Below are positions 1-64,000 of a DNA stretch of 64,000 bases, piece after piece. The stretch comes from a bacterium. GTDB lineage: Bacteria; Sumerlaeota; Sumerlaeia; SLMS01; JAHLLQ01. Both the position numbers and the translations under genes were made by a program. The DNA is taken from NCBI GenBank assembly GCA_020444065.1, contig JAHLLQ010000005.1, positions 62,001 through 126,000 of the forward strand, read 5' to 3'. The notes beneath the pieces are model-generated. The model was not told the origin of the DNA and made no database searches. It was given only the letters and a program-made list of their open reading frames with translations. Positions within the stretch are counted from its first letter, which is position 1. The number at the start of each line of letters is the position of its first letter.

Positions 1-468
1 GTTGCAATGCTCTTTTCGAGGCAGAGCGAAGTGGCAAGAGCAGAGCAGGAACGGCAGCAAGCAGTCCAGATGGTGCAGCCGGCCCCAACGCCCATTGCGA
101 CCCCGGTGCCAACGCCAGTTCCGACGCCGCAGCCCACCCCGGAGCCGACGGCCACGCCCCTTCGGACGCCGTCGCCCAGCCCGGAACCGACGGCTACGCC
201 GGAACCCACCGAAACTCCACGCCCGACGGACACGCCCCTGCCGACGCCGCGATTCCAGGACGATCAGGTCGTCACCGACGTGGACCTGGGAGTGCGCATC
301 TCAGGCGTTATGGTCGCGGGGAGCGACTCGGTGGTGCTGATCGACGGCGAAGAAGTCGCGATCGGGCGGAAGCACAAGGGCATTCGTCCCCTGGAAGTTC
401 GGCGCGGTTTGATCGAAGCGGAAGTCGACGATGCCGGCCGGACCGTTCATCTTTATATTCGATACTGA
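1..468 (+). CDS. C-terminal part of a Pro/Thr-linker protein with a GspB/PulC-like end domain (5' truncated)
   Basis: The reading frame is already open at base 1, so the gene probably starts to the left of the window; an internal ATG at 7 has no convincing ribosome site. The visible 155 residues are a charged helical stretch, a linker of about 60 residues made of repeated P-T/P-x-P units, and a compact C-terminal domain (about residues 90-155) containing ISGVMV and [12 protein letters not shown]. That last domain resembles the small beta domain of type II secretion GspB/GspC proteins, which reads 'I.G.....vlIdg..v..G'. This assignment is by pattern only. A membrane anchor would be expected upstream. 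A similar Pro/Thr linker occurs in the GspE-like protein at 33740-36337. Confidence 0.6.
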
Positions 469-679
469 TTGTCCACACGTCGCCGATGCACAACTGTAGA
501 TACAGTCCCTTAGTACAGTTTATTTCGCTGATCTGACAAATCTTGGACAAAAGGCGGATTGACCCCTCTCCAGCAAGGTGGTCGTCTTCTTGCATGAGGA
601 TTGTGGTAGAGTATTCGTCAGGGCTCGCCTTGGCGGAAGCGGTTAGGTACAGGGTAACACATCGACCCAGGAGGGTCCC
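469..679. other. Intergenic region, no gene seen
   Basis: 211 bases between the truncated gene and the TPR protein. No RNA gene or clear terminator was recognised. The last bases hold the ribosome site AGGAGGG before the ATG at 680. Confidence 0.5.
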
Positions 680-2344
680 ATGCACGCAAGAATAAGACTC
701 TCGATCCTGTTGGCCCTCGGGGTGAGTATTCTCTCTGGGAACGTGTGGGCCGACGAGATCGTTTTCAAGAGCGGAGAGATCCGCCAGGGCCGCGTGGAAA
801 ACGTTCGCGGCGAGCCGAACCGCGTGGCTTACATCAGCGCCTCCGGCCGGCTGGAGATTCCCCGCCAATTGATTGAGGAAATCAAGGACGAGCCGGACGA
901 GGTGGATTACACCATCGTCGGCGATCAGTTCGTCAAGAATCGCAGCTACGAGACGGCCATCAAGATGTACCAGAAGGCTCTCGAAGCGGACCCTGATTAT
1001 ACGATCGCAAAAGACGGCATCGAGAAAGCGCGGAAGCTGATCGGCGAACAGCAGGCGGAAATCCAGCGCCGTGTTGCCGAGGAGAATTCAGGCCTTCTCG
1101 GGAAGGCCCGCGATGAGATTAGTCAGGAAAAATTCGCCGAAGCCGAGAGGACCATCGACCAGATCGCTCAGCAGGCAACGCCGCAACAGGCCGCGGCCGT
1201 TCAGTTGATCCGTCGCGATTTGTACGTTGCGTGGGGATTGAGCCGCATCGATCGCCTGGATCCGATCGGAGCGGAAGAGTATTTCCAGGAAGCACTGAAG
1301 ATCGATCCGGACAATGCAACGGCTCGCGAAGGCCTTCTGCGGGTTTGGGAAAACGATCCGTCGAAGCGCGAAGAGGTTCTCGCCGCCTACAAGCTGAAGT
1401 TGAAGGACAACCCGGACGATCTGATTCTGCAGCAGAAGGTCGCTGATATTCTGCTCGCGCAGCAGCGCTTTGAAGACGCTATCCCGCACCTGATGAAGCT
1501 CGAAGAATCGGGTAAATTCTCGACGTCGCGCTACGATGATCGATTGAAGAACGCGTTCGAGCAGATCGTGATGCGCCAGGTCACCGCCGGCGATCTCGCA
1601 GCGGCTGTGAAAACTTACAAGCAGCGCATGGAGGTTTTCCCGGACACGGATCCGATGCCACTGGCATTCCTGGAATACCAGAAGAAGCTGAATGATCTGG
1701 CCCCGAACGATTGGGACGGACGCGCGGGTCTGTTGGACGATTTGGAACGCCAGGGACTCAATACGCTGGCTGTCCAGGAAGCGCAGACGATCCTGCGTGG
1801 CGATCCCGAGAACGAGACGGCTTTGGCCTTCCTGCGCAAGGATGCCGTCTCGCAGTTGCAAGACATCCGCCAGATGTTCGAGAATGGCGAGTTCTTCACC
1901 GCACGCGAGCGCGCGCGCACGTTCATCGAAAATAACCCACGGTTCCCGGAATTGATTCAGCAGGCCAACGACATCTACACGAAGGCCGATATCGAGGCCG
2001 AACGTCAGGCTCGCCGGATCAGCGAGCAGGCTCGCGAAATCGCCGAGCGTGGCGATCAGTACCTGTCACAGGCACGTCGCTACGCCGAGCTGATGAAGAA
2101 TCGCGAGACGACGGAGCGCACGACCGTTTTGAGCTACAAGCAGGAAGCGATCAAGTTCGCTAACCGCGCGATTGAGACCTATCAGACGGCCCTGAAGATC
2201 GATCCGTCTCTCGGCCCCATCACCGGCATGGATGTGAACACGAAGCTGGCCGATGCCAGGAGCCTGCTGGGGAATCTGACGCGCGCGCCCTATCAGCGCC
2301 CGACGCGCCAGATGCGTCCGTTGGTCTCCGAGCCAGAGGGCTGA
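680..2344 (+). CDS. Exported TPR-repeat protein with an N-terminal small beta domain
   Basis: 554 residues. The start is supported by AGGAGGG five bases before the ATG. Residues 1-24 are a typical Sec signal peptide ending in NVWA, so the protein is probably periplasmic. Residues 25-75 (DEIVFKSGEIRQGRV...) look like a small beta-barrel module, also present at the start of the GspE-like protein at 33740. The rest is helical with TPR-type repeats, for example around residues 90-130 (A.KMYQKALEADPDY) and 190-220 (AEEYFQEALKIDPDN). A charged coiled-coil-like segment lies near 430-500. TPRs usually scaffold protein complexes; the partner here is unknown. A strong terminator follows, so this is probably a single-gene unit. 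Confidence 0.85.
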   Translation: MHARIRLSILLALGVSILSGNVWADEIVFKSGEIRQGRVENVRGEPNRVAYISASGRLEIPRQLIEEIKDEPDEVDYTIVGDQFVKNRSYETAIKMYQKALEADPDYTIAKDGIEKARKLIGEQQAEIQRRVAEENSGLLGKARDEISQEKFAEAERTIDQIAQQATPQQAAAVQLIRRDLYVAWGLSRIDRLDPIGAEEYFQEALKIDPDNATAREGLLRVWENDPSKREEVLAAYKLKLKDNPDDLILQQKVADILLAQQRFEDAIPHLMKLEESGKFSTSRYDDRLKNAFEQIVMRQVTAGDLAAAVKTYKQRMEVFPDTDPMPLAFLEYQKKLNDLAPNDWDGRAGLLDDLERQGLNTLAVQEAQTILRGDPENETALAFLRKDAVSQLQDIRQMFENGEFFTARERARTFIENNPRFPELIQQANDIYTKADIEAERQARRISEQAREIAERGDQYLSQARRYAELMKNRETTERTTVLSYKQEAIKFANRAIETYQTALKIDPSLGPITGMDVNTKLADARSLLGNLTRAPYQRPTRQMRPLVSEPEG

Positions 2345-2374
2345 GTCGCCGTTGGATATCGAATCAGATGGATG

Positions 2375-2407
2375 AGCGGGGGCGATTGGTCGCCCCCGCT
2401 TTCTTAT
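2375..2407 (+). terminator. Intrinsic terminator after the TPR gene
   Basis: A perfect 11-bp GC-rich inverted repeat (2375-2385 with 2390-2400) closes a TTGG loop and is followed by a T-rich tract (TTTCTTA). Confidence 0.9.
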
Positions 2408-2473
2408 TCCACGCTCCCTTCCGATTGCCCCACAGTCTGCACAAGACTATCCGGCTTGTGAGGTCGCAATGTC

Positions 2474-3340
2474 ATGAAGCAGCCGTCGGAAATCACAACG
2501 CACGTAAGCGCGGTCATCGTATCTTACGATCAACCGGAAGCTCTGCGTCGTTGTGTGGAGTCGTTGCAAGCCCAGGTCATCCCGAGTTGGATGCGCTACT
2601 CGATTCAGCCGGAGGTTTACGTCGGGAGTCGATTCGGCTGGTACGACGAGTCGGTGATGATGTTATCGAAGATGCGCGTCGACGATCACCGAATTGAAGG
2701 ATGGTGGCTGGTAGGGAATGCCGGGCCTGCTGTCGCTCGCAATGTGGCGCTGCGACAGACGACGGCGGACTATCTGCTCTTCATCGATCCCGCCGGATCG
2801 ATTGAATCTGCCCATGCAGTCGAAGAGATGGCGAAATTCCTGAATGAGAATTCAAGTGTAGCGGCCGTCGCGGGATGGGTTGGCCATGGCGATTCCGGCA
2901 GGGCAAGCGCCGGGGCGCTGACGCCCAAGCTCCAACTCCGGGAGTTGGAAGTGGGGGAGGCTCCAGGCTATGTGGCGGGCTGTTTCAGCATGTGGCGTCG
3001 TGAAGCCTTACTGTCGATCGGCGGATTCGATCCTCACGTTCGGGACGAGGCCGACACCATCGAGGCCTCTCTTCGCCTGGCCGAAGATTGGGAATTCGCC
3101 CTGCTGCCCGACGTCCGAGCCGCACTTGAACGCCCCCTGCGCTATTCCGAGCGCAGCCGAGCATACATTACGCTGAAAACGCGCGGGACGTTCGGGGCCC
3201 TTCCCATCCTGTTTCGCGGCGGCGGTCTTCTGGAAGCGGCTGCCTGGCCGTTTCGGGTGGTTGCCCGAACGCTCAATCCGCACCCGACCATGTTGCCGGC
3301 GGAGTGTATTCCCCCTTTGGAACATCCCGAAGACCGCTGA
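2474..3340 (+). CDS. Family 2-type glycosyltransferase
   Basis: 288 residues. The N-terminus has the GT-A nucleotide-sugar fold signature (VSAVIVSYDQPEALRRCVESL, residues 10-30). There is a GPAVARN segment near residue 84 and YLLFIDPAG near residue 98, where the usual DxD metal motif would sit; here it reads D-P-A-G, so the canonical second Asp is missing. Later GGFDP (about residue 183) and AEDWEF (about 203) match the acceptor-side motif of GT2 enzymes. It probably transfers a sugar to a polysaccharide, lipid or protein glycan, but the substrate cannot be read. It lies alone between a terminator and the M42 peptidase gene. Assignment to GT2 is good; whether it is catalytically conventional is uncertain. 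Confidence 0.8.
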   Translation: MKQPSEITTHVSAVIVSYDQPEALRRCVESLQAQVIPSWMRYSIQPEVYVGSRFGWYDESVMMLSKMRVDDHRIEGWWLVGNAGPAVARNVALRQTTADYLLFIDPAGSIESAHAVEEMAKFLNENSSVAAVAGWVGHGDSGRASAGALTPKLQLRELEVGEAPGYVAGCFSMWRREALLSIGGFDPHVRDEADTIEASLRLAEDWEFALLPDVRAALERPLRYSERSRAYITLKTRGTFGALPILFRGGGLLEAAAWPFRVVARTLNPHPTMLPAECIPPLEHPEDR

Positions 3341-3477
3341 ATCGGAGCCTGATTCTCAATTGCCAGAATCGACTCTTCGATTGCCCCGAGGGGCAGTGTG
3401 CCGGAACGTCCTGGTTTCGGCGCCACCGGCGATCCCGGGACAGCGCCTGTCGATTTTCTTCTCGGAGCGATCCTCAA

Positions 3478-4590
3478 ATGAGCTATGCGCAAACCGCCGC
3501 CGCCTTGATGGCTATTCCGACGGCCCCCTACAAAGAGCATTGGATGCTGGAAGAGCTGGACCGTCAGTTGGACCAGATTCCCGGCCTGGAAGTGAAGAAG
3601 GACCGATGGGGGAACGTGTTTGCGCGGCTCCGCCGGGGAGAGAATTCCCCCGGCTGCGTGGCCTACGTTGCGCACCTGGATCACCCCGGCTTCGTCGTCC
3701 ATCGCACGGAGGGCAACACCGTGCACGGCACATTCGAAGGCAACGTCGATACGGACTTCTTCAAGACGCGTCCCGTTCGTCTATTCCGCGACGTTGACGA
3801 TGCGGGCATTCGCGCGCACGTGACCGAAGTTTCCGAGCGGCGCAAGGAAACGCACAACCGCGCGGTGGTGCTTGAGGCTGAAGAGGATCCGGCCGGCGCA
3901 GTGTTGGGCATGTGGGATCTGGAACCATTCACGCTCGACGGCGATCACATTCGCAGCCGCGCAGTGGATGACCTCGGTGGCACGACGCTGATCCTGGAGA
4001 CGCTTCGCGGCGCCTCGCAGACCGAAGGCGATGTCGACGTGATGGGTGTTTTTACGCGGGCCGAGGAGTGCGGCTTCCGCGGTGCGCTGTTGGTTTGTCA
4101 GGACGACTCAGAGAAGGGCGAGTACATTCCACTCGATGCGTGGGTGATTTCCGTCGAGACGAGTTCCGCCCGTCCGACCACGCCGATCGGCGGCGGCGGC
4201 ATCCTGCGCGTTGGCGATCGCACATCGATCTTCAATCCCGAGATCACTCAGGCGATGAAGGAAATCTCTGAGGAGATGGCGGAGAAGCACGGCCAAAGGC
4301 CGCTGGTGCGCGCGCTGATGGACGGCGGCACTTGCGAAGCATCGGCTTTCAATCTGTGGGGCTACACGAGTGGTGGCCTGTGCTTGCCGCTCGGAAACTA
4401 CCACAATATGAATCGCGAAGCTGGCAAGATCGATCAGGAGTACATCTCGGTCGCGGATGCGGAAGGGTTGACGAACTCGATGGTGCAACTGGCGTTTTCG
4501 CGCGGCGGCGAGTCGGCTATGGCGCGCCTGAAGCGTGAGTACGAGGCGCTGGCCGAGGACGCCAAGCCGAAGATGCACAACTGGCCCTGA
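3478..4590 (+). CDS. M42-family metallo-aminopeptidase
   Basis: About 370 residues, normal for M42 (FrvX/PepA-type) dinuclear zinc aminopeptidases. The frame is open further upstream, but the ATG at 3478 gives the family-like N-terminus (MSYAQTAAALMAIPTAPYKE), so I chose it. Metal-site motifs are visible in order: AHLDHPGF (His/Asp), RAVDDLGG (bridging Asp), TRAEECG (catalytic base plus metal Glu), a SVETS segment (acidic ligand) and LPLGNYHNM near the end (last His). These enzymes are cytosolic oligomers that trim N-terminal residues from peptides. No peptide transporter lies next to it. Confidence 0.9.
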   Translation: MSYAQTAAALMAIPTAPYKEHWMLEELDRQLDQIPGLEVKKDRWGNVFARLRRGENSPGCVAYVAHLDHPGFVVHRTEGNTVHGTFEGNVDTDFFKTRPVRLFRDVDDAGIRAHVTEVSERRKETHNRAVVLEAEEDPAGAVLGMWDLEPFTLDGDHIRSRAVDDLGGTTLILETLRGASQTEGDVDVMGVFTRAEECGFRGALLVCQDDSEKGEYIPLDAWVISVETSSARPTTPIGGGGILRVGDRTSIFNPEITQAMKEISEEMAEKHGQRPLVRALMDGGTCEASAFNLWGYTSGGLCLPLGNYHNMNREAGKIDQEYISVADAEGLTNSMVQLAFSRGGESAMARLKREYEALAEDAKPKMHNWP

Positions 4591-4628
4591 GCCAACCGTA
4601 GGACGACGAACGATCTCTTGAAAACGAA

Positions 4629-5432
4629 TCAGGCCCGATTGCAGGCCTTGGCGAGGGACTGGACGTAAGCGGCGACTTCCTGCTTCACGTCGAGGCCCTC
4701 GTCTTGGCACTTGCCGATCAGCTTGATGAGAGCACTGCCCACGACGACGCCGTCGGCATGGGGAGCCAGCGAGCGCACGTCGTCCGGCGTTGCGATGCCG
4801 AATCCGACGGCGAGCGGCAGGTTCGCATTGGCTTGCACGCGATCCAGGTAATCCAGAACGCTTTGATCGACGTCGGAGTGCGCGCCCGTGATACCACGGC
4901 GCGCGATGCAGTACAGGAATCCGCCGGCATGTTCGGCGATGGCCGCGATGCGTTCGTTCGATGTCGTCGGCGCGATCAGCGGCACAAGGTGAAGCCCCTG
5001 GGGCTGGCAGGCTGCGCGAAACTCGGCGGCTTCCTCCGCCGGGAGATCGGCGGCCAGGAACCCATCGGCACCGGCGTCCTTGGCCAGGCGGGAGGACTCC
5101 TCGAGTCCGTGAGCGAGGAAGGGGTTGAGTGCTCCGAAGAGCACCACCGGGGTCTGGTGGCTCTTCCGGAACTCACTCAGGAGTTCGAGCGTTCCGGTGA
5201 ACGACATGCCGCGTTCGAGCGCAATGCTGGAGGCCTTCTGAATCGTCGGGCCGTCTGCAATTGGATCGGAGAACGGGACTCCCAATTCGATCAGGTCCGC
5301 GCCAGATTCGGCGAGTACGGGCAGGAGCGCCTTTGTCGTCTCGGCGTCGGGGAATCCGCTGGTCAGGTAAAGGATCAGCGCCGCACGGTTTTCCTCGCGG
5401 CATCGGGCAAACAGCTCGTCGATTCGGTTCAT
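4629..5432 (-). CDS. trpA: Tryptophan synthase alpha subunit
   Basis: 267 residues, full length. It cleaves indole-3-glycerol phosphate to indole and glyceraldehyde-3-phosphate as partner of TrpB. The catalytic region is clear: LIELGVPFSDPIADGPT contains the catalytic Glu and Asp, and GITGAHSD and AVGFGIATPDDV form the phosphate-binding end of the TIM barrel. No other trp gene is visible in the window, so it is outside a classical trp operon. It lies directly downstream of the PII gene (34-bp gap, same strand), which may place it in the same transcript. The ribosome site before the ATG at 5432 is weak. Confidence 0.96.
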   Translation of the reverse strand: MNRIDELFARCREENRAALILYLTSGFPDAETTKALLPVLAESGADLIELGVPFSDPIADGPTIQKASSIALERGMSFTGTLELLSEFRKSHQTPVVLFGALNPFLAHGLEESSRLAKDAGADGFLAADLPAEEAAEFRAACQPQGLHLVPLIAPTTSNERIAAIAEHAGGFLYCIARRGITGAHSDVDQSVLDYLDRVQANANLPLAVGFGIATPDDVRSLAPHADGVVVGSALIKLIGKCQDEGLDVKQEVAAYVQSLAKACNRA

Positions 5433-5466
5433 CGTTCTCGATTGTCTTTCGGGATGTGGGCAGCGA

Positions 5467-5808
<342 letters not shown>

Positions 5809-5820
5809 TCATCCGGCGGC

Positions 5821-5858
5821 AAGAATACTCCCGCCCGAGACGAGCGGGAGGAGTTCTT
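5821..5858 (-). terminator. Hairpin between the exported TPR gene and the PII gene
   Basis: An imperfect inverted repeat: a 7-bp GC stem (5828-5834 with 5844-5850) plus an outer 5-bp A/T stem (5821-5825 with 5854-5858). Read on the minus strand it lies just after the gene ending at 5889, and its 3' arm is U-rich. It is a plausible, not strong, terminator or attenuator. Confidence 0.45.
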
Positions 5859-5888
5859 CTCTGGATTTCAGGCCGACCTCGGAGGCCG

Positions 5889-6788
5889 TTACACGTAGGG
5901 GTCGTAATCTCCGGCGTTGCCGTAGGGGCTGCTTTGCGGTTGTTGCTGTTGCCGTGGTTGGGCACGTCTTGGGGCCGCGGGGGCTGCAGCCGGGGCATTA
6001 TTGGTCGCGAACGGGTCGAATCCCCCGCCGTCACCGCCGAATCCGCCGCCCGCGAATGGATCGTCCGCAATCGGAGCTCCGCCCGCACCAGGATCGGCAA
6101 ACGGATCGGCGACGCCCGCGCCGGCGGCATTCGCTGCCGCGCCGGCAACTGCTGCCCCTGCTGACGAGCCTGGACCCATCTCGCCTGTGATACGGGCCCA
6201 CGGATAGACCTCGGTCTGTTCCTTTTCCGTCTGCTTGCGATCCAATGATTGTTCCAGCAGCTTCTTCGCGCCCGCATCGGAGGCGCTCGACGATTCGAGG
6301 CGCATGTCATGGATGTCCATGACGAGAGAGAGGCCGTCTTTCAGGCGCTGCTCATCGCGGGCACGCAGGCTGTTCTTGCTCTCGCTGACTTTCTGGGACT
6401 CGCGCAGCGCACGCGCGCGCTCCTCGGGGCCGAGGCTGGAGTTTGCCAGCAGACGGCGCAGAGCCGTTTCCGCGTAATCGTAATTCTTCAGGGAATCCTC
6501 GCCGTAGGTGATCTCCGCCATGTAGCGAGACCACTTCTCGAGGAGGAACTGCAGTTCAATGTGATTGGGAGCCAGCTCGGCGGCGTGAGCCATGTCGTCC
6601 ACGGCACCTTGATAGTCGATGCGGTCGGCGCGCTCCATGGCGCGGTTGTAGTACGTCACCGAATCCTCGGGTAGCGCCTGGTATTGCTCCGGCGTGAGGA
6701 CGGCGCCAAGATCCTGGCCCAGCGACGGAGCCGCGAGGCAAAGCAGGGTGACAATAAAGCAGCCGCTCAGGCAGCGAAGTGTTCTCAT
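5889..6788 (-). CDS. Exported TPR-like protein with Gly/Ala/Gln-rich tail
   Basis: 299 residues. The frame extends to 6815, but the ATG at 6788 has AAGGAGG at ideal spacing and begins a clean signal peptide (MRTLRCLSGCFIVTLLCLAAPSLGQ), so I start there. Residues 30-90 contain one TPR-like pair (YYNRAMERADRIDYQGAV). The middle is charged and helical. From about residue 200 the protein is low complexity (Ala/Gly, repeated DPFA units, then QPRQQQQPQ) and is probably disordered. No enzymatic motif was seen. Its role is unknown; it may be an envelope scaffold. It is divergent from the ABC operon. Confidence 0.8.
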   Translation of the reverse strand: MRTLRCLSGCFIVTLLCLAAPSLGQDLGAVLTPEQYQALPEDSVTYYNRAMERADRIDYQGAVDDMAHAAELAPNHIELQFLLEKWSRYMAEITYGEDSLKNYDYAETALRRLLANSSLGPEERARALRESQKVSESKNSLRARDEQRLKDGLSLVMDIHDMRLESSSASDAGAKKLLEQSLDRKQTEKEQTEVYPWARITGEMGPGSSAGAAVAGAAANAAGAGVADPFADPGAGGAPIADDPFAGGGFGGDGGGFDPFATNNAPAAAPAAPRRAQPRQQQQPQSSPYGNAGDYDPYV

Positions 6789-7269
6789 CGAACGATCCTC
6801 CTTGGACAATCCCAACTAGGATGGAGCCACCGGCGAGGGCAACTCAACCGGATTTCATCATTCCCGCGATGGAAAATTCCACCGCGCAAACCCGACACAC
6901 CGTTAGACAATCGGCCCGAGACAGAAGTTCCGCGATTACTCGGCTCCCACATGGCCATGGGTCATTGTGACACGTCTTTGGGGGGCGACTACCGCCGAGA
7001 AGACCAAAAACACCGCGAATCCCGCCGATTGCACGCAAAATCGTCGAAGCAGCCCGCACTTGGCGGCTCGGTATATTTTTTGAATTCCGGGCCGTCTCGG
7101 ATAATCCTCTCGTTGGCCACAGGACGTCTATTGCGGGGGAATTCCGACTACCGTCCAGAAACAGATTGCCACCCCTGGGCTCGCGGCCGGTGCTTGCGGG
7201 ATGCCAGGGCGGGCCGCCGGCCGGCGAGAAGACAGATAAGTACCAGAGTTCATGTAAGGAGTAACATCC
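6789..7269. other. 481-bp divergent intergenic region
   Basis: It separates the minus-strand TPR gene from the plus-strand ABC operon, so promoters in both directions are expected. No gene or RNA was recognised. A GATAAT hexamer at 7100-7105 could be a -10 box, but the matching -35 position is only TTTTTG. The last bases carry the AAGGAG ribosome site for the ATG at 7270. Frames crossing this region are not convincing. Confidence 0.5.
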
Positions 7270-8238
7270 ATGGCAGCGATGGTGGAGTTAAAGGAACTCC
7301 GCAAGCGTTTCGGTCCCATCACGGCTGTCGATGGCGTCTCGTTCCAGGTGGACAAGGGCGAAGTCCTTGGTTTCCTGGGCCCCAACGGCGCCGGCAAATC
7401 GACAACGATGAAGATGCTGACCTGTTTCCTGGCACCGACGTCGGGAACCGCTTCCGTTTGTGGATTCGACATTCTCGAGAAGCCGACCCAGGTGCGTTCC
7501 CGGATCGGTTATCTCCCCGAGGGCGCTCCGGCTTACCCGGATATGACCCCGACCAGCTTCCTGAACTTCATCGCGGAGATCCGCGGCCTGAAGGGGAGCT
7601 CAAAGAAGAAGGCCATCGACAGGGTTTGGGAGCTCGTGGACCTGAAGGGCGTCATGCACCAGCCGATCGAGACGCTTTCGAAGGGCTACAAGCGCCGCGT
7701 CGGATTGGCACAGGCCATCCTGGCGGATCCGGATGTTCTGATTCTCGACGAGCCCACCGACGGTCTCGATCCGAATCAGAAGCACGAAGTCCGCACCCTC
7801 ATTAAGGAAATGTCGAAGGACAAGGTCATTATCCTGTCCACGCATATCCTGGAGGAAGTCGAGGCCGTCTGCAGCCGGGCAATCATCATTGCCAAGGGCC
7901 GATCGATTTTCGACGGCACGCCTGCAGAGCTGGAGCGGCGCTCCCGCTACCACAATGCCGTGTCGTTGACGATCGAGAAGGGAACGGCTCCCGAAGCAAA
8001 GGGGAAGCTCTCGGCGCTCGACAATGTCGACAAGGTCGAGGAGCGGGGCTCCGGCGAAAACGGCACCGTCAGCTTCATGGTTTTCCCGAAGAAGGGAAAG
8101 GCGATCCTCGCCGAAATCTCCGCGTTCGCGCTCAAGAATGGCTGGCAACTCGATGAGTTGCATTCGGAAGTTGGCCGACTGGACGAGGTGTTCCGTCAGT
8201 TGACTCTCGGGGGCTCGAAGAAGGAGGACCGGAAATGA
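7270..8238 (+). CDS. ABC transporter ATP-binding protein, Gld/ABC-2 type
   Basis: 322 residues. Walker A is GPNGAGKST (about residues 40-48), the signature region is LSKGYKRRVGLAQA, Walker B is VLILDEPTDGLDP, and the H-loop is STHILEE. A C-terminal extension of about 90 residues is typical of ABC-2 exporters of the GldA/CcmA-like family. The ATG is preceded by AAGGAG. The stop overlaps the permease start (ATGA at 8235-8238), indicating translational coupling. With the next three genes it forms a complete exporter-like unit resembling the GldA-GldF-GldG set. In Bacteroidetes gliding bacteria that set supports gliding and secretion, but related sets occur in many non-gliding bacteria, so the cargo is unknown. 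Confidence 0.93.
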   Translation: MAAMVELKELRKRFGPITAVDGVSFQVDKGEVLGFLGPNGAGKSTTMKMLTCFLAPTSGTASVCGFDILEKPTQVRSRIGYLPEGAPAYPDMTPTSFLNFIAEIRGLKGSSKKKAIDRVWELVDLKGVMHQPIETLSKGYKRRVGLAQAILADPDVLILDEPTDGLDPNQKHEVRTLIKEMSKDKVIILSTHILEEVEAVCSRAIIIAKGRSIFDGTPAELERRSRYHNAVSLTIEKGTAPEAKGKLSALDNVDKVEERGSGENGTVSFMVFPKKGKAILAEISAFALKNGWQLDELHSEVGRLDEVFRQLTLGGSKKEDRK

Positions 8239-8969
8239 GTAACATTTGGACGATCTTCAAACGCGAGCTGCGGGGATACTTCGTTACCCCGCTCGCCTAC
8301 GTCTTCATCGTCATCTTCCTTTTCCTGACGGGTATCTTCACCTTCTACATGGGCAGCTTTTTCCAGCGGGGTCAGGCGGACCTGCAGTCGTTCTTCTCTT
8401 TCCATCCCTGGCTCTACCTTTTCCTGATCCCGGCGATCTCCATGCGCCTGTGGGCGGAGGAAAGGAAGCAGGGGACGATCGAGCTGTTGCTGACGCTCCC
8501 GGTTTCCATGACTCAGGCCGTGATTGGGAAGTTCCTTTCCGCCTGGATATTCACGGGGATTGCGCTCGTGCTGACCTTCCCAATGTGGATCACGGTGAAT
8601 TATCTGGGTAACCCAGACAACGGTGTGATCGTAGCAAGTTACATCGGCAGCTTCATCATGGCCGGTGCTTACCTGGCGATCGGCACATGCATCTCCGCGA
8701 TGACCAAGAATCAGGTGATCGCATTCGTGATCACCGTCGTGACATGCTTGCTGTTCGTGCTGGCCGGCTTCCCGGTCGTGCTGAACTTCTTCCAGGGCTG
8801 GGCCCCGGAATACCTGGTCGATGCGATCAGCTCGTTCAGCTTCCTGACGCACTTCAGCTCGATTACGAAGGGTGTGATCGATGTGCGCGACATTATCTAC
8901 TTCGTGTCGTTGATCGGCTGCTGGCTGTTCGCCAGTGCCATCATCGTCGACATGAAAAAAGGCCAATAA
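8235..8969 (+). CDS. ABC-2 type permease, GldF-like
   Basis: 244 residues with six predicted membrane helices. The N-terminus (ELRGYFVTPLAYVFIVIFLFL) is the classical start of GldF/ABC-2 permeases that carry an exported loop, followed by MRLWAEERKQGTIELLLTLP, the coupling motif found in this family. The start overlaps the ATPase stop by 4 bases, and the GldG-like gene follows after 15 bases with the ribosome site GGGGGAG. It is expected to form the membrane channel of the transporter. Confidence 0.92.
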   Translation: MSNIWTIFKRELRGYFVTPLAYVFIVIFLFLTGIFTFYMGSFFQRGQADLQSFFSFHPWLYLFLIPAISMRLWAEERKQGTIELLLTLPVSMTQAVIGKFLSAWIFTGIALVLTFPMWITVNYLGNPDNGVIVASYIGSFIMAGAYLAIGTCISAMTKNQVIAFVITVVTCLLFVLAGFPVVLNFFQGWAPEYLVDAISSFSFLTHFSSITKGVIDVRDIIYFVSLIGCWLFASAIIVDMKKGQ

Positions 8970-8984
8970 GGGGGAGTATCGAAC

Positions 8985-10895
8985 ATGCAAAAAGGACGAC
9001 TCCTTTCCTGGATCGGTCTCGTTGGTGCGGTGGTTCTTCTGCTGGCGATCAACATTCTCAGCACGGTGACCTTCCGCCAGTACCGTCTCGACTTGACCGA
9101 AGATAAACTCTACACTCTTTCCGACGGAACGCGCAATATCATCAATTCCGTAGAAGAGCCCATCCATCTGACCTTGTACTATTCGAAGGGTCTTGCGAGC
9201 GGTGCGCCGTCGCTGCGTTCACACGCCCAGCGCGTGCAGGAAATGCTCGAGGAATTCAGCGATCGGGCCGGCGACAAGATCACGCTCGAGGTGGTCGATC
9301 CCGCGCCCTTCTCGGAGGAAGAAGATGAGGCCGTTCTCAACGGCTTGCAGGGCGTTCCGATGACGCAGGCGGGCGACAACTTCTTCTTGGGTCTGGTAGG
9401 TCGAAATGCGATCGACCAGGTACAGACGATTCCGTTCTTCGATCCGCAGAAGGATCAATTCCTGGAGTATGATGTTGCCGAGTTGGTCTATAACCTGTCG
9501 CACCCGGAGCGAAAGGTCTTGGGCGTGATGAGTTCGCTGCCTTTCCTGGGCAACGTAGATGCCTTCGATGTTCTGAAGTCCGAGGCCGAGCGGGAACCGC
9601 CCTGGATTATGGCGACTCAACTGCAGCAACTGTTCGACGTCCGAAAGGTGGAAACCACGGCGACCGAAATCGACGACGATATCGATGTGCTGATGGTCAT
9701 CCATCCAAAGGACCTGAGCGATCAGACGTTGTATGCGATCGATCAGTTTGTGCTGAACGGTGGGCGAGCGATGGTGTTCATCGACGAGCTTTCCGAAATG
9801 GATCGCCCGCCATTCGACGAGAACAATCCGTACAACTCGCTTTGGGCGAACAGGACCTCGGACCTGGAACCCTTGCTTTCTACGTGGGGGCTTAGCATGG
9901 AGGAAGAGGTTGTTGCTTCCGACATGAAGGGTGCCATGCGCATCCCAACCCGCGACGAATCGGGACGCCAACAAGTGGTGCAGTACCTGCCGTGGTTTGT
10001 CTCCACGAAAGACACCATGAATGACAAGGACGTCATCACGGCGGGTCTCGAGAGTGTGATGGTCGCCTCGGCAGGTATCCTTCACAAGATCGACAACACC
10101 GATTTGGATATCACGCCGCTGATGACGACGAGTGAGGAGTCCTGGCGGGTTCCGATGAACCTGGTGCAATTCGGTCCGCAGCCTCAGAATATCCTCGATG
10201 AGTTCAAAGCGTCCGGGGAGAAGTTCATGATCGCCGCTCGCGTCAGTGGAATCGCGAAATCCGCATACCCGGACGGACCGCCGACAGAGGAGGGCGCAGA
10301 ACCGACCGAAGAGCAGATGCAGAAGCATGTGCAGAAATCGGACAAGCCTATCAACGTGCTCGTCGTTTCGGATTCCGACATCCTCGCGGACGATTTCTGG
10401 GTCCAGAAGCAGAACATGTTTGGTCGCCAGGTGATCATTCCGATGGCCGAGAATTTCTCGTTTGTCGCGAATGCGGCCGAGAACTTCTCGGGTAATAGCG
10501 ACCTGATCAGCGTGCGTTCGCGTGGCGGCTTCATGCGGCCCTTTGAGCGCGTACAGGAACTGGCGAAGAATGCGGAGTCCAAGTACCGCGAGCAGGTTAC
10601 GGAACTCGAGAGCAAGCTGAAGGAGACCGAAGACCGCATCAGCGAGATGCAAACCCAGAAGGAAGATGCACAATCGCTGGTCTTGAGTCCCGAGCAGCAG
10701 GCGGAAATCGAGAAGTTCCGCGAAGAGCGTGTTCGCATCCGCAAGGAGCTGCGCAAGGTTCAGGCGGAATTGCGCGAAGACATCGAAGCGCTGAACACTC
10801 GACTGAAGTTCATCAACATTGGCCTGATCCCCCTGGTGGTTGCCCTCATCGCCGTCGTACTCGGCCTGATCCGAATCAACAGGAGGAGAGTGTGA
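8985..10895 (+). CDS. GldG-like ABC-type transport system auxiliary protein
   Basis: 636 residues. A membrane helix at about 7-28 is followed by a large periplasmic part. It begins with the family hallmark (YRLDLTEDKLYTLSDGTRNI) of the GldG/'ABC-type uncharacterized transport system' domain. The middle resembles a glutamine-amidotransferase-like fold domain (DVLMVIHPKDLSDQTLYAIDQF). A long charged coiled coil (about 535-605, KLKETEDRISEMQTQKEDA) precedes a last membrane helix (about 610-630). So most of the protein is outside, held by two anchors. It is the auxiliary envelope component of the upstream ATPase and permease. Confidence 0.9.
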   Translation: MQKGRLLSWIGLVGAVVLLLAINILSTVTFRQYRLDLTEDKLYTLSDGTRNIINSVEEPIHLTLYYSKGLASGAPSLRSHAQRVQEMLEEFSDRAGDKITLEVVDPAPFSEEEDEAVLNGLQGVPMTQAGDNFFLGLVGRNAIDQVQTIPFFDPQKDQFLEYDVAELVYNLSHPERKVLGVMSSLPFLGNVDAFDVLKSEAEREPPWIMATQLQQLFDVRKVETTATEIDDDIDVLMVIHPKDLSDQTLYAIDQFVLNGGRAMVFIDELSEMDRPPFDENNPYNSLWANRTSDLEPLLSTWGLSMEEEVVASDMKGAMRIPTRDESGRQQVVQYLPWFVSTKDTMNDKDVITAGLESVMVASAGILHKIDNTDLDITPLMTTSEESWRVPMNLVQFGPQPQNILDEFKASGEKFMIAARVSGIAKSAYPDGPPTEEGAEPTEEQMQKHVQKSDKPINVLVVSDSDILADDFWVQKQNMFGRQVIIPMAENFSFVANAAENFSGNSDLISVRSRGGFMRPFERVQELAKNAESKYREQVTELESKLKETEDRISEMQTQKEDAQSLVLSPEQQAEIEKFREERVRIRKELRKVQAELREDIEALNTRLKFINIGLIPLVVALIAVVLGLIRINRRRV

Positions 10896-10896
10896 C

Positions 10897-12318
10897 ATGA
10901 ACAAGAAAGCTATCGGAGTCATCATCGCCATCGCTGCCGTGCTGGCCGTTGCAGCCGTCCTTGCCTTCAACCAGCACCGTGCGTCTCTGGAAGATACCAC
11001 AGAGTTGCCCGTGTTGTTCGAAGGGATCGTCGATCAGTTGGACGACGTGCAGACGATCGAGATCCAGGACAATGCCGAGACAGTTACGCTCGAGCAGAAG
11101 GATGGTAAGTGGGGCGTCGTCAACAAGGGCAACTACACGGCAAGCGATTCGGCACTTCGTCTCCTCTTCGTCGGTCTTGGCGACATGGAAGTCCTGGAGA
11201 AGAAGACCAGTAATCCGGATTGGTACGATCGTCTCGGCGTGCAGGATCCAACTGAGGACGATGCCGAATCCGTGAAGGTGACGATGAAGTCTGGCGATGG
11301 GTCGACGATTGCCAGTCTGATCGTCGGGAAGCCTCAGCCCGGGGGCGCGCGCGATCGCCTTTACGTTCGCAAACCCGACGACAAGCAATCCTGGCTCGTC
11401 CGCAGCCCACTGAAGGCTCCGGGCGGAGTCGACAGTTGGTTGGAGAAGACGATCCTCGACGTGAACAAGGACGATGTCGAATCGGTGACATTGACCGATG
11501 AATTCGGCGAGACTGTCGAGCTTGTGCGCAAAGATGGGCATGGCAGCGATTGGGAAATCGCGAACCTGCCGGAGGGCTACGATGCAAATCCGGTGAATGT
11601 ACTACAGGGACCTGCCGCGTCGCTGGGTGCACTGAAGTTCACCGATGTCGTGCCCGCTTCAGAGATTCCGGATGATGCAACCTCGGAGACAACCATGGTC
11701 GCCGAGACGTTCGATGGCGAACGTCTTGTGGCGCACACGTACTATGTCGAAGGGACGCCCCCTCTGTATTACATGACGATCGAGGCCTCCTACGATCCGT
11801 CGCTGCGTCCAAAGGATAAGGCTGACGAGGAGAACGCCGACGAGACGAAGGACGAGAATGCATTCAAGCCTCGTCCCGCCGGTGAAGTTCAAAACGAGGT
11901 CGAAGAACTGCAGCAGCGTTTCGAGGGCTGGGCCTACCAGGTCCCATCCTGGAAGGCGCAGAATATGCGCAAGAAGCTGAGCGATCTGGCCACGCGTTCT
12001 GAGAAAGTGACAGCGAGCCACATTCTCATTTCTTACGAAGGCGCCTCGCGTAGCAGTCAAACACGTACGCGAGACGAAGCACGTGCGAAGGCCGAAGAAA
12101 TCCTGGCGCGCGTGCAGGAGAATCCCGACGACTTCGCCGAAATCGCGATGGAAGAATCCGACGGGCCAAGCGCTCCGAAGGGTGGTGATCTGGGCGAGTT
12201 CGGCCGTGGCCGGATGGCCCCGCCGTTCGAGGCCGCCGCGTTTGCATTGAAGCCGGGCGAAATCTCCGGAATCGTCGAGACGGAATTTGGCTTCCACATC
12301 ATCAAGAGAACGAAATAA
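10897..12318 (+). CDS. DUF4340 protein fused to a C-terminal parvulin-type peptidyl-prolyl isomerase
   Basis: 473 residues. The N-terminus has a membrane anchor (KAIGVIIAIAAVLAVAAVLAF), then a DUF4340-like beta-rich region, the usual fourth member of GldG-like operons. From about residue 365 the protein changes: VTASHILISYEG, an Ala/Glu helical segment, DFAEIAMEESDGPSAPKGGDLG, and FGFHIIKRTK at the extreme end. These are the motifs of a PpiC/parvulin rotamase. The isomerase is therefore tethered outside the membrane beside the transporter and could help fold exported substrates. One base separates it from the GldG-like gene. A strong terminator follows. I know DUF4340 proteins mainly without this fusion. 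Confidence 0.9.
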   Translation: MNKKAIGVIIAIAAVLAVAAVLAFNQHRASLEDTTELPVLFEGIVDQLDDVQTIEIQDNAETVTLEQKDGKWGVVNKGNYTASDSALRLLFVGLGDMEVLEKKTSNPDWYDRLGVQDPTEDDAESVKVTMKSGDGSTIASLIVGKPQPGGARDRLYVRKPDDKQSWLVRSPLKAPGGVDSWLEKTILDVNKDDVESVTLTDEFGETVELVRKDGHGSDWEIANLPEGYDANPVNVLQGPAASLGALKFTDVVPASEIPDDATSETTMVAETFDGERLVAHTYYVEGTPPLYYMTIEASYDPSLRPKDKADEENADETKDENAFKPRPAGEVQNEVEELQQRFEGWAYQVPSWKAQNMRKKLSDLATRSEKVTASHILISYEGASRSSQTRTRDEARAKAEEILARVQENPDDFAEIAMEESDGPSAPKGGDLGEFGRGRMAPPFEAAAFALKPGEISGIVETEFGFHIIKRTK

Positions 12319-12347
12319 GCGAAGATCATCAAAACCTCCTCTCCTTG

Positions 12348-12378
12348 CCGGCCCGCGCTCATGCGGGCCGGTTTCTTT
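12348..12378 (+). terminator. Intrinsic terminator closing the ABC operon
   Basis: A perfect 9-bp GC stem (12348-12356 with 12363-12371), a 6-base loop and the tract TTTCTTT. Confidence 0.9.
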
Positions 12379-12451
12379 GTGAGAGGCCATTCCTCCCTTG
12401 CGCCACGCGAGAGCCGCGGCGATTCGTTGCTGCAGAGCTAAAGGAGCCCGA

Positions 12452-13327
12452 ATGACGCGTACGATCGCCATCACTGGAGCCACCGGATTGCTGGGTTCGC
12501 ACCTGGCAGCAGCTTTCGCTGAGCGTGGCTGGAACGTGCGTGCAGGCGTTCGCCGGCCTCAGACTTATGCGCCCCCAGGAGACGGCGTTTCACCATTTCA
12601 GTGCGAGCTTCCGGGCGGGATCGATCCCACCGGCCTGGAAGGCGTCGACGTGCTCCTGCACGCGGCGTACGACACCAAGTTCCGCTCGAAGAAGCAGGCC
12701 GTACGTGTGAACTACAACGGCACGCGCGAACTTCTGCGCCTCGCCGACGAAGCGGAGATACCCCGACGCGTCTTCATATCGTCATGCTCCGCGCATCCGC
12801 TCGCGCTGAGCTTTTATGGTCGCAGCAAGCTTGCTTTGGAGAAGGAGTTTCGTCGGGACGGCGACTTGATCCTCCGCCCGGGGTTGATTGTCGCCAGTGG
12901 GGGACTGTTCGGGCGTATGGCGGACACCGTGCGCAAGAGCCGCATCGTTCCGCTCTTCGATGGTGGAAAGCAAGTCGTGCAGACTATTCACATCGACGAT
13001 GTCTGCGAAGCAATCGTCCGCGCCGTCGAACGCGACGAGACCGGTCGATTTGTTCTGGCAGAGACCGACGGAATCTCAATGCGCGAGCTGATGCGATTGA
13101 TGGCAGAGGCGCAGGATCACCGGCCGCTTTTTGTCTCCGTCCCCAGTTTACCCGTTCTAGCTTGTCTGAAGATTGCAGAGATGTTCCGCATTCCATTGCC
13201 CGTCTCGTCGGAGAATCTTCTCGGCCTGCGCTCGATGGTTCACCAGGACGCACGACCAAGCCTCGATCGTCTCGGCGTATCCATTCGTCCTGCTCGGGAA
13301 TCGATTCGCGATATCTTGAGTCGTTAA
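12452..13327 (+). CDS. NAD-dependent epimerase/dehydratase (extended SDR)
   Basis: 291 residues from the ATG at 12452, which has AAGGAG seven bases upstream and begins directly with the Rossmann motif (ITGATGLLGSHL); the frame's earlier starts lack this support. Further SDR signs are the ISSCSAHP segment (catalytic Ser region) and YGRSK (YxxxK catalytic pair, about residue 128). It probably acts on a nucleotide sugar or a related NAD(P)-linked substrate; the specificity is not readable. The gene is convergent with thiE and the 3' ends overlap by 4 bases, so there is no room for a separate terminator. Confidence 0.88.
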   Translation: MTRTIAITGATGLLGSHLAAAFAERGWNVRAGVRRPQTYAPPGDGVSPFQCELPGGIDPTGLEGVDVLLHAAYDTKFRSKKQAVRVNYNGTRELLRLADEAEIPRRVFISSCSAHPLALSFYGRSKLALEKEFRRDGDLILRPGLIVASGGLFGRMADTVRKSRIVPLFDGGKQVVQTIHIDDVCEAIVRAVERDETGRFVLAETDGISMRELMRLMAEAQDHRPLFVSVPSLPVLACLKIAEMFRIPLPVSSENLLGLRSMVHQDARPSLDRLGVSIRPARESIRDILSR

Positions 13328-13938
13328 GCCTGCAGAAACTCCGCCGCCGCTTTCCGCGGAGTTGCCGCGCCGTAGAGACTTCCAATCGCCGCAATACCCA
13401 CGCAGCCGGCTTGCAAGCATTCGACTGTGTCGCAAGCCCGCAAACCGCCCAGCGCAACAACAGGGAGGGACGTCCCTTTCGCGAGTCGTGCCAATCCCTC
13501 GAATCCCAGGGGAGGCAGGCGCGATTCTTTCGATCGCGGCGGATGGATCGGCGAAACGAATGCGTAGTCCGCGTCGCCGCTCTCGGCGGCTGCCAGGTCG
13601 TCTTTGTTGTGCGCAGAGACGCCGATTAGGAACGGCGGGGGAGCGATGGATTTCGCTCGTTCAAGCGGCACCGACTGCCAACCCAAATGAACACCATCGG
13701 CGCCGGCGGCGAGTGCAACTTCGAGTGATTGGCTCACGAGGAACAACGCGCCCGCCGGGCGACAGACATCGCGCACGCGGCACGCCAATTCGTACAACTC
13801 ACGCGGTGGCAGATCCTTCTCGCGAAGCAGGATCGCCGTCGCTCCGCCGGCAACCAACTCCGCCGCGATCGTCGCCGGATCGTCCTGCCGCAGCAGGCGA
13901 TTCGTAATCGCCACCAATCGCAGGCGATCCGCGATCAC
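13324..13938 (-). CDS. thiE: Thiamine-phosphate synthase (ThiE/TenI family)
   Basis: 204 residues from a GTG at 13938. This start gives the normal ThiE length, has GGAGAG upstream and overlaps the previous stop in GTGA form. The longer open frame is only a shadow of the neighbour. ThiE joins the hydroxymethylpyrimidine diphosphate and thiazole phosphate moieties of thiamine. Visible motifs are AILLREKDLPPRELYEL (diphosphate binding), DGVHLG, LIGVSAHN, the PIHPPRSKE loop and PVVALGG. The TIM-barrel motifs are complete. TenI, an aromatase without synthase activity, is a related alternative, but the LREKDL and SAH motifs favour ThiE. No other thi genes are nearby. Confidence 0.85.
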   Translation of the reverse strand: MIADRLRLVAITNRLLRQDDPATIAAELVAGGATAILLREKDLPPRELYELACRVRDVCRPAGALFLVSQSLEVALAAGADGVHLGWQSVPLERAKSIAPPPFLIGVSAHNKDDLAAAESGDADYAFVSPIHPPRSKESRLPPLGFEGLARLAKGTSLPVVALGGLRACDTVECLQAGCVGIAAIGSLYGAATPRKAAAEFLQA

Positions 13939-14738
13939 CGCATCTCTCCCGTATCGAGAAGAATCGACATCGCGGCTGTCACACGCCGATCGATGAAGCG
14001 CATCGGATCGCCACGCAGGTCGAGAACGTACTGGTCCGTGATTGTCAGTTTGCGATCGTACTTCCCGAAGACGGTTCCGTCGGGAAACTCGAAGTTGAAG
14101 TTCGTTCGCAGCGCTCCCCAAAGCGGCCCGAGTCGACGCCGGAGCAAGGCCAGCCAGAGCGAATCCTCGCGCACGCGCATGATTCTCTGGCCATCCGGCG
14201 TTTCGATAAGCCACTCGCGCCGGAGGATGCTCTTGAACGTATTGCGCCGGAAAGTGGCAACCTCGTTACCCATGCAATCGTACAGCGAGTACCGCCGCCA
14301 GAAGCCGAGCTTATTGTCCTGCGTGATTGTCAGGATGCGCCAGGATTGCGATTCGCCGGTGAAGACCTCGATGTCGCGATAGGGCGCCATCAGCACCTGC
14401 GCCACCGCCAGAATGAAGTTCGTGACGATCAGAATTCCGATCGCAATGGCCGGATTCGTCCCGTGCATGATCATGCGGAAGACATAGAAGAGAATCGCGA
14501 GCCGAACGATTCCGACCGCGAGGTTGAGAGCTATATTGATGGCCAGTCGCGGCGGCCGCACGACAAAGAAGCGCGGCTGATTCCACTCGTCCGTCACGTA
14601 GTACTTCTGAGCGATCGCCAGGACTTTCTGGCGGATGTGCAGGACATCGTAGCTGAAGATCTGTTGCAGCGCCTGAAGCCAGTAGAGGTCTTCCGGCCGC
14701 CATTGCGGGAATTGTGGCTCGTTTTGCTGGTCGGTCAT
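13935..14738 (-). CDS. LURP-one/scramblase-like membrane protein
   Basis: 267 residues. A start helix region (FSYDVLHIRQKVLAIAQKYY) resembles the beginning of LURP-one-related/tubby-like proteins. Two membrane segments follow (about residues 68-88 and 95-117: ALNLAVGIVRLAILFYVF and AIAIGILIVTNFILAVAQVL). A beta-rich part (RILTITQDNKLGFWRRY... FEFPDGTVFGKYDRK) matches the phospholipid-scramblase/LURP-one barrel. The function of bacterial members is poorly known. The gene sits inside a coupled operon: its start overlaps the GT4 stop and its stop overlaps the thiE start by 4 bases each. Confidence 0.7.
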   Translation of the reverse strand: MTDQQNEPQFPQWRPEDLYWLQALQQIFSYDVLHIRQKVLAIAQKYYVTDEWNQPRFFVVRPPRLAINIALNLAVGIVRLAILFYVFRMIMHGTNPAIAIGILIVTNFILAVAQVLMAPYRDIEVFTGESQSWRILTITQDNKLGFWRRYSLYDCMGNEVATFRRNTFKSILRREWLIETPDGQRIMRVREDSLWLALLRRRLGPLWGALRTNFNFEFPDGTVFGKYDRKLTITDQYVLDLRGDPMRFIDRRVTAAMSILLDTGEMR

Positions 14739-15856
14739 TTTCGGTCTTCCAGGGCGCGGCGATAGAGCGCGTCCGTATCATCGATCAGGGCGTCGAGGCT
14801 GAAGCGCAGACCGCGTTTGCGGCAAGCACCCGCGCGCCGCACGAGCGCCTCGCGTCCGGACATCGCTTCGGCCAATTGCGCAACCAACTGCTCGTGGCTG
14901 CCGGCCTCATGAATCCAACCGACGGCGGGCGAATCGATCGCTTCCGCGTTGCCGCCAACATCTGCTGCAACAACCGGCTTGCCGCACGCCAGCGCCTCGA
15001 CGACGGCGTTCGAGAAGCCTTCCTTCGAACTGGAAAGCAGCACGACATCCGCGGCGTTGTAGAGCTCCGGCATATCGTCTCGCGCCCCGAGAAGTCGGAA
15101 GCAATCTCCGAGCCCTTCTGCAGGGATGGCCTCGCGCAGGCGATCTTGCATTGGCCCTTTCCCGGCCCAGAACAGCAGCGGATCGGTTCCAACCTTCGCG
15201 CGCGCTTCCTTGAAGGCCTGCACCACACCGATCGGGTTCTTGTTGCCGTGAATTCGTGCGGGAACAAGAACCACCAGGCGATCTTTATCAACCCCCAGGG
15301 CTTCGCGACCATGGCGACGAAGTTCGGCATCGGGGCGGAATCGTTCCGTATCCGATCCATTGTAGAGAATCGGTGCGCGTTCCGGCGCGATATTGAGTGT
15401 CTGCACCACATCGCGTTGCACCGCGCCGGAGACGCAGATTACTCCCGTGCGCCAACGCGTCAGGAAGCGATCCATGCTGCGCTGGCGAGCGCTCTCCCAC
15501 GTATCGACGTTATGGACCTGCGCGAAGTTCACAGGCACCTTAGCCAGTCGCGCCGCAATGGTTCCGGGCACATTCGAGCGATACATGTGCGTGTGGACGA
15601 TAGAAGCATTGTGCTGGCGCATGTACGCCGCGAGTTTCCGCAATCCCGCGGGATCGAGTCGCGTGCGCAGCTTAACCAGGTCGACCGGGATACCCGCATC
15701 CTGAAGTTCCGGAGCAAGGGCGCCCAGTTCGCGCACGCAGACAAGGCGCACATTATAGCCCCGATCGCGTAGCCGCGGAAGAACGGAAACGAGTCGGCGC
15801 TCGATGCCGCCGATCGGCAACCAAGTAATGATGCGAACGAGCGTCGGATTCGTCAC
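14735..15856 (-). CDS. Family 4-type glycosyltransferase (GT-B fold)
   Basis: 373 residues. The N-terminal domain opens with ITWLPIGGIERRLVSVLP (acceptor-side G-G-x-E motif) and has VHTHMYRSN. The C-terminal nucleotide-sugar domain has ILYNGSDTERFRP, VPARIHGNKNP, the LLSSSKEGFSNAVVEALA EX7E signature, and AADVGGNAE. It is a retaining GT-B enzyme adding a sugar to an unknown acceptor. Its stop overlaps the LURP-one-like gene (14735-14738) and its start overlaps the upstream membrane-protein stop (15853-15856), both as ATGA. Confidence 0.92.
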   Translation of the reverse strand: MTNPTLVRIITWLPIGGIERRLVSVLPRLRDRGYNVRLVCVRELGALAPELQDAGIPVDLVKLRTRLDPAGLRKLAAYMRQHNASIVHTHMYRSNVPGTIAARLAKVPVNFAQVHNVDTWESARQRSMDRFLTRWRTGVICVSGAVQRDVVQTLNIAPERAPILYNGSDTERFRPDAELRRHGREALGVDKDRLVVLVPARIHGNKNPIGVVQAFKEARAKVGTDPLLFWAGKGPMQDRLREAIPAEGLGDCFRLLGARDDMPELYNAADVVLLSSSKEGFSNAVVEALACGKPVVAADVGGNAEAIDSPAVGWIHEAGSHEQLVAQLAEAMSGREALVRRAGACRKRGLRFSLDALIDDTDALYRRALEDRK

Positions 15857-16770
15857 TCTTGATCATCCCAGACGAGTAGATTTGATTCGGTGTCGGCGGC
15901 GGTCGCGAAGGCCGACAAGCCCTCGAACACGCCAACTACGCTGTTCGCGTCCGGATCGAGCTCCGCGTACGGCGCGCCGATGATCGTGCAGACTTCATCC
16001 AGCGTGTAACTTCCCATAATCGGAATCGAGAGCCGCGCGTTGTCGTAATCGTCCATCCTGATCCAGGACAGACGCACAGGCCATTCTTCGAGTTCAGCGG
16101 TCGCCGGCCAGTCCTTCAGCGAAGGTGCCATCTCAGAGCGCAGACGCTCCGGCAGCAGATTCCATGGTCCGTCGTATACCAGGTACGCTTCGCCCGGGGC
16201 GAGGATTCGCGCCTGCGGATCCGATCCGCCGGTGCGATCCGGCTTCAGCGTTCCCAGGACTTCCTTCACCGTCGTCATCTGCTCCGTGTCGTCCGAGATC
16301 AGAACACGGCGTGTGTCGAATTCCACGTGCAGATTCTCGCGTTCCAGGTTCTGGACCAGTCGCTCGAGGTAATTCTGAAAAACGCGTTGGGGCTTTCGAA
16401 CTGGTGCGACAAGCACCCAGTGTGAGCCTTTGGGAGATTCGAACACCAGGATCGTACCGACCGGGTGCAGGAGAGCCGACAGTCTTTGCAGATCTTCTTC
16501 GGGAGCTGGTTCATTGAGCTCTTCTGTGAAGAAGTCCCGCAAGGCCTCCGGCAGCGGACGGTGGCGGAAATACCAGACCCCGTCGGCGCTGGACTTTTCC
16601 GCCAACTCCGGCAGGTTATCCGGTGGAAACTCTCGGAGCATCTGATTGGCGATGAAGACCATCACCAGCAGAGAGACGACGAGGAAGAGCCCAAACAACG
16701 AGAGGAAGACGCGACGCCGCATCTTGGCGCGCTGCTCCATCAAGTCTGTTCGGTCCTTGGTTAGTCTCAT
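15853..16770 (-). CDS. Single-pass membrane protein of unknown function
   Basis: 305 residues from the ATG at 16770; the frame is open to 16887, but that extension runs into the terminator region and is not credible. A later Met (codon 11) is also possible. There is a short basic cytoplasmic N-terminus, then a membrane helix (VFLSLFGLFLVVSLLVMVFIA, about residues 20-40), and the rest (about 265 residues) is probably outside. No catalytic motif was recognised. The C-terminal half has alternating beta-like segments (LVAPVRKPQRVFQ, GEAYLVYDGPW). It is the first gene of the coupled operon with GT4, a LURP-one-like protein and thiE, so it may relate to surface glycan assembly. Function unknown. 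Confidence 0.7.
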   Translation of the reverse strand: MRLTKDRTDLMEQRAKMRRRVFLSLFGLFLVVSLLVMVFIANQMLREFPPDNLPELAEKSSADGVWYFRHRPLPEALRDFFTEELNEPAPEEDLQRLSALLHPVGTILVFESPKGSHWVLVAPVRKPQRVFQNYLERLVQNLERENLHVEFDTRRVLISDDTEQMTTVKEVLGTLKPDRTGGSDPQARILAPGEAYLVYDGPWNLLPERLRSEMAPSLKDWPATAELEEWPVRLSWIRMDDYDNARLSIPIMGSYTLDEVCTIIGAPYAELDPDANSVVGVFEGLSAFATAADTESNLLVWDDQE

Positions 16771-16875
16771 CGAGTGCGTTTCCCTGGGTCGCGATTCTTC
16801 CTGACACGACTTCCAGGGGGCGGCCACGGAAAAGTTGGGGCGATGGCTTCCCTTCGCGGCCTTCGTTCCGCATAG

Positions 16876-16905
16876 AAAAACCCCCACGGTGCGAGACCGT
16901 GGGGG
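16876..16905 (-). terminator. Intrinsic terminator downstream of the two tRNA genes
   Basis: On the minus strand a perfect 10-bp stem (CCCCCACGGT paired with ACCGTGGGGG; 16896-16905 with 16881-16890) and a 5-base loop are followed by TTTTT. It ends the tRNA transcript and separates it from the membrane-protein operon. Confidence 0.92.
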
Positions 16906-16913
16906 CGTTTTCT

Positions 16914-16990
16914 TGGTGCCGGGGGGCAGACTCGAACTGCCGACCTAGGGGTTATGAGTCCCTCGCTCTAACCACCTGAGCTACCCCGGC
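16914..16990 (-). tRNA. tRNA with CAT anticodon (elongator Met, possibly Ile2)
   Basis: 77 bases including an encoded CCA. The cloverleaf reads cleanly: acceptor GCCGGGG/CCCCGGC, D stem GCTC/GAGC, T stem GGCAG/CTGCC with TTCGAGT loop, anticodon loop CTCATAA. The anticodon stem AGGGA/CCCCT has an A-C opposition at 31-39. CAT anticodons serve elongator Met or, after lysidine modification, Ile AUA. The acceptor stem is all G-C. I cannot settle identity by eye; the pairing with an initiator tRNA makes Met reasonable. Confidence 0.9.
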
Positions 16991-17041
16991 AGAGCGCAAA
17001 AGCGAGCCCTCGAATTGGTGAGGGCTCGCGACTCGAAAACT

Positions 17042-17117
<76 letters not shown>

Positions 17118-17166
17118 TCAAATATGTGCTGCCCGGGGCGCGAGCCTCTCGCCCTGAGCGGAGGGA

Positions 17167-17195
17167 AGCCTATGCAGCACCCCTCCCCGTGTCAA
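17167..17195 (-). promoter_or_regulatory. Sigma-70-type promoter for the tRNA pair
   Basis: On the minus strand a perfect -35 box TTGACA (17190-17195) is followed after exactly 17 bases by TAGGCT (17167-17172; 3 of 6 match TATAAT). It lies 49 bases upstream of the fMet gene, suiting a tRNA operon promoter. Confidence 0.7.
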
Positions 17196-17233
17196 GCCCC
17201 CTATGGACCTTTTTTTCCAGGCTCTACGGGGCC

Positions 17234-18220
17234 TCAGGAGACCTCCACCAGGACCTTGCCCATCGGGCCTTTGTTCAGGTGATCGAAGGCGGCCGGAAGG
17301 TCCTCGAAGGGGAAGACCCGATCGATCAGAGGCTTCTTCCCGATGCGCGCCAGGGCCTCTTGAATCTCGCCCCAGGCCTTGTGAGCCTCCTCCGTCGTGT
17401 AGTCCGAAACCGCCACCCCGCCGATGCGGACGCGCTTGAATAGAAGCTTGGCGGTATTGAACTTGGGGACTGGGCCACCAAGCATCCCGATCACCGAAAT
17501 GCACCCGCCATAGCCCATCGTATCGACCACCTGGTTGAACAGCTCGCCGCCGACATTGTCCACGACACGGGCGATCCGAGCCGAGCCGGTCGCCTCGCGG
17601 ACGTACTTCACGACATCGACCTCGCCCAATAGCAGCACGTCGTCCACGCCGTTGGCTCTCAACTCATCGACCTTGGCGGGATTCCGTGTCGTGCCCAGCA
17701 CCCGACAGCCCCAGGCCTTTGCCAGATGCGTCGCGGCTCCGCCGACGCCTCCGGAGGCGCCGGTGATCAGGACGTTCGAGCCCTCCGGCAGCGGCCCCCA
17801 TTGCAGCAGCGCCATGTGCGCCGTCTGGTAAACGAGCGCGGCGGCCGCCGCTTCGCGCGCCACCCAGCCGTCCGGCACCAGTGCCAGACGGTCCGCCGGG
17901 ACGGTCACGTATTCTGCGAAGGTGCCCCATTCTGTCACACCGGCATCGCCCCGCAGGAGCATCACGTCCTGACCAGGCTGGAAATTCTCGACGTTCGGGC
18001 CGACGGCCTCAACCGTCCCAGAACCGTCGCGCCCCAGGATGTGCGGGAACTCCGGCCGAACGGGATAGAGCTTCTTGCTCAGGAAATGATCCGCCGGGTT
18101 CAGGGCTGCATAGCGCAGGCGAACCAGCACTTCGCCCTCTGCCGGAACGGGTTGATCGACATCAGAGCGCAGCTCCAGCCCATGGATTCCTTTATAGTCA
18201 TGCATCAGCCATGCTTTCAT
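17234..18220 (-). CDS. Zinc-independent quinone oxidoreductase-like (MDR superfamily)
   Basis: 328 residues from the ATG at 18220, which has GAGGAG upstream and starts with the family-like MKAWLMHDYKG; the frame's extension to 18274 is not supported. It has a GroES-like N-terminal domain (EVLVRLRYAALNPAD, FPHILGRDGSGTVEAVG) without the structural-zinc cysteines of alcohol dehydrogenases. The NADPH-binding motif is VLITGASGGVGGAA (about residues 145-158). The family reduces quinones, enones or similar electrophiles in the cytosol; the substrate is not determinable here. It is divergent from the TPR gene at 18379. Confidence 0.9.
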   Translation of the reverse strand: MKAWLMHDYKGIHGLELRSDVDQPVPAEGEVLVRLRYAALNPADHFLSKKLYPVRPEFPHILGRDGSGTVEAVGPNVENFQPGQDVMLLRGDAGVTEWGTFAEYVTVPADRLALVPDGWVAREAAAAALVYQTAHMALLQWGPLPEGSNVLITGASGGVGGAATHLAKAWGCRVLGTTRNPAKVDELRANGVDDVLLLGEVDVVKYVREATGSARIARVVDNVGGELFNQVVDTMGYGGCISVIGMLGGPVPKFNTAKLLFKRVRIGGVAVSDYTTEEAHKAWGEIQEALARIGKKPLIDRVFPFEDLPAAFDHLNKGPMGKVLVEVS

Positions 18221-18378
18221 CAGCGACTCCTCTCGATTGGCGGTTGTGGACGGCGCGAACGGCGCGGGACGCACTTCGGCCGAGCGTCCAACTAACGGTT
18301 GTCACGGCGGCAGCCGATTTGCTTCATTCGGGGGCCGCGGGGGCAGCCCCCCGCGAGCTCTCGCCGCGATGGAGCACC

Positions 18379-19119
18379 ATGGCACGCCGCAAGACTCGAT
18401 CCTCCCGTTCCACTTCCTCGCGCCCCGACCAGGGCGGCGTCAAGCCGACGGGCTCCGCCACAAAGGCAGTCCCCGTGCGCCGTCAGGCGCGTGGATTCCA
18501 CCTGTCGAGCAAGACCTGGATCATTATCTACGTCCTGGTCTTCCTCGTCGTCGAGTCCGTGATCGTCTTTGCCTTCGTCGGCTCCGGCGGAGACAGCCGC
18601 GTCCGGCGCCAGATCCTGCTGGAGGCCGCCGAACTGCGGGACAACGGCGAGTACAAGGAAGCTGTTGAATTGCTGGAGGACTTCGGCAAGCGCTGGCCGG
18701 GCGCTTGGAAGACGCACAATTTCAACCAGCGCATGGGCGAATACTACTACGATGCCGGCGATTATGCTCTGTCCGCCGCCTCGCTGAAGCGCGCCGTCGA
18801 CCTGGACGGAACGATCTGGGATACGCGGGCCCTGGCCGGGCGGTCGCTCTGGAAACTGGACCAGCGCGAGGAGGCCGTGAAGTACTTTCAGGACGAGCTG
18901 CAAAAGGCCAATAAGAACAGCGATATTGCCCACTATTACCTGGGGCAGTGGGCGCTTGCAAACGACCAACCTGTCGCGGCATTCGAGCACTTCCAGGCCA
19001 TTCAGGACCCGACCCCGTGGGAGAAGGAATTGAAGGATGTGACCGCGAAGTACCACGAGGAGGTGCTGGAGCCCGCCCGTAAGGAGGCCGAGGCTCGCGC
19101 CGCCGAATTGCTTCCATGA
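18379..19119 (+). CDS. Membrane-anchored TPR protein
   Basis: 246 residues from the ATG at 18379 (GGAG upstream). An open frame extends to 17881, but it crosses the oxidoreductase gene and is low-complexity shadow. The N-terminus is very basic and Ser/Arg-rich (about 55 residues). A membrane helix follows at about 58-78 (WIIIYVLVFLVVESVIVFAFV). Then come TPR-like repeats: ILLEAAELRDNGEYKEAVELL, YYDAGDYALSAASLKRAVDL, DQREEAVKYFQDEL and a final helix pair. The start of the LolC/E-like permease overlaps its stop by 4 bases, so the two proteins are probably made together and may act as one envelope complex. Confidence 0.8.
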   Translation: MARRKTRSSRSTSSRPDQGGVKPTGSATKAVPVRRQARGFHLSSKTWIIIYVLVFLVVESVIVFAFVGSGGDSRVRRQILLEAAELRDNGEYKEAVELLEDFGKRWPGAWKTHNFNQRMGEYYYDAGDYALSAASLKRAVDLDGTIWDTRALAGRSLWKLDQREEAVKYFQDELQKANKNSDIAHYYLGQWALANDQPVAAFEHFQAIQDPTPWEKELKDVTAKYHEEVLEPARKEAEARAAELLP

Positions 19120-20963
19120 CAGACACACCGACTCTCAATAACACGACTCGGCCTGCGGGGACTGTGGCCCGCCTGGGTTTGCAGGTGCTGGACTGGACTC
19201 TTCTCGCGTTGATGCTGGTTGCAGTAGCAGCGATCGCGGATGTCTTGGTGAAGTCCTTTCCGCTGGTCACGGGTTTTTTCCACGGATCGGCCGCAGGCAC
19301 CCAGTCTGAACCGAGCAGCCTGAAGAGCGACTTGATTACCCTTGGCCGGGCAGCAGTCCGAGCGAGTATCCCCATCGCTATCTGCGCTGTCGGACTGCTG
19401 ATTCGGCGCCGCTCGGGACTGCCTGCACGTGCAGGCGGACTACTCCTCGACTTGATTCTCTTGCTCCTGATCCTGGCTGCCGGCGTGGCGCTGCTTGACG
19501 TGCTTCTCAAGGTCGTCGTCCTTGTGGTCGGCTACTTCCAGCACCCGCCGCAGGAATTGATCGATCGCGGTATCGTGGAGTGGGATCCGAATCGACATCG
19601 GAGCGACTGGATTGGCCTGGGACTAACTATCATCGCGGCGATCCTGTTCCTGGGTGTGTACCTGGTTGGGCTCAAGGTTCGGCGCAGGGCGCTGGCGAAG
19701 ATGCTCGATTCCTCCTTTGAGAGCTTCGTCAGTCGACGGTACCTGATTTCACGTCAGGGCGGCGCGTTAGTCAATCTGGTCACAATCGTCTCGGTGCTTG
19801 GCGTGGCCGTCGGTGTGATGGCGTTGATCGTCGTCATCTCCGTCATGAATGGATTCGACCAGACGCTCGTGAAGCGCATGATGGGTGTCTTTGCGCATGT
19901 GGAGGTGTGGCCCTATCCGTATGCGCAGGAAGACGATCGCTACTTCAACATGGCGCAATACAATGAGATCGAGAAGGCCGCACTCAGCATCGAAGGCGTC
20001 GATGGCGTGGCGCCGATGATGAGCCTGCAGACCTTCTTTCAGGCGAACACTGGCATCAGTGAGAACAAGGTCGGCGCGATGTTGCGCGGCCTGGATGTTG
20101 AGAAGGAACAGCACGTCACGCGCCTGACGGATGAGGATACGATCATCTCCGGGACAAACGATCCCGGCTTGCGCGAGATCGTGATCGGCAGCGAGCTGGC
20201 GCGAAAGCTCCAGGTCAGTGTCGGCGACAAGGTCTACGCGCTCGGCAAGGTCATTACAACCGCGCGCGGACCTACACCGAAGATCTCGGGACTGAAAGTC
20301 GTCGGGGTCTTCAAGAGTGGTTTGTACGACGTCGACTCGAACTTCGCTTACACGTCGCTGGAGACGGCGCAGGCGCTGTCGTTGCACGACGGGAAGATTT
20401 CTTCGATCCACATCGCCGTTGACGATCCGGACCACAGCCGCCAGATCGCCCGCGAGATTGCGCAGCGGCTGCCACCGCAGTATTACGTGCGCACATGGCA
20501 GGACATCAATCCGGAGTTCTTTGCAGCGCTTTGGATTGAGAAGGTGGCGATGTTCATCATTCTGCTGCTGATCGTGCTCGTCGCGTCCTTTAACATCATC
20601 GGAACGCTGATTATGGTCGTGACGCAAAAGACCCGAGAGATCGGCATTCTAAAAAGCATGGGTGCTACCAATACGATGATCCTGCGCATCTTCCTGATGC
20701 ACGGGACGCTGATTGGTCTTGTTGGAACTTCGCTTGGAACCGCCTGTGGTTTGTGGCTGTGCCGGTTCGTGGAGTACGACATCCAGTTGATCTTCAACAT
20801 GCCGGCCGCGGTTTATGGAATGGATCGTCTGCCGGTAGTAATCCAGCCAGGCATTATCTTGTTCCTGGCGCTGTGTTCGCTGGCGATTTGTATGGTGGCC
20901 GGCATTATCCCGGCGTTCCGCGCTTCGCGGATGAATCCGGTGGAAGCCTTGCGCTACGATTGA
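19116..20963 (+). CDS. LolC/LolE-type ABC permease with a long N-terminal membrane extension
   Basis: 615 residues; classical LolC/E proteins have about 400. The core begins near residue 205 with SFESFVSRRYLISRQGGALVNLVTIVSVLGVAVGVMALIVVISVMNGF (described in pieces: FVSRRYL start motif, first core helix, NGF), then a periplasmic domain (about 255-470). Three terminal helices follow with RTREIGILK-like KTREIGILKSMGA (about residue 506) and the FtsX-fold end RASRMNPVEALRYD. This family extracts lipoproteins or exports substrates with a LolD-like ATPase, which is not present here. The first about 200 residues add three or four extra hydrophobic helices. Confidence 0.88.
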   Translation: MTDTPTLNNTTRPAGTVARLGLQVLDWTLLALMLVAVAAIADVLVKSFPLVTGFFHGSAAGTQSEPSSLKSDLITLGRAAVRASIPIAICAVGLLIRRRSGLPARAGGLLLDLILLLLILAAGVALLDVLLKVVVLVVGYFQHPPQELIDRGIVEWDPNRHRSDWIGLGLTIIAAILFLGVYLVGLKVRRRALAKMLDSSFESFVSRRYLISRQGGALVNLVTIVSVLGVAVGVMALIVVISVMNGFDQTLVKRMMGVFAHVEVWPYPYAQEDDRYFNMAQYNEIEKAALSIEGVDGVAPMMSLQTFFQANTGISENKVGAMLRGLDVEKEQHVTRLTDEDTIISGTNDPGLREIVIGSELARKLQVSVGDKVYALGKVITTARGPTPKISGLKVVGVFKSGLYDVDSNFAYTSLETAQALSLHDGKISSIHIAVDDPDHSRQIAREIAQRLPPQYYVRTWQDINPEFFAALWIEKVAMFIILLLIVLVASFNIIGTLIMVVTQKTREIGILKSMGATNTMILRIFLMHGTLIGLVGTSLGTACGLWLCRFVEYDIQLIFNMPAAVYGMDRLPVVIQPGIILFLALCSLAICMVAGIIPAFRASRMNPVEALRYD

Positions 20964-21001
20964 CGCCAAACGCGTCTGAAACTCCCTGGAGGTCGTGAGT
21001 C

Positions 21002-21934
21002 ATGCGGTTATGTACCGTTTCCGTCGATGGGTTGGATCCATTCTTTGGCATCGAACTGAAGGGCCGTGTTCTGCGAATTGCTGCTGCTGCGGAGGCGTTC
21101 AAGCTTCGCCCTTCACAACGTGCGGCGTTGGCCGACATGACGAGTTACTTGCACGCGGTACCGGGTTCGGAGCGAACGTTGCGCAGTTTGCTGAAGAAGA
21201 TCGCGGATGAGCCGAAGAACATCGCCGGCAAGGCCGAAGACGGATTCGCGTTTCTCTTCGATCGGTCCGGTCTGACCTATCATCCTCCCGTTCCATCGCC
21301 GCAGAAGGTGCTTTGTGTCGGTCTGAATTACAAAGATCACTGCGAAGAACAGAACAAGCCGATCCCAAAGATTCCGATCATTTTCAATAAGTTCCCGACT
21401 TCGCTGATCGGACATGAGGCGGAGATTCCGCTGCCCCTGAAGATCGACGAGAAGATTGATTACGAAGCGGAATTGGCCTTCGTGATCGGCAAGCGCGCGA
21501 AAAACGTGAAGAAGCGCAGCGCCCTCTCTCACGTCGCCGGCTACATGATTTTGAACGACGTGTCCGCGCGTTCATTGCAATGGGCAGAGAAGCAATGGTC
21601 CCGGGCCAAAGGCTTCGACGGTTCCGGTCCGTGCGGGCCCGTGCTCGTGACACCGGACGAGGTTAAGGACCCGCACGCGCTCAGCATTTGCTGTCGCTTG
21701 AATGGTAAGGTCATGCAGAAGTCGAATACAAAGCACCTTGTCTTCAAGGTCCAGGACCTGATTCAGCACATCACGCAAGTAATTACGCTCGAACCCGGCG
21801 ATATCGTTTCCACCGGCACGCCCGGCGGTGTCGGCGTTTATCGCGAGCCGCAGATTTTTATGAAGCCCGGCGATACCGTTGAAGTAGAAATCGAAGGGCT
21901 TGGGAAACTCATCAACAAGTGCGGGACGGCCTGA
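21002..21934 (+). CDS. Fumarylacetoacetate hydrolase family protein
   Basis: 310 residues. The catalytic domain occupies about residues 95-310. It has VLCVGLNYKDHCEE, the metal-binding motif IDYEAELAFVIGK, a GYMILNDVSAR segment (Asp ligand), the CGPVLVTPDEV strand and STGTPGGVG near the end. Members hydrolyse or decarboxylate 2-oxo acids, including acylpyruvases and 2-hydroxyhepta-2,4-diene-1,7-dioate isomerases. Specificity cannot be assigned. The first about 90 residues are the variable family N-terminal domain. It is followed 4 bases later by asnB on the same strand, probably on one transcript. Confidence 0.92.
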   Translation: MRLCTVSVDGLDPFFGIELKGRVLRIAAAAEAFKLRPSQRAALADMTSYLHAVPGSERTLRSLLKKIADEPKNIAGKAEDGFAFLFDRSGLTYHPPVPSPQKVLCVGLNYKDHCEEQNKPIPKIPIIFNKFPTSLIGHEAEIPLPLKIDEKIDYEAELAFVIGKRAKNVKKRSALSHVAGYMILNDVSARSLQWAEKQWSRAKGFDGSGPCGPVLVTPDEVKDPHALSICCRLNGKVMQKSNTKHLVFKVQDLIQHITQVITLEPGDIVSTGTPGGVGVYREPQIFMKPGDTVEVEIEGLGKLINKCGTA

Positions 21935-21937
21935 AAG

Positions 21938-23827
21938 ATGTGCGGAATCGTCGGCTACTGGCGGCTGGATGGCGCGCCGGCGGATTCCGAACTCATCCGG
22001 CGGATGACCGACCAGATTGCGCATCGAGGTCCCGACGGGGATGGTCACTTCGTCGACGGGCCACTTGCTCTTGGGCACCGTCGGCTGGCGATTATCGACA
22101 TCGCAGGTAGTCCTCAGCCCATGACGACCGTCGACGAACGGTACGTCATCACGTTCAACGGCGAGATCTATAATTACCACGAACTGCGCGAGGAGTTGAT
22201 CGCGCGCGGCCGGAAATTCGCAACGCGCGGTGACACGGAAATAATCCTGGCGGCCTACGCGGAGTGGGGCAGCGATTTTGTCCGCCGGCTGCGTGGGATG
22301 TTCGCATTCGCTATTTGGGATAAAGCTGAACGCCGGCTTTTTATGGCGCGCGATCGCGTGGGCAAGAAGCCGCTCTTCTACATTTTCTCGCCAACGCTTG
22401 TTGCCTTTGCCAGCGAAATGAAAGCGCTGCTTCCCCTGCCCGACTTCGACAAGGCAATCGACGAGCAGGCACTCTACGATTACCTGACTTTGCAGTACGT
22501 TCCTGATCCGGCGACGATCTTCCGTAGCGTTCGCAAGCTGGAACCCGGCCATTGGCTGCAGGTCGATGCGAATGGCACGGCCAGCTCGCAGCGCTATTGG
22601 AAATTGGACTACGCGGACGCGCCGGAATCGCTTTCCGAAAAGGAATGGGAGGAACGCACAGAAGCAGCGATTGATGAGGCCGTTCGTGTGCGGCTCGAAA
22701 GCGAAGTGCCGCTCGGAATTCACCTGTCTGGCGGAATCGATTCGAGCGCCGTGGTGGCCTTTGCGCGCCGACACGTCACCGGGAAGCTGCGAACCTTCAG
22801 CATTGGATTCCGCGAGCAGGGGTTTGATGAAACCCCCTACGCTCGTACTGTCGCAGAGCGTTTTGAAACAGATCACGAGGAGTTTGTAGTCGAGTCCGAA
22901 GCACTTGATATCCTGCCGGATCTCGTTTGGCACTTCGATGAGCCATTCGCGGACATGGCCGCCCTGCCGACCTGGTTCTTGTCGAAGATGACAAGGCAGC
23001 ACGTGACCGTGGCACTCAACGGCGATGGCGGGGACGAGAGCTTTGCCGGTTACGAACGCCATCGCGGCCGTGGCGATGTAAACTCCATGCGCAATCTGCC
23101 GGCACCGATCCGACACAAGATACTGCCTCCTCTGACCAACATGATCGGCAAGACATTCCGCGGTTCGGCACGGGCAGAGGAAGTTGCTTACCTGGGCGAA
23201 CTGTTGGCCGCGCCGGATGGACGATACTACACGCAGTATCTGACGATCATGCGCCGCTATCAGAAGCGTCAGCTTCTGCAGCCGGATGTGATGGCGCGCA
23301 TCGCCGAGAAGAACTCTGGCCGATTCATGGAACACTATTATAACGAGCCCGGCATCCCATCGGATGTCGAGCGGCGGATGAATTGCGATGCGCACACTTA
23401 CTTGCCAGGCGCGCTGCTTCCAAAGGTCGATCACACAACGATGGCTTTTGGATTGGAGGCGAGATCGCCGTTTCTCGATCATCACCTGATGGACCATGCT
23501 GCATCGATTCCGGCATCGATCAAGTTCGGAAATGTGGAACTGAAGCGACACCTGAAACGTGTCCTGCGCGGGATCATTCCGGACGAAGTGATGGACCGCC
23601 CAAAGAAGGGTTTCTCAGTGCCGCTTGGCGTTTGGCTAAAGGGCGAAACAGAAAAGATCGTGCACGAGATGCTGCTCGCCGATGATGCGCGCAGCCGCGC
23701 ATACTTTCAGCCGGAAGCGATCGAGCGCTTGCTGCGTTTTCACCTGCAGGGCAAGCAACGCAACGCACACAGGCTCTGGATACTCATTGTGTTTGAGATG
23801 TGGATGCGTCGTTTTCTGGTTAGTTGA
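21938..23827 (+). CDS. asnB: Asparagine synthase (glutamine-hydrolysing)
   Basis: 629 residues. The mature N-terminal nucleophile is Cys-2 (MCGIVGYW). Glutaminase motifs are HRGPDGDG, LGHRRLAIID, FNGEIYNYHELREEL and GDTEIILAAY. The synthetase domain has the PP-loop LSGGIDSSAVVAF (about residue 262) and LNGDGGDESFAGYERH. It makes Asn from Asp, Gln and ATP. This length and type is also common in surface-polysaccharide and exosortase-linked loci, where it amidates sugars, so a non-Asn role is possible. The last 8 bases overlap the 3' end of the opposite-strand membrane gene. Confidence 0.95.
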   Translation: MCGIVGYWRLDGAPADSELIRRMTDQIAHRGPDGDGHFVDGPLALGHRRLAIIDIAGSPQPMTTVDERYVITFNGEIYNYHELREELIARGRKFATRGDTEIILAAYAEWGSDFVRRLRGMFAFAIWDKAERRLFMARDRVGKKPLFYIFSPTLVAFASEMKALLPLPDFDKAIDEQALYDYLTLQYVPDPATIFRSVRKLEPGHWLQVDANGTASSQRYWKLDYADAPESLSEKEWEERTEAAIDEAVRVRLESEVPLGIHLSGGIDSSAVVAFARRHVTGKLRTFSIGFREQGFDETPYARTVAERFETDHEEFVVESEALDILPDLVWHFDEPFADMAALPTWFLSKMTRQHVTVALNGDGGDESFAGYERHRGRGDVNSMRNLPAPIRHKILPPLTNMIGKTFRGSARAEEVAYLGELLAAPDGRYYTQYLTIMRRYQKRQLLQPDVMARIAEKNSGRFMEHYYNEPGIPSDVERRMNCDAHTYLPGALLPKVDHTTMAFGLEARSPFLDHHLMDHAASIPASIKFGNVELKRHLKRVLRGIIPDEVMDRPKKGFSVPLGVWLKGETEKIVHEMLLADDARSRAYFQPEAIERLLRFHLQGKQRNAHRLWILIVFEMWMRRFLVS

Positions 23828-26537
23828 AACGATACAGCTCCGCGCCGCCCGCTTCGTCGACTTTCTTCAGATAGCCTTTTGTAATTAGCTCATCCAATCC
23901 GACCTTCTGGTTGATTGGGTGATTCTTCTCATTTGGGATTCGAAGGTAATACTGGATCCCTCGGTTCTTGAAGAAATCCAATTTCTCCTTCGCCGTATTC
24001 ATGCTGTAGGTTTTCTGAACATCCCAGTCGTCCAGGTGGACCAACTCGATCGACGGATCGAAGAGTAGATGGCGATTCTCATGTGTGAGAAGGGGCTGGC
24101 CTTTGGCGAGTCGATTAACATCCTGCCAGATGTCAACTTCGTCGCCAAAGCGCAGCTTATAGACGATCTCCGCCGGCATTCCTGGATTGCGGAAAACATC
24201 GAGGTTGCTTGCCACAAACGTCTGTCCGGAAACCATGCCCCCGCCCGGAATCTTGAATCCCATCAGGGACATTGCGAGGCCTGGAACAACTGCCGCCACG
24301 ATGATTAGCACCATGCCGCTCGCCTGGATCACGCGTTCAATTCGCCGCGGAGCACTGAACCAAATTGCAAACGGACATGCTCCGATAATTGCCAAGGCGG
24401 GCAGCCAGGAAATCACCTGATACAAGTAAAAATCTCCGAGCAAGTAGTGAAAGCCCAAATAGCAGATCGCTGTCGCGATCGTTGTCGTTAGTGTGACTTC
24501 GAGAATCGGCTGAGAGAGTCCATTCATTTGTCCTTCGAGCATGCTGCGCCGGAAGAACATTTGTAAGAATCCAAGCAGCAGACCGGAAAGGCAGAAGCCC
24601 ATCACCAGCGGCGACATTTTGTAGGCGTGCGGATTGATCAATAGCCGAACCTGCTGATCGAACAGGTTTCTCATTGTATTGTCTTCTGCGGTCAGTCCTT
24701 TTCGTGTGACCAAAGAGAGGTAGTACAATCTATCCAGCCAAAGGCCGACTTGCGGCGCGCCTGTGTCGATGTAGCGGAAAGTTTCATAGCCCTGCCAGAA
24801 GAACCAGCTCGCCTGCAGCTTGTTCTTCAATGTCGATTCGCGTTGGAAATCCTCATCGTAAATACTGCGAGGGGTGCGGTCATTGTTGACATCTGCAAAG
24901 ATCTCCGCGGCCTGGCCTATCCCGTCGCCGTTGCGGAACCACTCGAGTTCCGCGCTCTTCAGAACCTCCGGGTTGATATGAACGCTGGATTTGAAGATTT
25001 GCGGAAAGAACGCATACACAGGATTGCCGGTGAGCGTCCAATTGCGCACGTACCACGTGCTGCCTGCCATCATGCAGACCAGAAGAATAATCCAAAATGC
25101 CTTCGAAAGAAAGATCGGCCGGAAGCCTCGGTCATCCCCGGCGGATTGTTCGAAGTCGGCCAGTTCGAGGGATTGCTCGCCGGATTGGAGTCCGTCTTCT
25201 TCCAAGTGCGGGCTGCGAACTTCGTACATGTCGCTCGCGTCGATGCGGACTTCTTCCACGAGCGACCATGCTTCTTCGCGCTTGCGTGATCGGATAGAGA
25301 GCAGCAGGGCAATCGCCCAGGGGAACCATAGAATCCCCATCAGGTAATTCAAGTGCATCGCCGCCGCCGGCAGAAATGACAAAACGGCAAATGCTCCCGG
25401 CAATCGTGTCTTGGCAAAATACGCCGTTGCATACAGGAAAGCAGCAACGAACAGAATCGTCAGAATATAGTCCGACGCGTACATGGAGTAAGCGATGCCG
25501 AGTGGCGTGAGTCGAAACAGCAGCGCCCCCGCCATCGCAACGGACCGCCGCCCCCAGATCAACAACAGCACGTCGTAGACGAACATCATCGAAACGGTTG
25601 CCGCAACCGGCGCCAGCAATCGTTGGTACAGATCCGACCAACCCCCGAACATGGTACTCGCTACGGCACCGTACGTGGAATACAAGTGCGGATAATTCGC
25701 GCCGAGGCCGATCCCAACCTGCGCCGTTGCCTTGAATGGGAACGCGTGCTGCAGGAATGTCATCCTGCCATAGCCAAGATACAGAATCAGCGAATCCCAA
25801 TATGTCTCGGGATAGAACAGTGCGTACCAGAAGATCGGGAGGGAAATCGCGACAAGCAGCACGAGCCCTGTCCACCAGAAGACGTGATCGAGCGAGTTCG
25901 ACCTGTGAAGCTCCTGGTTCATTGGCGCGATGCGATTCCAACGCGAACGGTCGGCGCGTGTGGGATCGTCCAACGCCTGGACCCAGTTGTCGCTCTTCGG
26001 TTCGGGTTTCTTCCACCAGCGCCACACCGCGCGGCGTCGGCGGTCGAGCAGAAGCGCCGCGCCGATCATGACAACCCACGCCGTCCAAACGACCGGAAGG
26101 TACAGCGCATGCGCTATGGTGATCAGTTCAAAGACCACTCCGGAGACACCGAGCCCGATCGTCAGGCCCATTGCGAGTTCCATCCGCGGTCGCAGCCATA
26201 CATCCAGAGCGCGCAGGATCAGAACGCCAAGGAGTGTCGTCAGAGCGATCACGAACACGGCAGCCAGAAACGTCAGCGGCGGCGTGTAGCGGAGGGAGAA
26301 ACTCCAGTCGGTATGCAGCAAGCCGGAGAACACACCCATCGGGCGATTCTCATCGCCTTGAAAGAGTCCGGTATTCGTGCGCAGGAAGTAAGCGACTTCC
26401 AGGAACGCCCAACCAAGTGCTAGAAGGCCGAGCAAACGCAGTGCGCCCGCCCAGAATTGCGGACCGGTCAGCGACTGGCGCTCCGACCGGGGGGCGGGCG
26501 TCTCGTTCTGCGTTTCTGTTTCTTTGCTCGAACTCAT
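23820..26537 (-). CDS. Large polytopic membrane protein, probable GT-C glycosyltransferase
   Basis: 905 residues with many hydrophobic segments from residue 33 to about 740. A long exported-looking loop precedes the last helices, and a soluble C-terminal region of about 140 residues follows. YALFYPETYWDSLILYLGYGR (near residue 260; an acidic first loop followed by aromatic residues) resembles the catalytic loop of polyprenyl-phosphate-sugar-dependent GT-C enzymes of the PMT/ArnT type. It would use a lipid-linked sugar and act on the outer face of the inner membrane. No precise subfamily could be assigned. It follows the DUF4190-like gene by 3 bases and converges with asnB. Confidence 0.75.
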   Translation of the reverse strand: MSSSKETETQNETPAPRSERQSLTGPQFWAGALRLLGLLALGWAFLEVAYFLRTNTGLFQGDENRPMGVFSGLLHTDWSFSLRYTPPLTFLAAVFVIALTTLLGVLILRALDVWLRPRMELAMGLTIGLGVSGVVFELITIAHALYLPVVWTAWVVMIGAALLLDRRRRAVWRWWKKPEPKSDNWVQALDDPTRADRSRWNRIAPMNQELHRSNSLDHVFWWTGLVLLVAISLPIFWYALFYPETYWDSLILYLGYGRMTFLQHAFPFKATAQVGIGLGANYPHLYSTYGAVASTMFGGWSDLYQRLLAPVAATVSMMFVYDVLLLIWGRRSVAMAGALLFRLTPLGIAYSMYASDYILTILFVAAFLYATAYFAKTRLPGAFAVLSFLPAAAMHLNYLMGILWFPWAIALLLSIRSRKREEAWSLVEEVRIDASDMYEVRSPHLEEDGLQSGEQSLELADFEQSAGDDRGFRPIFLSKAFWIILLVCMMAGSTWYVRNWTLTGNPVYAFFPQIFKSSVHINPEVLKSAELEWFRNGDGIGQAAEIFADVNNDRTPRSIYDEDFQRESTLKNKLQASWFFWQGYETFRYIDTGAPQVGLWLDRLYYLSLVTRKGLTAEDNTMRNLFDQQVRLLINPHAYKMSPLVMGFCLSGLLLGFLQMFFRRSMLEGQMNGLSQPILEVTLTTTIATAICYLGFHYLLGDFYLYQVISWLPALAIIGACPFAIWFSAPRRIERVIQASGMVLIIVAAVVPGLAMSLMGFKIPGGGMVSGQTFVASNLDVFRNPGMPAEIVYKLRFGDEVDIWQDVNRLAKGQPLLTHENRHLLFDPSIELVHLDDWDVQKTYSMNTAKEKLDFFKNRGIQYYLRIPNEKNHPINQKVGLDELITKGYLKKVDEAGGAELYRFN

Positions 26538-26540
26538 GGG

Positions 26541-27338
26541 CTACAGATTCAGGCTCTGCATAAATCTATCCATCATCTGGGGATCGTTGATGGCCACGAT
26601 AATATTCAAGGCACCCCACACGAGCGACATAATAATCAATGCAAAGCCGAGGTAGAACATCACATCGGCGAAGGTGTCGGATTCGCCACGGGCACGTGCC
26701 TGTTTCCGCGGCTCGCTGGCCAGCACGGTCGACATGATTCCGGAAACAAGCGTGATTGGCCAGCAGCAGCACATCACAATGAAACCGATGATGGCTCCCA
26801 CCAGGGCGATGGTCAGCTTGGTCTGGTCCTCGGGTCGACGGCCGGAGGGCTGCTGGGGAGCAGGTCCATACCCGTATCCCTGCTGTCCATACCCTTGCTG
26901 GCCATATCCCTGCTGCTGTCCGTAGGCGCCCTGGCCGCAGTTCTGATCGGGCTGCGTGTATGGGGGCCCCGCCAGCGGTCCCTGTTGGTATCCCGGGTAT
27001 TGCTGCTGCCCCTGGTCCTGTGGCGGAGGGGGGCCATAGTCGGGAGGCGGGCCGTAGCCCTGACCCTGGCCGAAGTCCTGCGGCGCCGGAGGCGGCTGGG
27101 CCGGGCCGATCGGCGGCGGACCCATCAACGGACCTGGCTCAGGTTGGGGTGACGGCGGCGCCTGATCCGGCAGGGGAGGAGGCATGGCCGATTGAGGTTC
27201 TTCGCCCGGCTGCTGATCGACGCCGTACACCGGCTGCCCGTTCCCGGGGCGCTCCCAGGTCAGGCCTTCATCTTCGTGGCTGTTCTCCTGGCCATTGTTC
27301 TCAGGATCTTGATCGGGAGGGAACTTGTCGTCGGTCAT
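26541..27338 (-). CDS. Pro/Gln/Gly/Tyr-rich protein with C-terminal DUF4190-like membrane domain
   Basis: 265 residues. About 165 residues are low complexity: PPPLPDQAPPSPQPEPGP and then repeated YGQQGYGQQGYGYG units. They are followed by two membrane helices (LTIALVGAIIGFIVMCCCW and FYLGFALIIMSLVWGALNIIV) in the arrangement of DUF4190-type proteins. The disordered part is probably cytoplasmic. A similar Pro/Gln-rich tail precedes the membrane helix of SppA at 36469. Function unknown. It is the first gene of a two-gene unit with the GT-C protein. Confidence 0.8.
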   Translation of the reverse strand: MTDDKFPPDQDPENNGQENSHEDEGLTWERPGNGQPVYGVDQQPGEEPQSAMPPPLPDQAPPSPQPEPGPLMGPPPIGPAQPPPAPQDFGQGQGYGPPPDYGPPPPQDQGQQQYPGYQQGPLAGPPYTQPDQNCGQGAYGQQQGYGQQGYGQQGYGYGPAPQQPSGRRPEDQTKLTIALVGAIIGFIVMCCCWPITLVSGIMSTVLASEPRKQARARGESDTFADVMFYLGFALIIMSLVWGALNIIVAINDPQMMDRFMQSLNL

Positions 27339-27543
27339 GGGCCTGTCCTGGCGGTGAATTTGCAGCCATTAACCCGGCCAAGGCGCCGGAGTGAAAGGGA
27401 AATCGGTCCCCGCCGCTCGCGGTCGCCTAATCTCCGCCCCGGCGCAAAGCCTGCTTGCCCCATCGCGGGGCTCCGCCTAAACAAGAGGAGCACATTTTAT
27501 TCGCTCGCCGGGGGCAGACCTCCCGAGGAGGAAAGGACCGATC

Positions 27544-27960
27544 ATGTCTGAGAAAGTATCCATTTGGGCCGAGAACGCCCCGAAGGCCTTTGGCCACTAC
27601 TGCCAGGCGATCAAGATGGGTAACCAGATCCATATGTCCGGGCAACTGCCTCTCGATCCCGCCACGGGAAAGCCGACCGGCGGCGATATCAAAGCGCAGA
27701 CCAAGCAGGTCTTCGACAATATGACGGCGATCCTCCAAGCCTGCGGTGCCCAGCTCTCCCACATCCTCAGCACGCGTGTCTATCTGGTGGATCTGCGAGA
27801 CTTTCCGGCATTCGACGAGGTCTCGAAGGAGTACTTCTACTTCCTGCCGCCGGCCCGCACGACCTTGGCCGTCCCGGCTCTTCCGGGCGGCTGCCGAGTA
27901 TGCGTCGAGGCCGTCGCAGAGATGCCTCCGGTCGAGAAGCAAGGGCCCAGCATGATTTAG
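27544..27960 (+). CDS. ridA: RidA family enamine/imine deaminase
   Basis: 138 residues, slightly longer than the usual 126-130 because of a short C-terminal tail. RidA hydrolyses reactive 2-aminoacrylate and related imines formed by PLP enzymes. The family motifs are present: YCQAIKMGNQIHMSGQLP, IKAQTKQVFDNMTAIL, HILSTRVYLVDL, and PPARTTLAVPAL with the conserved Arg followed by VEAVA. A GAGGAGGAAAGG ribosome site lies upstream. It is a cytosolic trimer by family knowledge and a single-gene unit here. Confidence 0.94.
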   Translation: MSEKVSIWAENAPKAFGHYCQAIKMGNQIHMSGQLPLDPATGKPTGGDIKAQTKQVFDNMTAILQACGAQLSHILSTRVYLVDLRDFPAFDEVSKEYFYFLPPARTTLAVPALPGGCRVCVEAVAEMPPVEKQGPSMI

Positions 27961-28063
27961 CGGGTAGGCCCGTTCTCCAAAAAAACTGTCGCCCCGCGGC
28001 ATTGCAGACCGTATAACTCAAGGGTGTGGAATCACTTTCGAGGCATGGGGGATCCGAGGTATG

Positions 28064-29860
28064 ATGGCAAAGCGGAGTTTCTTCACCATCCTGCTCGGGG
28101 TGGTTCTAGGCAGTTTTCTGACGGCTTGCGCGGGTTCTGTCGCCCATCGAGTAGTGATTCCGGATCCGGATGCGCGCTGGAAATCCGTGGAGATTGTGAG
28201 CACCGAAGTCTCTTCCCAAGGCGGCGCAAACCAGCTGCTGCGCACATCAGCCGGCGACTGGCAGGGGCGGCTTGTTCCCCAGCCCGGGGCCATGCGCGTG
28301 GACTATCGACTGCGTGCCGTTTCCGAAGATGGAACCAGCCTGTTCTTCCCCGATCCCAGCAACAGATTCTACACGATTACGCCCGATGGCGTCGTGCTCA
28401 GCGTCTGGCTGAACGATATTAACGATCTCGATGACTTCGAGTACTTCGCATACTTCCAGCCGACCGCGCATGATGTTTTTCTCAGCGGCAATTTCCTCAA
28501 CTGGCACGACGACGCGTTGCGACTGCTCCCCATGGCCGATGGGCCCGCGGGTCTGTTCACCGCGTTCGTCGAACTGAAGCGCCCATTCTCCTACAAGATC
28601 ATCGTCGACGATATCTGGGTTCTTGAGAACGCCAATCCGGATGCGCAGAAGATCATCCCGGATAATCTCGGAGGCGGGAACAACGCACGCGAAGTCGGCG
28701 ATCCGCCAATGATGACCTTCCTGCGACGACAGTTACGTTTCCAGGACACGTTGCCGGAGTTCAGTGCAGCGACCGCGTACGCACACATCGATGTTCCGTA
28801 CCCGCGGGCACCGCGCGATGGGGCCGATAAGGAACTGGAGCACTTCCTCGCGACCGGCAAGACGGACATGCCGAACCTGATTCGCGAGTACATGGATCTC
28901 TATAACGCGCCGATTCAACTCGTGCGCGAAGGCAAGCGGATGACGGTGACGGATCGCTTTCCATACACCTCGATGAGCGACCCCGCGCCCGACACGTTGG
29001 GATATTCGCAGACGGCGCGCGTCATGGCTGCGGGCGCGTTGATGCGGGCCACCGGCGGATACACCGTCAGCGCCGTTGAAGACATCACGGCGATCATGCG
29101 GATGGGCTATGTCCTGCAGCAGGAGAACTCGTCCATCCTGATGCATCTGATTGGAATCGAAGTCCGAGAGACGGCCGCGGAAGCCATGCGTGTGTTGCTT
29201 GAGAACAATGATGTCTCACCGGACGCACTTCAGGCCTATGTTGACGAGGTCTCTCTCTTGTCCCCGAAGAACGACGCACTCAGCGCCGCCCTCTTCAATG
29301 CGCTGGATGTGGCAGAGGGATCGCTGATCGAGACGGCGGAGAAGCCGGATTTCCATCCGGAGGCCATGGAGGAAGAGATGCGCGCCGCGGGTTTCACCGA
29401 AGCCGCCATCCGCGATTCCCTGGAGCCGGAGAATATCCGCTCGGACTTCGAGGGGTTGCGTGCGTTCTTCTCGCGCATCGATGCAATGGATGCACCGGAG
29501 CGCTATCAGGAAGGGACGGAACTGGCGGCTCAACTTGGGATGATGATCTCCGAACTGAATCCGATGATCCAGATTGCGATTCCTGATTTCCTCGGTGCCC
29601 AGGCTGCACAGGATACGGCGCGCACGCTCGAGCACATGAATGCAACGGCTGCATTGTTGAAGCTCGACGATCCGAAAGCTCTCAATCGCTTCAGCGATAT
29701 CTTTACCGGAAAGCCGTTCGAATATTACCCGACGGCAGCGAAACCGTTCCGGCTGCGTTCTCCCGGGCCGGACTCGCGGATCGAGGAATCCGTTCAGGCG
29801 TATGATCGCAAGAAGGGTGTGTTCTCTTCAGGTGACTTGTACTTTGGTCGTCCGAGGTAG
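28064..29860 (+). CDS. Lipoprotein with an E-set/AMPK-type glycogen-binding-like domain
   Basis: 598 residues. There are tandem ATGs at 28061 and 28064; the GAGG at 28056-28059 fits the second better. The signal peptide ends in a lipobox (FLTAC; Cys about 22), so it is a lipoprotein. About residues 130-205 contain YFAYFQPTAHDVFLSGNFLNWHDDALRL... FSYKIIVDDIWVLENANPDAQ (given in parts), the pattern of AMPK1-CBM/E-set domains that bind alpha-glucan. A long helical region without motifs (about 265-540) follows. It converges with dnaJ, with 9 bases between stops. Function unknown: it may bind glycan or simply use the Ig-like fold. Confidence 0.85.
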   Translation: MAKRSFFTILLGVVLGSFLTACAGSVAHRVVIPDPDARWKSVEIVSTEVSSQGGANQLLRTSAGDWQGRLVPQPGAMRVDYRLRAVSEDGTSLFFPDPSNRFYTITPDGVVLSVWLNDINDLDDFEYFAYFQPTAHDVFLSGNFLNWHDDALRLLPMADGPAGLFTAFVELKRPFSYKIIVDDIWVLENANPDAQKIIPDNLGGGNNAREVGDPPMMTFLRRQLRFQDTLPEFSAATAYAHIDVPYPRAPRDGADKELEHFLATGKTDMPNLIREYMDLYNAPIQLVREGKRMTVTDRFPYTSMSDPAPDTLGYSQTARVMAAGALMRATGGYTVSAVEDITAIMRMGYVLQQENSSILMHLIGIEVRETAAEAMRVLLENNDVSPDALQAYVDEVSLLSPKNDALSAALFNALDVAEGSLIETAEKPDFHPEAMEEEMRAAGFTEAAIRDSLEPENIRSDFEGLRAFFSRIDAMDAPERYQEGTELAAQLGMMISELNPMIQIAIPDFLGAQAAQDTARTLEHMNATAALLKLDDPKALNRFSDIFTGKPFEYYPTAAKPFRLRSPGPDSRIEESVQAYDRKKGVFSSGDLYFGRPR

Positions 29861-29869
29861 AGCGACGCC

Positions 29870-31021
29870 TTACCGCACGACGTCTTCGATTGTTGCGCGG
29901 ATCTTTTCCAGCACCGACTTCTTCTTGTAGGGCGACAAGTCCTCATTGGACTCTTTCGCCAGTTGCTGAAAGAGTTCCTTCTGCTTGTCTGTCAGATGAG
30001 TGGGCGTCATGACGGCGACACGGCAGTACTGATCGCCGAAACCGCCGCTTCCGTCGGGCATGCCTTTCTTGCGCAGTCGGAAGACCTTGTGACTCTGGGT
30101 GCCGGGCGGGATCTGCAGTGTCTGTTCGCCGTGCAGCGACGGCGCTTTGACTTCAGAGCCGAGGGCCGCCTGGCTGAATGTGATCGGCAAGTCCAGGAAG
30201 ATGTCGCGTCCTTCGCGGACGAAAACCTCGTGGTCCTTCACTTCGAAATTCACATAGAGATCGCCGCGCACCGCACCGGACTCGCCGGCCGAAGGCGGTT
30301 CGCCTTCGCCGCGCAGGCGCATCGACATTCCGCTGTCCACGCCCGGCGGGATCTCGAAATCCACATCGACCTTCTTGGGAGCAAGGCCCACGCCGCCGCA
30401 GTCGCCGCACGGCGACTCGATCATCTCGCCGGTGCCGCGACAGGCATCGCATGTCGTCTGTACACTGAAGAATCCGCGGGTCAGGCGTACCTGGCCGGCC
30501 CCGCCGCATCGGGCGCATCGCGACTTGCCGGTGCCCGGCTTGCATCCCGAGCCCTCGCAGGACTCGCACGGTTCGCGGCGTTCGAAGGTGATCTTAGCCG
30601 TCTTGCCGGAGAATGCCTCCTCCAGCGTCATCGGATAGCGAATCCGGATATCGCGACCGCGAGCCGGCCCGCGCCGCCCGCCGCCTCCGAATCCACCGCC
30701 AAAGAAGGCGCTGAAGAGGTCGCCGAAGATGTCCTGCATTTCGCCGGCGTGGTGGAAGTCGCTCCACTGGAATCCGCCGGGGCTGAACTGGGTTTTCACG
30801 CCCTCGTGCCCGAATCGATCGTAGCGCGACCGCTTCTCGGCGTCGCTGAGCACCTCGTAGGCTTCGGCGGCCTCTTTGAACTTCTCCTCGGCAGCTTCCG
30901 TGTCCGTTGGATTGCGGTCCGGGTGGTACTTCAAGGCCACCTTGCGATAGGCCTTCTTGACCTCCTCTGCCGTGGCAGTCTTGGCGATCCCGAGGACCTC
31001 GTAATAGTCACGCTTTGACAT
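29870..31021 (-). CDS. dnaJ: Chaperone DnaJ
   Basis: 383 residues, full type I DnaJ. The J domain has KYHPDRN (HPD) and the [16 protein letters not shown] motif. A short Gly/Phe-rich region follows ([18 protein letters not shown]). Next come four zinc-binding CxxCxGxG repeats: [24 protein letters not shown] and CGDCGGVG. Two C-terminal substrate-binding domains complete the protein. It stimulates DnaK ATPase and delivers unfolded proteins. Neither dnaK nor grpE is nearby. The two-CxxC protein gene lies upstream on the same strand (131-bp gap). Confidence 0.97.
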
Positions 31022-31152
31022 AGGGCGTCCCGCATTCCTTTCCGGTTCGGCACAGGTGTGTCGTCACGACTCATAAAGAGCCGTGCACCCATGCATCCGG
31101 CAAGGCGATGCAAGGCAGGTGCCCAAGGGGCCGGGGGAGTGGCGGCGGCGGC

Positions 31153-31719
31153 CTATTCTCCGCTGCTGTCGCCCTCTTCTTCCGACTTCTTTGGCGCATA
31201 TTCGTGGATCTGGCCGTCGATCTGGTTCTTGACGTCGATGAAGGACACGGAATCCAGGGGCATGTCGGCGATCCGGTAGGTTTCCTGGGTCGCGGGATGG
31301 AAGAACTGAAGTTCCCCCGTTTCCGCCGGGCCGACGTAGGTCAGGACGCGATACTTCATCAGCAGGTGGGCAAGCAGGAAGAGCTGAGCTGTCAGTTCCT
31401 CGCTCTGGCGCGAGTAGAGCGCATTGAACAGGGCCCAGAGGGCCTCGTTGCGCTCGGCCTTGGCCAGCTTGCGCTGCTCGGCGGTCTGGCCCTCCTGGAT
31501 TCGGCGCGTGACCCAGAAGGAGAAGTACTCCCGGTGCTCCATCTGCTGCCAACACTCGACGCAGAAGTCCTGGCGGATCGCCTCTTCCTTCTCGGAGAGC
31601 TTCAGGATCGAAGGATGCCGGCGGATGTCCGTCAGGAGGCGGCCGCACAGCAGGCATTCGCGTTCGGGGCGCTTGAATTGCAGGTAAGATTCAGTCAGGG
31701 GCATAGGTCGTTGTCGCAT
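31153..31719 (-). CDS. Conserved protein with two N-terminal CxxC pairs
   Basis: About 188 residues. The start is uncertain: ATGs at 31719 and 31704 and a TTG at 31728 are all possible, and none has a strong ribosome site. CLLCGRLL and FCVECW (about residues 20-55) form a probable zinc-binding pair. The middle is helical (SEELTAQLFLLAHLLMKYR), with a Glu/Asp-rich end. No family was recognised. It sits upstream of dnaJ on the same strand, and a chaperone-related or RNA-related role is only a guess. Confidence 0.65.
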   Translation of the reverse strand: MRQRPMPLTESYLQFKRPERECLLCGRLLTDIRRHPSILKLSEKEEAIRQDFCVECWQQMEHREYFSFWVTRRIQEGQTAEQRKLAKAERNEALWALFNALYSRQSEELTAQLFLLAHLLMKYRVLTYVGPAETGELQFFHPATQETYRIADMPLDSVSFIDVKNQIDGQIHEYAPKKSEEEGDSSGE

Positions 31720-31879
31720 CCGATTCAACTGCGTCGCTACTTGATGTCCGCGGGCCGGATTCTGTCAAGCCCGCCGCTCGGGAATTGTTTTTCCTTGTCC
31801 GGGCCCAGTCTGGTCCGCACACTGTTCCGCTTGATCGGCCAAAGGCACTCGGCCGGTCCTATCAGTAAGGAGAATCGCC
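31720..31879. other. Divergent intergenic region
   Basis: 160 bases between the minus-strand two-CxxC gene and the plus-strand 5'-nucleotidase C-domain gene. A TAAGGAG ribosome site serves the GTG at 31880. No further feature was recognised. Confidence 0.4.
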
Positions 31880-32668
31880 GTGCAAAGATCGATTTCGCGC
31901 TTCCTGGCTGCCTGGCTGATTGCTTTCGCCGGACTTGTCGCCTCTTGCGCCTCTCCCCAGCAGGAGATGAAGAGCACGCACAACCTGGCTGTCGACCCGG
32001 CAGCGCAGCCTGAGGACGAAGACCTTGCCCTCATGCTCGAGCCATACGCCGAGGAAGTCGCTGTCCTGAAGGCACCCATCGGTCGAAGCGCCGTCGCGAT
32101 GCCGCAGCCGGAAGCGGAGGCGCCCCTCGCCAGTTGGATGGCAGACGTCTCGCGCGAGCAGGCCTCCGAGGCCTTTGGTCGCCCGATCGACGCAGTGTTT
32201 CTGAACTGCGGCGGTATCCGCGCAGGCATTCCCAAGGGCGACGTCTCTCTCTTCACCTTCATGCAGGCAATGCCCTTTGAGAACGAAATCGTCGTGTTCG
32301 AGCTGTCCGCGGATCAGACCGAGCGCCTCGCGAAGAAGCTGGCCTCGGCGTGGGGGTATTTCCCGATTTCGGGCATGACGATCGAGGCCGATGCGGAAGG
32401 CAAACTGTTGCAGGTTCTCGTTGGTGGCGAGCCGCTCGATCCGGAGCGTACCTACACCGTCGGAACAAGCAACTACATCGCGGGTGGTGGCGACGGCATG
32501 AAGATGCTGCAGGACTTCGGTGAGATAGTGGCGACCGGCGTTCTGGTCCGAGAGGCGCTGATCGAGCACGCCCGCCGAAAGGCCGCGGCAGGGGAGCCCA
32601 TTTCCCCACCCGAGGACCCGTACCGCTATCGCTATGGCGGAAAGACCATGGAGGAGATGCACAAATGA
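31880..32668 (+). CDS. Lipoprotein with 5'-nucleotidase C-terminal domain
   Basis: 262 residues from a GTG start with TAAGGAG five bases upstream. The signal peptide ends in LVASC (lipobox, Cys about residue 23). The domain is the substrate-binding C-terminal half of UshA-type 5'-nucleotidases: NCGGIRAGIPKGDVS (adenine/nucleoside pocket loop) and YTVGTSNYIAGGGDG. In single-chain UshA this follows the metallophosphatase domain. Here it is encoded first as a separate lipoprotein, and the metallophosphatase gene follows with a 4-base ATGA overlap. The pair likely acts as an outer-envelope nucleotidase. Confidence 0.93.
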   Translation: MQRSISRFLAAWLIAFAGLVASCASPQQEMKSTHNLAVDPAAQPEDEDLALMLEPYAEEVAVLKAPIGRSAVAMPQPEAEAPLASWMADVSREQASEAFGRPIDAVFLNCGGIRAGIPKGDVSLFTFMQAMPFENEIVVFELSADQTERLAKKLASAWGYFPISGMTIEADAEGKLLQVLVGGEPLDPERTYTVGTSNYIAGGGDGMKMLQDFGEIVATGVLVREALIEHARRKAAAGEPISPPEDPYRYRYGGKTMEEMHK

Positions 32669-33582
32669 GACGCCGAGATTTCCTCAAGGCAGCAGGCGGT
32701 GCGGTTGGGCTCCTGGCACTTGGATCTCCGGGGATGCTGATGGCCAAGCCGGCGTCGGCGCTGCGGCTGACGCTTGTCCACACCAACGACGTGCACTCCC
32801 ACCTGGAGCCGAAATCCGAGGGCGAATACGCCGGGCTGGGCGGAGCTCCGGCGCGGTCTGCGATGATCGATCGATTTCGGGCGGAAAACGACCACGTGCT
32901 GTTGCTGGATGCCGGCGACACGATCCAGGGAACCCCGTACTTCAACCTCTTCCAGGGTGAGCCGGAAATGCGCGCCATGAGTGCCCAGGGCTATGTCGCC
33001 TCAACCATTGGCAATCATGAGTTCGACCCCGGCATGGAGCGCCTGGCCGAGATCATCGACAAGTATGCCGACTTTCCGTTCCTGAACGCGAACTACGACT
33101 TCACAAATACTCCCATGCAGGGCAAGACTCGCGAGTCCATCCTCCTGGAGCGCGACGGACTGGTGATTGGCCTGTTCGGGCTTGGCATCAAGCTGGAGGG
33201 CCTCGTCTCAACCAACCTTTACGGAGAGACCCGCTACCTCGATCCGATCGAGGAAGCCCGTCGTGTAGCCAGGCGACTGCGCCTGGAGGAGGGCGCGGAC
33301 TTCGTCATTTGCCTGTCGCATATCAACATCGGTCGGCGGAAACCTCACGCGGACGAGGAACCGGGCGATCGACAACTGATCCAGGCTGTGCCGGAGATCG
33401 ATGTCGTTCTCGGCGGGCACAATCACGTGTTGCTGAGAGAGCCCGAGCGCTACGAGCGCGCCTCGGGGCCCGGGTTCGTGAACCAGGTCGGCTGGGCGGG
33501 CACGCATCTGGGCGTACTGCAGTTCGACATCTTCGATCGTCAGAAGATCGAATTGGCAAGTGCCGGTCCGGCCGCTGTGTGA
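32665..33582 (+). CDS. Metallophosphatase (5'-nucleotidase catalytic domain), Tat-exported
   Basis: 305 residues. The N-terminus MRRRDFLKAAGGAVGLLALG has an RRDFLK twin-arginine motif, so export in folded form is likely. Dimetal phosphatase motifs are in order: HTNDVHSHLEP (D-x-H), DAGDTIQG (GD), IGNHEFDPG (GNHE), CLSHINIG (H) and LGGHNHVLL (GH-x-H). The C-terminal domain of UshA is missing here and is supplied by the previous gene. The start overlaps the previous stop by 4 bases. Its most likely role is hydrolysis of extracellular nucleotides to release phosphate and nucleosides. Confidence 0.94.
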   Translation: MRRRDFLKAAGGAVGLLALGSPGMLMAKPASALRLTLVHTNDVHSHLEPKSEGEYAGLGGAPARSAMIDRFRAENDHVLLLDAGDTIQGTPYFNLFQGEPEMRAMSAQGYVASTIGNHEFDPGMERLAEIIDKYADFPFLNANYDFTNTPMQGKTRESILLERDGLVIGLFGLGIKLEGLVSTNLYGETRYLDPIEEARRVARRLRLEEGADFVICLSHINIGRRKPHADEEPGDRQLIQAVPEIDVVLGGHNHVLLREPERYERASGPGFVNQVGWAGTHLGVLQFDIFDRQKIELASAGPAAV

Positions 33583-33739
33583 GTTAGCTGCCAGTATCGC
33601 CATGTGTATATTTCTGCGACATCCGTTTTTCCGGGCTTGCAACTGTCCGGGCACTTCGGGTTGGCTTTTTGTGAGCCTTGATGGTTCGGGACGTCGTGGG
33701 GAGATTGACTGAGTCCCGTTCCCCCGAGTGGAGTTCAGA

Positions 33740-36337
33740 ATGAGACGTATCGATTGGCGGAGCGCTGCGCCCCTGCTACTGCTTGCGGTGTTGCTCCCGT
33801 TCGTCGTGTCGGCTGACCGAATTGTCCTCAAGAACGGCAACGTTCTGGAGGGCAAGATCATCTCGATGGACGGCGCCGAAGTCGTCATCGAGACTGGTGG
33901 ACTGCGGCAGACGATCTTCACCGATCAAATTTCGGAAGTGACCCGCGAGGCCGATGAGGACATCGGCCCGGGCGAGCACTATGCCACCGAGGCGCGCCAG
34001 ATCCTTGAGGCGGGCGATCCATATGGCGCCTGGCAGAAGCTCGTCGAGATGGTCAAGGCCGAGCCTGCAGCTTGGAGCCGCAACGCAATTCTTGTCCGAC
34101 GCGTCGAGAAAGGGCTCTTCGACGCGACAGCTACCGCTCTGGACCGCAATCGCTATCAGCAGGCGTTGATGTTCCTGGATGCGCTTGGGGGAGACGCGAC
34201 CGGGAAACTGTGGGAATCCACAACGACGGCGCCCGTGGAAACCCGTCGGGAGCAGCTCCGTAAGTACTACGGACTGGCGTACTATCGGCTCGGTAAAGAG
34301 AACCGCACGAACAACAATCGCGTGGATGCCCAGAGGTTCCTGCGCCAGGCACTGCAGTTTCTTCAGCCAGGCGATCCCGCCTACGCGGACGCGCAATACC
34401 AGTACGGCTCGACGCTGAAAGACGAGGCTGCCGAGGTCTATCGCGCCGGCCAGGTCGAGCGATCCCGTGAAATCGTCGAAGAGGCTATGCGAGCCTTCGG
34501 CGAGGCGCGCTCGAATGCCGTTGGAGACATGGCGCTTGTGCAGTCCGCCAGCGAGGAACTGGAGCGCCTGCGCGACAACGTCCTGCCGCAACTCCAACGC
34601 GCGTTGATGACGCCGACCCCGACGCCGGTGCCGACCGCCACCCCGGTGACGCCTACGCCAACCCCGACACCAGAGCCAAAGTTCGTCGAGTCAATCCTCG
34701 GCACACAGGCGCGGGAGAAGATGCGCCTGGCGCTGAACAAGGTCCTTCCTCAGTCCATGGATTCGGGCAAAGCGCTCGACTGGATTGTGATCGCGGTTCT
34801 GTTCATCATCGGTTTCTGGATTGTACCCGGCGTGATCCTGCGATTCCCGGCCAAGAAGGGCGGATTCTACGCGGAGAAGTGGAAGAAGCGCGTTCTCTTC
34901 ATGGGGCCGTTTGCTCTGATTGCTTGCCTCCTCGACAAGATGCTCCATCGGCCGCGTGCCCGAAAGGGCGCCGACAAGCCCTGTCCCGGCTGCGGATTCG
35001 ACTTGGCCGACATCTACGCGTACGAGGATCTCGATTTCACGCGCTGTCCGAACTGCCGGACCGAGGTCGAGCCCATTCACTCGCTGGTTGAGTACATCAC
35101 ACGGATTTCCAACTCGCTGCTCATCGATGCCAAGCAGGTCGAGCGCGGCGCGCAGATGATGACGTCGCTTGTCGAGAAAGAGACAATGCAGCGCCTGATC
35201 CGCGCCGTTCTGACGCTCGGCGTTCGGCGGCGCTCCAGCGACCTGCACATCGAGCCCAGCTCCAAGGGCGTTCCGATTCGCCAGCGCGTCGACGGTATCA
35301 TGACCGAGATGGTCATCCTGCCGGGCGAACTGGCCCCCGCGATCGTCTCTGCCCTGAAGATCATGGGCGAGATGGACATCACCGAGAAGCGTCGTCCGCA
35401 GGATGGCGGATTCAACATCTGGATCGATGGCAACGAGATCGATATCCGCCTGACGAGCATCCCGGCCAGCGGCTACGAGCGCATGTCGCTCCGAATGCTG
35501 GATCGTCGCACCATCGAGATGGGCCCGAAGAAGCTCGGCATGGTTGCCGGCGTACGCCGCATGTTCGAGCAGGCGATCCACGAGCCGCACGGCCTGATTC
35601 TCGTCACCGGTCCGACCGGTTCCGGCAAGAGCACGACCTTGTACGTCGCTCTCCAGGAGCTACTGACCGGCGACAAGAACATCGTCTCGATCGAGGATCC
35701 GATCGAATTCCGCCTCGACGGCGTGAACCAGATCCAGGTCAACACGGCCGTGGGCCTGACTTTCGCCAGCGGCTTGCGCTCCATCCTGCGGCAGGATCCG
35801 GACGTGGTGATGATTGGCGAGATCCGCGATCGCGAGACCGCCGAGATCGCCGTCAGTGCCGCCAACACCGGCCACCTCGTGCTGTCGACGCTGCACACGA
35901 TCGATACGGCGACCTGCGTCTCGCGCCTGGTCGAGTTGGGCGTGAATCCGCGCCAGTTCGCCGAGGCCTTGAACGTCATCATGGCGCAGCGCCTGATCCG
36001 GATGATCTGTCCCGATTGTCGTCTGCCTGCAACGCCTGAGGATGCCGTTGTGACCGAACTCAACATCCCGCACGCCGAACTGGAGGAATATGGCTTCCAG
36101 GAAGGCAAGGGTTGTGCGACCTGCAGCAAAACCGGATTCTTTGGCCGCACGGGCATCTTCGAGATGATGGTGATGAACGAAGCGCTGAAGACGGCCTTCG
36201 AGACTCGTTCGCTGACGACCGGCGAGGTTCGCGAGATCGCCATTGTCAACGGCATGAAGACGCTCCGCCACGAGGCACTGAGCCTGCTGAAACAGGGCTT
36301 GACCACCGCCGACGAAGTCCTCCGCGTGACGAAGTAG
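33740..36337 (+). CDS. GspE/PilB-type secretion ATPase fused to an exported N-terminal region
   Basis: 865 residues from the ATG at 33740 (GGAG upstream; an in-frame GTG at 33728 is an alternative). Parts: signal-like hydrophobic segment (about 7-24, ending FVVSA); small beta domain ADRIVLKNGNVLEGKI (25-75), as in the gene at 680; helical TPR-like region to about 285; Pro/Thr linker (about 290-313); membrane helix 344-366; second hydrophobic segment about 385-401; zinc ribbon CPGC/CPNC (414-438); then a full GspE ATPase with Walker A GPTGSGKSTT (about 623), DPDVVMIGEIRD (about 686) and the tetracysteine CPDC/CATC (757-796). GspE/PilB normally is wholly cytosolic, so the exported front part is very unusual. 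No other secretion genes follow. Confidence 0.9.
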   Translation: MRRIDWRSAAPLLLLAVLLPFVVSADRIVLKNGNVLEGKIISMDGAEVVIETGGLRQTIFTDQISEVTREADEDIGPGEHYATEARQILEAGDPYGAWQKLVEMVKAEPAAWSRNAILVRRVEKGLFDATATALDRNRYQQALMFLDALGGDATGKLWESTTTAPVETRREQLRKYYGLAYYRLGKENRTNNNRVDAQRFLRQALQFLQPGDPAYADAQYQYGSTLKDEAAEVYRAGQVERSREIVEEAMRAFGEARSNAVGDMALVQSASEELERLRDNVLPQLQRALMTPTPTPVPTATPVTPTPTPTPEPKFVESILGTQAREKMRLALNKVLPQSMDSGKALDWIVIAVLFIIGFWIVPGVILRFPAKKGGFYAEKWKKRVLFMGPFALIACLLDKMLHRPRARKGADKPCPGCGFDLADIYAYEDLDFTRCPNCRTEVEPIHSLVEYITRISNSLLIDAKQVERGAQMMTSLVEKETMQRLIRAVLTLGVRRRSSDLHIEPSSKGVPIRQRVDGIMTEMVILPGELAPAIVSALKIMGEMDITEKRRPQDGGFNIWIDGNEIDIRLTSIPASGYERMSLRMLDRRTIEMGPKKLGMVAGVRRMFEQAIHEPHGLILVTGPTGSGKSTTLYVALQELLTGDKNIVSIEDPIEFRLDGVNQIQVNTAVGLTFASGLRSILRQDPDVVMIGEIRDRETAEIAVSAANTGHLVLSTLHTIDTATCVSRLVELGVNPRQFAEALNVIMAQRLIRMICPDCRLPATPEDAVVTELNIPHAELEEYGFQEGKGCATCSKTGFFGRTGIFEMMVMNEALKTAFETRSLTTGEVREIAIVNGMKTLRHEALSLLKQGLTTADEVLRVTK

Positions 36338-36468
36338 TCCGCTCGCATCTCACAGACTCTCACCCTTTACGGCTTGTTCTGGACCGGCTCTTGCATTTAC
36401 GGTGCCTCGCAGGCTGGCGAGCGCGCTCGTTAGCCCGCCAATACGCAGGATTGGAGTGGTCGATTCTC

Positions 36469-37707
36469 ATGTCCGACTCACCGTACGGAGGCCAGGAGCC
36501 TCGTCCGCAGGGGCAACCCCCGCAGCAAAATCCCAACGCGCAAGGGAGTCCCGCTCCCGGGCCGCCTCCCGGTGCGCAGCCGCCTCCGTATTATCAGCAA
36601 GCGCGGCCTCAGGGCCCACCGCAGGGGCAACCCATGGGTCCTCGGCCACCATGGCAGGGCGGCCCGCCTCCTGGATGGCAGGGTGGCGGTCCGGGCGGTC
36701 AACCGCCGTGGAACGCACCTCGCCGGCCCATGAAGCGCAGCCCGATTCCGCTGATCATCGGCCTGGTCGTGCTGCTGTTTGTCGTCTTCGGCGGCGTGCT
36801 GGCGGTGGCGGTCGGCCTGACCAGCAGCACCAGCGGCGGTTCCTCGGGCTTTGGCTTCGGGGATAAGATTGGCATCCTGGACGTCGAAGGTGTGCTGGGC
36901 GCGGGGCCGCAGTATGGGGCCGACACAGAGAAACTGAAAGAGATCGTCTTGCGTTGGGCCGAGGATGATTCGGTGCGCGGCATGGTCCTTCGCATCAACA
37001 GCCCCGGCGGCGGGGTTGCGGCGACGCAGGAGCTCTTCGACGCGATCGACGTGTTCCGCCTGGACTATGGAAAGCCGGTCTACGCCAGCATGGGCGACGT
37101 CGCTGCGAGCGGCGGGTTCTACGTTGCGATGGGCGCGGATCGCGTCTACGCCAACCCCGGCACGTTGACGGGCAGCATCGGCGTCATCATGAGCTTCTAC
37201 AAATACCAGGACCTTGCCAACAAGGTTGGCCTCGAGCAGCGAGTTGTGAAGAGCGGCCAGTTCAAGGACATGGGCTCCGGAATGCGCGACATGACCGACG
37301 CCGAGCGGGACCTGCTCAACGACATGATCCAGAACGTGTACGAGCAATTCTACGGTGAAGTCTTCCACGCGCGGTCGCCTGTTGTGCGCGAGATGCTCGC
37401 AACCCAGCGCGGCGTGAAGCCCGTTGAAATCAGCGACGACGAGGTGGACGAGTTCCTGCGCGGCAAGTGCGACGGACGGATCTTCACGGGCGACCAGGCA
37501 CTCGAGTACGGCATGATCGACGCCACGGGAACGCTGGATGTCGTTCTGTCGGACATCAAGAGCGATCTGAGCATGAAGGACGATGCCCGTGAAGTTCGCG
37601 AGCCGGTCAAGCCGGTCGGCCTTTTCGGCACGATCAAGTCGCAGGTTCATTCGCTGGAGCAAATGGCTCCTGGAACGCCGAAGCTGGAGTTCCGCTTCAC
37701 AATGTAA
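36469..37707 (+). CDS. sppA: Signal peptide peptidase SppA (single-domain type)
   Basis: 412 residues from the ATG at 36469 (GGAG 12 bases upstream); the open frame further left overlaps the ATPase gene and is shadow. A Pro/Gln/Gly-rich cytoplasmic N-terminus (about 80 residues) precedes a membrane helix (about 87-110). The peptidase domain is the S49 type, with nucleophile Ser about 214 in GDVAASGGFYVAMGAD and general-base Lys about 261 in VKSGQFKDMGS, the spacing of single-domain SppA. It degrades leftover signal peptides in the membrane. Family N-termini rarely carry this long disordered part. Confidence 0.94.
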   Translation: MSDSPYGGQEPRPQGQPPQQNPNAQGSPAPGPPPGAQPPPYYQQARPQGPPQGQPMGPRPPWQGGPPPGWQGGGPGGQPPWNAPRRPMKRSPIPLIIGLVVLLFVVFGGVLAVAVGLTSSTSGGSSGFGFGDKIGILDVEGVLGAGPQYGADTEKLKEIVLRWAEDDSVRGMVLRINSPGGGVAATQELFDAIDVFRLDYGKPVYASMGDVAASGGFYVAMGADRVYANPGTLTGSIGVIMSFYKYQDLANKVGLEQRVVKSGQFKDMGSGMRDMTDAERDLLNDMIQNVYEQFYGEVFHARSPVVREMLATQRGVKPVEISDDEVDEFLRGKCDGRIFTGDQALEYGMIDATGTLDVVLSDIKSDLSMKDDAREVREPVKPVGLFGTIKSQVHSLEQMAPGTPKLEFRFTM

Positions 37708-37756
37708 GGCCTGAAAAGGGGTGACGCCGAACAGTGGGCGCACCTAGGATTTACTT

Positions 37757-37785
37757 GAAAGCCGCGGGGCACGCCCGCGGCTTTC
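37757..37785 (+). terminator. Hairpin between sppA and rbfA
   Basis: A perfect 12-bp inverted repeat (37757-37768 with 37774-37785) around a 5-base loop. A downstream T run is almost absent, so it may be a weak terminator or a processing or attenuation hairpin. Confidence 0.55.
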
Positions 37786-37811
37786 CCATCAATGCAACGC
37801 GGGGGTGGACT

Positions 37812-38186
37812 ATGGTCTCTCATCGAATGGAACGCATCGAAGAAGCGATCGGACAGAGCATTTCGGAAATCGTCCTGCAGGAACTGCGCGATCCCCGCAT
37901 CCCCATGATCTTCACCGTGACCAGCGTCAAGGTGACCAAGGATCTGGCCGAGGCGCGGATCTACTTTAGCCAACTGCCGGACAGTGACGATGCCATCGAC
38001 GCGACGCTGGACGCGCTCGAGCACGCTTCCGGACACATCCGCGCGATGCTCGGGCACCGGATTCGCCTGAAGACCACCCCCAAGGTGATGTTCTTCTTCG
38101 ATCCGGGCCGCCAGCACGCCCAGCGCATCGACACGATCCTGAATGAACTGAAAGCCGCCGAACACGAGAAGGCGTCCGGGGAGTAG
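37812..38186 (+). CDS. rbfA: Ribosome-binding factor A
   Basis: 124 residues. The start at 37812 begins with the family N-terminus MVSHRMERIEEAIGQSISEIV; the upstream extension is intergenic, including the 12-bp hairpin. RbfA is a single KH-like domain that binds the 30S subunit and helps 16S rRNA 5'-end maturation. Motifs seen are LRDPRIPMIFTVTSVKVTKDLAEARIYFS (in parts) and LGHRIRLKTTPKVMFFFDPG. The classical neighbours infB, nusA and truB are absent here. Confidence 0.95.
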   Translation: MVSHRMERIEEAIGQSISEIVLQELRDPRIPMIFTVTSVKVTKDLAEARIYFSQLPDSDDAIDATLDALEHASGHIRAMLGHRIRLKTTPKVMFFFDPGRQHAQRIDTILNELKAAEHEKASGE

Positions 38187-38206
38187 AGGAGAGCATCGCT
38201 CTCCTC
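38186..38206. other. Short hairpin at the end of rbfA
   Basis: A 9-bp perfect stem (38186-38194 with 38198-38206) closes a 3-base loop between convergent genes. It starts at the rbfA stop. There is no T run on either strand, so it is a weak candidate for a bidirectional terminator. Confidence 0.35.
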
Positions 38207-38261
38207 AATCCCTGCGGGACGATTGCGCCCCGCGATGGTTCAACTTGTCTGATTGGATGGC

Positions 38262-39533
38262 TCAGTCGTCCGCCGGTTCGTTGACGTCGACGGCGTTAAT
38301 GGGGGCGGCGTCCTGCAGCACTTCGAATCCGCGAATGATCACGCGGTCGCCGCTCTTGATGCCAAAGGTCACTTCGATGTCGTCCTTGCCTTCCAGTCCC
38401 AGCTCGACCGGGACCATCTTGGCGACCTCGTAATCGGTATCCGGCATCTGGTCGACGACGAAAACGACATCGGTATTGTTGCGGCGCGTGACGACAGACT
38501 TCGGCAGCACGATCGTGTCGCGGCGGCGTTCGGTTACAACGTCGGCCTTGCCGAACATTCCGGGCTTCAGCAGCCAGTCCGGGTTGTCCAGTCGCACGTC
38601 CACTTGGAATGCCCGCGACTCGGGATCGACGCTGTTTGAAATCTGCGCAACCTCACCGGTGCGCTCCATATCGTCGCGGGCGTAGATCGTAACGTCCGCT
38701 TCCTGCCCAGGGCCGATCCGTCCGACATCTTTGCTGGTGACGTCGCAGCGCATGTAGACTTCTGAGATGTCAACCACGCCGCAGACTTCGAAGTTCGCCG
38801 CAACCTGACGGCCGTCGTAGTCGGTAACGTTCTCCTCGCCGAAGCCCCGCGTGAACTTACCCTGACCCTGGATCGTTGCCCGTGAGACGATCAGGCCTTC
38901 GTAGGGTGCGCGGATCTCAAGGCGATCCATGCGGCGCTCGGTCTGCGTGACGCGACTCTTGGCCTTCAGCAGGTTGATCTGATTCTGGCGCTGGCTGTTG
39001 ACGGCGCGTTCCAATTCCAGGCGAACGGCGTCGACGTCCTTCTGTGCCGCGATGCCGCGCGCATACAGATCCTGCAGGGTGCGGTATTCACGCAGGCGCG
39101 CATCGAGAGCCTTTTGGCCGATATCCAGCGTCTCCTGCTGAATGGCGACGTCGGCCTTATTGACCGACAATTCGGTTTGAAGAGTCTCGCTCTCGAGCGT
39201 TGCGATGACGTCGTCCTGATTGACGTGGTCGCCCTCAATCCACTCCTTCGAGAAATGCAGAATGCCGGCTTCCTCGGTCCGCAGCACCTGGCTGCGGGTC
39301 GGCAGGATCACGCCGGTGGTCGAAACCGTGGATCGAATCTCCCCGCGCTCGGCGATATCGACCAGCACGGGCGCCAGGAAGACCTTTTCCTTCTTAACGT
39401 TCTGGGCTTGCTCCCCACCCGGCTTGCCGGCGCCCCCGTTGCCGCCCCCATCGCGATTGGGAGGCCGACAGGCCGTCAGGGCCATCAGCACCGAGAGTGC
39501 GAGAACTGTCGAAATCGCAACGTGACGCTTCAT
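38262..39533 (-). CDS. Efflux membrane fusion lipoprotein (HlyD/AcrA family)
   Basis: 423 residues from the ATG at 39533. The start gives a good lipoprotein signal (LMALTAC, Cys about 22); earlier in-frame starts (39548, 39578) lack ribosome sites. The periplasmic adaptor layout is clear: beta-barrel/lipoyl halves (STTGVILPTRSQVL; RIEAPYEG-like RLEIRAPYEGLIVSRATIQGQG) around a coiled coil (about 110-200), and the C-terminal domain WLLKPGMFGKADVV. Such proteins bridge an inner-membrane RND or ABC pump to an outer-membrane channel. No pump gene is adjacent; it is divergent from the cytochrome gene and convergent with rbfA. Confidence 0.9.
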   Translation of the reverse strand: MKRHVAISTVLALSVLMALTACRPPNRDGGGNGGAGKPGGEQAQNVKKEKVFLAPVLVDIAERGEIRSTVSTTGVILPTRSQVLRTEEAGILHFSKEWIEGDHVNQDDVIATLESETLQTELSVNKADVAIQQETLDIGQKALDARLREYRTLQDLYARGIAAQKDVDAVRLELERAVNSQRQNQINLLKAKSRVTQTERRMDRLEIRAPYEGLIVSRATIQGQGKFTRGFGEENVTDYDGRQVAANFEVCGVVDISEVYMRCDVTSKDVGRIGPGQEADVTIYARDDMERTGEVAQISNSVDPESRAFQVDVRLDNPDWLLKPGMFGKADVVTERRRDTIVLPKSVVTRRNNTDVVFVVDQMPDTDYEVAKMVPVELGLEGKDDIEVTFGIKSGDRVIIRGFEVLQDAAPINAVDVNEPADD

Positions 39534-39699
39534 TGAGTTTTTCCGCATTGGAACTGGGGAGCATTGCCGCTCCGGCATATCCTACGGGCCGCCAGGGAAA
39601 ACCTTCACGGGATTCCCGGACCATCTCCGCTCAAATCCCCTTGCCCACGCACCGCAAAAACCGATAAAGAAGACACATATTATCGGAATAGGGGAATTT

Positions 39700-41274
39700 A
39701 TGAATTCCAAACCCACCCTACTCATCATGTTTTTGCTTCTCGCAACCCTCTCTTTCGGTGTGGAGGAGAGCAAGATCTTCCTGCCCGGCAGCCAGCCCGG
39801 CGAGAACGACATCGAATTCGCCAAGGTTGCCCAGTGCCAGATGTGCCATTCGGGAACCCCGAACGGCGAAGCGGACCCCTATTTCTCGTGGTCCGGCGGC
39901 ATGATGGCCCAGGCGGCGCGGGATCCGATCTTCCGTGCCACGGTCGCCATCGCGAACCAGGACATCCCCGATGTCGGTGAGTTCTGCTTCCGCTGCCACA
40001 CGCCGCGGGCATGGCTGGAGGGGCGCTCCCTGCCAGCAGACGGCTCGGCTCTCCTCGAAGAGGACATGCACGGCGTGAGTTGCGATGTCTGCCATCGATT
40101 CGTCGATCCCATGAGTGAAGAGGCCAAGGGGTTGGCAAGCAGCATCCCGCCGGGCTATGGCAACGCGATGATGGTGGCCGATCCCGCGAATGTCGTGCGG
40201 GGGCCTTACGGCGATGCCCAGGGCGCTATGCCTCACAAGGCGCTAAAAAGCGATTTCCACGCATCCTCGGATCTTTGCGGTCTTTGCCACAATGTCTCGA
40301 ATCCCGTGTTTGCCGAGGATGTCAGGACACAGCCACCGTATGCCTTTGGTCACGTTGAGCGGACCTTCAGCGAGTGGAGCCTGAGTGCCTTTCCCGAGAA
40401 GGGGCAAGACGGCACTTGCCAATCGTGCCACTATCCCGAGGTCGAGGGCGGCGGGCAGGCATCGCGCTACGGCAGCCCGCATCGGGATCACTTCGTGATG
40501 CACGGCCCTGTGGGCAGTTCCGCCTGGATCCAGGAAGTGACTTACGAACTGTGGGGCGGCAAGAACATGGAGAAGAAGGCGCTGGACGCTGCCGTCGAGC
40601 GCGCCCGCAAGCTCCTTCGCACGGCGGCCGACCTGGAAGTGAAAGCCCCCGTGGACAATCAGGTCGTCATCCGGATCACCAACAAGACGGGCCACAAGTT
40701 GCCGACCGGCTATCCGGAGGGCCGCCGAATGTGGCTGAACGTGCGTTTCCTCGGCACGGGCGGGAATGTGATCGAGGAGTTCGGCCGGTTCGGCGAGACG
40801 ACGGCGATGCTCAATGGGGAAGAAGTCACCGTCGAGACATTACTCGATGCGGATGTGATCAAGGTCTACGAATGCCTGCCGGGCATCAGCGAAGAGACCG
40901 CCGCGAAGTTCGGCATCGAGCCGGGCAAGTCGTTCCACTTCGTCCTGAACGATATGATTGCAAAGGACAACCGGATCCCGCCGGAGGGGTTCAATAATGT
41001 CGAGTTTGCCAAGCACCTGGCCGCGCCGGTGGGAGCATCGTACGCCGATGGCCAGAATTGGGACGAGCAGACCTTCGATGTTCCCGTCGGCACCGCGAAA
41101 ATCGAAGCCACGCTGCACAGCCAGTCGATGTCGTGGGAGTACTTGAAGTTCCTGGTCGAGGAGAACAAGACGGACGATTGGAGCAAGCGGCTCTATAAGA
41201 CCTGGCAACTGACTGACCGCTGCCCGCCGGAAACCATTGCGACGGCGACCCTGGATGTGGCGAATGGAGGATAG
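39700..41274 (+). CDS. Exported multiheme cytochrome c with five heme sites
   Basis: 524 residues. A short signal peptide (about 1-20) is followed by five CxxCH heme motifs: CQMCH (46-50), CFRCH (96-100), CDVCH (128-132), CGLCH (193-197) and CQSCH (240-244). After residue 290 a beta-sandwich-like half has the motif ITNKTGHKLPTGYPEGRRMW, typical of multiheme cytochrome proteins of the c554/nitrite-related 'decaheme-like' exported type. Redox partners are unknown. It likely carries electrons in the periplasm or at the surface. It is divergent from the membrane fusion protein gene. c-type assembly genes are not in the window. Confidence 0.93.
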   Translation: MNSKPTLLIMFLLLATLSFGVEESKIFLPGSQPGENDIEFAKVAQCQMCHSGTPNGEADPYFSWSGGMMAQAARDPIFRATVAIANQDIPDVGEFCFRCHTPRAWLEGRSLPADGSALLEEDMHGVSCDVCHRFVDPMSEEAKGLASSIPPGYGNAMMVADPANVVRGPYGDAQGAMPHKALKSDFHASSDLCGLCHNVSNPVFAEDVRTQPPYAFGHVERTFSEWSLSAFPEKGQDGTCQSCHYPEVEGGGQASRYGSPHRDHFVMHGPVGSSAWIQEVTYELWGGKNMEKKALDAAVERARKLLRTAADLEVKAPVDNQVVIRITNKTGHKLPTGYPEGRRMWLNVRFLGTGGNVIEEFGRFGETTAMLNGEEVTVETLLDADVIKVYECLPGISEETAAKFGIEPGKSFHFVLNDMIAKDNRIPPEGFNNVEFAKHLAAPVGASYADGQNWDEQTFDVPVGTAKIEATLHSQSMSWEYLKFLVEENKTDDWSKRLYKTWQLTDRCPPETIATATLDVANGG

Positions 41275-41361
41275 TATCGCAGTTCGCTCGTGCTCATCGC
41301 AGCGGTGCTCGTAGTCGGTATCGAGTTCGCACAGCAGCACGACGCGTGAAAGAAGCACCCG

Positions 41362-42501
41362 GTGCAGCCACTCACCATACTTCATGTGACCAGTCACGCC
41401 GGCGTGTTCCGGGGCGGTGCGGTGCAAGCGTGTCGCATAGCGAACGCGCAGGCCGAACGCGGCCATCGAGTGACAGTCGTTCCGAACACCTCCGCAGAAC
41501 CATCGCGCGAGAAACTGGCGAAGGCGCTGGCAACCTGGAGCGAGGCGCTTGATTCGCGCGTGCAAGTGATTCCGCTGCCGCTGCGCGCATTGCGCGGCCG
41601 CATCGGCCTGCCGTGGATCATTCGGCGCATGAAGCCGGACGTCGTTCACGCTCATCGAGATCCGGCGTTGATCGCTGTCAGCAAATCCGCCCGTCGAAAT
41701 CCCCGATTCGTCTTTGTCGGCCAGCGCGGTACCACCAAGGTGCCGCCGGCGCGGGCCCAGGCGATCTTCGCGTCCGAGCGCCTCGACGGCGTGTCCGCCG
41801 TCGCCGATGCTGTGCGGGACGTGCTGCTTCACAAGACCGGTATTCGTCCTCCGGAGAAGATCCGCACCATCTACGGCAGCGTTGATCTGGAACACTTCAC
41901 GGCCGGTTCGCGCGATGAAGAACGTCGCCACAAGCTCGGCTATGGCCCGGAGCACTTCGTCATCGGCAGTCTGTCTTCCTGGCGGAAGCAGAAGGGCTTC
42001 GACACGCTCATTGCAGCCGCGACACAGGCCATCGCCAAGAACGATCGCCTGAGACTGCTGTTCCTCGGCACCGGCGTCGAAGAGCACGTTGCTTCCAGCG
42101 CACACGAGGCCGGCATCGGGAACTACTGCCGCTTCCTGGGCCACCAAACGAATGTCGTGGAGTGGCTTCGCGTGATGGACGTTTCGATTGTGTGCGCACG
42201 TTCAAAGGAGGGCCTGTCGGGCGTGCTGCGCGAATCGCTGGCGTGCCAGGTGCCCGTGATCTCGACCGATTCCGACGGCAATCCGGAGATTGTTCGTGAC
42301 AAGGAGACGGGACTGCTCGTGCCCACGGACGACGTGGATGCATTGGCGGAGGCTTTGTTGTGGGCCGCGGCCCATCCCGCCGAAATGCACCAGTTCGCCG
42401 AGGCCGGCCGCCAGTGGGTGCATGATCACTGCTCGTCGACGGTCCAGGCCGAAAGACTGGAAGCATTCTATCGCGAGCTGATCGAGAAGCGGCGTCGGTA
42501 G
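41362..42501 (+). CDS. Family 4-type glycosyltransferase
   Basis: 379 residues from a GTG at 41362; no ATG fits better, and the protein begins correctly with LTILHVTSHAGVFRGGAVQA. The upstream sequence AAAGAAG is a weak ribosome site. GT-B motifs: VHAHRDPALIAVS, RTIYGSVDLEHFTA, IGSLSSWRKQKGFDTLI, the donor-site EX7E equivalent ARSKEGLSGVLRESLA and STDSDGNPEIV. It is similar in type to the GT4 at 14735 but clearly a different protein. It lies 87 bases after the cytochrome gene on the same strand. Confidence 0.9.
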   Translation: MQPLTILHVTSHAGVFRGGAVQACRIANAQAERGHRVTVVPNTSAEPSREKLAKALATWSEALDSRVQVIPLPLRALRGRIGLPWIIRRMKPDVVHAHRDPALIAVSKSARRNPRFVFVGQRGTTKVPPARAQAIFASERLDGVSAVADAVRDVLLHKTGIRPPEKIRTIYGSVDLEHFTAGSRDEERRHKLGYGPEHFVIGSLSSWRKQKGFDTLIAAATQAIAKNDRLRLLFLGTGVEEHVASSAHEAGIGNYCRFLGHQTNVVEWLRVMDVSIVCARSKEGLSGVLRESLACQVPVISTDSDGNPEIVRDKETGLLVPTDDVDALAEALLWAAAHPAEMHQFAEAGRQWVHDHCSSTVQAERLEAFYRELIEKRRR

Positions 42502-42663
42502 GGGAGAAGGCGGCAAGATTCACGAGATCGCCAGGATGAAGTTCTCCTGTTAGTAGATCGCTTGCTTTCCCACAAAACACTCTTCGCTTGTTCTTTTCTC
42601 TCGCATCATCCGCGTGCGTCGTGGTGTGGTCTGCGCCGTGAATCTGACCGGTGAAGGAAAGCC

Positions 42664-43476
42664 ATGCCTCTGAAACCCGAACAACTGCTCGATCCGATCC
42701 CGGAGACGCGAGACTTCTTCCGCAAACGCCTGCGCCGCGCGCCGATTGACTTCGAGTCCTTCGCGACGCCGCTACGTCTTTGCACTCTCGAAGGCTGTCG
42801 CGGGATGTGCTGCTACGATGGCGTCTGTCTGGACGACGACGAGGAGCATTACCTGACCGCAATCGTCAACGCGCACCCGCTGCACTTCGAACCGCTCGGT
42901 ATCACGATCGAGAACGCGTTCGAAGATGCCGTGTTCATCGATACGGACACGCGCAAGACCGCATCCGCGCCTTGCGAGTACCCCGAGCACGTCGGCTTTC
43001 CGAAGCACTTCGAGAACACGAGGTGCATCTTCCGTCACCCGGACGGGCGCTGCAGCCTGCAGGGGCTGGCCATGGAACACGGCGAGCATCCGTGGGCCTA
43101 CAAGCCGCTGAGTTGCTGGCTGCATCCGATCTCGTTGGAGCGCAACGATCGCACGATCCTGTGGCTGCCGACGATGGGCAAGGATCCGCTGAGAGACGAG
43201 GATTTCCCTGGCTATGCGCCGTTCACGCAATGCGGCGAGTACTGCGAGGGAGGGCGTCCGGCGTATGAAGTTCTGCGCCAGGAGATTGAGACGCTCGGCG
43301 CCGTTGTTGGCCGCGATTTCTACGGTGAGATCAAAGAGGCGCTAAAGGATTTCCCGACGCCTCCTCCGCCCGTCGTTGAGGAGTTCAAGCCAAAGAAGGA
43401 AGAGAAGGCGGAGAAGAAGATCGAGAAGAAGAAGGACAAAAAGAAAGACAAGAAGAAGAAAAAGAAGAAGAAGTAA
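42664..43476 (+). CDS. Cys-rich DUF3109/YkgJ-like protein with a polylysine tail
   Basis: 270 residues. LCTLEGCRGMCCYDGVCL (about residues 39-56) and later CEYPEHV, RCIFRHPDGRCSLQGLAMEHG and KPLSCWLHPI form cysteine clusters like those in DUF3109/YkgJ proteins, which are thought to bind zinc or an iron-sulfur cluster. From about residue 238 the protein becomes Lys/Glu-rich and ends in eight lysines (KKDKKKDKKKKKKKK). The PfkB kinase gene begins 3 bases after the stop. The lysine codons create an A/G-only stretch just ahead of the kinase start. Function unknown. Confidence 0.8.
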   Translation: MPLKPEQLLDPIPETRDFFRKRLRRAPIDFESFATPLRLCTLEGCRGMCCYDGVCLDDDEEHYLTAIVNAHPLHFEPLGITIENAFEDAVFIDTDTRKTASAPCEYPEHVGFPKHFENTRCIFRHPDGRCSLQGLAMEHGEHPWAYKPLSCWLHPISLERNDRTILWLPTMGKDPLRDEDFPGYAPFTQCGEYCEGGRPAYEVLRQEIETLGAVVGRDFYGEIKEALKDFPTPPPPVVEEFKPKKEEKAEKKIEKKKDKKKDKKKKKKKK

Positions 43477-43479
43477 GGA

Positions 43480-44382
43480 ATGTCCGCAACTCCCGCTCCG
43501 TTGATCGTTACCATCGGCAACACCGTTTGGGATGCGATCGAGGTCGTTGATCGTTTCCCCGCTCCGAATACGCAGGCGCGCGTCCATGAACGCTTCGAAG
43601 GCGCCGGTGGCCAGGCCGCGAACGCTATCGTGGCCCTGGCGCGGTGGGGGATGCGCACGCGCCTTGTCGGACGAGTGGGCGACGATTATCCAGGGCGACT
43701 TCTGCGCGAGGACCTCGCCAACGAAGGTGTTGACATTACTCATCTCGCGACGGCCGCGGGCGTTCCCAGCCGGCATGCGACAATCGTGGCATGCCGCGAG
43801 ACACACACTCGCACGATTTTCTGCACAAAGCCCGAAGGTCTTGAGCTCTCCGCACAGCAAGCGCCCCTCGAAGCACTCGATGGAGCGGCGCTGCTGCACA
43901 TTGACGGCTATCACGAAGATGCCTGCCTGGAGTTCGCCCGTGAAGCCAATCGCCGCGGTATTCCGGTCATGTACGACGCACACAATGTGCGCCCGGTCAC
44001 AGGAACGCTGATGGAGCTGACCGATTACCTGATCACATCAGAGGAGTTCGCGACGAACTGGTGCGGCAGCGCCACGGCGAAGGATGTGCCGTCGCTTCAC
44101 AACGGCCGTGCCTTGACAGCCATCACGTTCGGACCGAACGGCGTGCATGCGGTGGACAATGACCGCACCTATTTCCAGCCGGCCTTTTCCATCGACGTGA
44201 TCGATTCCACCGGCGCCGGCGACACATTTCACGCGGCGATGGACTATGCCATCGTGCATGGCTGGGAGATGGAACGCGCGCTGCGCTTTGCCGCCGCTGC
44301 GGGGGCCTTGGCCTGCACCGGGCTTGGTGCTCGGGGCGGGATCGCGCCCGTCGAAAGCATCCTGGAACTGGCCGCTCGCTGA
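43480..44382 (+). CDS. PfkB-family carbohydrate kinase
   Basis: 300 residues. The ribokinase-type N-terminal signature is changed to GAGGQAANAIVALARWG (the G-G-x-x-x-N pattern). The C-terminal signature is intact: DVIDSTGAGDTFHAAMDYAI, with the GAGD anion hole and catalytic Asp about residue 248. It phosphorylates a sugar or nucleoside; the substrate is not readable. It is placed 3 bases after the Cys-rich gene, so the two are likely co-transcribed and perhaps coupled. Confidence 0.92.
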   Translation: MSATPAPLIVTIGNTVWDAIEVVDRFPAPNTQARVHERFEGAGGQAANAIVALARWGMRTRLVGRVGDDYPGRLLREDLANEGVDITHLATAAGVPSRHATIVACRETHTRTIFCTKPEGLELSAQQAPLEALDGAALLHIDGYHEDACLEFAREANRRGIPVMYDAHNVRPVTGTLMELTDYLITSEEFATNWCGSATAKDVPSLHNGRALTAITFGPNGVHAVDNDRTYFQPAFSIDVIDSTGAGDTFHAAMDYAIVHGWEMERALRFAAAAGALACTGLGARGGIAPVESILELAAR

Positions 44383-44403
44383 ATCTGCGTCCCCCAAATC
44401 GTC

Positions 44404-44431
44404 TTGCCTCTGTTCCCCGATCTGATAGGGT
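44404..44431 (+). promoter_or_regulatory. Candidate promoter of the first secreted-module copy
   Basis: TTGCCT (44404-44409), a 16-base spacer and TAGGGT (44426-44431). The second module copy has the same layout (TTGCCT, 16 bases, TAAATT at 46732-46737). The agreement supports it modestly. Confidence 0.35.
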
Positions 44432-44476
44432 GTAAAGCAAGTCCGAAATGCATTCATTCCGGGAGGAGAGGTCCCC

Positions 44477-46381
44477 ATGTTTGTCACCCCATCGCGGGCC
44501 GAGCGACGCGTGCGCTCAGTCCTGCTCTTGTGTTTGCTGATCTCGCTTGTCTCATTTGTCGCCGCAGCGCCCTTCACATACCAGGGATACTTGAAGGACG
44601 GAACATCGCCGGCCAATGGCGACTACGATCTCTCGTTCACACCGTTTGATGCAGAAACAGAAGGCACGGCGACGGCCTCCTCGGTCTTCGTGAGCGCGGT
44701 CCCCGTTACGAACGGTGTCTTCACGGTCTCCATCGATTTCCCCCGTTCGACCTGGGAAGGTGCCGCGCCATGGCTGGAGGTTTCCGTGCGTGCGACTTCG
44801 GTCGGTGGAGCCTTTACTACGCTGTCTCCACGTCAGCAATTGCTGGCCGCCCCGATCGCCGATTTGTCGAGGGACTCGTTGGCCCTCGATGGCATGGCGT
44901 CGTCGGAATTCGCTTCGACCATCCATTTACACACCGTGGGTGACATCTCCAACATGCCGTACATCTCGGAGTCGCCATTCGCGTATGCCATTCCTCAAGG
45001 CGGAGATGATGCGAAACTGGATCCCGGTTGGATCCCGAATGCAAATCAAGTGGTTGCCGACTTCACATCGGGAGACGTCGTCTTCAATAATGCGCCCGTT
45101 GGCTTGCTATCGGACAAGGTCGTGCACCAGGTTCTCGAGTACCATATCCTCCACACTGCGGCATCCCCCCCTGCTATCGATACCGCGATCGCGGCGCTCG
45201 ACAGTCGACACGCGTTGCTGGCATATCGCGACGACAACGACAACTTCATCGGGAAAGTCGCATACGTCACGATTGATAACGAGGGGATAACGATCGGGGA
45301 GCCTGTTGCATTCACTACAGAGACTGCGACGAATCTGCGTATGGCTGTTCTTGATAATTCACGGTTCGTCATCAGCTACACCGATGCCGGTTCGTCGTCA
45401 TCAGGGTCTGTGGTTGGCGGTAGCGCCTTCGGGGGAGTGATTGAATTTGGACTCAACGTCGAATTTGATCCCGAGGTCGTTACGGACCATGGTATCTTCT
45501 CGGTCGGGGGTAATGAGTTCTGTATTCCATTTCGAAACGCATTAAATGGTTTCGGCGAACTCATCATAGGGACGCTGGATGAATCGAGTCTTGCGATCAC
45601 GTTGGGGACAAAAAACACATACAATTCACCCTCCATCACGGCGTGGGCATCGGCGACAATGCTGACCCCGACGCGTCTTGTGATCGTCTATTCAGAGAAC
45701 AGCAATATCGGGGTCCATATGATGAATCTCGATCGCGACAATCTGGCGGCATACCCTCAGATATACATGAATCTGGGCGACATCCCGGTAAGCGCCACGT
45801 GGGTTAAACCTCGGAGCTCCGATGAGTTCGTCCTTGTGGCAAGAACTACCGATGCGACACCGAAGACGCGCATTTACCTCATCCAGACTAACAATTCTGC
45901 ATTCACCACCTTGAATTTCAGCGACAAGAGTTGGAACACATTCGGATTCGATTTGGATCCCAGTGGTGAAATGTTCTTCGCACTCTACTCCGGTGAGCAG
46001 CAAATCTTCGATGTTGCCAAGTACGTCGGATCTGAATTCGCCGTCGGCTATGGGACCGTGGGAACGCCGACAAGCAGCTTCCTGGGGAGGGCAGTGGCGA
46101 TGGGTCGATATGGAATGATCGCAGTAGACTACAACGATAGCGCCTCGACGATCAAGTGGGGGTTACGTCCCACTCCACTGGGTGTCGCCAGTAACTCTGC
46201 GAATGCGGCAGGCATGCCAGTCTCCGTCGTTGTGCAGGGCATTGCCAGCGGTCTCAGCGGCTTGGTCCCGGGCGAGACATACTACGTCACCGCTAGCGGT
46301 GCGCGCACCCCCGAGCGCTCCGTCAGCCGGCTTGGGACGGCGCTATCCAGCACCCAGCTCCTGATGGAGGTCGAGCGATGA
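44477..46381 (+). CDS. Large exported beta-rich protein, module copy 1
   Basis: 634 residues. The signal peptide ends near residue 33 (LISLVSFVAAA). Next is an FTYQGYLKDGTSPANGDYDL domain (about 34-150) typical of secreted proteins in Planctomycetota-like bacteria, with LSPRQQLLAAPIADLSRDSLALDG. The middle (about 220-540) is beta-rich with repeated D-x-R...L-Y and T/S segments, perhaps a propeller. The end (about 570-634) has LSGLVPGETYYVTASG and VSRLGTALSSTQLLMEVER. The stop overlaps the start of a small exported gene (ATGA, 46378-46381). It is paralogous to 46780-48696. GGAGGAG precedes the ATG. Confidence 0.85.
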   Translation: MFVTPSRAERRVRSVLLLCLLISLVSFVAAAPFTYQGYLKDGTSPANGDYDLSFTPFDAETEGTATASSVFVSAVPVTNGVFTVSIDFPRSTWEGAAPWLEVSVRATSVGGAFTTLSPRQQLLAAPIADLSRDSLALDGMASSEFASTIHLHTVGDISNMPYISESPFAYAIPQGGDDAKLDPGWIPNANQVVADFTSGDVVFNNAPVGLLSDKVVHQVLEYHILHTAASPPAIDTAIAALDSRHALLAYRDDNDNFIGKVAYVTIDNEGITIGEPVAFTTETATNLRMAVLDNSRFVISYTDAGSSSSGSVVGGSAFGGVIEFGLNVEFDPEVVTDHGIFSVGGNEFCIPFRNALNGFGELIIGTLDESSLAITLGTKNTYNSPSITAWASATMLTPTRLVIVYSENSNIGVHMMNLDRDNLAAYPQIYMNLGDIPVSATWVKPRSSDEFVLVARTTDATPKTRIYLIQTNNSAFTTLNFSDKSWNTFGFDLDPSGEMFFALYSGEQQIFDVAKYVGSEFAVGYGTVGTPTSSFLGRAVAMGRYGMIAVDYNDSASTIKWGLRPTPLGVASNSANAAGMPVSVVVQGIASGLSGLVPGETYYVTASGARTPERSVSRLGTALSSTQLLMEVER

Positions 46382-46656
46382 AACGTCGCGTCGCAATCAT
46401 GATAGCCGTTCTCCTGCTCGGCGCGTGGGCGGCCGCCTCGCATTCCCGCGCGGGCGAGAGCGAAACGCATTTCGCGATTGCCAATGGCGGAGTGTCCACC
46501 AGCGCCGGGGGAGACTTCTCCCTTGGCGGGACTGCGGGGCAGCTGATTGCCGGCCCCGCAATGACCGGCGGCGACTTCTCGCAGTCCGGTGGCTTCTGGC
46601 ACCCGGTGGCAGGAGGTCTCCCGCACGGCTCTCGGACCGGGTGGATGATGCGCTAG
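46378..46656 (+). CDS. Small exported protein with SGGFW end, module copy 1
   Basis: 92 residues. A signal peptide (MKRRVAIMIAVLLLGAWAAASHSRA) is followed by HFAIANGGVSTSAGGDFSLGGTAGQ, then PAMTGGDFSQSGGFWHP. The GG-x-F-S-x-GG-x-x-G and SGGFW patterns are widespread at the ends of exported proteins of uncultivated bacteria. Here the motif stands as its own small gene. It overlaps the big gene by 4 bases, so it is expected to be made with it. Paralogue of 48693-48971. Confidence 0.8.
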   Translation: MKRRVAIMIAVLLLGAWAAASHSRAGESETHFAIANGGVSTSAGGDFSLGGTAGQLIAGPAMTGGDFSQSGGFWHPVAGGLPHGSRTGWMMR

Positions 46657-46695
46657 GCAATTTGCTTCCAGAGTGATTGCGCTTCCGAAACGCCC

Positions 46696-46720
46696 AAAGG
46701 CAAATGCGCTTGCCTTTTCT
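46696..46720 (+). terminator. Terminator-like hairpin between the two module copies
   Basis: An 8-bp stem (46696-46703 with 46710-46717) with a 6-base loop and a T-rich 3' arm plus TCT. It lies after the first unit and overlaps the TTGCCT that may be the -35 box of the second. Confidence 0.65.
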
Positions 46721-46737
46721 GCGAATGATGGTAAATT
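46710..46737 (+). promoter_or_regulatory. Candidate promoter of the second secreted-module copy
   Basis: TTGCCT (46710-46715), a 16-base spacer and TAAATT (46732-46737), mirroring the layout upstream of copy 1. Its -35 part lies within the preceding hairpin. Confidence 0.35.
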
Positions 46738-46779
46738 CTCCTCGAATCCTGACAGCTTATCCTCGGGAGGAGAGGACCC

Positions 46780-48696
46780 ATGTATTCAGTCGCTCGGGGG
46801 CCGGCGCACGGCCTGTGCGCTGGTCTCTTCGCATGCTTATTGATTCTGCTTGTTTCGGTAATCGAAGCCGCTCCTTTCACTTATCAGGGGTTCCTGAAGG
46901 ATGGGAGCGCTCCGGCCAATGGTAGTTTTGATTTCACATTCACCCCATTCGATGGGGAGACACTGGGAACTGCGCTTGCCACCGAAGTTGCTGTCGGTGA
47001 CGTCAACGTTGTCGATGGTGTCTTCACGGTGGAAATCGATTTTCCCAATTCTATCTGGGAAGGCGATCCCCCTTGGTTGGAAGTCCATGTTCGCGCAACG
47101 GGCAGCGGCGGAGACTACGACACGCTTTCGCCGCGTCAGCAGTTGATGGCGGCGCCGCTGGCTTCCATGGCGCGTGATGCTCTTGCGCTCGATGGCCATG
47201 CGGCAGCCGATTTCGCAGACGCGACCCACCCCCATGTGAAAACGGACATCAGCGATCTGGAACCCATAACTGCGGTTCCGGCGGCCGATTCCATTCCAAA
47301 GGCCGGTACGGACGGGATGCTCGCAGACGGGTGGATCCCTCCCGGCAACCAAATCGTTCACGCCTTCACAGCGGGTGACACCATTTCGGAAGGCTCTCCC
47401 GTGGGGCTCTTGAACGGGAAACTTCGATCACAGACTGGTCAAATCCAATTGATCAGCAGCAGTTCGATCCCGGCGGCAGCCGATGCGGATTTGGATGCCT
47501 GGGACAGCGAGCATGCCATCTACGCATACATCGATCCCGTTGCGGAGGCCAATGCGATGGTCGTCGTGCTGACAGTCGAGGACGGCGCGGTTGTTTGCGG
47601 AACCCCGAAGGTCATCAGTACCGGCCACGCGCAGGGCATTCGCGTTGCTGCTCTTTCGTATCGGCGATTCGTTGTCGTGTTCACGGACACCGACAATCTC
47701 TATCGGGGAACGCTCATCGCCGGCGGTGCGTCCGATCCATCGAGTATCGAAGTGGGGACCCCTGTGACTTACAGTGCAGAACAAGGATGGACGCACGAGG
47801 TCTTCTGGCTCGGCGGGTATATGAAGTACGACTTCTGTGTGTTCTTACGCGATGCCGGCAACTCGTATCATGGAACAGTGTCCGTCGGGACGATGAATCC
47901 GTCAACTTTCGGGATCACGCTTGGAAGTCCGGTGGAAGTATCGTCTGTTCCGGCGGCTGCCTTGAGCGGAATGTGGCTGACGAATTCACGCTTTCTTGTG
48001 AGCTACGGGGCTGACTCTGCTCGCCAGGACGTCGCATTGCTCTCTCTGGATCGCACGAATTTGACTGCGACGGTGCAGGCTACCCGGACGGTTTCATCGG
48101 ATCCTCCGGCGGCCACCTGGGTCCAGCGGCTTTCCGGCGACGAGGCCCTCGTGGCGCAACGTTACAATGCCGCCACAGCGCGCTCCCATCTGATTCAAGT
48201 TCGTGCGAATGAAGCGGGAATCTCGATTCAGGACGTCGAGACCGTGAACCTGAAGTGCTGGGGGCTTGCCGTGCAGCCAGGGGGTGAGTTTGGGATGCTC
48301 TGGCTCTCCGGAATGGTGCCCAATCTCTACTTCGGGAAGGTATTGGATTCAGGAATTCGGTTGGGGTACTCCACCCAGATCATCATCACAGGATGTTCCT
48401 ACTTCTCACTTGTTGGACTGGGAGCCCAGGATTTCCTGATGAGCACGGCAGGCACCCCAGACTCCTATGCCTCTTTGGTGGGCTTCCCCACACCCATTGG
48501 GATCGCGGCTGAGAGTGGAGAAGTGGACCAGCCGGTGTCCGCCATCATTCAAGGCGTATCCGACGTGCATAGCGGCCTCGTTCCCGGCACAGTGTACTAC
48601 ACGACCCATTATGGTTCTCTGACGAGCGATCCCTCCATCTGGAAAGTCGGAACGGCAATCTCTGAGACCGAGTTGTTGCTGGAGATCGAACGATGA
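46780..48696 (+). CDS. Large exported beta-rich protein, module copy 2
   Basis: 638 residues and the same layout as copy 1: signal peptide ending near VIEAA, FTYQGFLKDGSAPANGSFDF domain, LSPRQQLMAAPLASMARDALALDG, a beta-rich middle with LYRGTLIAGG and YHGTVSVGTM repeats, and the end SGLVPGTVYYTTHYG/WKVGTAISETELLLEIER. The N-terminal domains and the C-termini are clearly alike in the two copies; the middle has diverged strongly. It uses the same CGGGAGGAGAGG ribosome site. Its stop overlaps the small gene at 48693 (ATGA). Confidence 0.85.
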   Translation: MYSVARGPAHGLCAGLFACLLILLVSVIEAAPFTYQGFLKDGSAPANGSFDFTFTPFDGETLGTALATEVAVGDVNVVDGVFTVEIDFPNSIWEGDPPWLEVHVRATGSGGDYDTLSPRQQLMAAPLASMARDALALDGHAAADFADATHPHVKTDISDLEPITAVPAADSIPKAGTDGMLADGWIPPGNQIVHAFTAGDTISEGSPVGLLNGKLRSQTGQIQLISSSSIPAAADADLDAWDSEHAIYAYIDPVAEANAMVVVLTVEDGAVVCGTPKVISTGHAQGIRVAALSYRRFVVVFTDTDNLYRGTLIAGGASDPSSIEVGTPVTYSAEQGWTHEVFWLGGYMKYDFCVFLRDAGNSYHGTVSVGTMNPSTFGITLGSPVEVSSVPAAALSGMWLTNSRFLVSYGADSARQDVALLSLDRTNLTATVQATRTVSSDPPAATWVQRLSGDEALVAQRYNAATARSHLIQVRANEAGISIQDVETVNLKCWGLAVQPGGEFGMLWLSGMVPNLYFGKVLDSGIRLGYSTQIIITGCSYFSLVGLGAQDFLMSTAGTPDSYASLVGFPTPIGIAAESGEVDQPVSAIIQGVSDVHSGLVPGTVYYTTHYGSLTSDPSIWKVGTAISETELLLEIER

Positions 48697-48971
48697 AACG
48701 ACGAATCGGCATCCTGATCGGGTTTCTCATTCTCGCGGCACTTGCGGCGGCATCGTGGCACCGGGCGAGTTACGAGGTGACGCACTTCGCCATCGCAAAT
48801 GGTGGGACTACGATCAGCACTGGCGCTGAGTTCACTCTCGGCGCGACCACCGGCCAGGTGGAAGCCTCCGGCCCCATGACGAGTGGGGGCTACGAGTTGT
48901 GCGGCGGATTCTGGCACCAGAGCGGGGGAGGGCCTCCGGCCGGTCCCTATGCGGGCTGGACCGTGCGCTAG
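48693..48971 (+). CDS. Small exported protein with CGGFW end, module copy 2
   Basis: 92 residues, the same length as its paralogue at 46378. Signal peptide MKRRIGILIGFLILAALAAAS; then THFAIANGGTTISTGAEFTLGATTGQ, PMTSGGYELCGGFWHQ and a GPYAGWTVR end. The start overlaps the large gene by 4 bases. The Cys in ELCGGFW is not present in copy 1. Confidence 0.8.
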   Translation: MKRRIGILIGFLILAALAAASWHRASYEVTHFAIANGGTTISTGAEFTLGATTGQVEASGPMTSGGYELCGGFWHQSGGGPPAGPYAGWTVR

Positions 48972-49085
48972 AAGAATCGGCCACCCAGTCAGGCCCCTCG
49001 CTGGCCGCCGCCACCAAAGCCTTTGACATCCCCGCGGCCGCTTCGGCACGCTCCCGATGCTAATTTCGCTGAAGGAGCGCTTGCC

Positions 49086-50843
49086 TTGTACATCGAACAG
49101 TTGGTCGGGAAACGGCTCGCAGACGCGCCGAAGGACGCCATGACGCCGGGGCACACGATGCTCTTGCGTGGCGGTTACATTCGCCAGATCGGCCAGGGCA
49201 TCTTTGCCCTCCTGCCGCTCGGATTCCGGATCGCCCAGAAGGTGGAGGCGATCATCCGAGAGGAGATGAACTTCATCGGAGGGCAGGAAATCCAGATGCC
49301 TGTCGTCTCGCCGGCGGACCTGTGGCTCGAGTCCGGCCGCTACGAGACCGTCGGACCCGAGTTGCTCCGTTTCGAGGATCGCACCGGCCATCCGTGCGTG
49401 CTGAACATGACGCACGAGGAAGTCGTTGTCGAAGTCGCGCGCTCGCAGGTCGACAGCTATCGCCACTTCCCGTTCATGCTGTACCAAATTCAGACGAAAT
49501 ATCGCGACGAGGCGCGCAGCCGCGGCGGCCTGATCCGCGTGCGCGAATTCGTGATGAAGGACGCGTATTCCTTCCATCGCACGCAGGAGGATCTGGCGGA
49601 GTACTACCAGGAAGCCCACGCGGCTTACACGCGCATCTTCCGCCGGTGTGGTCTGCGGAACTTCGTCGATATCGAATCCGACAGTGGAATGATGGGCGGT
49701 AACGTCGCGCACGAGTTTATGCTCGTTACGCCCGTCGGTGAGGACACGTTGATCCTCTGCCCGAAGTGTGGCTATCGCGCGAATCGTGAAGTGGCCGTGA
49801 GCAATCGCAAGTTCGAGTTCAACGAAGAGCTGGAAGAGCTCAATAAGGTTCACACGCCGGCGCAGAAGACGATCGAAGAAGTGACCGGGTTCCTCGGCAA
49901 AGATGAACTGCACGCCTGCAAGTGCGTCGCGTTCGTCGGCAACGAGGAGAAAGCCGTGTTCGCATTCGTGCGCGGTGACATGGAAGTGAATCTGCCCAAG
50001 CTGCGCAAAGCGAGCGGCTTCGGTGATCTTCGCCCGATGCATGACGAAGAGTTCGAGCAGTACGGCACGGTGGCCGGGTTTGTCGGTCCGCTTGGTCTGA
50101 AGGTCGATAACGCGGTTGTTGTCTTCGATGAGTCGGTGGCGCATTCGCCCAACCTGATCATCGGTGCGAACGAAACGGACTACCACACCACGGGATTCAA
50201 TTTCCGGCGCGACTTGCCCGAAGGCACACCGACGTCGGATATTACCGACGTGCGCGAAGGCGAAGCCTGCCGCGTTTGCGGAGAGCCCTTGAATGTGACG
50301 CGTGGTATCGAGGTTGGAAACATCTTCCAGCTCGGCACGAAGTACAGCCATGCGATGACCTTTCAGTACCACGAAGAAGACGGCTCGCTGAAGTACCCGA
50401 TCATGGGCTGCTACGGAATCGGCGTCGGCCGGACGTTTGCCAGCGTGGCGGAAGAAAGCCGCGACGACAACGGGCCGATCTGGCCGATCTCGATCGCGCC
50501 GTTCCGCGTGCAGGTTTGCTGTTTGCAGGCGAAGGACGAAGAAATCGCGGCACGCGGCGTCGAGATTTACGACGAACTGCGCGCGTTGGGGCTCGATCCG
50601 TTGCTCGACAAGCGCCAGGTCGGCGCCGGCTTCATGTTTGCCGATGCGGACCTGATTGGTGCGCCCATTCGGATCATTCTCTCGCGACGCAACCTCGCAA
50701 AGGGTGTTGCCGAGATGAAGTATCGGCTCGTTGAGGAGCGGGACTTCCCGAAGGAAATAGCCCTCGATGAGCTGCCTGCAAAGGTACAGGAAATCGTGCA
50801 GGAACTGGAGCTCGAATACAGCTCCGCCGCCATGCGGATGTAA
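49086..50843 (+). CDS. proS: Prolyl-tRNA synthetase (bacterial type)
   Basis: 585 residues from a TTG at 49086, supported by GAAGGAG eight bases upstream and by the family start (YIEQLVGKRLADAPKDAM). It is a class II synthetase that charges tRNA-Pro. Motif 2 region: YRDEARSRGGLIRVREFVMKDAYSFH (given here in part) and the ESDSGMMGG motif. A long insertion/editing domain (about 225-400) follows, then motif 3 GCYGIGVGRT and the anticodon-binding domain to the end. The TTG start may mean modest translation. The aroF-type gene follows after 24 bases. Confidence 0.96.
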   Translation: MYIEQLVGKRLADAPKDAMTPGHTMLLRGGYIRQIGQGIFALLPLGFRIAQKVEAIIREEMNFIGGQEIQMPVVSPADLWLESGRYETVGPELLRFEDRTGHPCVLNMTHEEVVVEVARSQVDSYRHFPFMLYQIQTKYRDEARSRGGLIRVREFVMKDAYSFHRTQEDLAEYYQEAHAAYTRIFRRCGLRNFVDIESDSGMMGGNVAHEFMLVTPVGEDTLILCPKCGYRANREVAVSNRKFEFNEELEELNKVHTPAQKTIEEVTGFLGKDELHACKCVAFVGNEEKAVFAFVRGDMEVNLPKLRKASGFGDLRPMHDEEFEQYGTVAGFVGPLGLKVDNAVVVFDESVAHSPNLIIGANETDYHTTGFNFRRDLPEGTPTSDITDVREGEACRVCGEPLNVTRGIEVGNIFQLGTKYSHAMTFQYHEEDGSLKYPIMGCYGIGVGRTFASVAEESRDDNGPIWPISIAPFRVQVCCLQAKDEEIAARGVEIYDELRALGLDPLLDKRQVGAGFMFADADLIGAPIRIILSRRNLAKGVAEMKYRLVEERDFPKEIALDELPAKVQEIVQELELEYSSAAMRM

Positions 50844-50867
50844 TCAAGAAAAGAGGGACGCAGTCAG

Positions 50868-51875
50868 ATGCTCGTCGTGATGGACAAGAGCGCGACGCCG
50901 GAACAGATCCAGGCAGTCGTCGAAAAGATAGAAAGACTCGGCATGAAAGCCGAGCCGATTCCCGGCGGGCAGCGCACTAGCGTTTGCGTTCTCCAGAACA
51001 CCGGGGCCGTCGATCCAACGATCTTTGCTGGTATGCCCGGCGTCATGGAGTCGATTCGCGTCTCGAAGCCGTTCAAGCTCGTCAGCCGCGAGACGCACCG
51101 GGACGACTCGGAATTCGATGTCAGCGGCGTTCCCGTTGGCGGCAAGAACCTGACGGTGATCGCCGGGCCTTGTTCTGTCGAGAGTTATGAGCAGACACTG
51201 GAAACGGCCAAAGCCGTGAAGGCCGCCGGCGCACACATGCTGCGTGGCGGCGCGTTCAAGCCGCGCACATCGCCGTACTCGTTCCAAGGGCTCGGCGAAG
51301 AGGGACTGAAGATCCTCGCGCGCGTTCGCGAAGAAACGGGCATGCCGATCGTCACCGAGGCGATCGATCACGAAGTCTGCGACGTTGTCGAGGAATACGC
51401 CGACATGATCCAAATCGGCACGCGCAACATGCAGAACTACACGCTGCTGCGCAGGGCCGGTCGCGCGAAGATTCCCGTGCTATTGAAGCGCGGAATGTCG
51501 GCAACCTACGAAGAGTGGCTGATGGCCGCGGAGTACATCATGTCGGAGGGCAACCGCCGCGTGATCCTGTGCGAGCGCGGCGTGCGCACCTTCGCCGATC
51601 ACCTGCGGAACACGCTCGATCTCAGCGTTGTGCCGTTTGTGCAGCGCATCACGCACCTGCCGGTTTTCGTTGATCCCAGCCACGGCGCGGGCAATCGCGA
51701 TATGGTCGATGCACTCAGCTTCGGCGCCGTCGCCGTCGGCGCGCGGGGACTGATCATCGAGGTTCACAACAATCCGCCAAGCGCCATGTCCGATGGCGCG
51801 CAGTCGCTCTGGCCAGAGCAGTTCGCTAAACTGATGAAGAAGCTGCCGCGCCTGGCCGAAGTGCTGGCGGAGTAG
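50868..51875 (+). CDS. aroF: 3-deoxy-7-phosphoheptulonate (DAHP) synthase, type with N-terminal ferredoxin-like domain
   Basis: 335 residues. Residues 1-70 form the ferredoxin-like regulatory domain ([21 protein letters not shown]) seen in Thermotoga-type enzymes. The barrel has [34 protein letters not shown], the [10 protein letters not shown] motif, [24 protein letters not shown] and [14 protein letters not shown]. It condenses PEP and erythrose-4-phosphate to start the shikimate pathway. Regulation by aromatic products acts through the N-terminal domain in this type. A gene in the same orientation (proS) lies 24 bases upstream. Confidence 0.96.
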
Positions 51876-51907
51876 CAGAGTTTCACTGGGCACTCGGAAC
51901 TTACCGC

Positions 51908-52717
51908 CTAATCGTCCAGAGTCCGCTCCGCCAGAACGCGCATCATCGCATCGTGCACGCGGCCGTTGCTGGCGAGCATCCGTTTGCAGTGAATATCGAA
52001 CGGGCCGCCTTCGAAATCGCTCATGCGGCCGCCGGCTTCTTCGACCATGAGAGCACCGGCCGCCATGTCCCAAGGGTGCAGACCCTTCTCGTAGAAACCT
52101 TCCAGTTGGCCTGACGCAACCGCTGCCAGGTCAAGCGCCGCGGCACCGAGACGCAGCATTCCCTGCGACTGCTGCAGGAAACTGCCCATCGTCCCCATCA
52201 GCCAATCGAGATGCTTGCGACGATCGTACGGAAAGCCCGTGACGAGGAGCGCATCGTCGAGTTGATCGACTTTCGAGACGTGAATCGGTTTGCCATTGCG
52301 CGTTGCGCCATGACCTCGCGCGGCCAGGTACAGATCGCCCAGCGCCGGCGCGAACACGCCGCCCGCAATCGTTCCGCCTTCGAACTGCAGCGCGATGCTG
52401 ACTGCGAAGATCGGCATCCCATGCGCGTAGTTTGTTGTTCCATCGAGCGGATCCACAACCCACAGGTAGTCCGAGTTTGCGGCTCCTGACGTGCCGCCCT
52501 CTTCTGCCAGCAGAGCGTGATTGGGAAAGCGTTGTTGGATTTCCTCTGCGATTGCTGCCTCCGATTCCTTGTCGGCAATCGTCAGCAAATCGATCGCGCC
52601 CTTCTTCTCGTAACCGTCCAACTGCCTGAAGTGTTTCATCTGAATCGCTCCGGCACGGCGGCACATTGCCTCGATCGCTTCGAGCAACTCGCGGGCTTCG
52701 GATTCCGTTGGCTTCAT
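51908..52717 (-). CDS. Inositol monophosphatase family protein
   Basis: 269 residues. The start at 52717 has GAGGAGGAGCC immediately before it; the extended frame (to 52783) has no support. Metal and substrate motifs: AIDLLTIADKESE, LLAEEGGTSG, the WVVDPLDGTTNYAHG signature and HPWDMAAGALMVEEAGG. The family hydrolyses inositol phosphates, 3'-phosphoadenosine phosphates (CysQ) or fructose-1,6-bisphosphate. The sequence does not discriminate. It converges with the DAHP synthase gene. Confidence 0.93.
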   Translation of the reverse strand: MKPTESEARELLEAIEAMCRRAGAIQMKHFRQLDGYEKKGAIDLLTIADKESEAAIAEEIQQRFPNHALLAEEGGTSGAANSDYLWVVDPLDGTTNYAHGMPIFAVSIALQFEGGTIAGGVFAPALGDLYLAARGHGATRNGKPIHVSKVDQLDDALLVTGFPYDRRKHLDWLMGTMGSFLQQSQGMLRLGAAALDLAAVASGQLEGFYEKGLHPWDMAAGALMVEEAGGRMSDFEGGPFDIHCKRMLASNGRVHDAMMRVLAERTLDD

Positions 52718-53011
52718 GGCTCCTCCTCGAATTCGCGTCGCATCGCGGTCGGAACCTACCCCGATTGCACACCCGTTCTGCAATGGGAGAGATGGCGCTT
52801 GTGCTTTTCTTCACAAAGCAAACCGACATTGCCCCGAGGATTAGGTTGCCATTCCGGATTCGCCGGCCGCATACTTCGAACCTACGATCAATAGGTGGGG
52901 TTTGGTTTTCCGGTGCCTTGGGAGGCATTCGCGATGACCGCCGTGCATTGTGGCGCGCGAATCCGGCTCAGGTCGAACGGCCTGAAATGACACACTCCCA
53001 AGGAGCAATTC
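52718..53011. other. Divergent intergenic region
   Basis: 294 bases between the phosphatase start and the beta-helix gene. Nothing beyond the AAGGAG ribosome site (for the ATG at 53012) was recognised. Confidence 0.45.
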
Positions 53012-55267
53012 ATGTTCGTCCTACCACGAGTACTGCGGGCCGCCGTCGGTCCTGCGCTTCTTTCCATGGTTATCGCGGTTCCTTGCGCTGCAGGCGATTT
53101 ATATCCGCCGGCTGGCGCGCCCGCGCCCACGATGAAACGTCTCGACGAGGTCAGTCCTTCACGCTGCATCTCTTCGTTACCCTACAGCATCACGGAATCT
53201 GGCCGCTACGAAGTCTGCGGCAATCTGACTGGAACGTCCGGTCAAAACGGAATTACAATCAGCGCATCGAACGTTGTGCTGGATCTCGGCGGTTTCACCC
53301 TGACTGGCGGCGCGGGAAGCCTTGATGCCGTGAACATCTCCTCCGGCGGCAATGTCACCGTGAGAGGGGGGACCCTGACGCGTTGGGATGGCGATGGAAT
53401 CGATGGTGCGTCCGATACGCTCGGCGCCCTGTATGTTCACGACGTCAGCGTTTCATCCTGCAAAGGCAACGGGATCTCGATCAGTTCCGGTGGTGTCTAC
53501 GACTCCTCGGTGTCCTCCTGTGCAAGGAACGGCGTGTCGGTCGGCTGCCCCAGCGGCTCCTGCGGTGGCGGGGCCGTCTATCTCGAGGGCGTTCGCTCAA
53601 CGGGCAATGGCTTCTCGGGCATCAGCAGTTCCAACGGCCCAGAACTGACTCTGGAACGTTGCGTCTCGAGTGGAAACGCCAGCCACGGCGTGTACATGTT
53701 CTACGATTCGACGCCGGCGCGCGCGCAGGATTATAACTCCTCGCGAAGCAATAACAGCAGCAGTATCGACAATGGTGGCGACGGCTGGTCGGTCGAAACC
53801 GTCGAAGGTGTCAGTGTGGCGTTGAGCTTCGACGGTTGCGTCTCCTCCGGAAATGTCGGGGCGGGCTTCCGCACCGTCTGCGAACCGCTCGACGACGTTT
53901 CCGTCAGTTTGCTGCGCTGTGAAGCTGACAAGAATGGCCAGGAAGGCGTTCGCGTTTCCGAGGCGGCACTGCGCATGGATGGCGGTTCCAGCAGCCGGAA
54001 CGGCAGTCATGGCATTTGGATTTCATCTTCAGGTTCCGCGACCAAAGCCCAAGACTATAATTCATCTCGCAGCAATACGACCTCGGCTGTCGATGTCGGC
54101 GACAACAGTGGCGACGGCATCCTGCTTGAAGTCGCAGAGCCATTCCTCGATCCCGGTCTCGATCCGTTCGGCGTCGAGACACTTGATCTGAGCAGTTGCC
54201 GCCTGGTCCGCAACACCGGCAACGGACTGCGAATGAGCGGAAACGCAGTCGTTTCCTTCGATCGTTGTGTCGTGTCCGAGAATGACGGCGCAGGCCTTTC
54301 CGTTTCGACAACATCTTACAGCTCCGGCCTGTCTAAGGCCGACTCGAAGCGCAGCTTCTTCAGTTCCAATGGTGGCGGTGGCGCCGTTTGCCCCAGTGCC
54401 AGCGCAACCGTGGAATGGTCGTTCAGCGAAACGGAGTTCTCCCGCTGCGGCGCGGATGGCGTGCAACTCGCCGCCGGCCAGAACGCATCGGATCTTCGCC
54501 TCTCCCTGGACCGCTGCGTTGTCAGTCGTTGCGATGGAGATGGCGTTGCCTTGAATGCGAGCTACGGCGGCGGTCCCGCCTGCCCATCATCGCTCTTACT
54601 CAGCAGTTCCAGCCTTCGCGACAATGGCGGCGTTGGTGCGAGCTGCGTGTCTGAAACGGCCTCGGTCACGAGTTCGCGTTCCAGCGGCAACGGCGGTGGC
54701 GGCATGGTTTGCGGCACAACGAATCACTTCGTCGCCGGTGGCAGCGGCTTTGATGGAAACACGAGCCCTGGCCTTGTTGTCGTCAGTCCGGTCACCGTGC
54801 TGAATGACGTGCGATGCGTCGGAAACGGCGGCGACGGAGCGGATCTCACTTCCGATTCCTCCATGATCTCGTCTTGTGTGTTCAGCGACAACGACCTTCG
54901 GGGCATTCGCAGTCGCACGGGCGGTGGGCGCATCAGCTCCTGCGTCGTTTCCAGCAATGGCGACAGCGGAATCGTCGTCGAAGGCAGCGGCATGGACGTT
55001 TGCGAGAACGTCGTGTCTGGCCACCAGAACGCTGGAGCCACAGCCTCCGGCATCGATGTCGTCGGCACAGGGAATCGCGTTCGCGGCAATATGACGAGCA
55101 GCAACGACCGCGGTGTGTCGCTTCGCTCGAACGGCAATCCGGTTTACGAGGGAAGCAGCACGGGCGGTGAGAATCCGTTGTTTGAAGATGCCGGCGTCTC
55201 CGGCAATTCGAGCGGCAGCACGACGATCGATGCTGCCTCCAATCCATTCGACTTGATCACGCATTAA
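53012..55267 (+). CDS. Exported right-handed parallel beta-helix protein
   Basis: 751 residues. The signal peptide (about 1-30) ends in CAAG. From about residue 75 to the end there are repeated short turns: NGITISASNVVLDLGGFTL, SSCKGNGISISSG, RSSGNGGGGMVC, VSGHQNAGATASGIDVVG and others. The serine/glycine/asparagine pattern with a G-D/N-G/N turn is that of parallel beta-helix (pectate-lyase/NosD type) proteins. Two AQDYNSSRSN units (about 233 and 345) repeat inside. No catalytic residue can be assigned. It is secreted, with either polysaccharide binding or cleavage possible. It is followed 14 bases later by a repeat protein. Confidence 0.85.
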   Translation: MFVLPRVLRAAVGPALLSMVIAVPCAAGDLYPPAGAPAPTMKRLDEVSPSRCISSLPYSITESGRYEVCGNLTGTSGQNGITISASNVVLDLGGFTLTGGAGSLDAVNISSGGNVTVRGGTLTRWDGDGIDGASDTLGALYVHDVSVSSCKGNGISISSGGVYDSSVSSCARNGVSVGCPSGSCGGGAVYLEGVRSTGNGFSGISSSNGPELTLERCVSSGNASHGVYMFYDSTPARAQDYNSSRSNNSSSIDNGGDGWSVETVEGVSVALSFDGCVSSGNVGAGFRTVCEPLDDVSVSLLRCEADKNGQEGVRVSEAALRMDGGSSSRNGSHGIWISSSGSATKAQDYNSSRSNTTSAVDVGDNSGDGILLEVAEPFLDPGLDPFGVETLDLSSCRLVRNTGNGLRMSGNAVVSFDRCVVSENDGAGLSVSTTSYSSGLSKADSKRSFFSSNGGGGAVCPSASATVEWSFSETEFSRCGADGVQLAAGQNASDLRLSLDRCVVSRCDGDGVALNASYGGGPACPSSLLLSSSSLRDNGGVGASCVSETASVTSSRSSGNGGGGMVCGTTNHFVAGGSGFDGNTSPGLVVVSPVTVLNDVRCVGNGGDGADLTSDSSMISSCVFSDNDLRGIRSRTGGGRISSCVVSSNGDSGIVVEGSGMDVCENVVSGHQNAGATASGIDVVGTGNRVRGNMTSSNDRGVSLRSNGNPVYEGSSTGGENPLFEDAGVSGNSSGSTTIDAASNPFDLITH

Positions 55268-55281
55268 GAAAGGAGTCGGCC

Positions 55282-55788
55282 ATGAAAGGCAGAACTTGCG
55301 CCGCAGTCGGACTGCTCGCGCTTCTTGCCGGCGGAGCGTTGGCTCAGTCCAACATCGATCCGAGCCACTCCTTCGCGTGGAGCGAGAACCTCGGCTGGAT
55401 CACGCTCTATCCGTCGGCTCAATACGGCGTTGTTGTGACGGCCGATCACCTGAGCGGCCATGCATATGGAGAAAACGCCGGTTGGATCTGGTTCGGTGAC
55501 GGACCGGATAACGGAACGACGTACACCAACGTCGGCACCGATCACGGCGTGAACGTCGATCCCAGCGGCGACCTTTCCGGATACGCCTGGGGAGAAAACA
55601 TCGGCTGGATCAACTTCGATACGACTTCGGTCGGTGCCTCGCAGGTTTCGATCGACATGGGAACCGGCGAGTTCAGTGGCTTCGCCTGGTCGGAGAATTC
55701 CGGCTGGATTAACTTCGGCGATGGATACACGCAAGGACTCAGCTACTTGCCCAACACGGGCATCGATGACTGGGCGATTTACGAGTGA
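55282..55788 (+). CDS. Small exported protein with four AWSENxGWI-type repeats
   Basis: 168 residues. Signal peptide MKGRTCAAVGLLALLAGGALAQ, then four repeats of a 12-residue motif: FAWSENLGWITL, HAYGENAGWIWF, YAWGENIGWINF, FAWSENSGWINF. The repeat is common in exported proteins of many bacteria but has no firm function. The C-terminal end (LPNTGIDDWAIYE) is acidic and may be an anchoring tail. AAGGAG precedes the ATG. A terminator follows. Confidence 0.8.
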   Translation: MKGRTCAAVGLLALLAGGALAQSNIDPSHSFAWSENLGWITLYPSAQYGVVVTADHLSGHAYGENAGWIWFGDGPDNGTTYTNVGTDHGVNVDPSGDLSGYAWGENIGWINFDTTSVGASQVSIDMGTGEFSGFAWSENSGWINFGDGYTQGLSYLPNTGIDDWAIYE

Positions 55789-55801
55789 AATGAATCAACG
55801 G

Positions 55802-55838
55802 CCCGGAGCGGAAGAGCGCTCCGGGTCGATTCTATTTC
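55802..55838. terminator. Terminator between the repeat gene and the opposite operon
   Basis: A perfect 9-bp GC stem (55802-55810 with 55817-55825) with a 6-base loop. On the plus strand it is followed by T-rich sequence; on the minus strand the next bases are only moderately T-rich. It probably terminates transcription from both convergent sides. It abuts the 3' end of the minus-strand gene at 55832. Confidence 0.6.
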
Positions 55839-56554
55839 GCGAGGCTCTCCCTGATTTTCTTCGCGTGCCGATGCACCGGACTCAATCCGCCTGTGTCCCA
55901 AAGCGCTTTGTACATCGGATCGTGCGAGGTCATGATTGTGACGAACAAATCGAAGTGCAACCGGTCAACCGGCTTGGCCTCGATGATCATGATGTGACGG
56001 CTCGATCGCCAAATGAAGACATCGTTTATCTGGCTGCCCGTGTTCGACGAAGTGACACTCGCAGATGGCGTTCGCCATGTACCTCTCACGCGCCCCATCA
56101 GTCTTGTTTGCGCGTCGTTGGGCAGATTTCGCCTGATCAGGTAGATCCGAGTCACGTTGCCGTCGTCATCTGTCTGGTACACTCCGCCAAGGCCCGATTG
56201 CTCATGGACGACCTCCGCGGGGCGTGGCGACTTCCAGTCGCGCGCCTGGGAGATGACATCCTTCTCGTTCGTGCCGGCCCGCAGGCCCGCGAAAGATACT
56301 GTTTGGCCCGACACCATTGTCGGTCCAATGTAGATGGCTCTCACGAATTCGTTCATGACCTGACGGTCCGCATAGGAGCCAGGTCTTCCCTTTGCGGCAT
56401 AAACCCCCGCGCCCAGCAGCAACGTGATTCCCGTGGCCAATGCCCAGAGGACAATGGCAACGATCGACCACAGGACGATGCGCGTGAATCTCCGTACCAG
56501 GCGCCGGAAGAAGCCTGGTCCCTTTCGGCGTTGCACTGGCGACTTGCCGGTCAT
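55832..56554 (-). CDS. Single-pass membrane protein, last gene of the DnaA-like operon
   Basis: 240 residues. A basic N-terminus precedes one membrane helix (about 28-50, VLWSIVAIVLWALATGITLLLG). The rest, about 185 residues, is probably exported: VMNEFVRAIYIGPTMVSGQTVSF and repeated short beta segments, then FIWRSSRHIMIIEAKP. No family was recognised. The start overlaps the previous gene's stop by 4 bases (56551-56554). Its place at the end of the operon suggests an envelope component, but that is inference. Confidence 0.7.
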   Translation of the reverse strand: MTGKSPVQRRKGPGFFRRLVRRFTRIVLWSIVAIVLWALATGITLLLGAGVYAAKGRPGSYADRQVMNEFVRAIYIGPTMVSGQTVSFAGLRAGTNEKDVISQARDWKSPRPAEVVHEQSGLGGVYQTDDDGNVTRIYLIRRNLPNDAQTRLMGRVRGTWRTPSASVTSSNTGSQINDVFIWRSSRHIMIIEAKPVDRLHFDLFVTIMTSHDPMYKALWDTGGLSPVHRHAKKIRESLAK

Positions 56555-58608
56555 TCGTAGAGGCGCCGTTCTCGTTGATCAGGATCGAGCGGGATCAGAA
56601 CCGGTGCGACATCGAATCCGGGCAGCAGACTCCCTTCGATGCCGATGGGAATGCGTTTTCGCGGCAGCGGTTCGTCGAGTTTCTCCAGCACTGCCGTCGA
56701 GTGCCGCAGAGGATAGAGCCACTGCATCGTGCGCTGCATTGCGCCGGGTTCCAGCGGTACGATCAAGCGATCGCCCGTTGCCGCGTCACGATATGCCATT
56801 CGTTCGCCGGTCAGCAACTCGACGCCCGGCTTCGCGATCTCGCCGTTGCCCTTGCGGCCATCGAGCAAACGGGGATCCAGGAACAGGCCCTGGCCGCGCC
56901 AAAGCTCCGGCCACGCTTTCAGTTCTTTCGGCGATATCGTGGCAAGTAACGACATATTGTCGCGTGCCTTCTCCAGCTTCTTCTCGACTTTCTCGCGGCG
57001 CCCGTACGTTGGATATCCATCGAGGATTCGTTTGTACAAGATCGATTGAGCGCGCGCTGACGGCGTACGATCGGCCTGGCGTTCCAATGTCCGTGCTGCC
57101 TTGTGGCGCATCTTCAATGCCTTCGCTGTTTCGCCCAGGCGATCCCATGCCTCTGCCGATTGGCCGAAGCGCTTGCGACTTGCATAGGCCTTCGCGACTC
57201 GCGCCAGCCAATCTTGCCCTGCATCGGTTTCGTAGAATTCCTCCGGCGCCGTCTCTGCCGCTTCGAACAACTCGTCCTTGGGGAATGCCGGCAACAGCGG
57301 CAGCGTGATTGTTCGTGAAATCACATCGAAGACGAACAACGAACGTGCGGCGCGAATCCAGTTCGCTTCCTCGATGCGGGCCTGCTCGGGCGAAAGCGAT
57401 GCCGTCAGGATGCTCGGGTCTTCGCCATAGAGGAGATACTCCCAGCGCCGATCGGCGATGGCATCCATCGCCTGCTCAAAGGCGACTTCCGGATCGAAAT
57501 CGGCCCGCGAGGCATACTGCGTTGCGCGATCGACCCATGGGCCGGTGCTTTTGCGTGCCAAATGCTCCAGACTGATACGAGCAATGCTGCGTTGGCCGCG
57601 TTGGCTGTAGTTTGCCGCTTCGGCTGCACGCACATCATCCGCCGCGGCAGAGATCGGATAGTTCGCCAGGAACTTATCGATTCGCTCTGGCAAATCCGCC
57701 GCGGCCGGATCGAGGACGAACGCGCGAAGCAACTCCGAATAGGCCTGAAAGTGCGCTGGCTCGCGCAACGCTGCGTCTCCATCGACGACGGACACCGCCT
57801 GGTTCTTGCGCGCCTGGCGAGCAGCCAACTCGCGCAGGACCTCGCGATGTTCCTCTCGAAACGGTTCCCGAGTGCCCGTCAGCATCACTTCTCGCTCGTA
57901 CCACCAGGCCGATGCCTCGAGGCGATTCTGCTCGCGGGCGCGCTCTGCATTCTCCTGAGCCTGAAGTGCGGCCAGAGCCCTTCGCCTTGGAGCCAGTTTC
58001 TCCGCCGTCGCAATCGGCGCGAACGGTTTCTTTTCCAGCAGGGGATCTTCCGCGACTTTGCGGGCCGTCCAAAGCTCCTTGCGCTGTTCTGGCGTCAGGT
58101 ACTTTCGCCCGACCAGCATGTACTCCGTCAGATCCAGCGGCGGTTGCAGCAGGCGAAAGAATTGCAGCGTGAGAACCCCATTGGCGGCATTGACCATAGA
58201 ATTGAAGACACGACGCCACGACTCGTAGCGACGATCCGCGCGCGCCTGATAGTAGCGCTCACGCGGTTCCTGTCGAATCAGCAAGCGCATCACCGTTTCG
58301 ACTTCAGCGTCGGAATCGAAGTCCTTCAGAATCGAGCGAGCTTCCTTGCGTGTCATCATCGGGCGCTTCGTTGCTGCCGCGAGGGCCGCAACATTCTCGC
58401 TCAACTTTGCCGCACCCGGCGTGTCGTGCTCGAATCGCTCTCGCAATCGCGCCAACGTTGTCAGTTGATCCGCATCGCCCAGCACGGCCGCACGGAGCGC
58501 CGCCTGTGTGACGCCGTCATCCGTCGTTACCGCTTCACCGAGATTCGTCTGGGCGAATGCGGACACGCAAAATAGAAGAATAAGAAAAGGAAGGACGAGG
58601 AGTCTCAC
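56551..58608 (-). CDS. Large exported helical (TPR-like) protein
   Basis: 685 residues. The signal peptide ends near residue 19 (LFCVSAFAQ). The remaining sequence is almost all helical with repeat-like pairs, such as YYQARADRRYESWRRVFNSM, AFVLDPAAADLPERIDKFL, AEAANYSQRGQRSIARISLE and FGQSAEAWDRLGETAKALKM. The final about 100 residues change to a beta-like segment (GDRLIVPLEPGAMQR... IGIEGSLLPGFDVAPVLI). It could be a periplasmic scaffold. The start overlaps the SHOCT-like gene by 4 bases and the stop overlaps the next start. Confidence 0.75.
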   Translation of the reverse strand: MRLLVLPFLILLFCVSAFAQTNLGEAVTTDDGVTQAALRAAVLGDADQLTTLARLRERFEHDTPGAAKLSENVAALAAATKRPMMTRKEARSILKDFDSDAEVETVMRLLIRQEPRERYYQARADRRYESWRRVFNSMVNAANGVLTLQFFRLLQPPLDLTEYMLVGRKYLTPEQRKELWTARKVAEDPLLEKKPFAPIATAEKLAPRRRALAALQAQENAERAREQNRLEASAWWYEREVMLTGTREPFREEHREVLRELAARQARKNQAVSVVDGDAALREPAHFQAYSELLRAFVLDPAAADLPERIDKFLANYPISAAADDVRAAEAANYSQRGQRSIARISLEHLARKSTGPWVDRATQYASRADFDPEVAFEQAMDAIADRRWEYLLYGEDPSILTASLSPEQARIEEANWIRAARSLFVFDVISRTITLPLLPAFPKDELFEAAETAPEEFYETDAGQDWLARVAKAYASRKRFGQSAEAWDRLGETAKALKMRHKAARTLERQADRTPSARAQSILYKRILDGYPTYGRREKVEKKLEKARDNMSLLATISPKELKAWPELWRGQGLFLDPRLLDGRKGNGEIAKPGVELLTGERMAYRDAATGDRLIVPLEPGAMQRTMQWLYPLRHSTAVLEKLDEPLPRKRIPIGIEGSLLPGFDVAPVLIPLDPDQRERRLYE

Positions 58609-59192
58609 TGGCCCACCTCCGCTGCGCGTGCCGCGCGGAGAAGCTCCACGTCGTCATCGCTCAGGAAACCGGCGTTCCGCATGTCTTCCCAGTCGGTTTC
58701 AGTCTTCTTGAGGAGGCTCTCCAAGCGCTCCGGAAGGCGGGGACGGGAAGGCGGGGGCGGTTCGCCGGGTGCATCAGGCGGGGGAGACTCCGGTATCTTC
58801 GGTTCGCTCTTCTTGGCGACGAGATCGGATTCCGCACGCTCTGCTTCCATTGCGAGCGCTTCAAGCGCAGAGAATCCCTTGCCGGTTTCTGCGGGTTTCG
58901 ATGCCTCCGCCTGGCGCTCGACAAACTTGCGGGCCATCGCCTCGCGAACACGCTTCATCTCTTCTTCGGAGAGCAAGCCGCGCTTCTTCAACTGGCTCAA
59001 CTCATCCAATCGCTCCTCCTCGCCTCGTAGACTGCTGCTGCGTTTCTGCACGGACTGGCGAATGAAGTGTTGAACGAACATCAGAATGATAATGCCTACG
59101 ACGAAGGCGGCTCCCCATTTCAGGAAGTACTGATCGTTCGGATCGTTCAACGAGAACTGTCCGAGAAGCACTATGGGAACAAGCGTTGTCAT
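58605..59192 (-). CDS. Membrane-anchored protein with SHOCT-like helix pairs
   Basis: 195 residues. One membrane helix (about 26-46, WGAAFVVGIIILMFVQHFI) is followed by a charged region containing LDELSQLKKRGLLSEEEMKRVREAM (a SHOCT-type short helix pair, here described in part). A Pro-rich linker and a second pair near the end (TETDWEDMRNAGFLSDDDVELLRA) follow. SHOCT domains are thought to mediate oligomerisation. Its start overlaps the stop of the CHC2-TPR-DnaA gene (59189-59192), so the level of the two proteins is tied. Confidence 0.75.
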   Translation of the reverse strand: MTTLVPIVLLGQFSLNDPNDQYFLKWGAAFVVGIIILMFVQHFIRQSVQKRSSSLRGEEERLDELSQLKKRGLLSEEEMKRVREAMARKFVERQAEASKPAETGKGFSALEALAMEAERAESDLVAKKSEPKIPESPPPDAPGEPPPPSRPRLPERLESLLKKTETDWEDMRNAGFLSDDDVELLRAARAAEVGQ

Positions 59193-62100
59193 TCCGTCGT
59201 TGAAGAGGAGGAGAATTTCTCGACGACATTGCGGGCGGTTTCGGCATTCAGCGGTTCTTCGCCGATCTCGTTTTGCAGCAGGAGCTGGTGGAACGCACCT
59301 TTCATTTCGCGAACATTGGAGTCGACGTGTTCTGCAATGACTTCCAGGGCATCCTCGGGAATCTCGCGATCGGGATGCTCCTTTGAAAGTTGGCGCAGAA
59401 TCGCCATGCGGGTTTCGCGATCGGGCGATTGAATATCCACGATGACGCCGGCACCGAAACGTGACTTCAGGCGCTTCTCCAGATGGGCAATTTCCTTTGG
59501 CGGACGATCGGAGGTGACAATAATCTGTTTCTTCGATTGGTACAACGTGTTGAAGATGTGGAAGAATTCCTCCTGCGCGCGTTCTTTACCGGCCAGGAAT
59601 TGCACGTCATCCAGCAGCAGCACATCGGTACTCTTGTGCCGCTGGCGGAACTTGATCACGGTGTTGTTCTGGATGGCGTCGATCAGTTCGGATGTGAAGT
59701 CCTCCGAGTTTGTATAAATCACCTTCAGCTTCGGGTGGTTCTCGAAAATGTAGTTCGCGACGGCGTGCAGGATGTGTGTCTTGCCGAGGCCGACATCGCT
59801 GTGAAGGAACAGCGGATTGTGCGGCGTGTGTCCCGGCTCTTTCGCCACCGCGATGGACGTGGCCCATGCGAAACGGTTGCGATCGCTGACAACGAAGCGA
59901 TCGAAGTCGTATTCCGGCAGGACGTTCAGTTGGGTCGTTTCCACTTCAGGCGACGAAGGGCCGCGGCTCTGCGCTGTCTTCAGCAATGGAGCCAGCGCAC
60001 GCCACTCTGTCAGCGCCTTCTTCTCGTCGCCGGACTCCTCGAAGAGCTGCGCCCGCAGCGTACGCGCTTCGACATGGTCGGCATCGAGCTCGACCACTTC
60101 GTCCAAGACGCCGAGCGACTCTTCTGCGCCTTCCGTTTCACGGAGACGCTCGGCCAGAAGCATTAACTCCGCGACAGCATCCTGTGTCCGATCGGCTTCC
60201 TGCAGTTCACTGATCAGGATGCGACGCAACTTCGTGTCGCCGGGTGTGAGTTCGATCGCTTCTCGGCGCGCCGACAGGCTTTCGTCTGTATTGCCCTTAG
60301 ACTTGTAGGCGCGCGCCATCGCATCCAGCTCATCGAGCGCCATCTCGACGTCCTGATGATCTTCGTGCAGGCAAACATCAACGATCTGGCGACGAACGCC
60401 TGTGTCGTTCTCGTCGATTTCAAGGGCTTCATAAAGAGTCGTCAGTGAATCGTCGAATTCGCCCTTGCGCGCCTGGACGGCTGCCAACTGCCGCAGATGC
60501 GCGATCGCCTCCATAGGCTGTTCGCGAGCCAGTTCCAACTTCACGAGACCGCTGTAAGTCCCAACGTGCTCGGCGTCCAATTCGAGCGCTTCTTTGTAGA
60601 CCTCTTCCGCTTCGTCGTAGCGTTGGGCGTCGGCGTGCGTTTCGCCAAGCGTCAGCAACTCCTCTAGGGCTTCCTCCGTGCGATCGTTCTTGCGCAGCGC
60701 CTCGATCAATCGCCTGCGCGAGTCTGCATCGTTGGATCGAATCTCCACCAACTTCTGCAGCAGCGTGATCGCTTCTTCTTCCTGGCCATTCTGCTCGTGG
60801 ATCGCGATCAGCGTGCGCATCTGGTCGACCTGTTCATCGGCCTGGCCGATGGATTCGAACAGGCCGATCAACTTGTGATGAAGCCCAGCGTTCATCAGGT
60901 CCTTTTCGGTTAATCCGCGCAGCGTCTCGACGGCGCGTTCAACCACTTCGGCCTCGCGACAGGACTCAATGTACTCATCCAGCCGAATCTGCAACTCGCG
61001 CTGTTCGTTCGCTTCCTGCAGGAGATGCAGAAGTCGCTCGATTGCCTCGAAGTCATCGCTCTGACGCCGGATGAGCTCTTCGAGAACCTCGCGCTCGCCC
61101 TGCAGATCGCGGCCTTCGTGCAGCAGGTCGGCGAGCTTCCAGCTTTCCTCGCGTGCCCGATCATGCTGCTCGTTGATTGTGTAGAGCTCGATCAGCTCAC
61201 GGCGCGCCGACGCATTGGCGGGACGGCGCTCCAGGAGTACAAGGCCTTCCTTGATCGCGTTGTCGTAGTCGCGACGGAGCTTGTAGAACTGCATGCGCCG
61301 CAGCCGCGCATCGATCAGGCCTTCCTCGTCTTCGAGCGCTTCGCAACAATCGCGCAACAGGTCCAGTGCGCCGAGATCGTTCGGATTTTCGTCGAGAAGA
61401 TTCCCGAGCACTTCGCGGCACTTATCGTAATCTTCCGTATCGTGCAGAACCGCGGCAAGATTCCCCAGAAGCTGGCGAGCTTCATCCTTGCGTCCCTGGC
61501 GATTGAGCGTTTCGGCCAGTAACTCGATCGCTCGTGTCCGATGGTCGTCCAGTTCAAGAATGAAGCGAAGGTGCTTCTCTGCCGTTCCGAACTCGGAGCG
61601 TTCAATCAGCAGTTCGCACGCCTTGATGCGTTCGATGTAGGCTTCGCCCCACTTGCCGAGATGGTCGAGCGCCTCTGCGTGGTCCATCATCAGGTGCGGG
61701 TTGTCCGGCTCGATCTCGAACGCGTGCTCGATGTTCTTGACCAACGCCGGTACATTGCCACGTTCCTTCAGAATCGCGCACGTGCCGGTGATCACTTCCA
61801 GCGCCTCGTCGGGATGTCCTGTTCGTTCAAGCAGAACCCGCAAGTCTTCGCGCACGCCGAGGTCCTGCTCGTCGATGATCTGCATCTCGCGGTACAACTC
61901 AAGCGCCTGCTCTAATTCCTCCGCTCTTTCGTAGACGTTTGCGATCGTGCGCAGGCGTTCGATCGCTTCGGCCGAATCTTCCTCTTCCAGTGCGATGTCG
62001 GCGTACGTCCGCAGGGCCTTCAGATCCTCAGGGAACGACTCGAGAATCTCATCGAGCAGGAAACGAGCAGACATGAAGTCATCCGCTTCGCGATAGAGGT

Positions 62101-63304
62101 TGATCAGTTTGTATTGGAGATCGGCGACCATGTCGTGATTGCCGATCTGGCGATGTGCCGTGATCAGTCGCTCGATCAGCGCTGAACTGTCCGATTGCAC
62201 ATTCGCCAGGCTTTGCAGGCCCTCGACCGCTTCCTCGAACGCCTCGCGTCCCATCAATTCGTCGATCAACTCGACGGCTCGTGTGAAGTCCTCGTGCGGC
62301 AGACCGCGCTGGATAAACAGATCGATCATGTCCAACGCAACCTGATCGTTCTGTGGCTGGATCGCCAGAATCGCATCGAGTGTTTCGGCGGCGGCGACCA
62401 ATTCTGCGTCGACAATCTGCTTCTTCGCGACCGCGCGCAAATCCGCGACGGCTTCATCGGGCCGTCCGAGCGTGATCAGCAACTGAGTGATGATCGGGCG
62501 GACCTCGACGCCTTCGGGCGCAATGGTTTCCACGTGGCGATAGGCTTCAAGAGCACGCTCGTACTCCTGGGCCATCTCCGCGGCATCTGCCAGCAGCATC
62601 AATTCCTCGAAGGCTCGCTCGTCGTGCCCTTCGGCTAGGTAGTGCCGCGCCATCATCTCGCGTACGGCGACGGACTCCGGATCGCGATCGAGTTGCTCCT
62701 GCGCCAGTTCCAGGAATTGCTCCGTGTTGCCGGCCTGGCGTTCCGCCTCGATCAGGCGGAGGCTGAATTCTTCCGTCTCGTTGCTACGACCGGTTTCCTC
62801 CAGCAGACGGATTTGCACACGCAGCGCTTTTGGATGATGCGGCTTGCTGTTCAGAATCCGCCGCAGCCTCTTTTCCGCTTCTTCGCGGTACATGCTGCGA
62901 TGCTTGTCTTTCAGCGATAGGAGTTCGACGAAGTTCTCCGCCTCCTCGACCATCGCATCGATGTCTTCCGTTTCGGCGCCCAGCAGGATATCGATCTCGT
63001 ACTCATCGACCAGGCGCTTCAGGGCCGCGTCGTAGTCCCAGCCGCGCGATCGCGCGACAAGGTCGATCAGATCTCCGCCGCCGGACCCGTCGCATTCCGC
63101 ATAAGAGCACCGGTATGCCCGGCGCCCCTCATCCACCGTCAGCGTCCGGAACACCTGTTCTCCATGGATCGGACAGTAGCACCGAATCACGCCACCGCCG
63201 CGCTGGATCGACTCGGTGTGGTAGTCGACGAACTCCAGCACATCGAGCGCTTCCAGCTCGCTGAGGACCTTCTGAATGATGTTCTCTGGATAACCGCTGC
63301 TCAT
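59189..63304 (-). CDS. CHC2 zinc finger-TPR-DnaA-like AAA+ ATPase fusion
   Basis: 1371 residues. N-terminus: a primase-type CHC2 zinc finger, CPIH (Cys-44, His-47) and CSYAEC (Cys-66, Cys-71; spacing C-x4-C rather than the usual C-x2-C). Residues about 90-1110: many TPR-like repeats (AEKHLRFILELDDH, ALELYREMQIIDEQ, AEEVYKEALELDAEHVGTYS). Residues about 1127-1371: a DnaA-type AAA+ domain with PLFLHSDVGLGKTH (Walker A 1169-1176, first Gly replaced by Ser), the DnaA-specific helix with NTVIKFRQRHKSTD, DVLLLDDVQFL, VTSDRPPKEI, RLKSRFGAG (Arg finger) and NVREMKGAF (sensor II). The DNA-binding domain IV of DnaA is absent. It heads a four-gene coupled operon. Role unknown. Confidence 0.92.
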   Translation of the reverse strand: MSSGYPENIIQKVLSELEALDVLEFVDYHTESIQRGGGVIRCYCPIHGEQVFRTLTVDEGRRAYRCSYAECDGSGGGDLIDLVARSRGWDYDAALKRLVDEYEIDILLGAETEDIDAMVEEAENFVELLSLKDKHRSMYREEAEKRLRRILNSKPHHPKALRVQIRLLEETGRSNETEEFSLRLIEAERQAGNTEQFLELAQEQLDRDPESVAVREMMARHYLAEGHDERAFEELMLLADAAEMAQEYERALEAYRHVETIAPEGVEVRPIITQLLITLGRPDEAVADLRAVAKKQIVDAELVAAAETLDAILAIQPQNDQVALDMIDLFIQRGLPHEDFTRAVELIDELMGREAFEEAVEGLQSLANVQSDSSALIERLITAHRQIGNHDMVADLQYKLINLYREADDFMSARFLLDEILESFPEDLKALRTYADIALEEEDSAEAIERLRTIANVYERAEELEQALELYREMQIIDEQDLGVREDLRVLLERTGHPDEALEVITGTCAILKERGNVPALVKNIEHAFEIEPDNPHLMMDHAEALDHLGKWGEAYIERIKACELLIERSEFGTAEKHLRFILELDDHRTRAIELLAETLNRQGRKDEARQLLGNLAAVLHDTEDYDKCREVLGNLLDENPNDLGALDLLRDCCEALEDEEGLIDARLRRMQFYKLRRDYDNAIKEGLVLLERRPANASARRELIELYTINEQHDRAREESWKLADLLHEGRDLQGEREVLEELIRRQSDDFEAIERLLHLLQEANEQRELQIRLDEYIESCREAEVVERAVETLRGLTEKDLMNAGLHHKLIGLFESIGQADEQVDQMRTLIAIHEQNGQEEEAITLLQKLVEIRSNDADSRRRLIEALRKNDRTEEALEELLTLGETHADAQRYDEAEEVYKEALELDAEHVGTYSGLVKLELAREQPMEAIAHLRQLAAVQARKGEFDDSLTTLYEALEIDENDTGVRRQIVDVCLHEDHQDVEMALDELDAMARAYKSKGNTDESLSARREAIELTPGDTKLRRILISELQEADRTQDAVAELMLLAERLRETEGAEESLGVLDEVVELDADHVEARTLRAQLFEESGDEKKALTEWRALAPLLKTAQSRGPSSPEVETTQLNVLPEYDFDRFVVSDRNRFAWATSIAVAKEPGHTPHNPLFLHSDVGLGKTHILHAVANYIFENHPKLKVIYTNSEDFTSELIDAIQNNTVIKFRQRHKSTDVLLLDDVQFLAGKERAQEEFFHIFNTLYQSKKQIIVTSDRPPKEIAHLEKRLKSRFGAGVIVDIQSPDRETRMAILRQLSKEHPDREIPEDALEVIAEHVDSNVREMKGAFHQLLLQNEIGEEPLNAETARNVVEKFSSSSTTE

Positions 63305-63435
63305 GGGTGCCAGACTCTCACGGCGACCGGCACATTCCCCCCCGGCAGCCGCGGCTTAGGATCGACTTCTAGGAGTACGCTGTGTGGGAAAACGTGTCAA
63401 AAGGAAGTGCGCTGGCGAGCGAGGCGATTATTGGT

Positions 63436-63792
63436 CTACGACATCAGCAACCCCAGCAGGATCAGCCCGATCACGGCGAACAGGGTCATTCCTGAGCAGC
63501 CCAGGCCGCACCCGCCGAGAGCCTTCTTTCGATTCTGCTGAAAAAGGGAGGCGACCCCCAGCAAGAACGCCACGATATCGATCATCATCAAGCCGATGAT
63601 CGCCAGGCCGAGCAACATTGTCTGCGGCGTCTCGCCCTGCATGGAACCGGGAGAAGCCATCTCGGCCGCCGTTGCCACCGCAAAGACCAAGATAATCCCC
63701 AGCCCGGCAAGCAAGCTGATGACCAGCGACCAGATTCCAAAACCGGAGTGCTTTGGCTCCGGCGGATACTCCTGCCACCCCCACTGTTCCAT
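63436..63792 (-). CDS. Small membrane protein, DUF4190-like
   Basis: 118 residues from the ATG at 63792, which has AAGGAGG upstream at good spacing; the alternative at 63807 has none. Three membrane helices: IWSLVISLLAGLGIILVFAV, TMLLGLAIIGLMMIDIVAFLLGV and GMTLFAVIGLILLGLLM. A GGCGLGC motif precedes the last helix. The layout resembles DUF4190-like and small uncharacterised membrane proteins. It is co-oriented with the CHC2-TPR-DnaA gene but 131 bases upstream, so an operon link is possible but unproven. Confidence 0.75.
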   Translation of the reverse strand: MEQWGWQEYPPEPKHSGFGIWSLVISLLAGLGIILVFAVATAAEMASPGSMQGETPQTMLLGLAIIGLMMIDIVAFLLGVASLFQQNRKKALGGCGLGCSGMTLFAVIGLILLGLLMS

Positions 63793-64000
63793 GGCGACCT
63801 CCTTCATTTTCTACATAGACGGCTGGCAAAGTCAGGAGAAAGTGTGGGCCGTGCCCCGCAAGGGGAGCAAGCGCGAACGCGCAGATAGGAGAGACCCCGC
63901 AATCCGTGCGACTTCCCGCCGTGGGGGCCTGCCTGCTCAAAAACGGTTGCGATGCTCTCGTTGAGGGGCAGACAATGGCTAAACGGTAGGCCATCCAGTC
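63793..64000. other. Right-edge sequence without recognised gene
   Basis: 208 bases upstream of the small membrane gene. Frames here are short and have no recognised content. It probably contains the promoter of the membrane gene. Confidence 0.4.

Follow-up and report, generated by a model that had tools for sequence, protein, structure and literature searches.

On the forward strand of a 64,000-nucleotide stretch of DNA from a bacterium of the phylum Sumerlaeota (the window), a single gene encodes what we regard as a type 4 filament superfamily assembly ATPase that is bitopic and anchors itself in the membrane, a reading to which we assign a probability of about 60%. Its product joins, in order, a signal peptide, an Sm-like beta domain, a TPR-like domain, a Pro/Thr linker, a transmembrane (TM) helix, a zinc ribbon with four cysteines and a PilB/GspE-type core (Table 1). 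A prior sequence-only reading had recognized a fusion in which an exported domain, a membrane helix and a zinc ribbon precede a complete GspE/PilB core, and this architecture is borne out by the open reading frame, by Pfam matches and by an AF2 model of the full protein (built from a 22-sequence alignment; mean pLDDT 84).

Table 1. Features of the fused ATPase gene and its product, in window coordinates.
Feature	Position	Strand	Residues or motif	Evidence
Shine-Dalgarno-like stretch	33730..33733	+	GGAG	6 bases before ATG 33740; sequence
Whole gene, single intact ORF	33740..36337	+	865 aa + stop	homologous single frames in relatives
Signal peptide (predicted)	33740..33811	+	1-24	hydrophobic helix 6-22 (AF2), then family-conserved ADxxxxxxG Sm-like start
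Sm-like beta domain, predicted exported	33812..33946	+	25-69	five strands 26-68, pLDDT mostly 77-95
TPR-like helical repeats, predicted exported	33974..34606	+	79-289	AF2 pLDDT 73-98 in blocks
Disordered Pro/Thr-rich linker	34613..34765	+	292-342	pLDDT <50 across most
Transmembrane helix (predicted)	34769..34855	+	344-372; W360, P363 nearly invariant	alignment, AF2, hydrophobicity/charge comparison
Two short membrane-face helices (predicted)	34865..34945	+	376-388, 390-402; G389 invariant	alignment, AF2, hydrophobicity/charge comparison
Zinc ribbon	34982..35056	+	Cys 415, 418, 436, 439	four Cys invariant in 22-27 homologues
N2 + C-terminal ATPase domains, PilB/GspE type	35180..36334	+	481-865	Pfam T2SSE, PilB structures
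Walker A	35609..35632	+	GPTGSGKS, 624-631	glycines and lysine invariant
Second, PilB/GspE-type tetracysteine	36008..36124	+	Cys 757, 760, 792, 795	invariant

The core is a member of the PilB/GspE/PilT superfamily, as shown by a match of Pfam T2SSE (PF00437) to residues 479-862 with 382 bits against a cut-off of 24.9 (E 2e-114), and Geobacter PilB aligns with residues 477-864 over their full length. Its best structural matches are PilB 5tsh and PilF 5oiu; with the PilB/PilF structures (5tsh, 5oiu, 5zfr) it has in common the N2 and C-terminal domains, 41-43% identity over about 385 columns, the same motifs and the tetracysteine, and it is about 42% identical to the core of GspE (1p9r, 4ksr, 4pht). 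The catalytic residues are invariant in 22 homologues (Walker A G624-K630, E652/D653, E694, H712 and H719), and the protein presumably hydrolyses ATP. By E-value the best NCBIfam match is the GspE equivalog TIGR02533 (457.8 bits), and the PilB equivalog TIGR02538 reaches 437 bits, both below their cut-offs of 630.25 and 675.65, respectively. The PilT model TIGR01420 scores 169 bits against the 437-458 bits of the PilB/GspE models, placing the core closer to PilB/GspE than to the PilT/PilU retraction ATPases. A C-terminal tetracysteine metal site is a feature of the PilB/GspE extension ATPases that is absent from PilT.

In ordinary systems the ATPase is soluble, and GspL or PilM keeps it at the membrane through the N1 domain. 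The fused ATPase differs from PilB/PilF in having a membrane helix, a zinc ribbon and an exported domain in front of the core and no N1/MshEN, and from GspE in lacking the N1 by which GspE binds GspL; PF05157 gave no match in the fused protein or in five homologues (L014, L040, L184, L190, L191). In a scan of the fused protein and the genome's four canonical PilB/GspE paralogues (L001-L004), all four paralogues carry the domain; the sixth ATPase of this genome is TadA-like. N1 is not universal among PilB/GspE extension ATPases, and reviews describe these enzymes as cytoplasmic (PMC10191384); the fused family, in which a signal peptide and a TM helix are predicted, departs from the PilB/GspE trait of being cytosolic with no TM helix of its own. 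Receiver-MshEN-PilB fusions (e.g. L058, Massilia frigida) likewise have a PilB core with an additional domain at the N-terminus but, unlike the fused ATPase, keep N1, with receiver and MshEN as Pfam domains and no exported part described. GspL and PilM-PilN are alike in function, in that they connect a cytoplasmic ATPase with the membrane and the periplasm, but are not relatives; the fused protein matched no actin-like domain and no GspL, PilM or PilN in Pfam. That GspL/PulL itself has been read as a PilM-PilN fusion offers a precedent for fusion of couplers (PMC10191384).

A single helix in the AF2 model, residues 344-372, is long enough to span the membrane. Lysine and arginine are more numerous in the 15 residues after it than in the 15 before it in every one of 28 homologues (means 3.7 vs 1.2); it exceeds the second hydrophobic segment in hydrophobicity, again in all 28, and the longest uncharged run of that second segment is at most 15 residues in 19 of them and at least 18 in four. 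Because positive charge is richer after the TM helix and the second segment is weaker and usually too short, the simplest reading is a predicted single pass, N-terminus out and ATPase in, and a second segment that lies on the membrane; this call combines hydrophobicity and charge over the 28 homologues and does not come from a trained predictor. The sequence-only reading had seen a puzzle here, the second segment being expected to put the ATPase outside if it spanned, and had offered two ways out, of which the homologue comparison favours a peripheral second segment over an N-terminus that is not exported. Under the latter alternative the signal-like helix would fail, the TM helix and second segment would form a hairpin and all else would be cytosolic; it gains something from the four homologues whose second segment is of spanning length, but the charge bias, the short segment in most homologues and a signal-like start followed by an Sm module typical of exported proteins make it very improbable. 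The label of zinc ribbon given earlier to the next segment proved correct in view of its four invariant cysteines; weak Pfam zinc-ribbon matches occur in 19 of 27 homologues, and comparison with solved structures returned no clear relative (best E 0.04).

Two ways in which the fusion could be illusory had been named beforehand, namely a separate conserved start near residue 410 and a misassembled join of two genes. Between residues 372 and 482, no alignment column holds ATG or GTG in more than eight of 22 homologues, and at most two of those carry a Shine-Dalgarno-like stretch; with no internal start kept across the homologues, a separate downstream start is rejected. A chimeric assembly is likewise refuted, since the same fusion recurs in a single frame in about 30 independent assemblies. 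In four of four close pairs tested, dN is below dS in every segment, with dS near saturation, and the exported part thus appears to be under purifying constraint.

The exported part falls into two modules, of which the TPR-like one had been named correctly from the sequence; AF2 and Foldseek show helical repeats that match TPR proteins (E 2e-4). The first 45 or so residues, left unnamed in that reading, correspond to an Sm-like barrel that matches Hfq 4nl3 over 50 columns in Foldseek, and the NCBIfam LA_0442/LA_0875 N-terminal domain matches the same region with E 9e-8, under its cut-off. Modelled alone, the N-terminal part reaches a pLDDT of 94. It is nonetheless the least conserved part of the protein, with no invariant column in its alignment. 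L190 keeps only the signal peptide and some tens of residues of it; in L037, L040 and L191 several membrane helices stand in its place, the TM helix, ribbon and ATPase being retained in all four. Since the exported part is variable and is lost or replaced in some lineages, the TM helix, ribbon and ATPase would constitute the essential unit, with the exported domain as an accessory. The Sm-like/TPR part seems to be a reused module: the same genome encodes a separate exported protein of 662 residues (L192) in which the same Sm-like domain comes first and TPRs follow. Such exported Sm-TPR proteins (L192 and those with the LA_0442/LA_0875 N-terminal domain) likewise have a signal peptide, an Sm-like start and helical repeats but, unlike the fused ATPase, are not joined to a TM helix, zinc ribbon or ATPase. 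In a second lineage, the gene ahead of the fused ATPase on the same strand encodes an exported TPR protein whose start is Sm-like (L184 8276-13583; L185 8466-13655), and in both loci an exported TolB_N-like and FGE-sulfatase-type protein also precedes the fused gene on that strand.

A search for the same fusion in related genomes, suggested in the earlier reading, found it through most of the phylum: a TM-ribbon profile (A1) matched in 32 of 40 genomes, including 19 of the 20 of good quality, with one gene each, where three genomes giving two pieces of one frame were counted as holding one gene. Outside the phylum, about 346 genomes yielded two strong matches (G182 and G319), both in one family and with the same order of parts, and in seven further genomes the matches were weak and partial only. 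The N-terminal 472 residues, searched in 81 genomes, found homologues in the phylum whose frames run through the ATPase. A contig scan with patterns returned ATPase domains from other phyla and no fused protein, because the patterns came from a single sequence. The 31 fused proteins all form one long-branched clade (SH-aLRT 99) when 87 ATPase domains are placed in a quick maximum-likelihood tree; within the clade the second lineage, the family of G182 and G319, branches first, and the canonical PilB/GspE proteins of the same genomes lie apart.

No gene of a filament machine adjoins the fused gene in the window and no T2SS genes lie nearby; comparison of 21 neighbourhoods showed no neighbour conserved across the phylum and local synteny in one family only, and an operon with pilus genes is accordingly rejected. 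Among the matches listed, no pilC/gspF platform gene is linked to the fused gene, either in the window or at the fused locus in 13 genomes; in two genomes a PilT gene is nearby, at about 3 kb (L102) and less than 1 kb (L109), too few cases in our judgement to build on. Upstream in the window, two overlapping plus-strand genes (31880-32668 and 32665-33582) encode a 5'-nucleotidase that is split with its domain order reversed, the PF02872 C-terminal domain preceding the PF00149 metallophosphatase and each having a signal-like start. Farther upstream (28061-29860) lies a gene for an exported protein of 599 aa with a weak AMPK1_CBM glycogen-binding match, under cut-off.

Elsewhere in the genome, the genes for which the sequence-only reading had advised a search (pilB, pilC, pilT and gspD) are represented by four PilB/GspE paralogues, PilC/GspF, a PilT-type ATPase and secretins. 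There are three non-Tad PilC/GspF genes (C1:626k, C2:116k and C2:788k), seven secretin matches, three PilM-type genes and 49 proteins with prepilin-type N-methylation motifs, the last scattered across the genome and mostly away from the listed assembly genes. With such prepilins, platforms, secretins and PilM-type genes available, the needs of a filament motor could be met. The PilC gene at C2:788k has no extension-type ATPase beside it, but a PilT-type ATPase and pilin-like genes lie no more than about 12 kb away; the canonical PilB genes L003 and L004 and one PilC are also unlinked, and in these genomes assembly genes are often orphans. Other ATPases and platforms occur in every one of the 13 genomes examined, so that co-occurrence is uninformative on the partner of the fused ATPase; the notion that it might be the sole motor of a genome failed, as every genome examined has several PilB/GspE. 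Among the matches listed, from which only weak ones could be missing, full assembly ATPases outnumber non-Tad PilC/GspF by two in each of four genomes (G000, the present one, and G007, G015 and G035), an excess suggesting that the fused motor shares a platform or uses none.

We therefore weigh several roles, of which a self-anchored assembly ATPase is the one we favour. The Sm-like/TPR-like part would be exported, one helix would cross the inner membrane from outside to inside, and the short hydrophobic helix and zinc ribbon would sit at the cytoplasmic membrane face. Beneath, the N2-CTD core would form the usual hexameric motor, working as in PilB/GspE, and the covalent TM-ribbon module would replace N1 and hold the ring at the membrane. 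The motor would act on a PilC/GspF platform and pilin-like subunits, and the exported domain, where present, may dock to periplasmic or envelope partners. An exterior sensor acting on the ATPase had been proposed at the outset; the exported domain itself stands, and the sensing role is weakened by its variability and loss. Because the TM helix, ribbon and ATPase are conserved and the exported domain is the least so, docking or anchoring is the better first guess for its function.

Under the sensing idea, the Sm-TPR domain would bind a periplasmic ligand or envelope part and switch the ATPase across the membrane. The confident fold of the exported domain in the model and its apparent purifying constraint are in keeping with this, as is the occurrence of the Sm-TPR module on its own (L192) or clustered with the fused ATPase (L184, L185), as if it were a shared binding module; yet a domain so poorly conserved, almost gone from L190 and exchanged for membrane helices in L037, L040 and L191, and separated from the TM helix by a 50-residue disordered linker that would be a poor lever, makes signal transduction unlikely. 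Alternatively, the protein might not assemble filaments at all, having been recruited to move or extract another inner-membrane protein or regulating assembly ATPases through mixed rings. The lack of a linked pilin, platform or secretin gene, the excess of assembly ATPases over platforms among the matches listed and the separate, long-branched clade would all suit such a role, but the protein keeps every catalytic and tetracysteine residue of the extension ATPases and shares its unlinked state with canonical PilB and PilC genes, and we judge recruitment decidedly unlikely.

Although its core is of a known kind, the fused protein appears to be new as a predicted membrane-integrated extension ATPase with an exported domain, encoded by a single gene fixed through a phylum; in the open-access literature, to which the search was confined, we found no description of a membrane-anchored or zinc-ribbon PilB/GspE. 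Beyond the reading favoured here, we raise as a tentative possibility that the family represents a separate branch of type 4 filament machines, in which an integral-membrane extension motor has its own trans-membrane coupler, the GspL/PilMN layer is dispensable and the motor is a core component of one phylum. For a poorly studied phylum, the finding adds a near-universal and otherwise undescribed gene. It is an open question in the field what holds the soluble PilB/GspE ring at the membrane and by what route its motion is passed on to the pilins (PMC6145873, PMC10191384), and anchoring has been argued to be necessary for the displacement mechanism in Thermus PilF (PMC6145873). In a natural protein that joins the motor with an anchor and a periplasmic domain, this coupling would become testable within one polypeptide.
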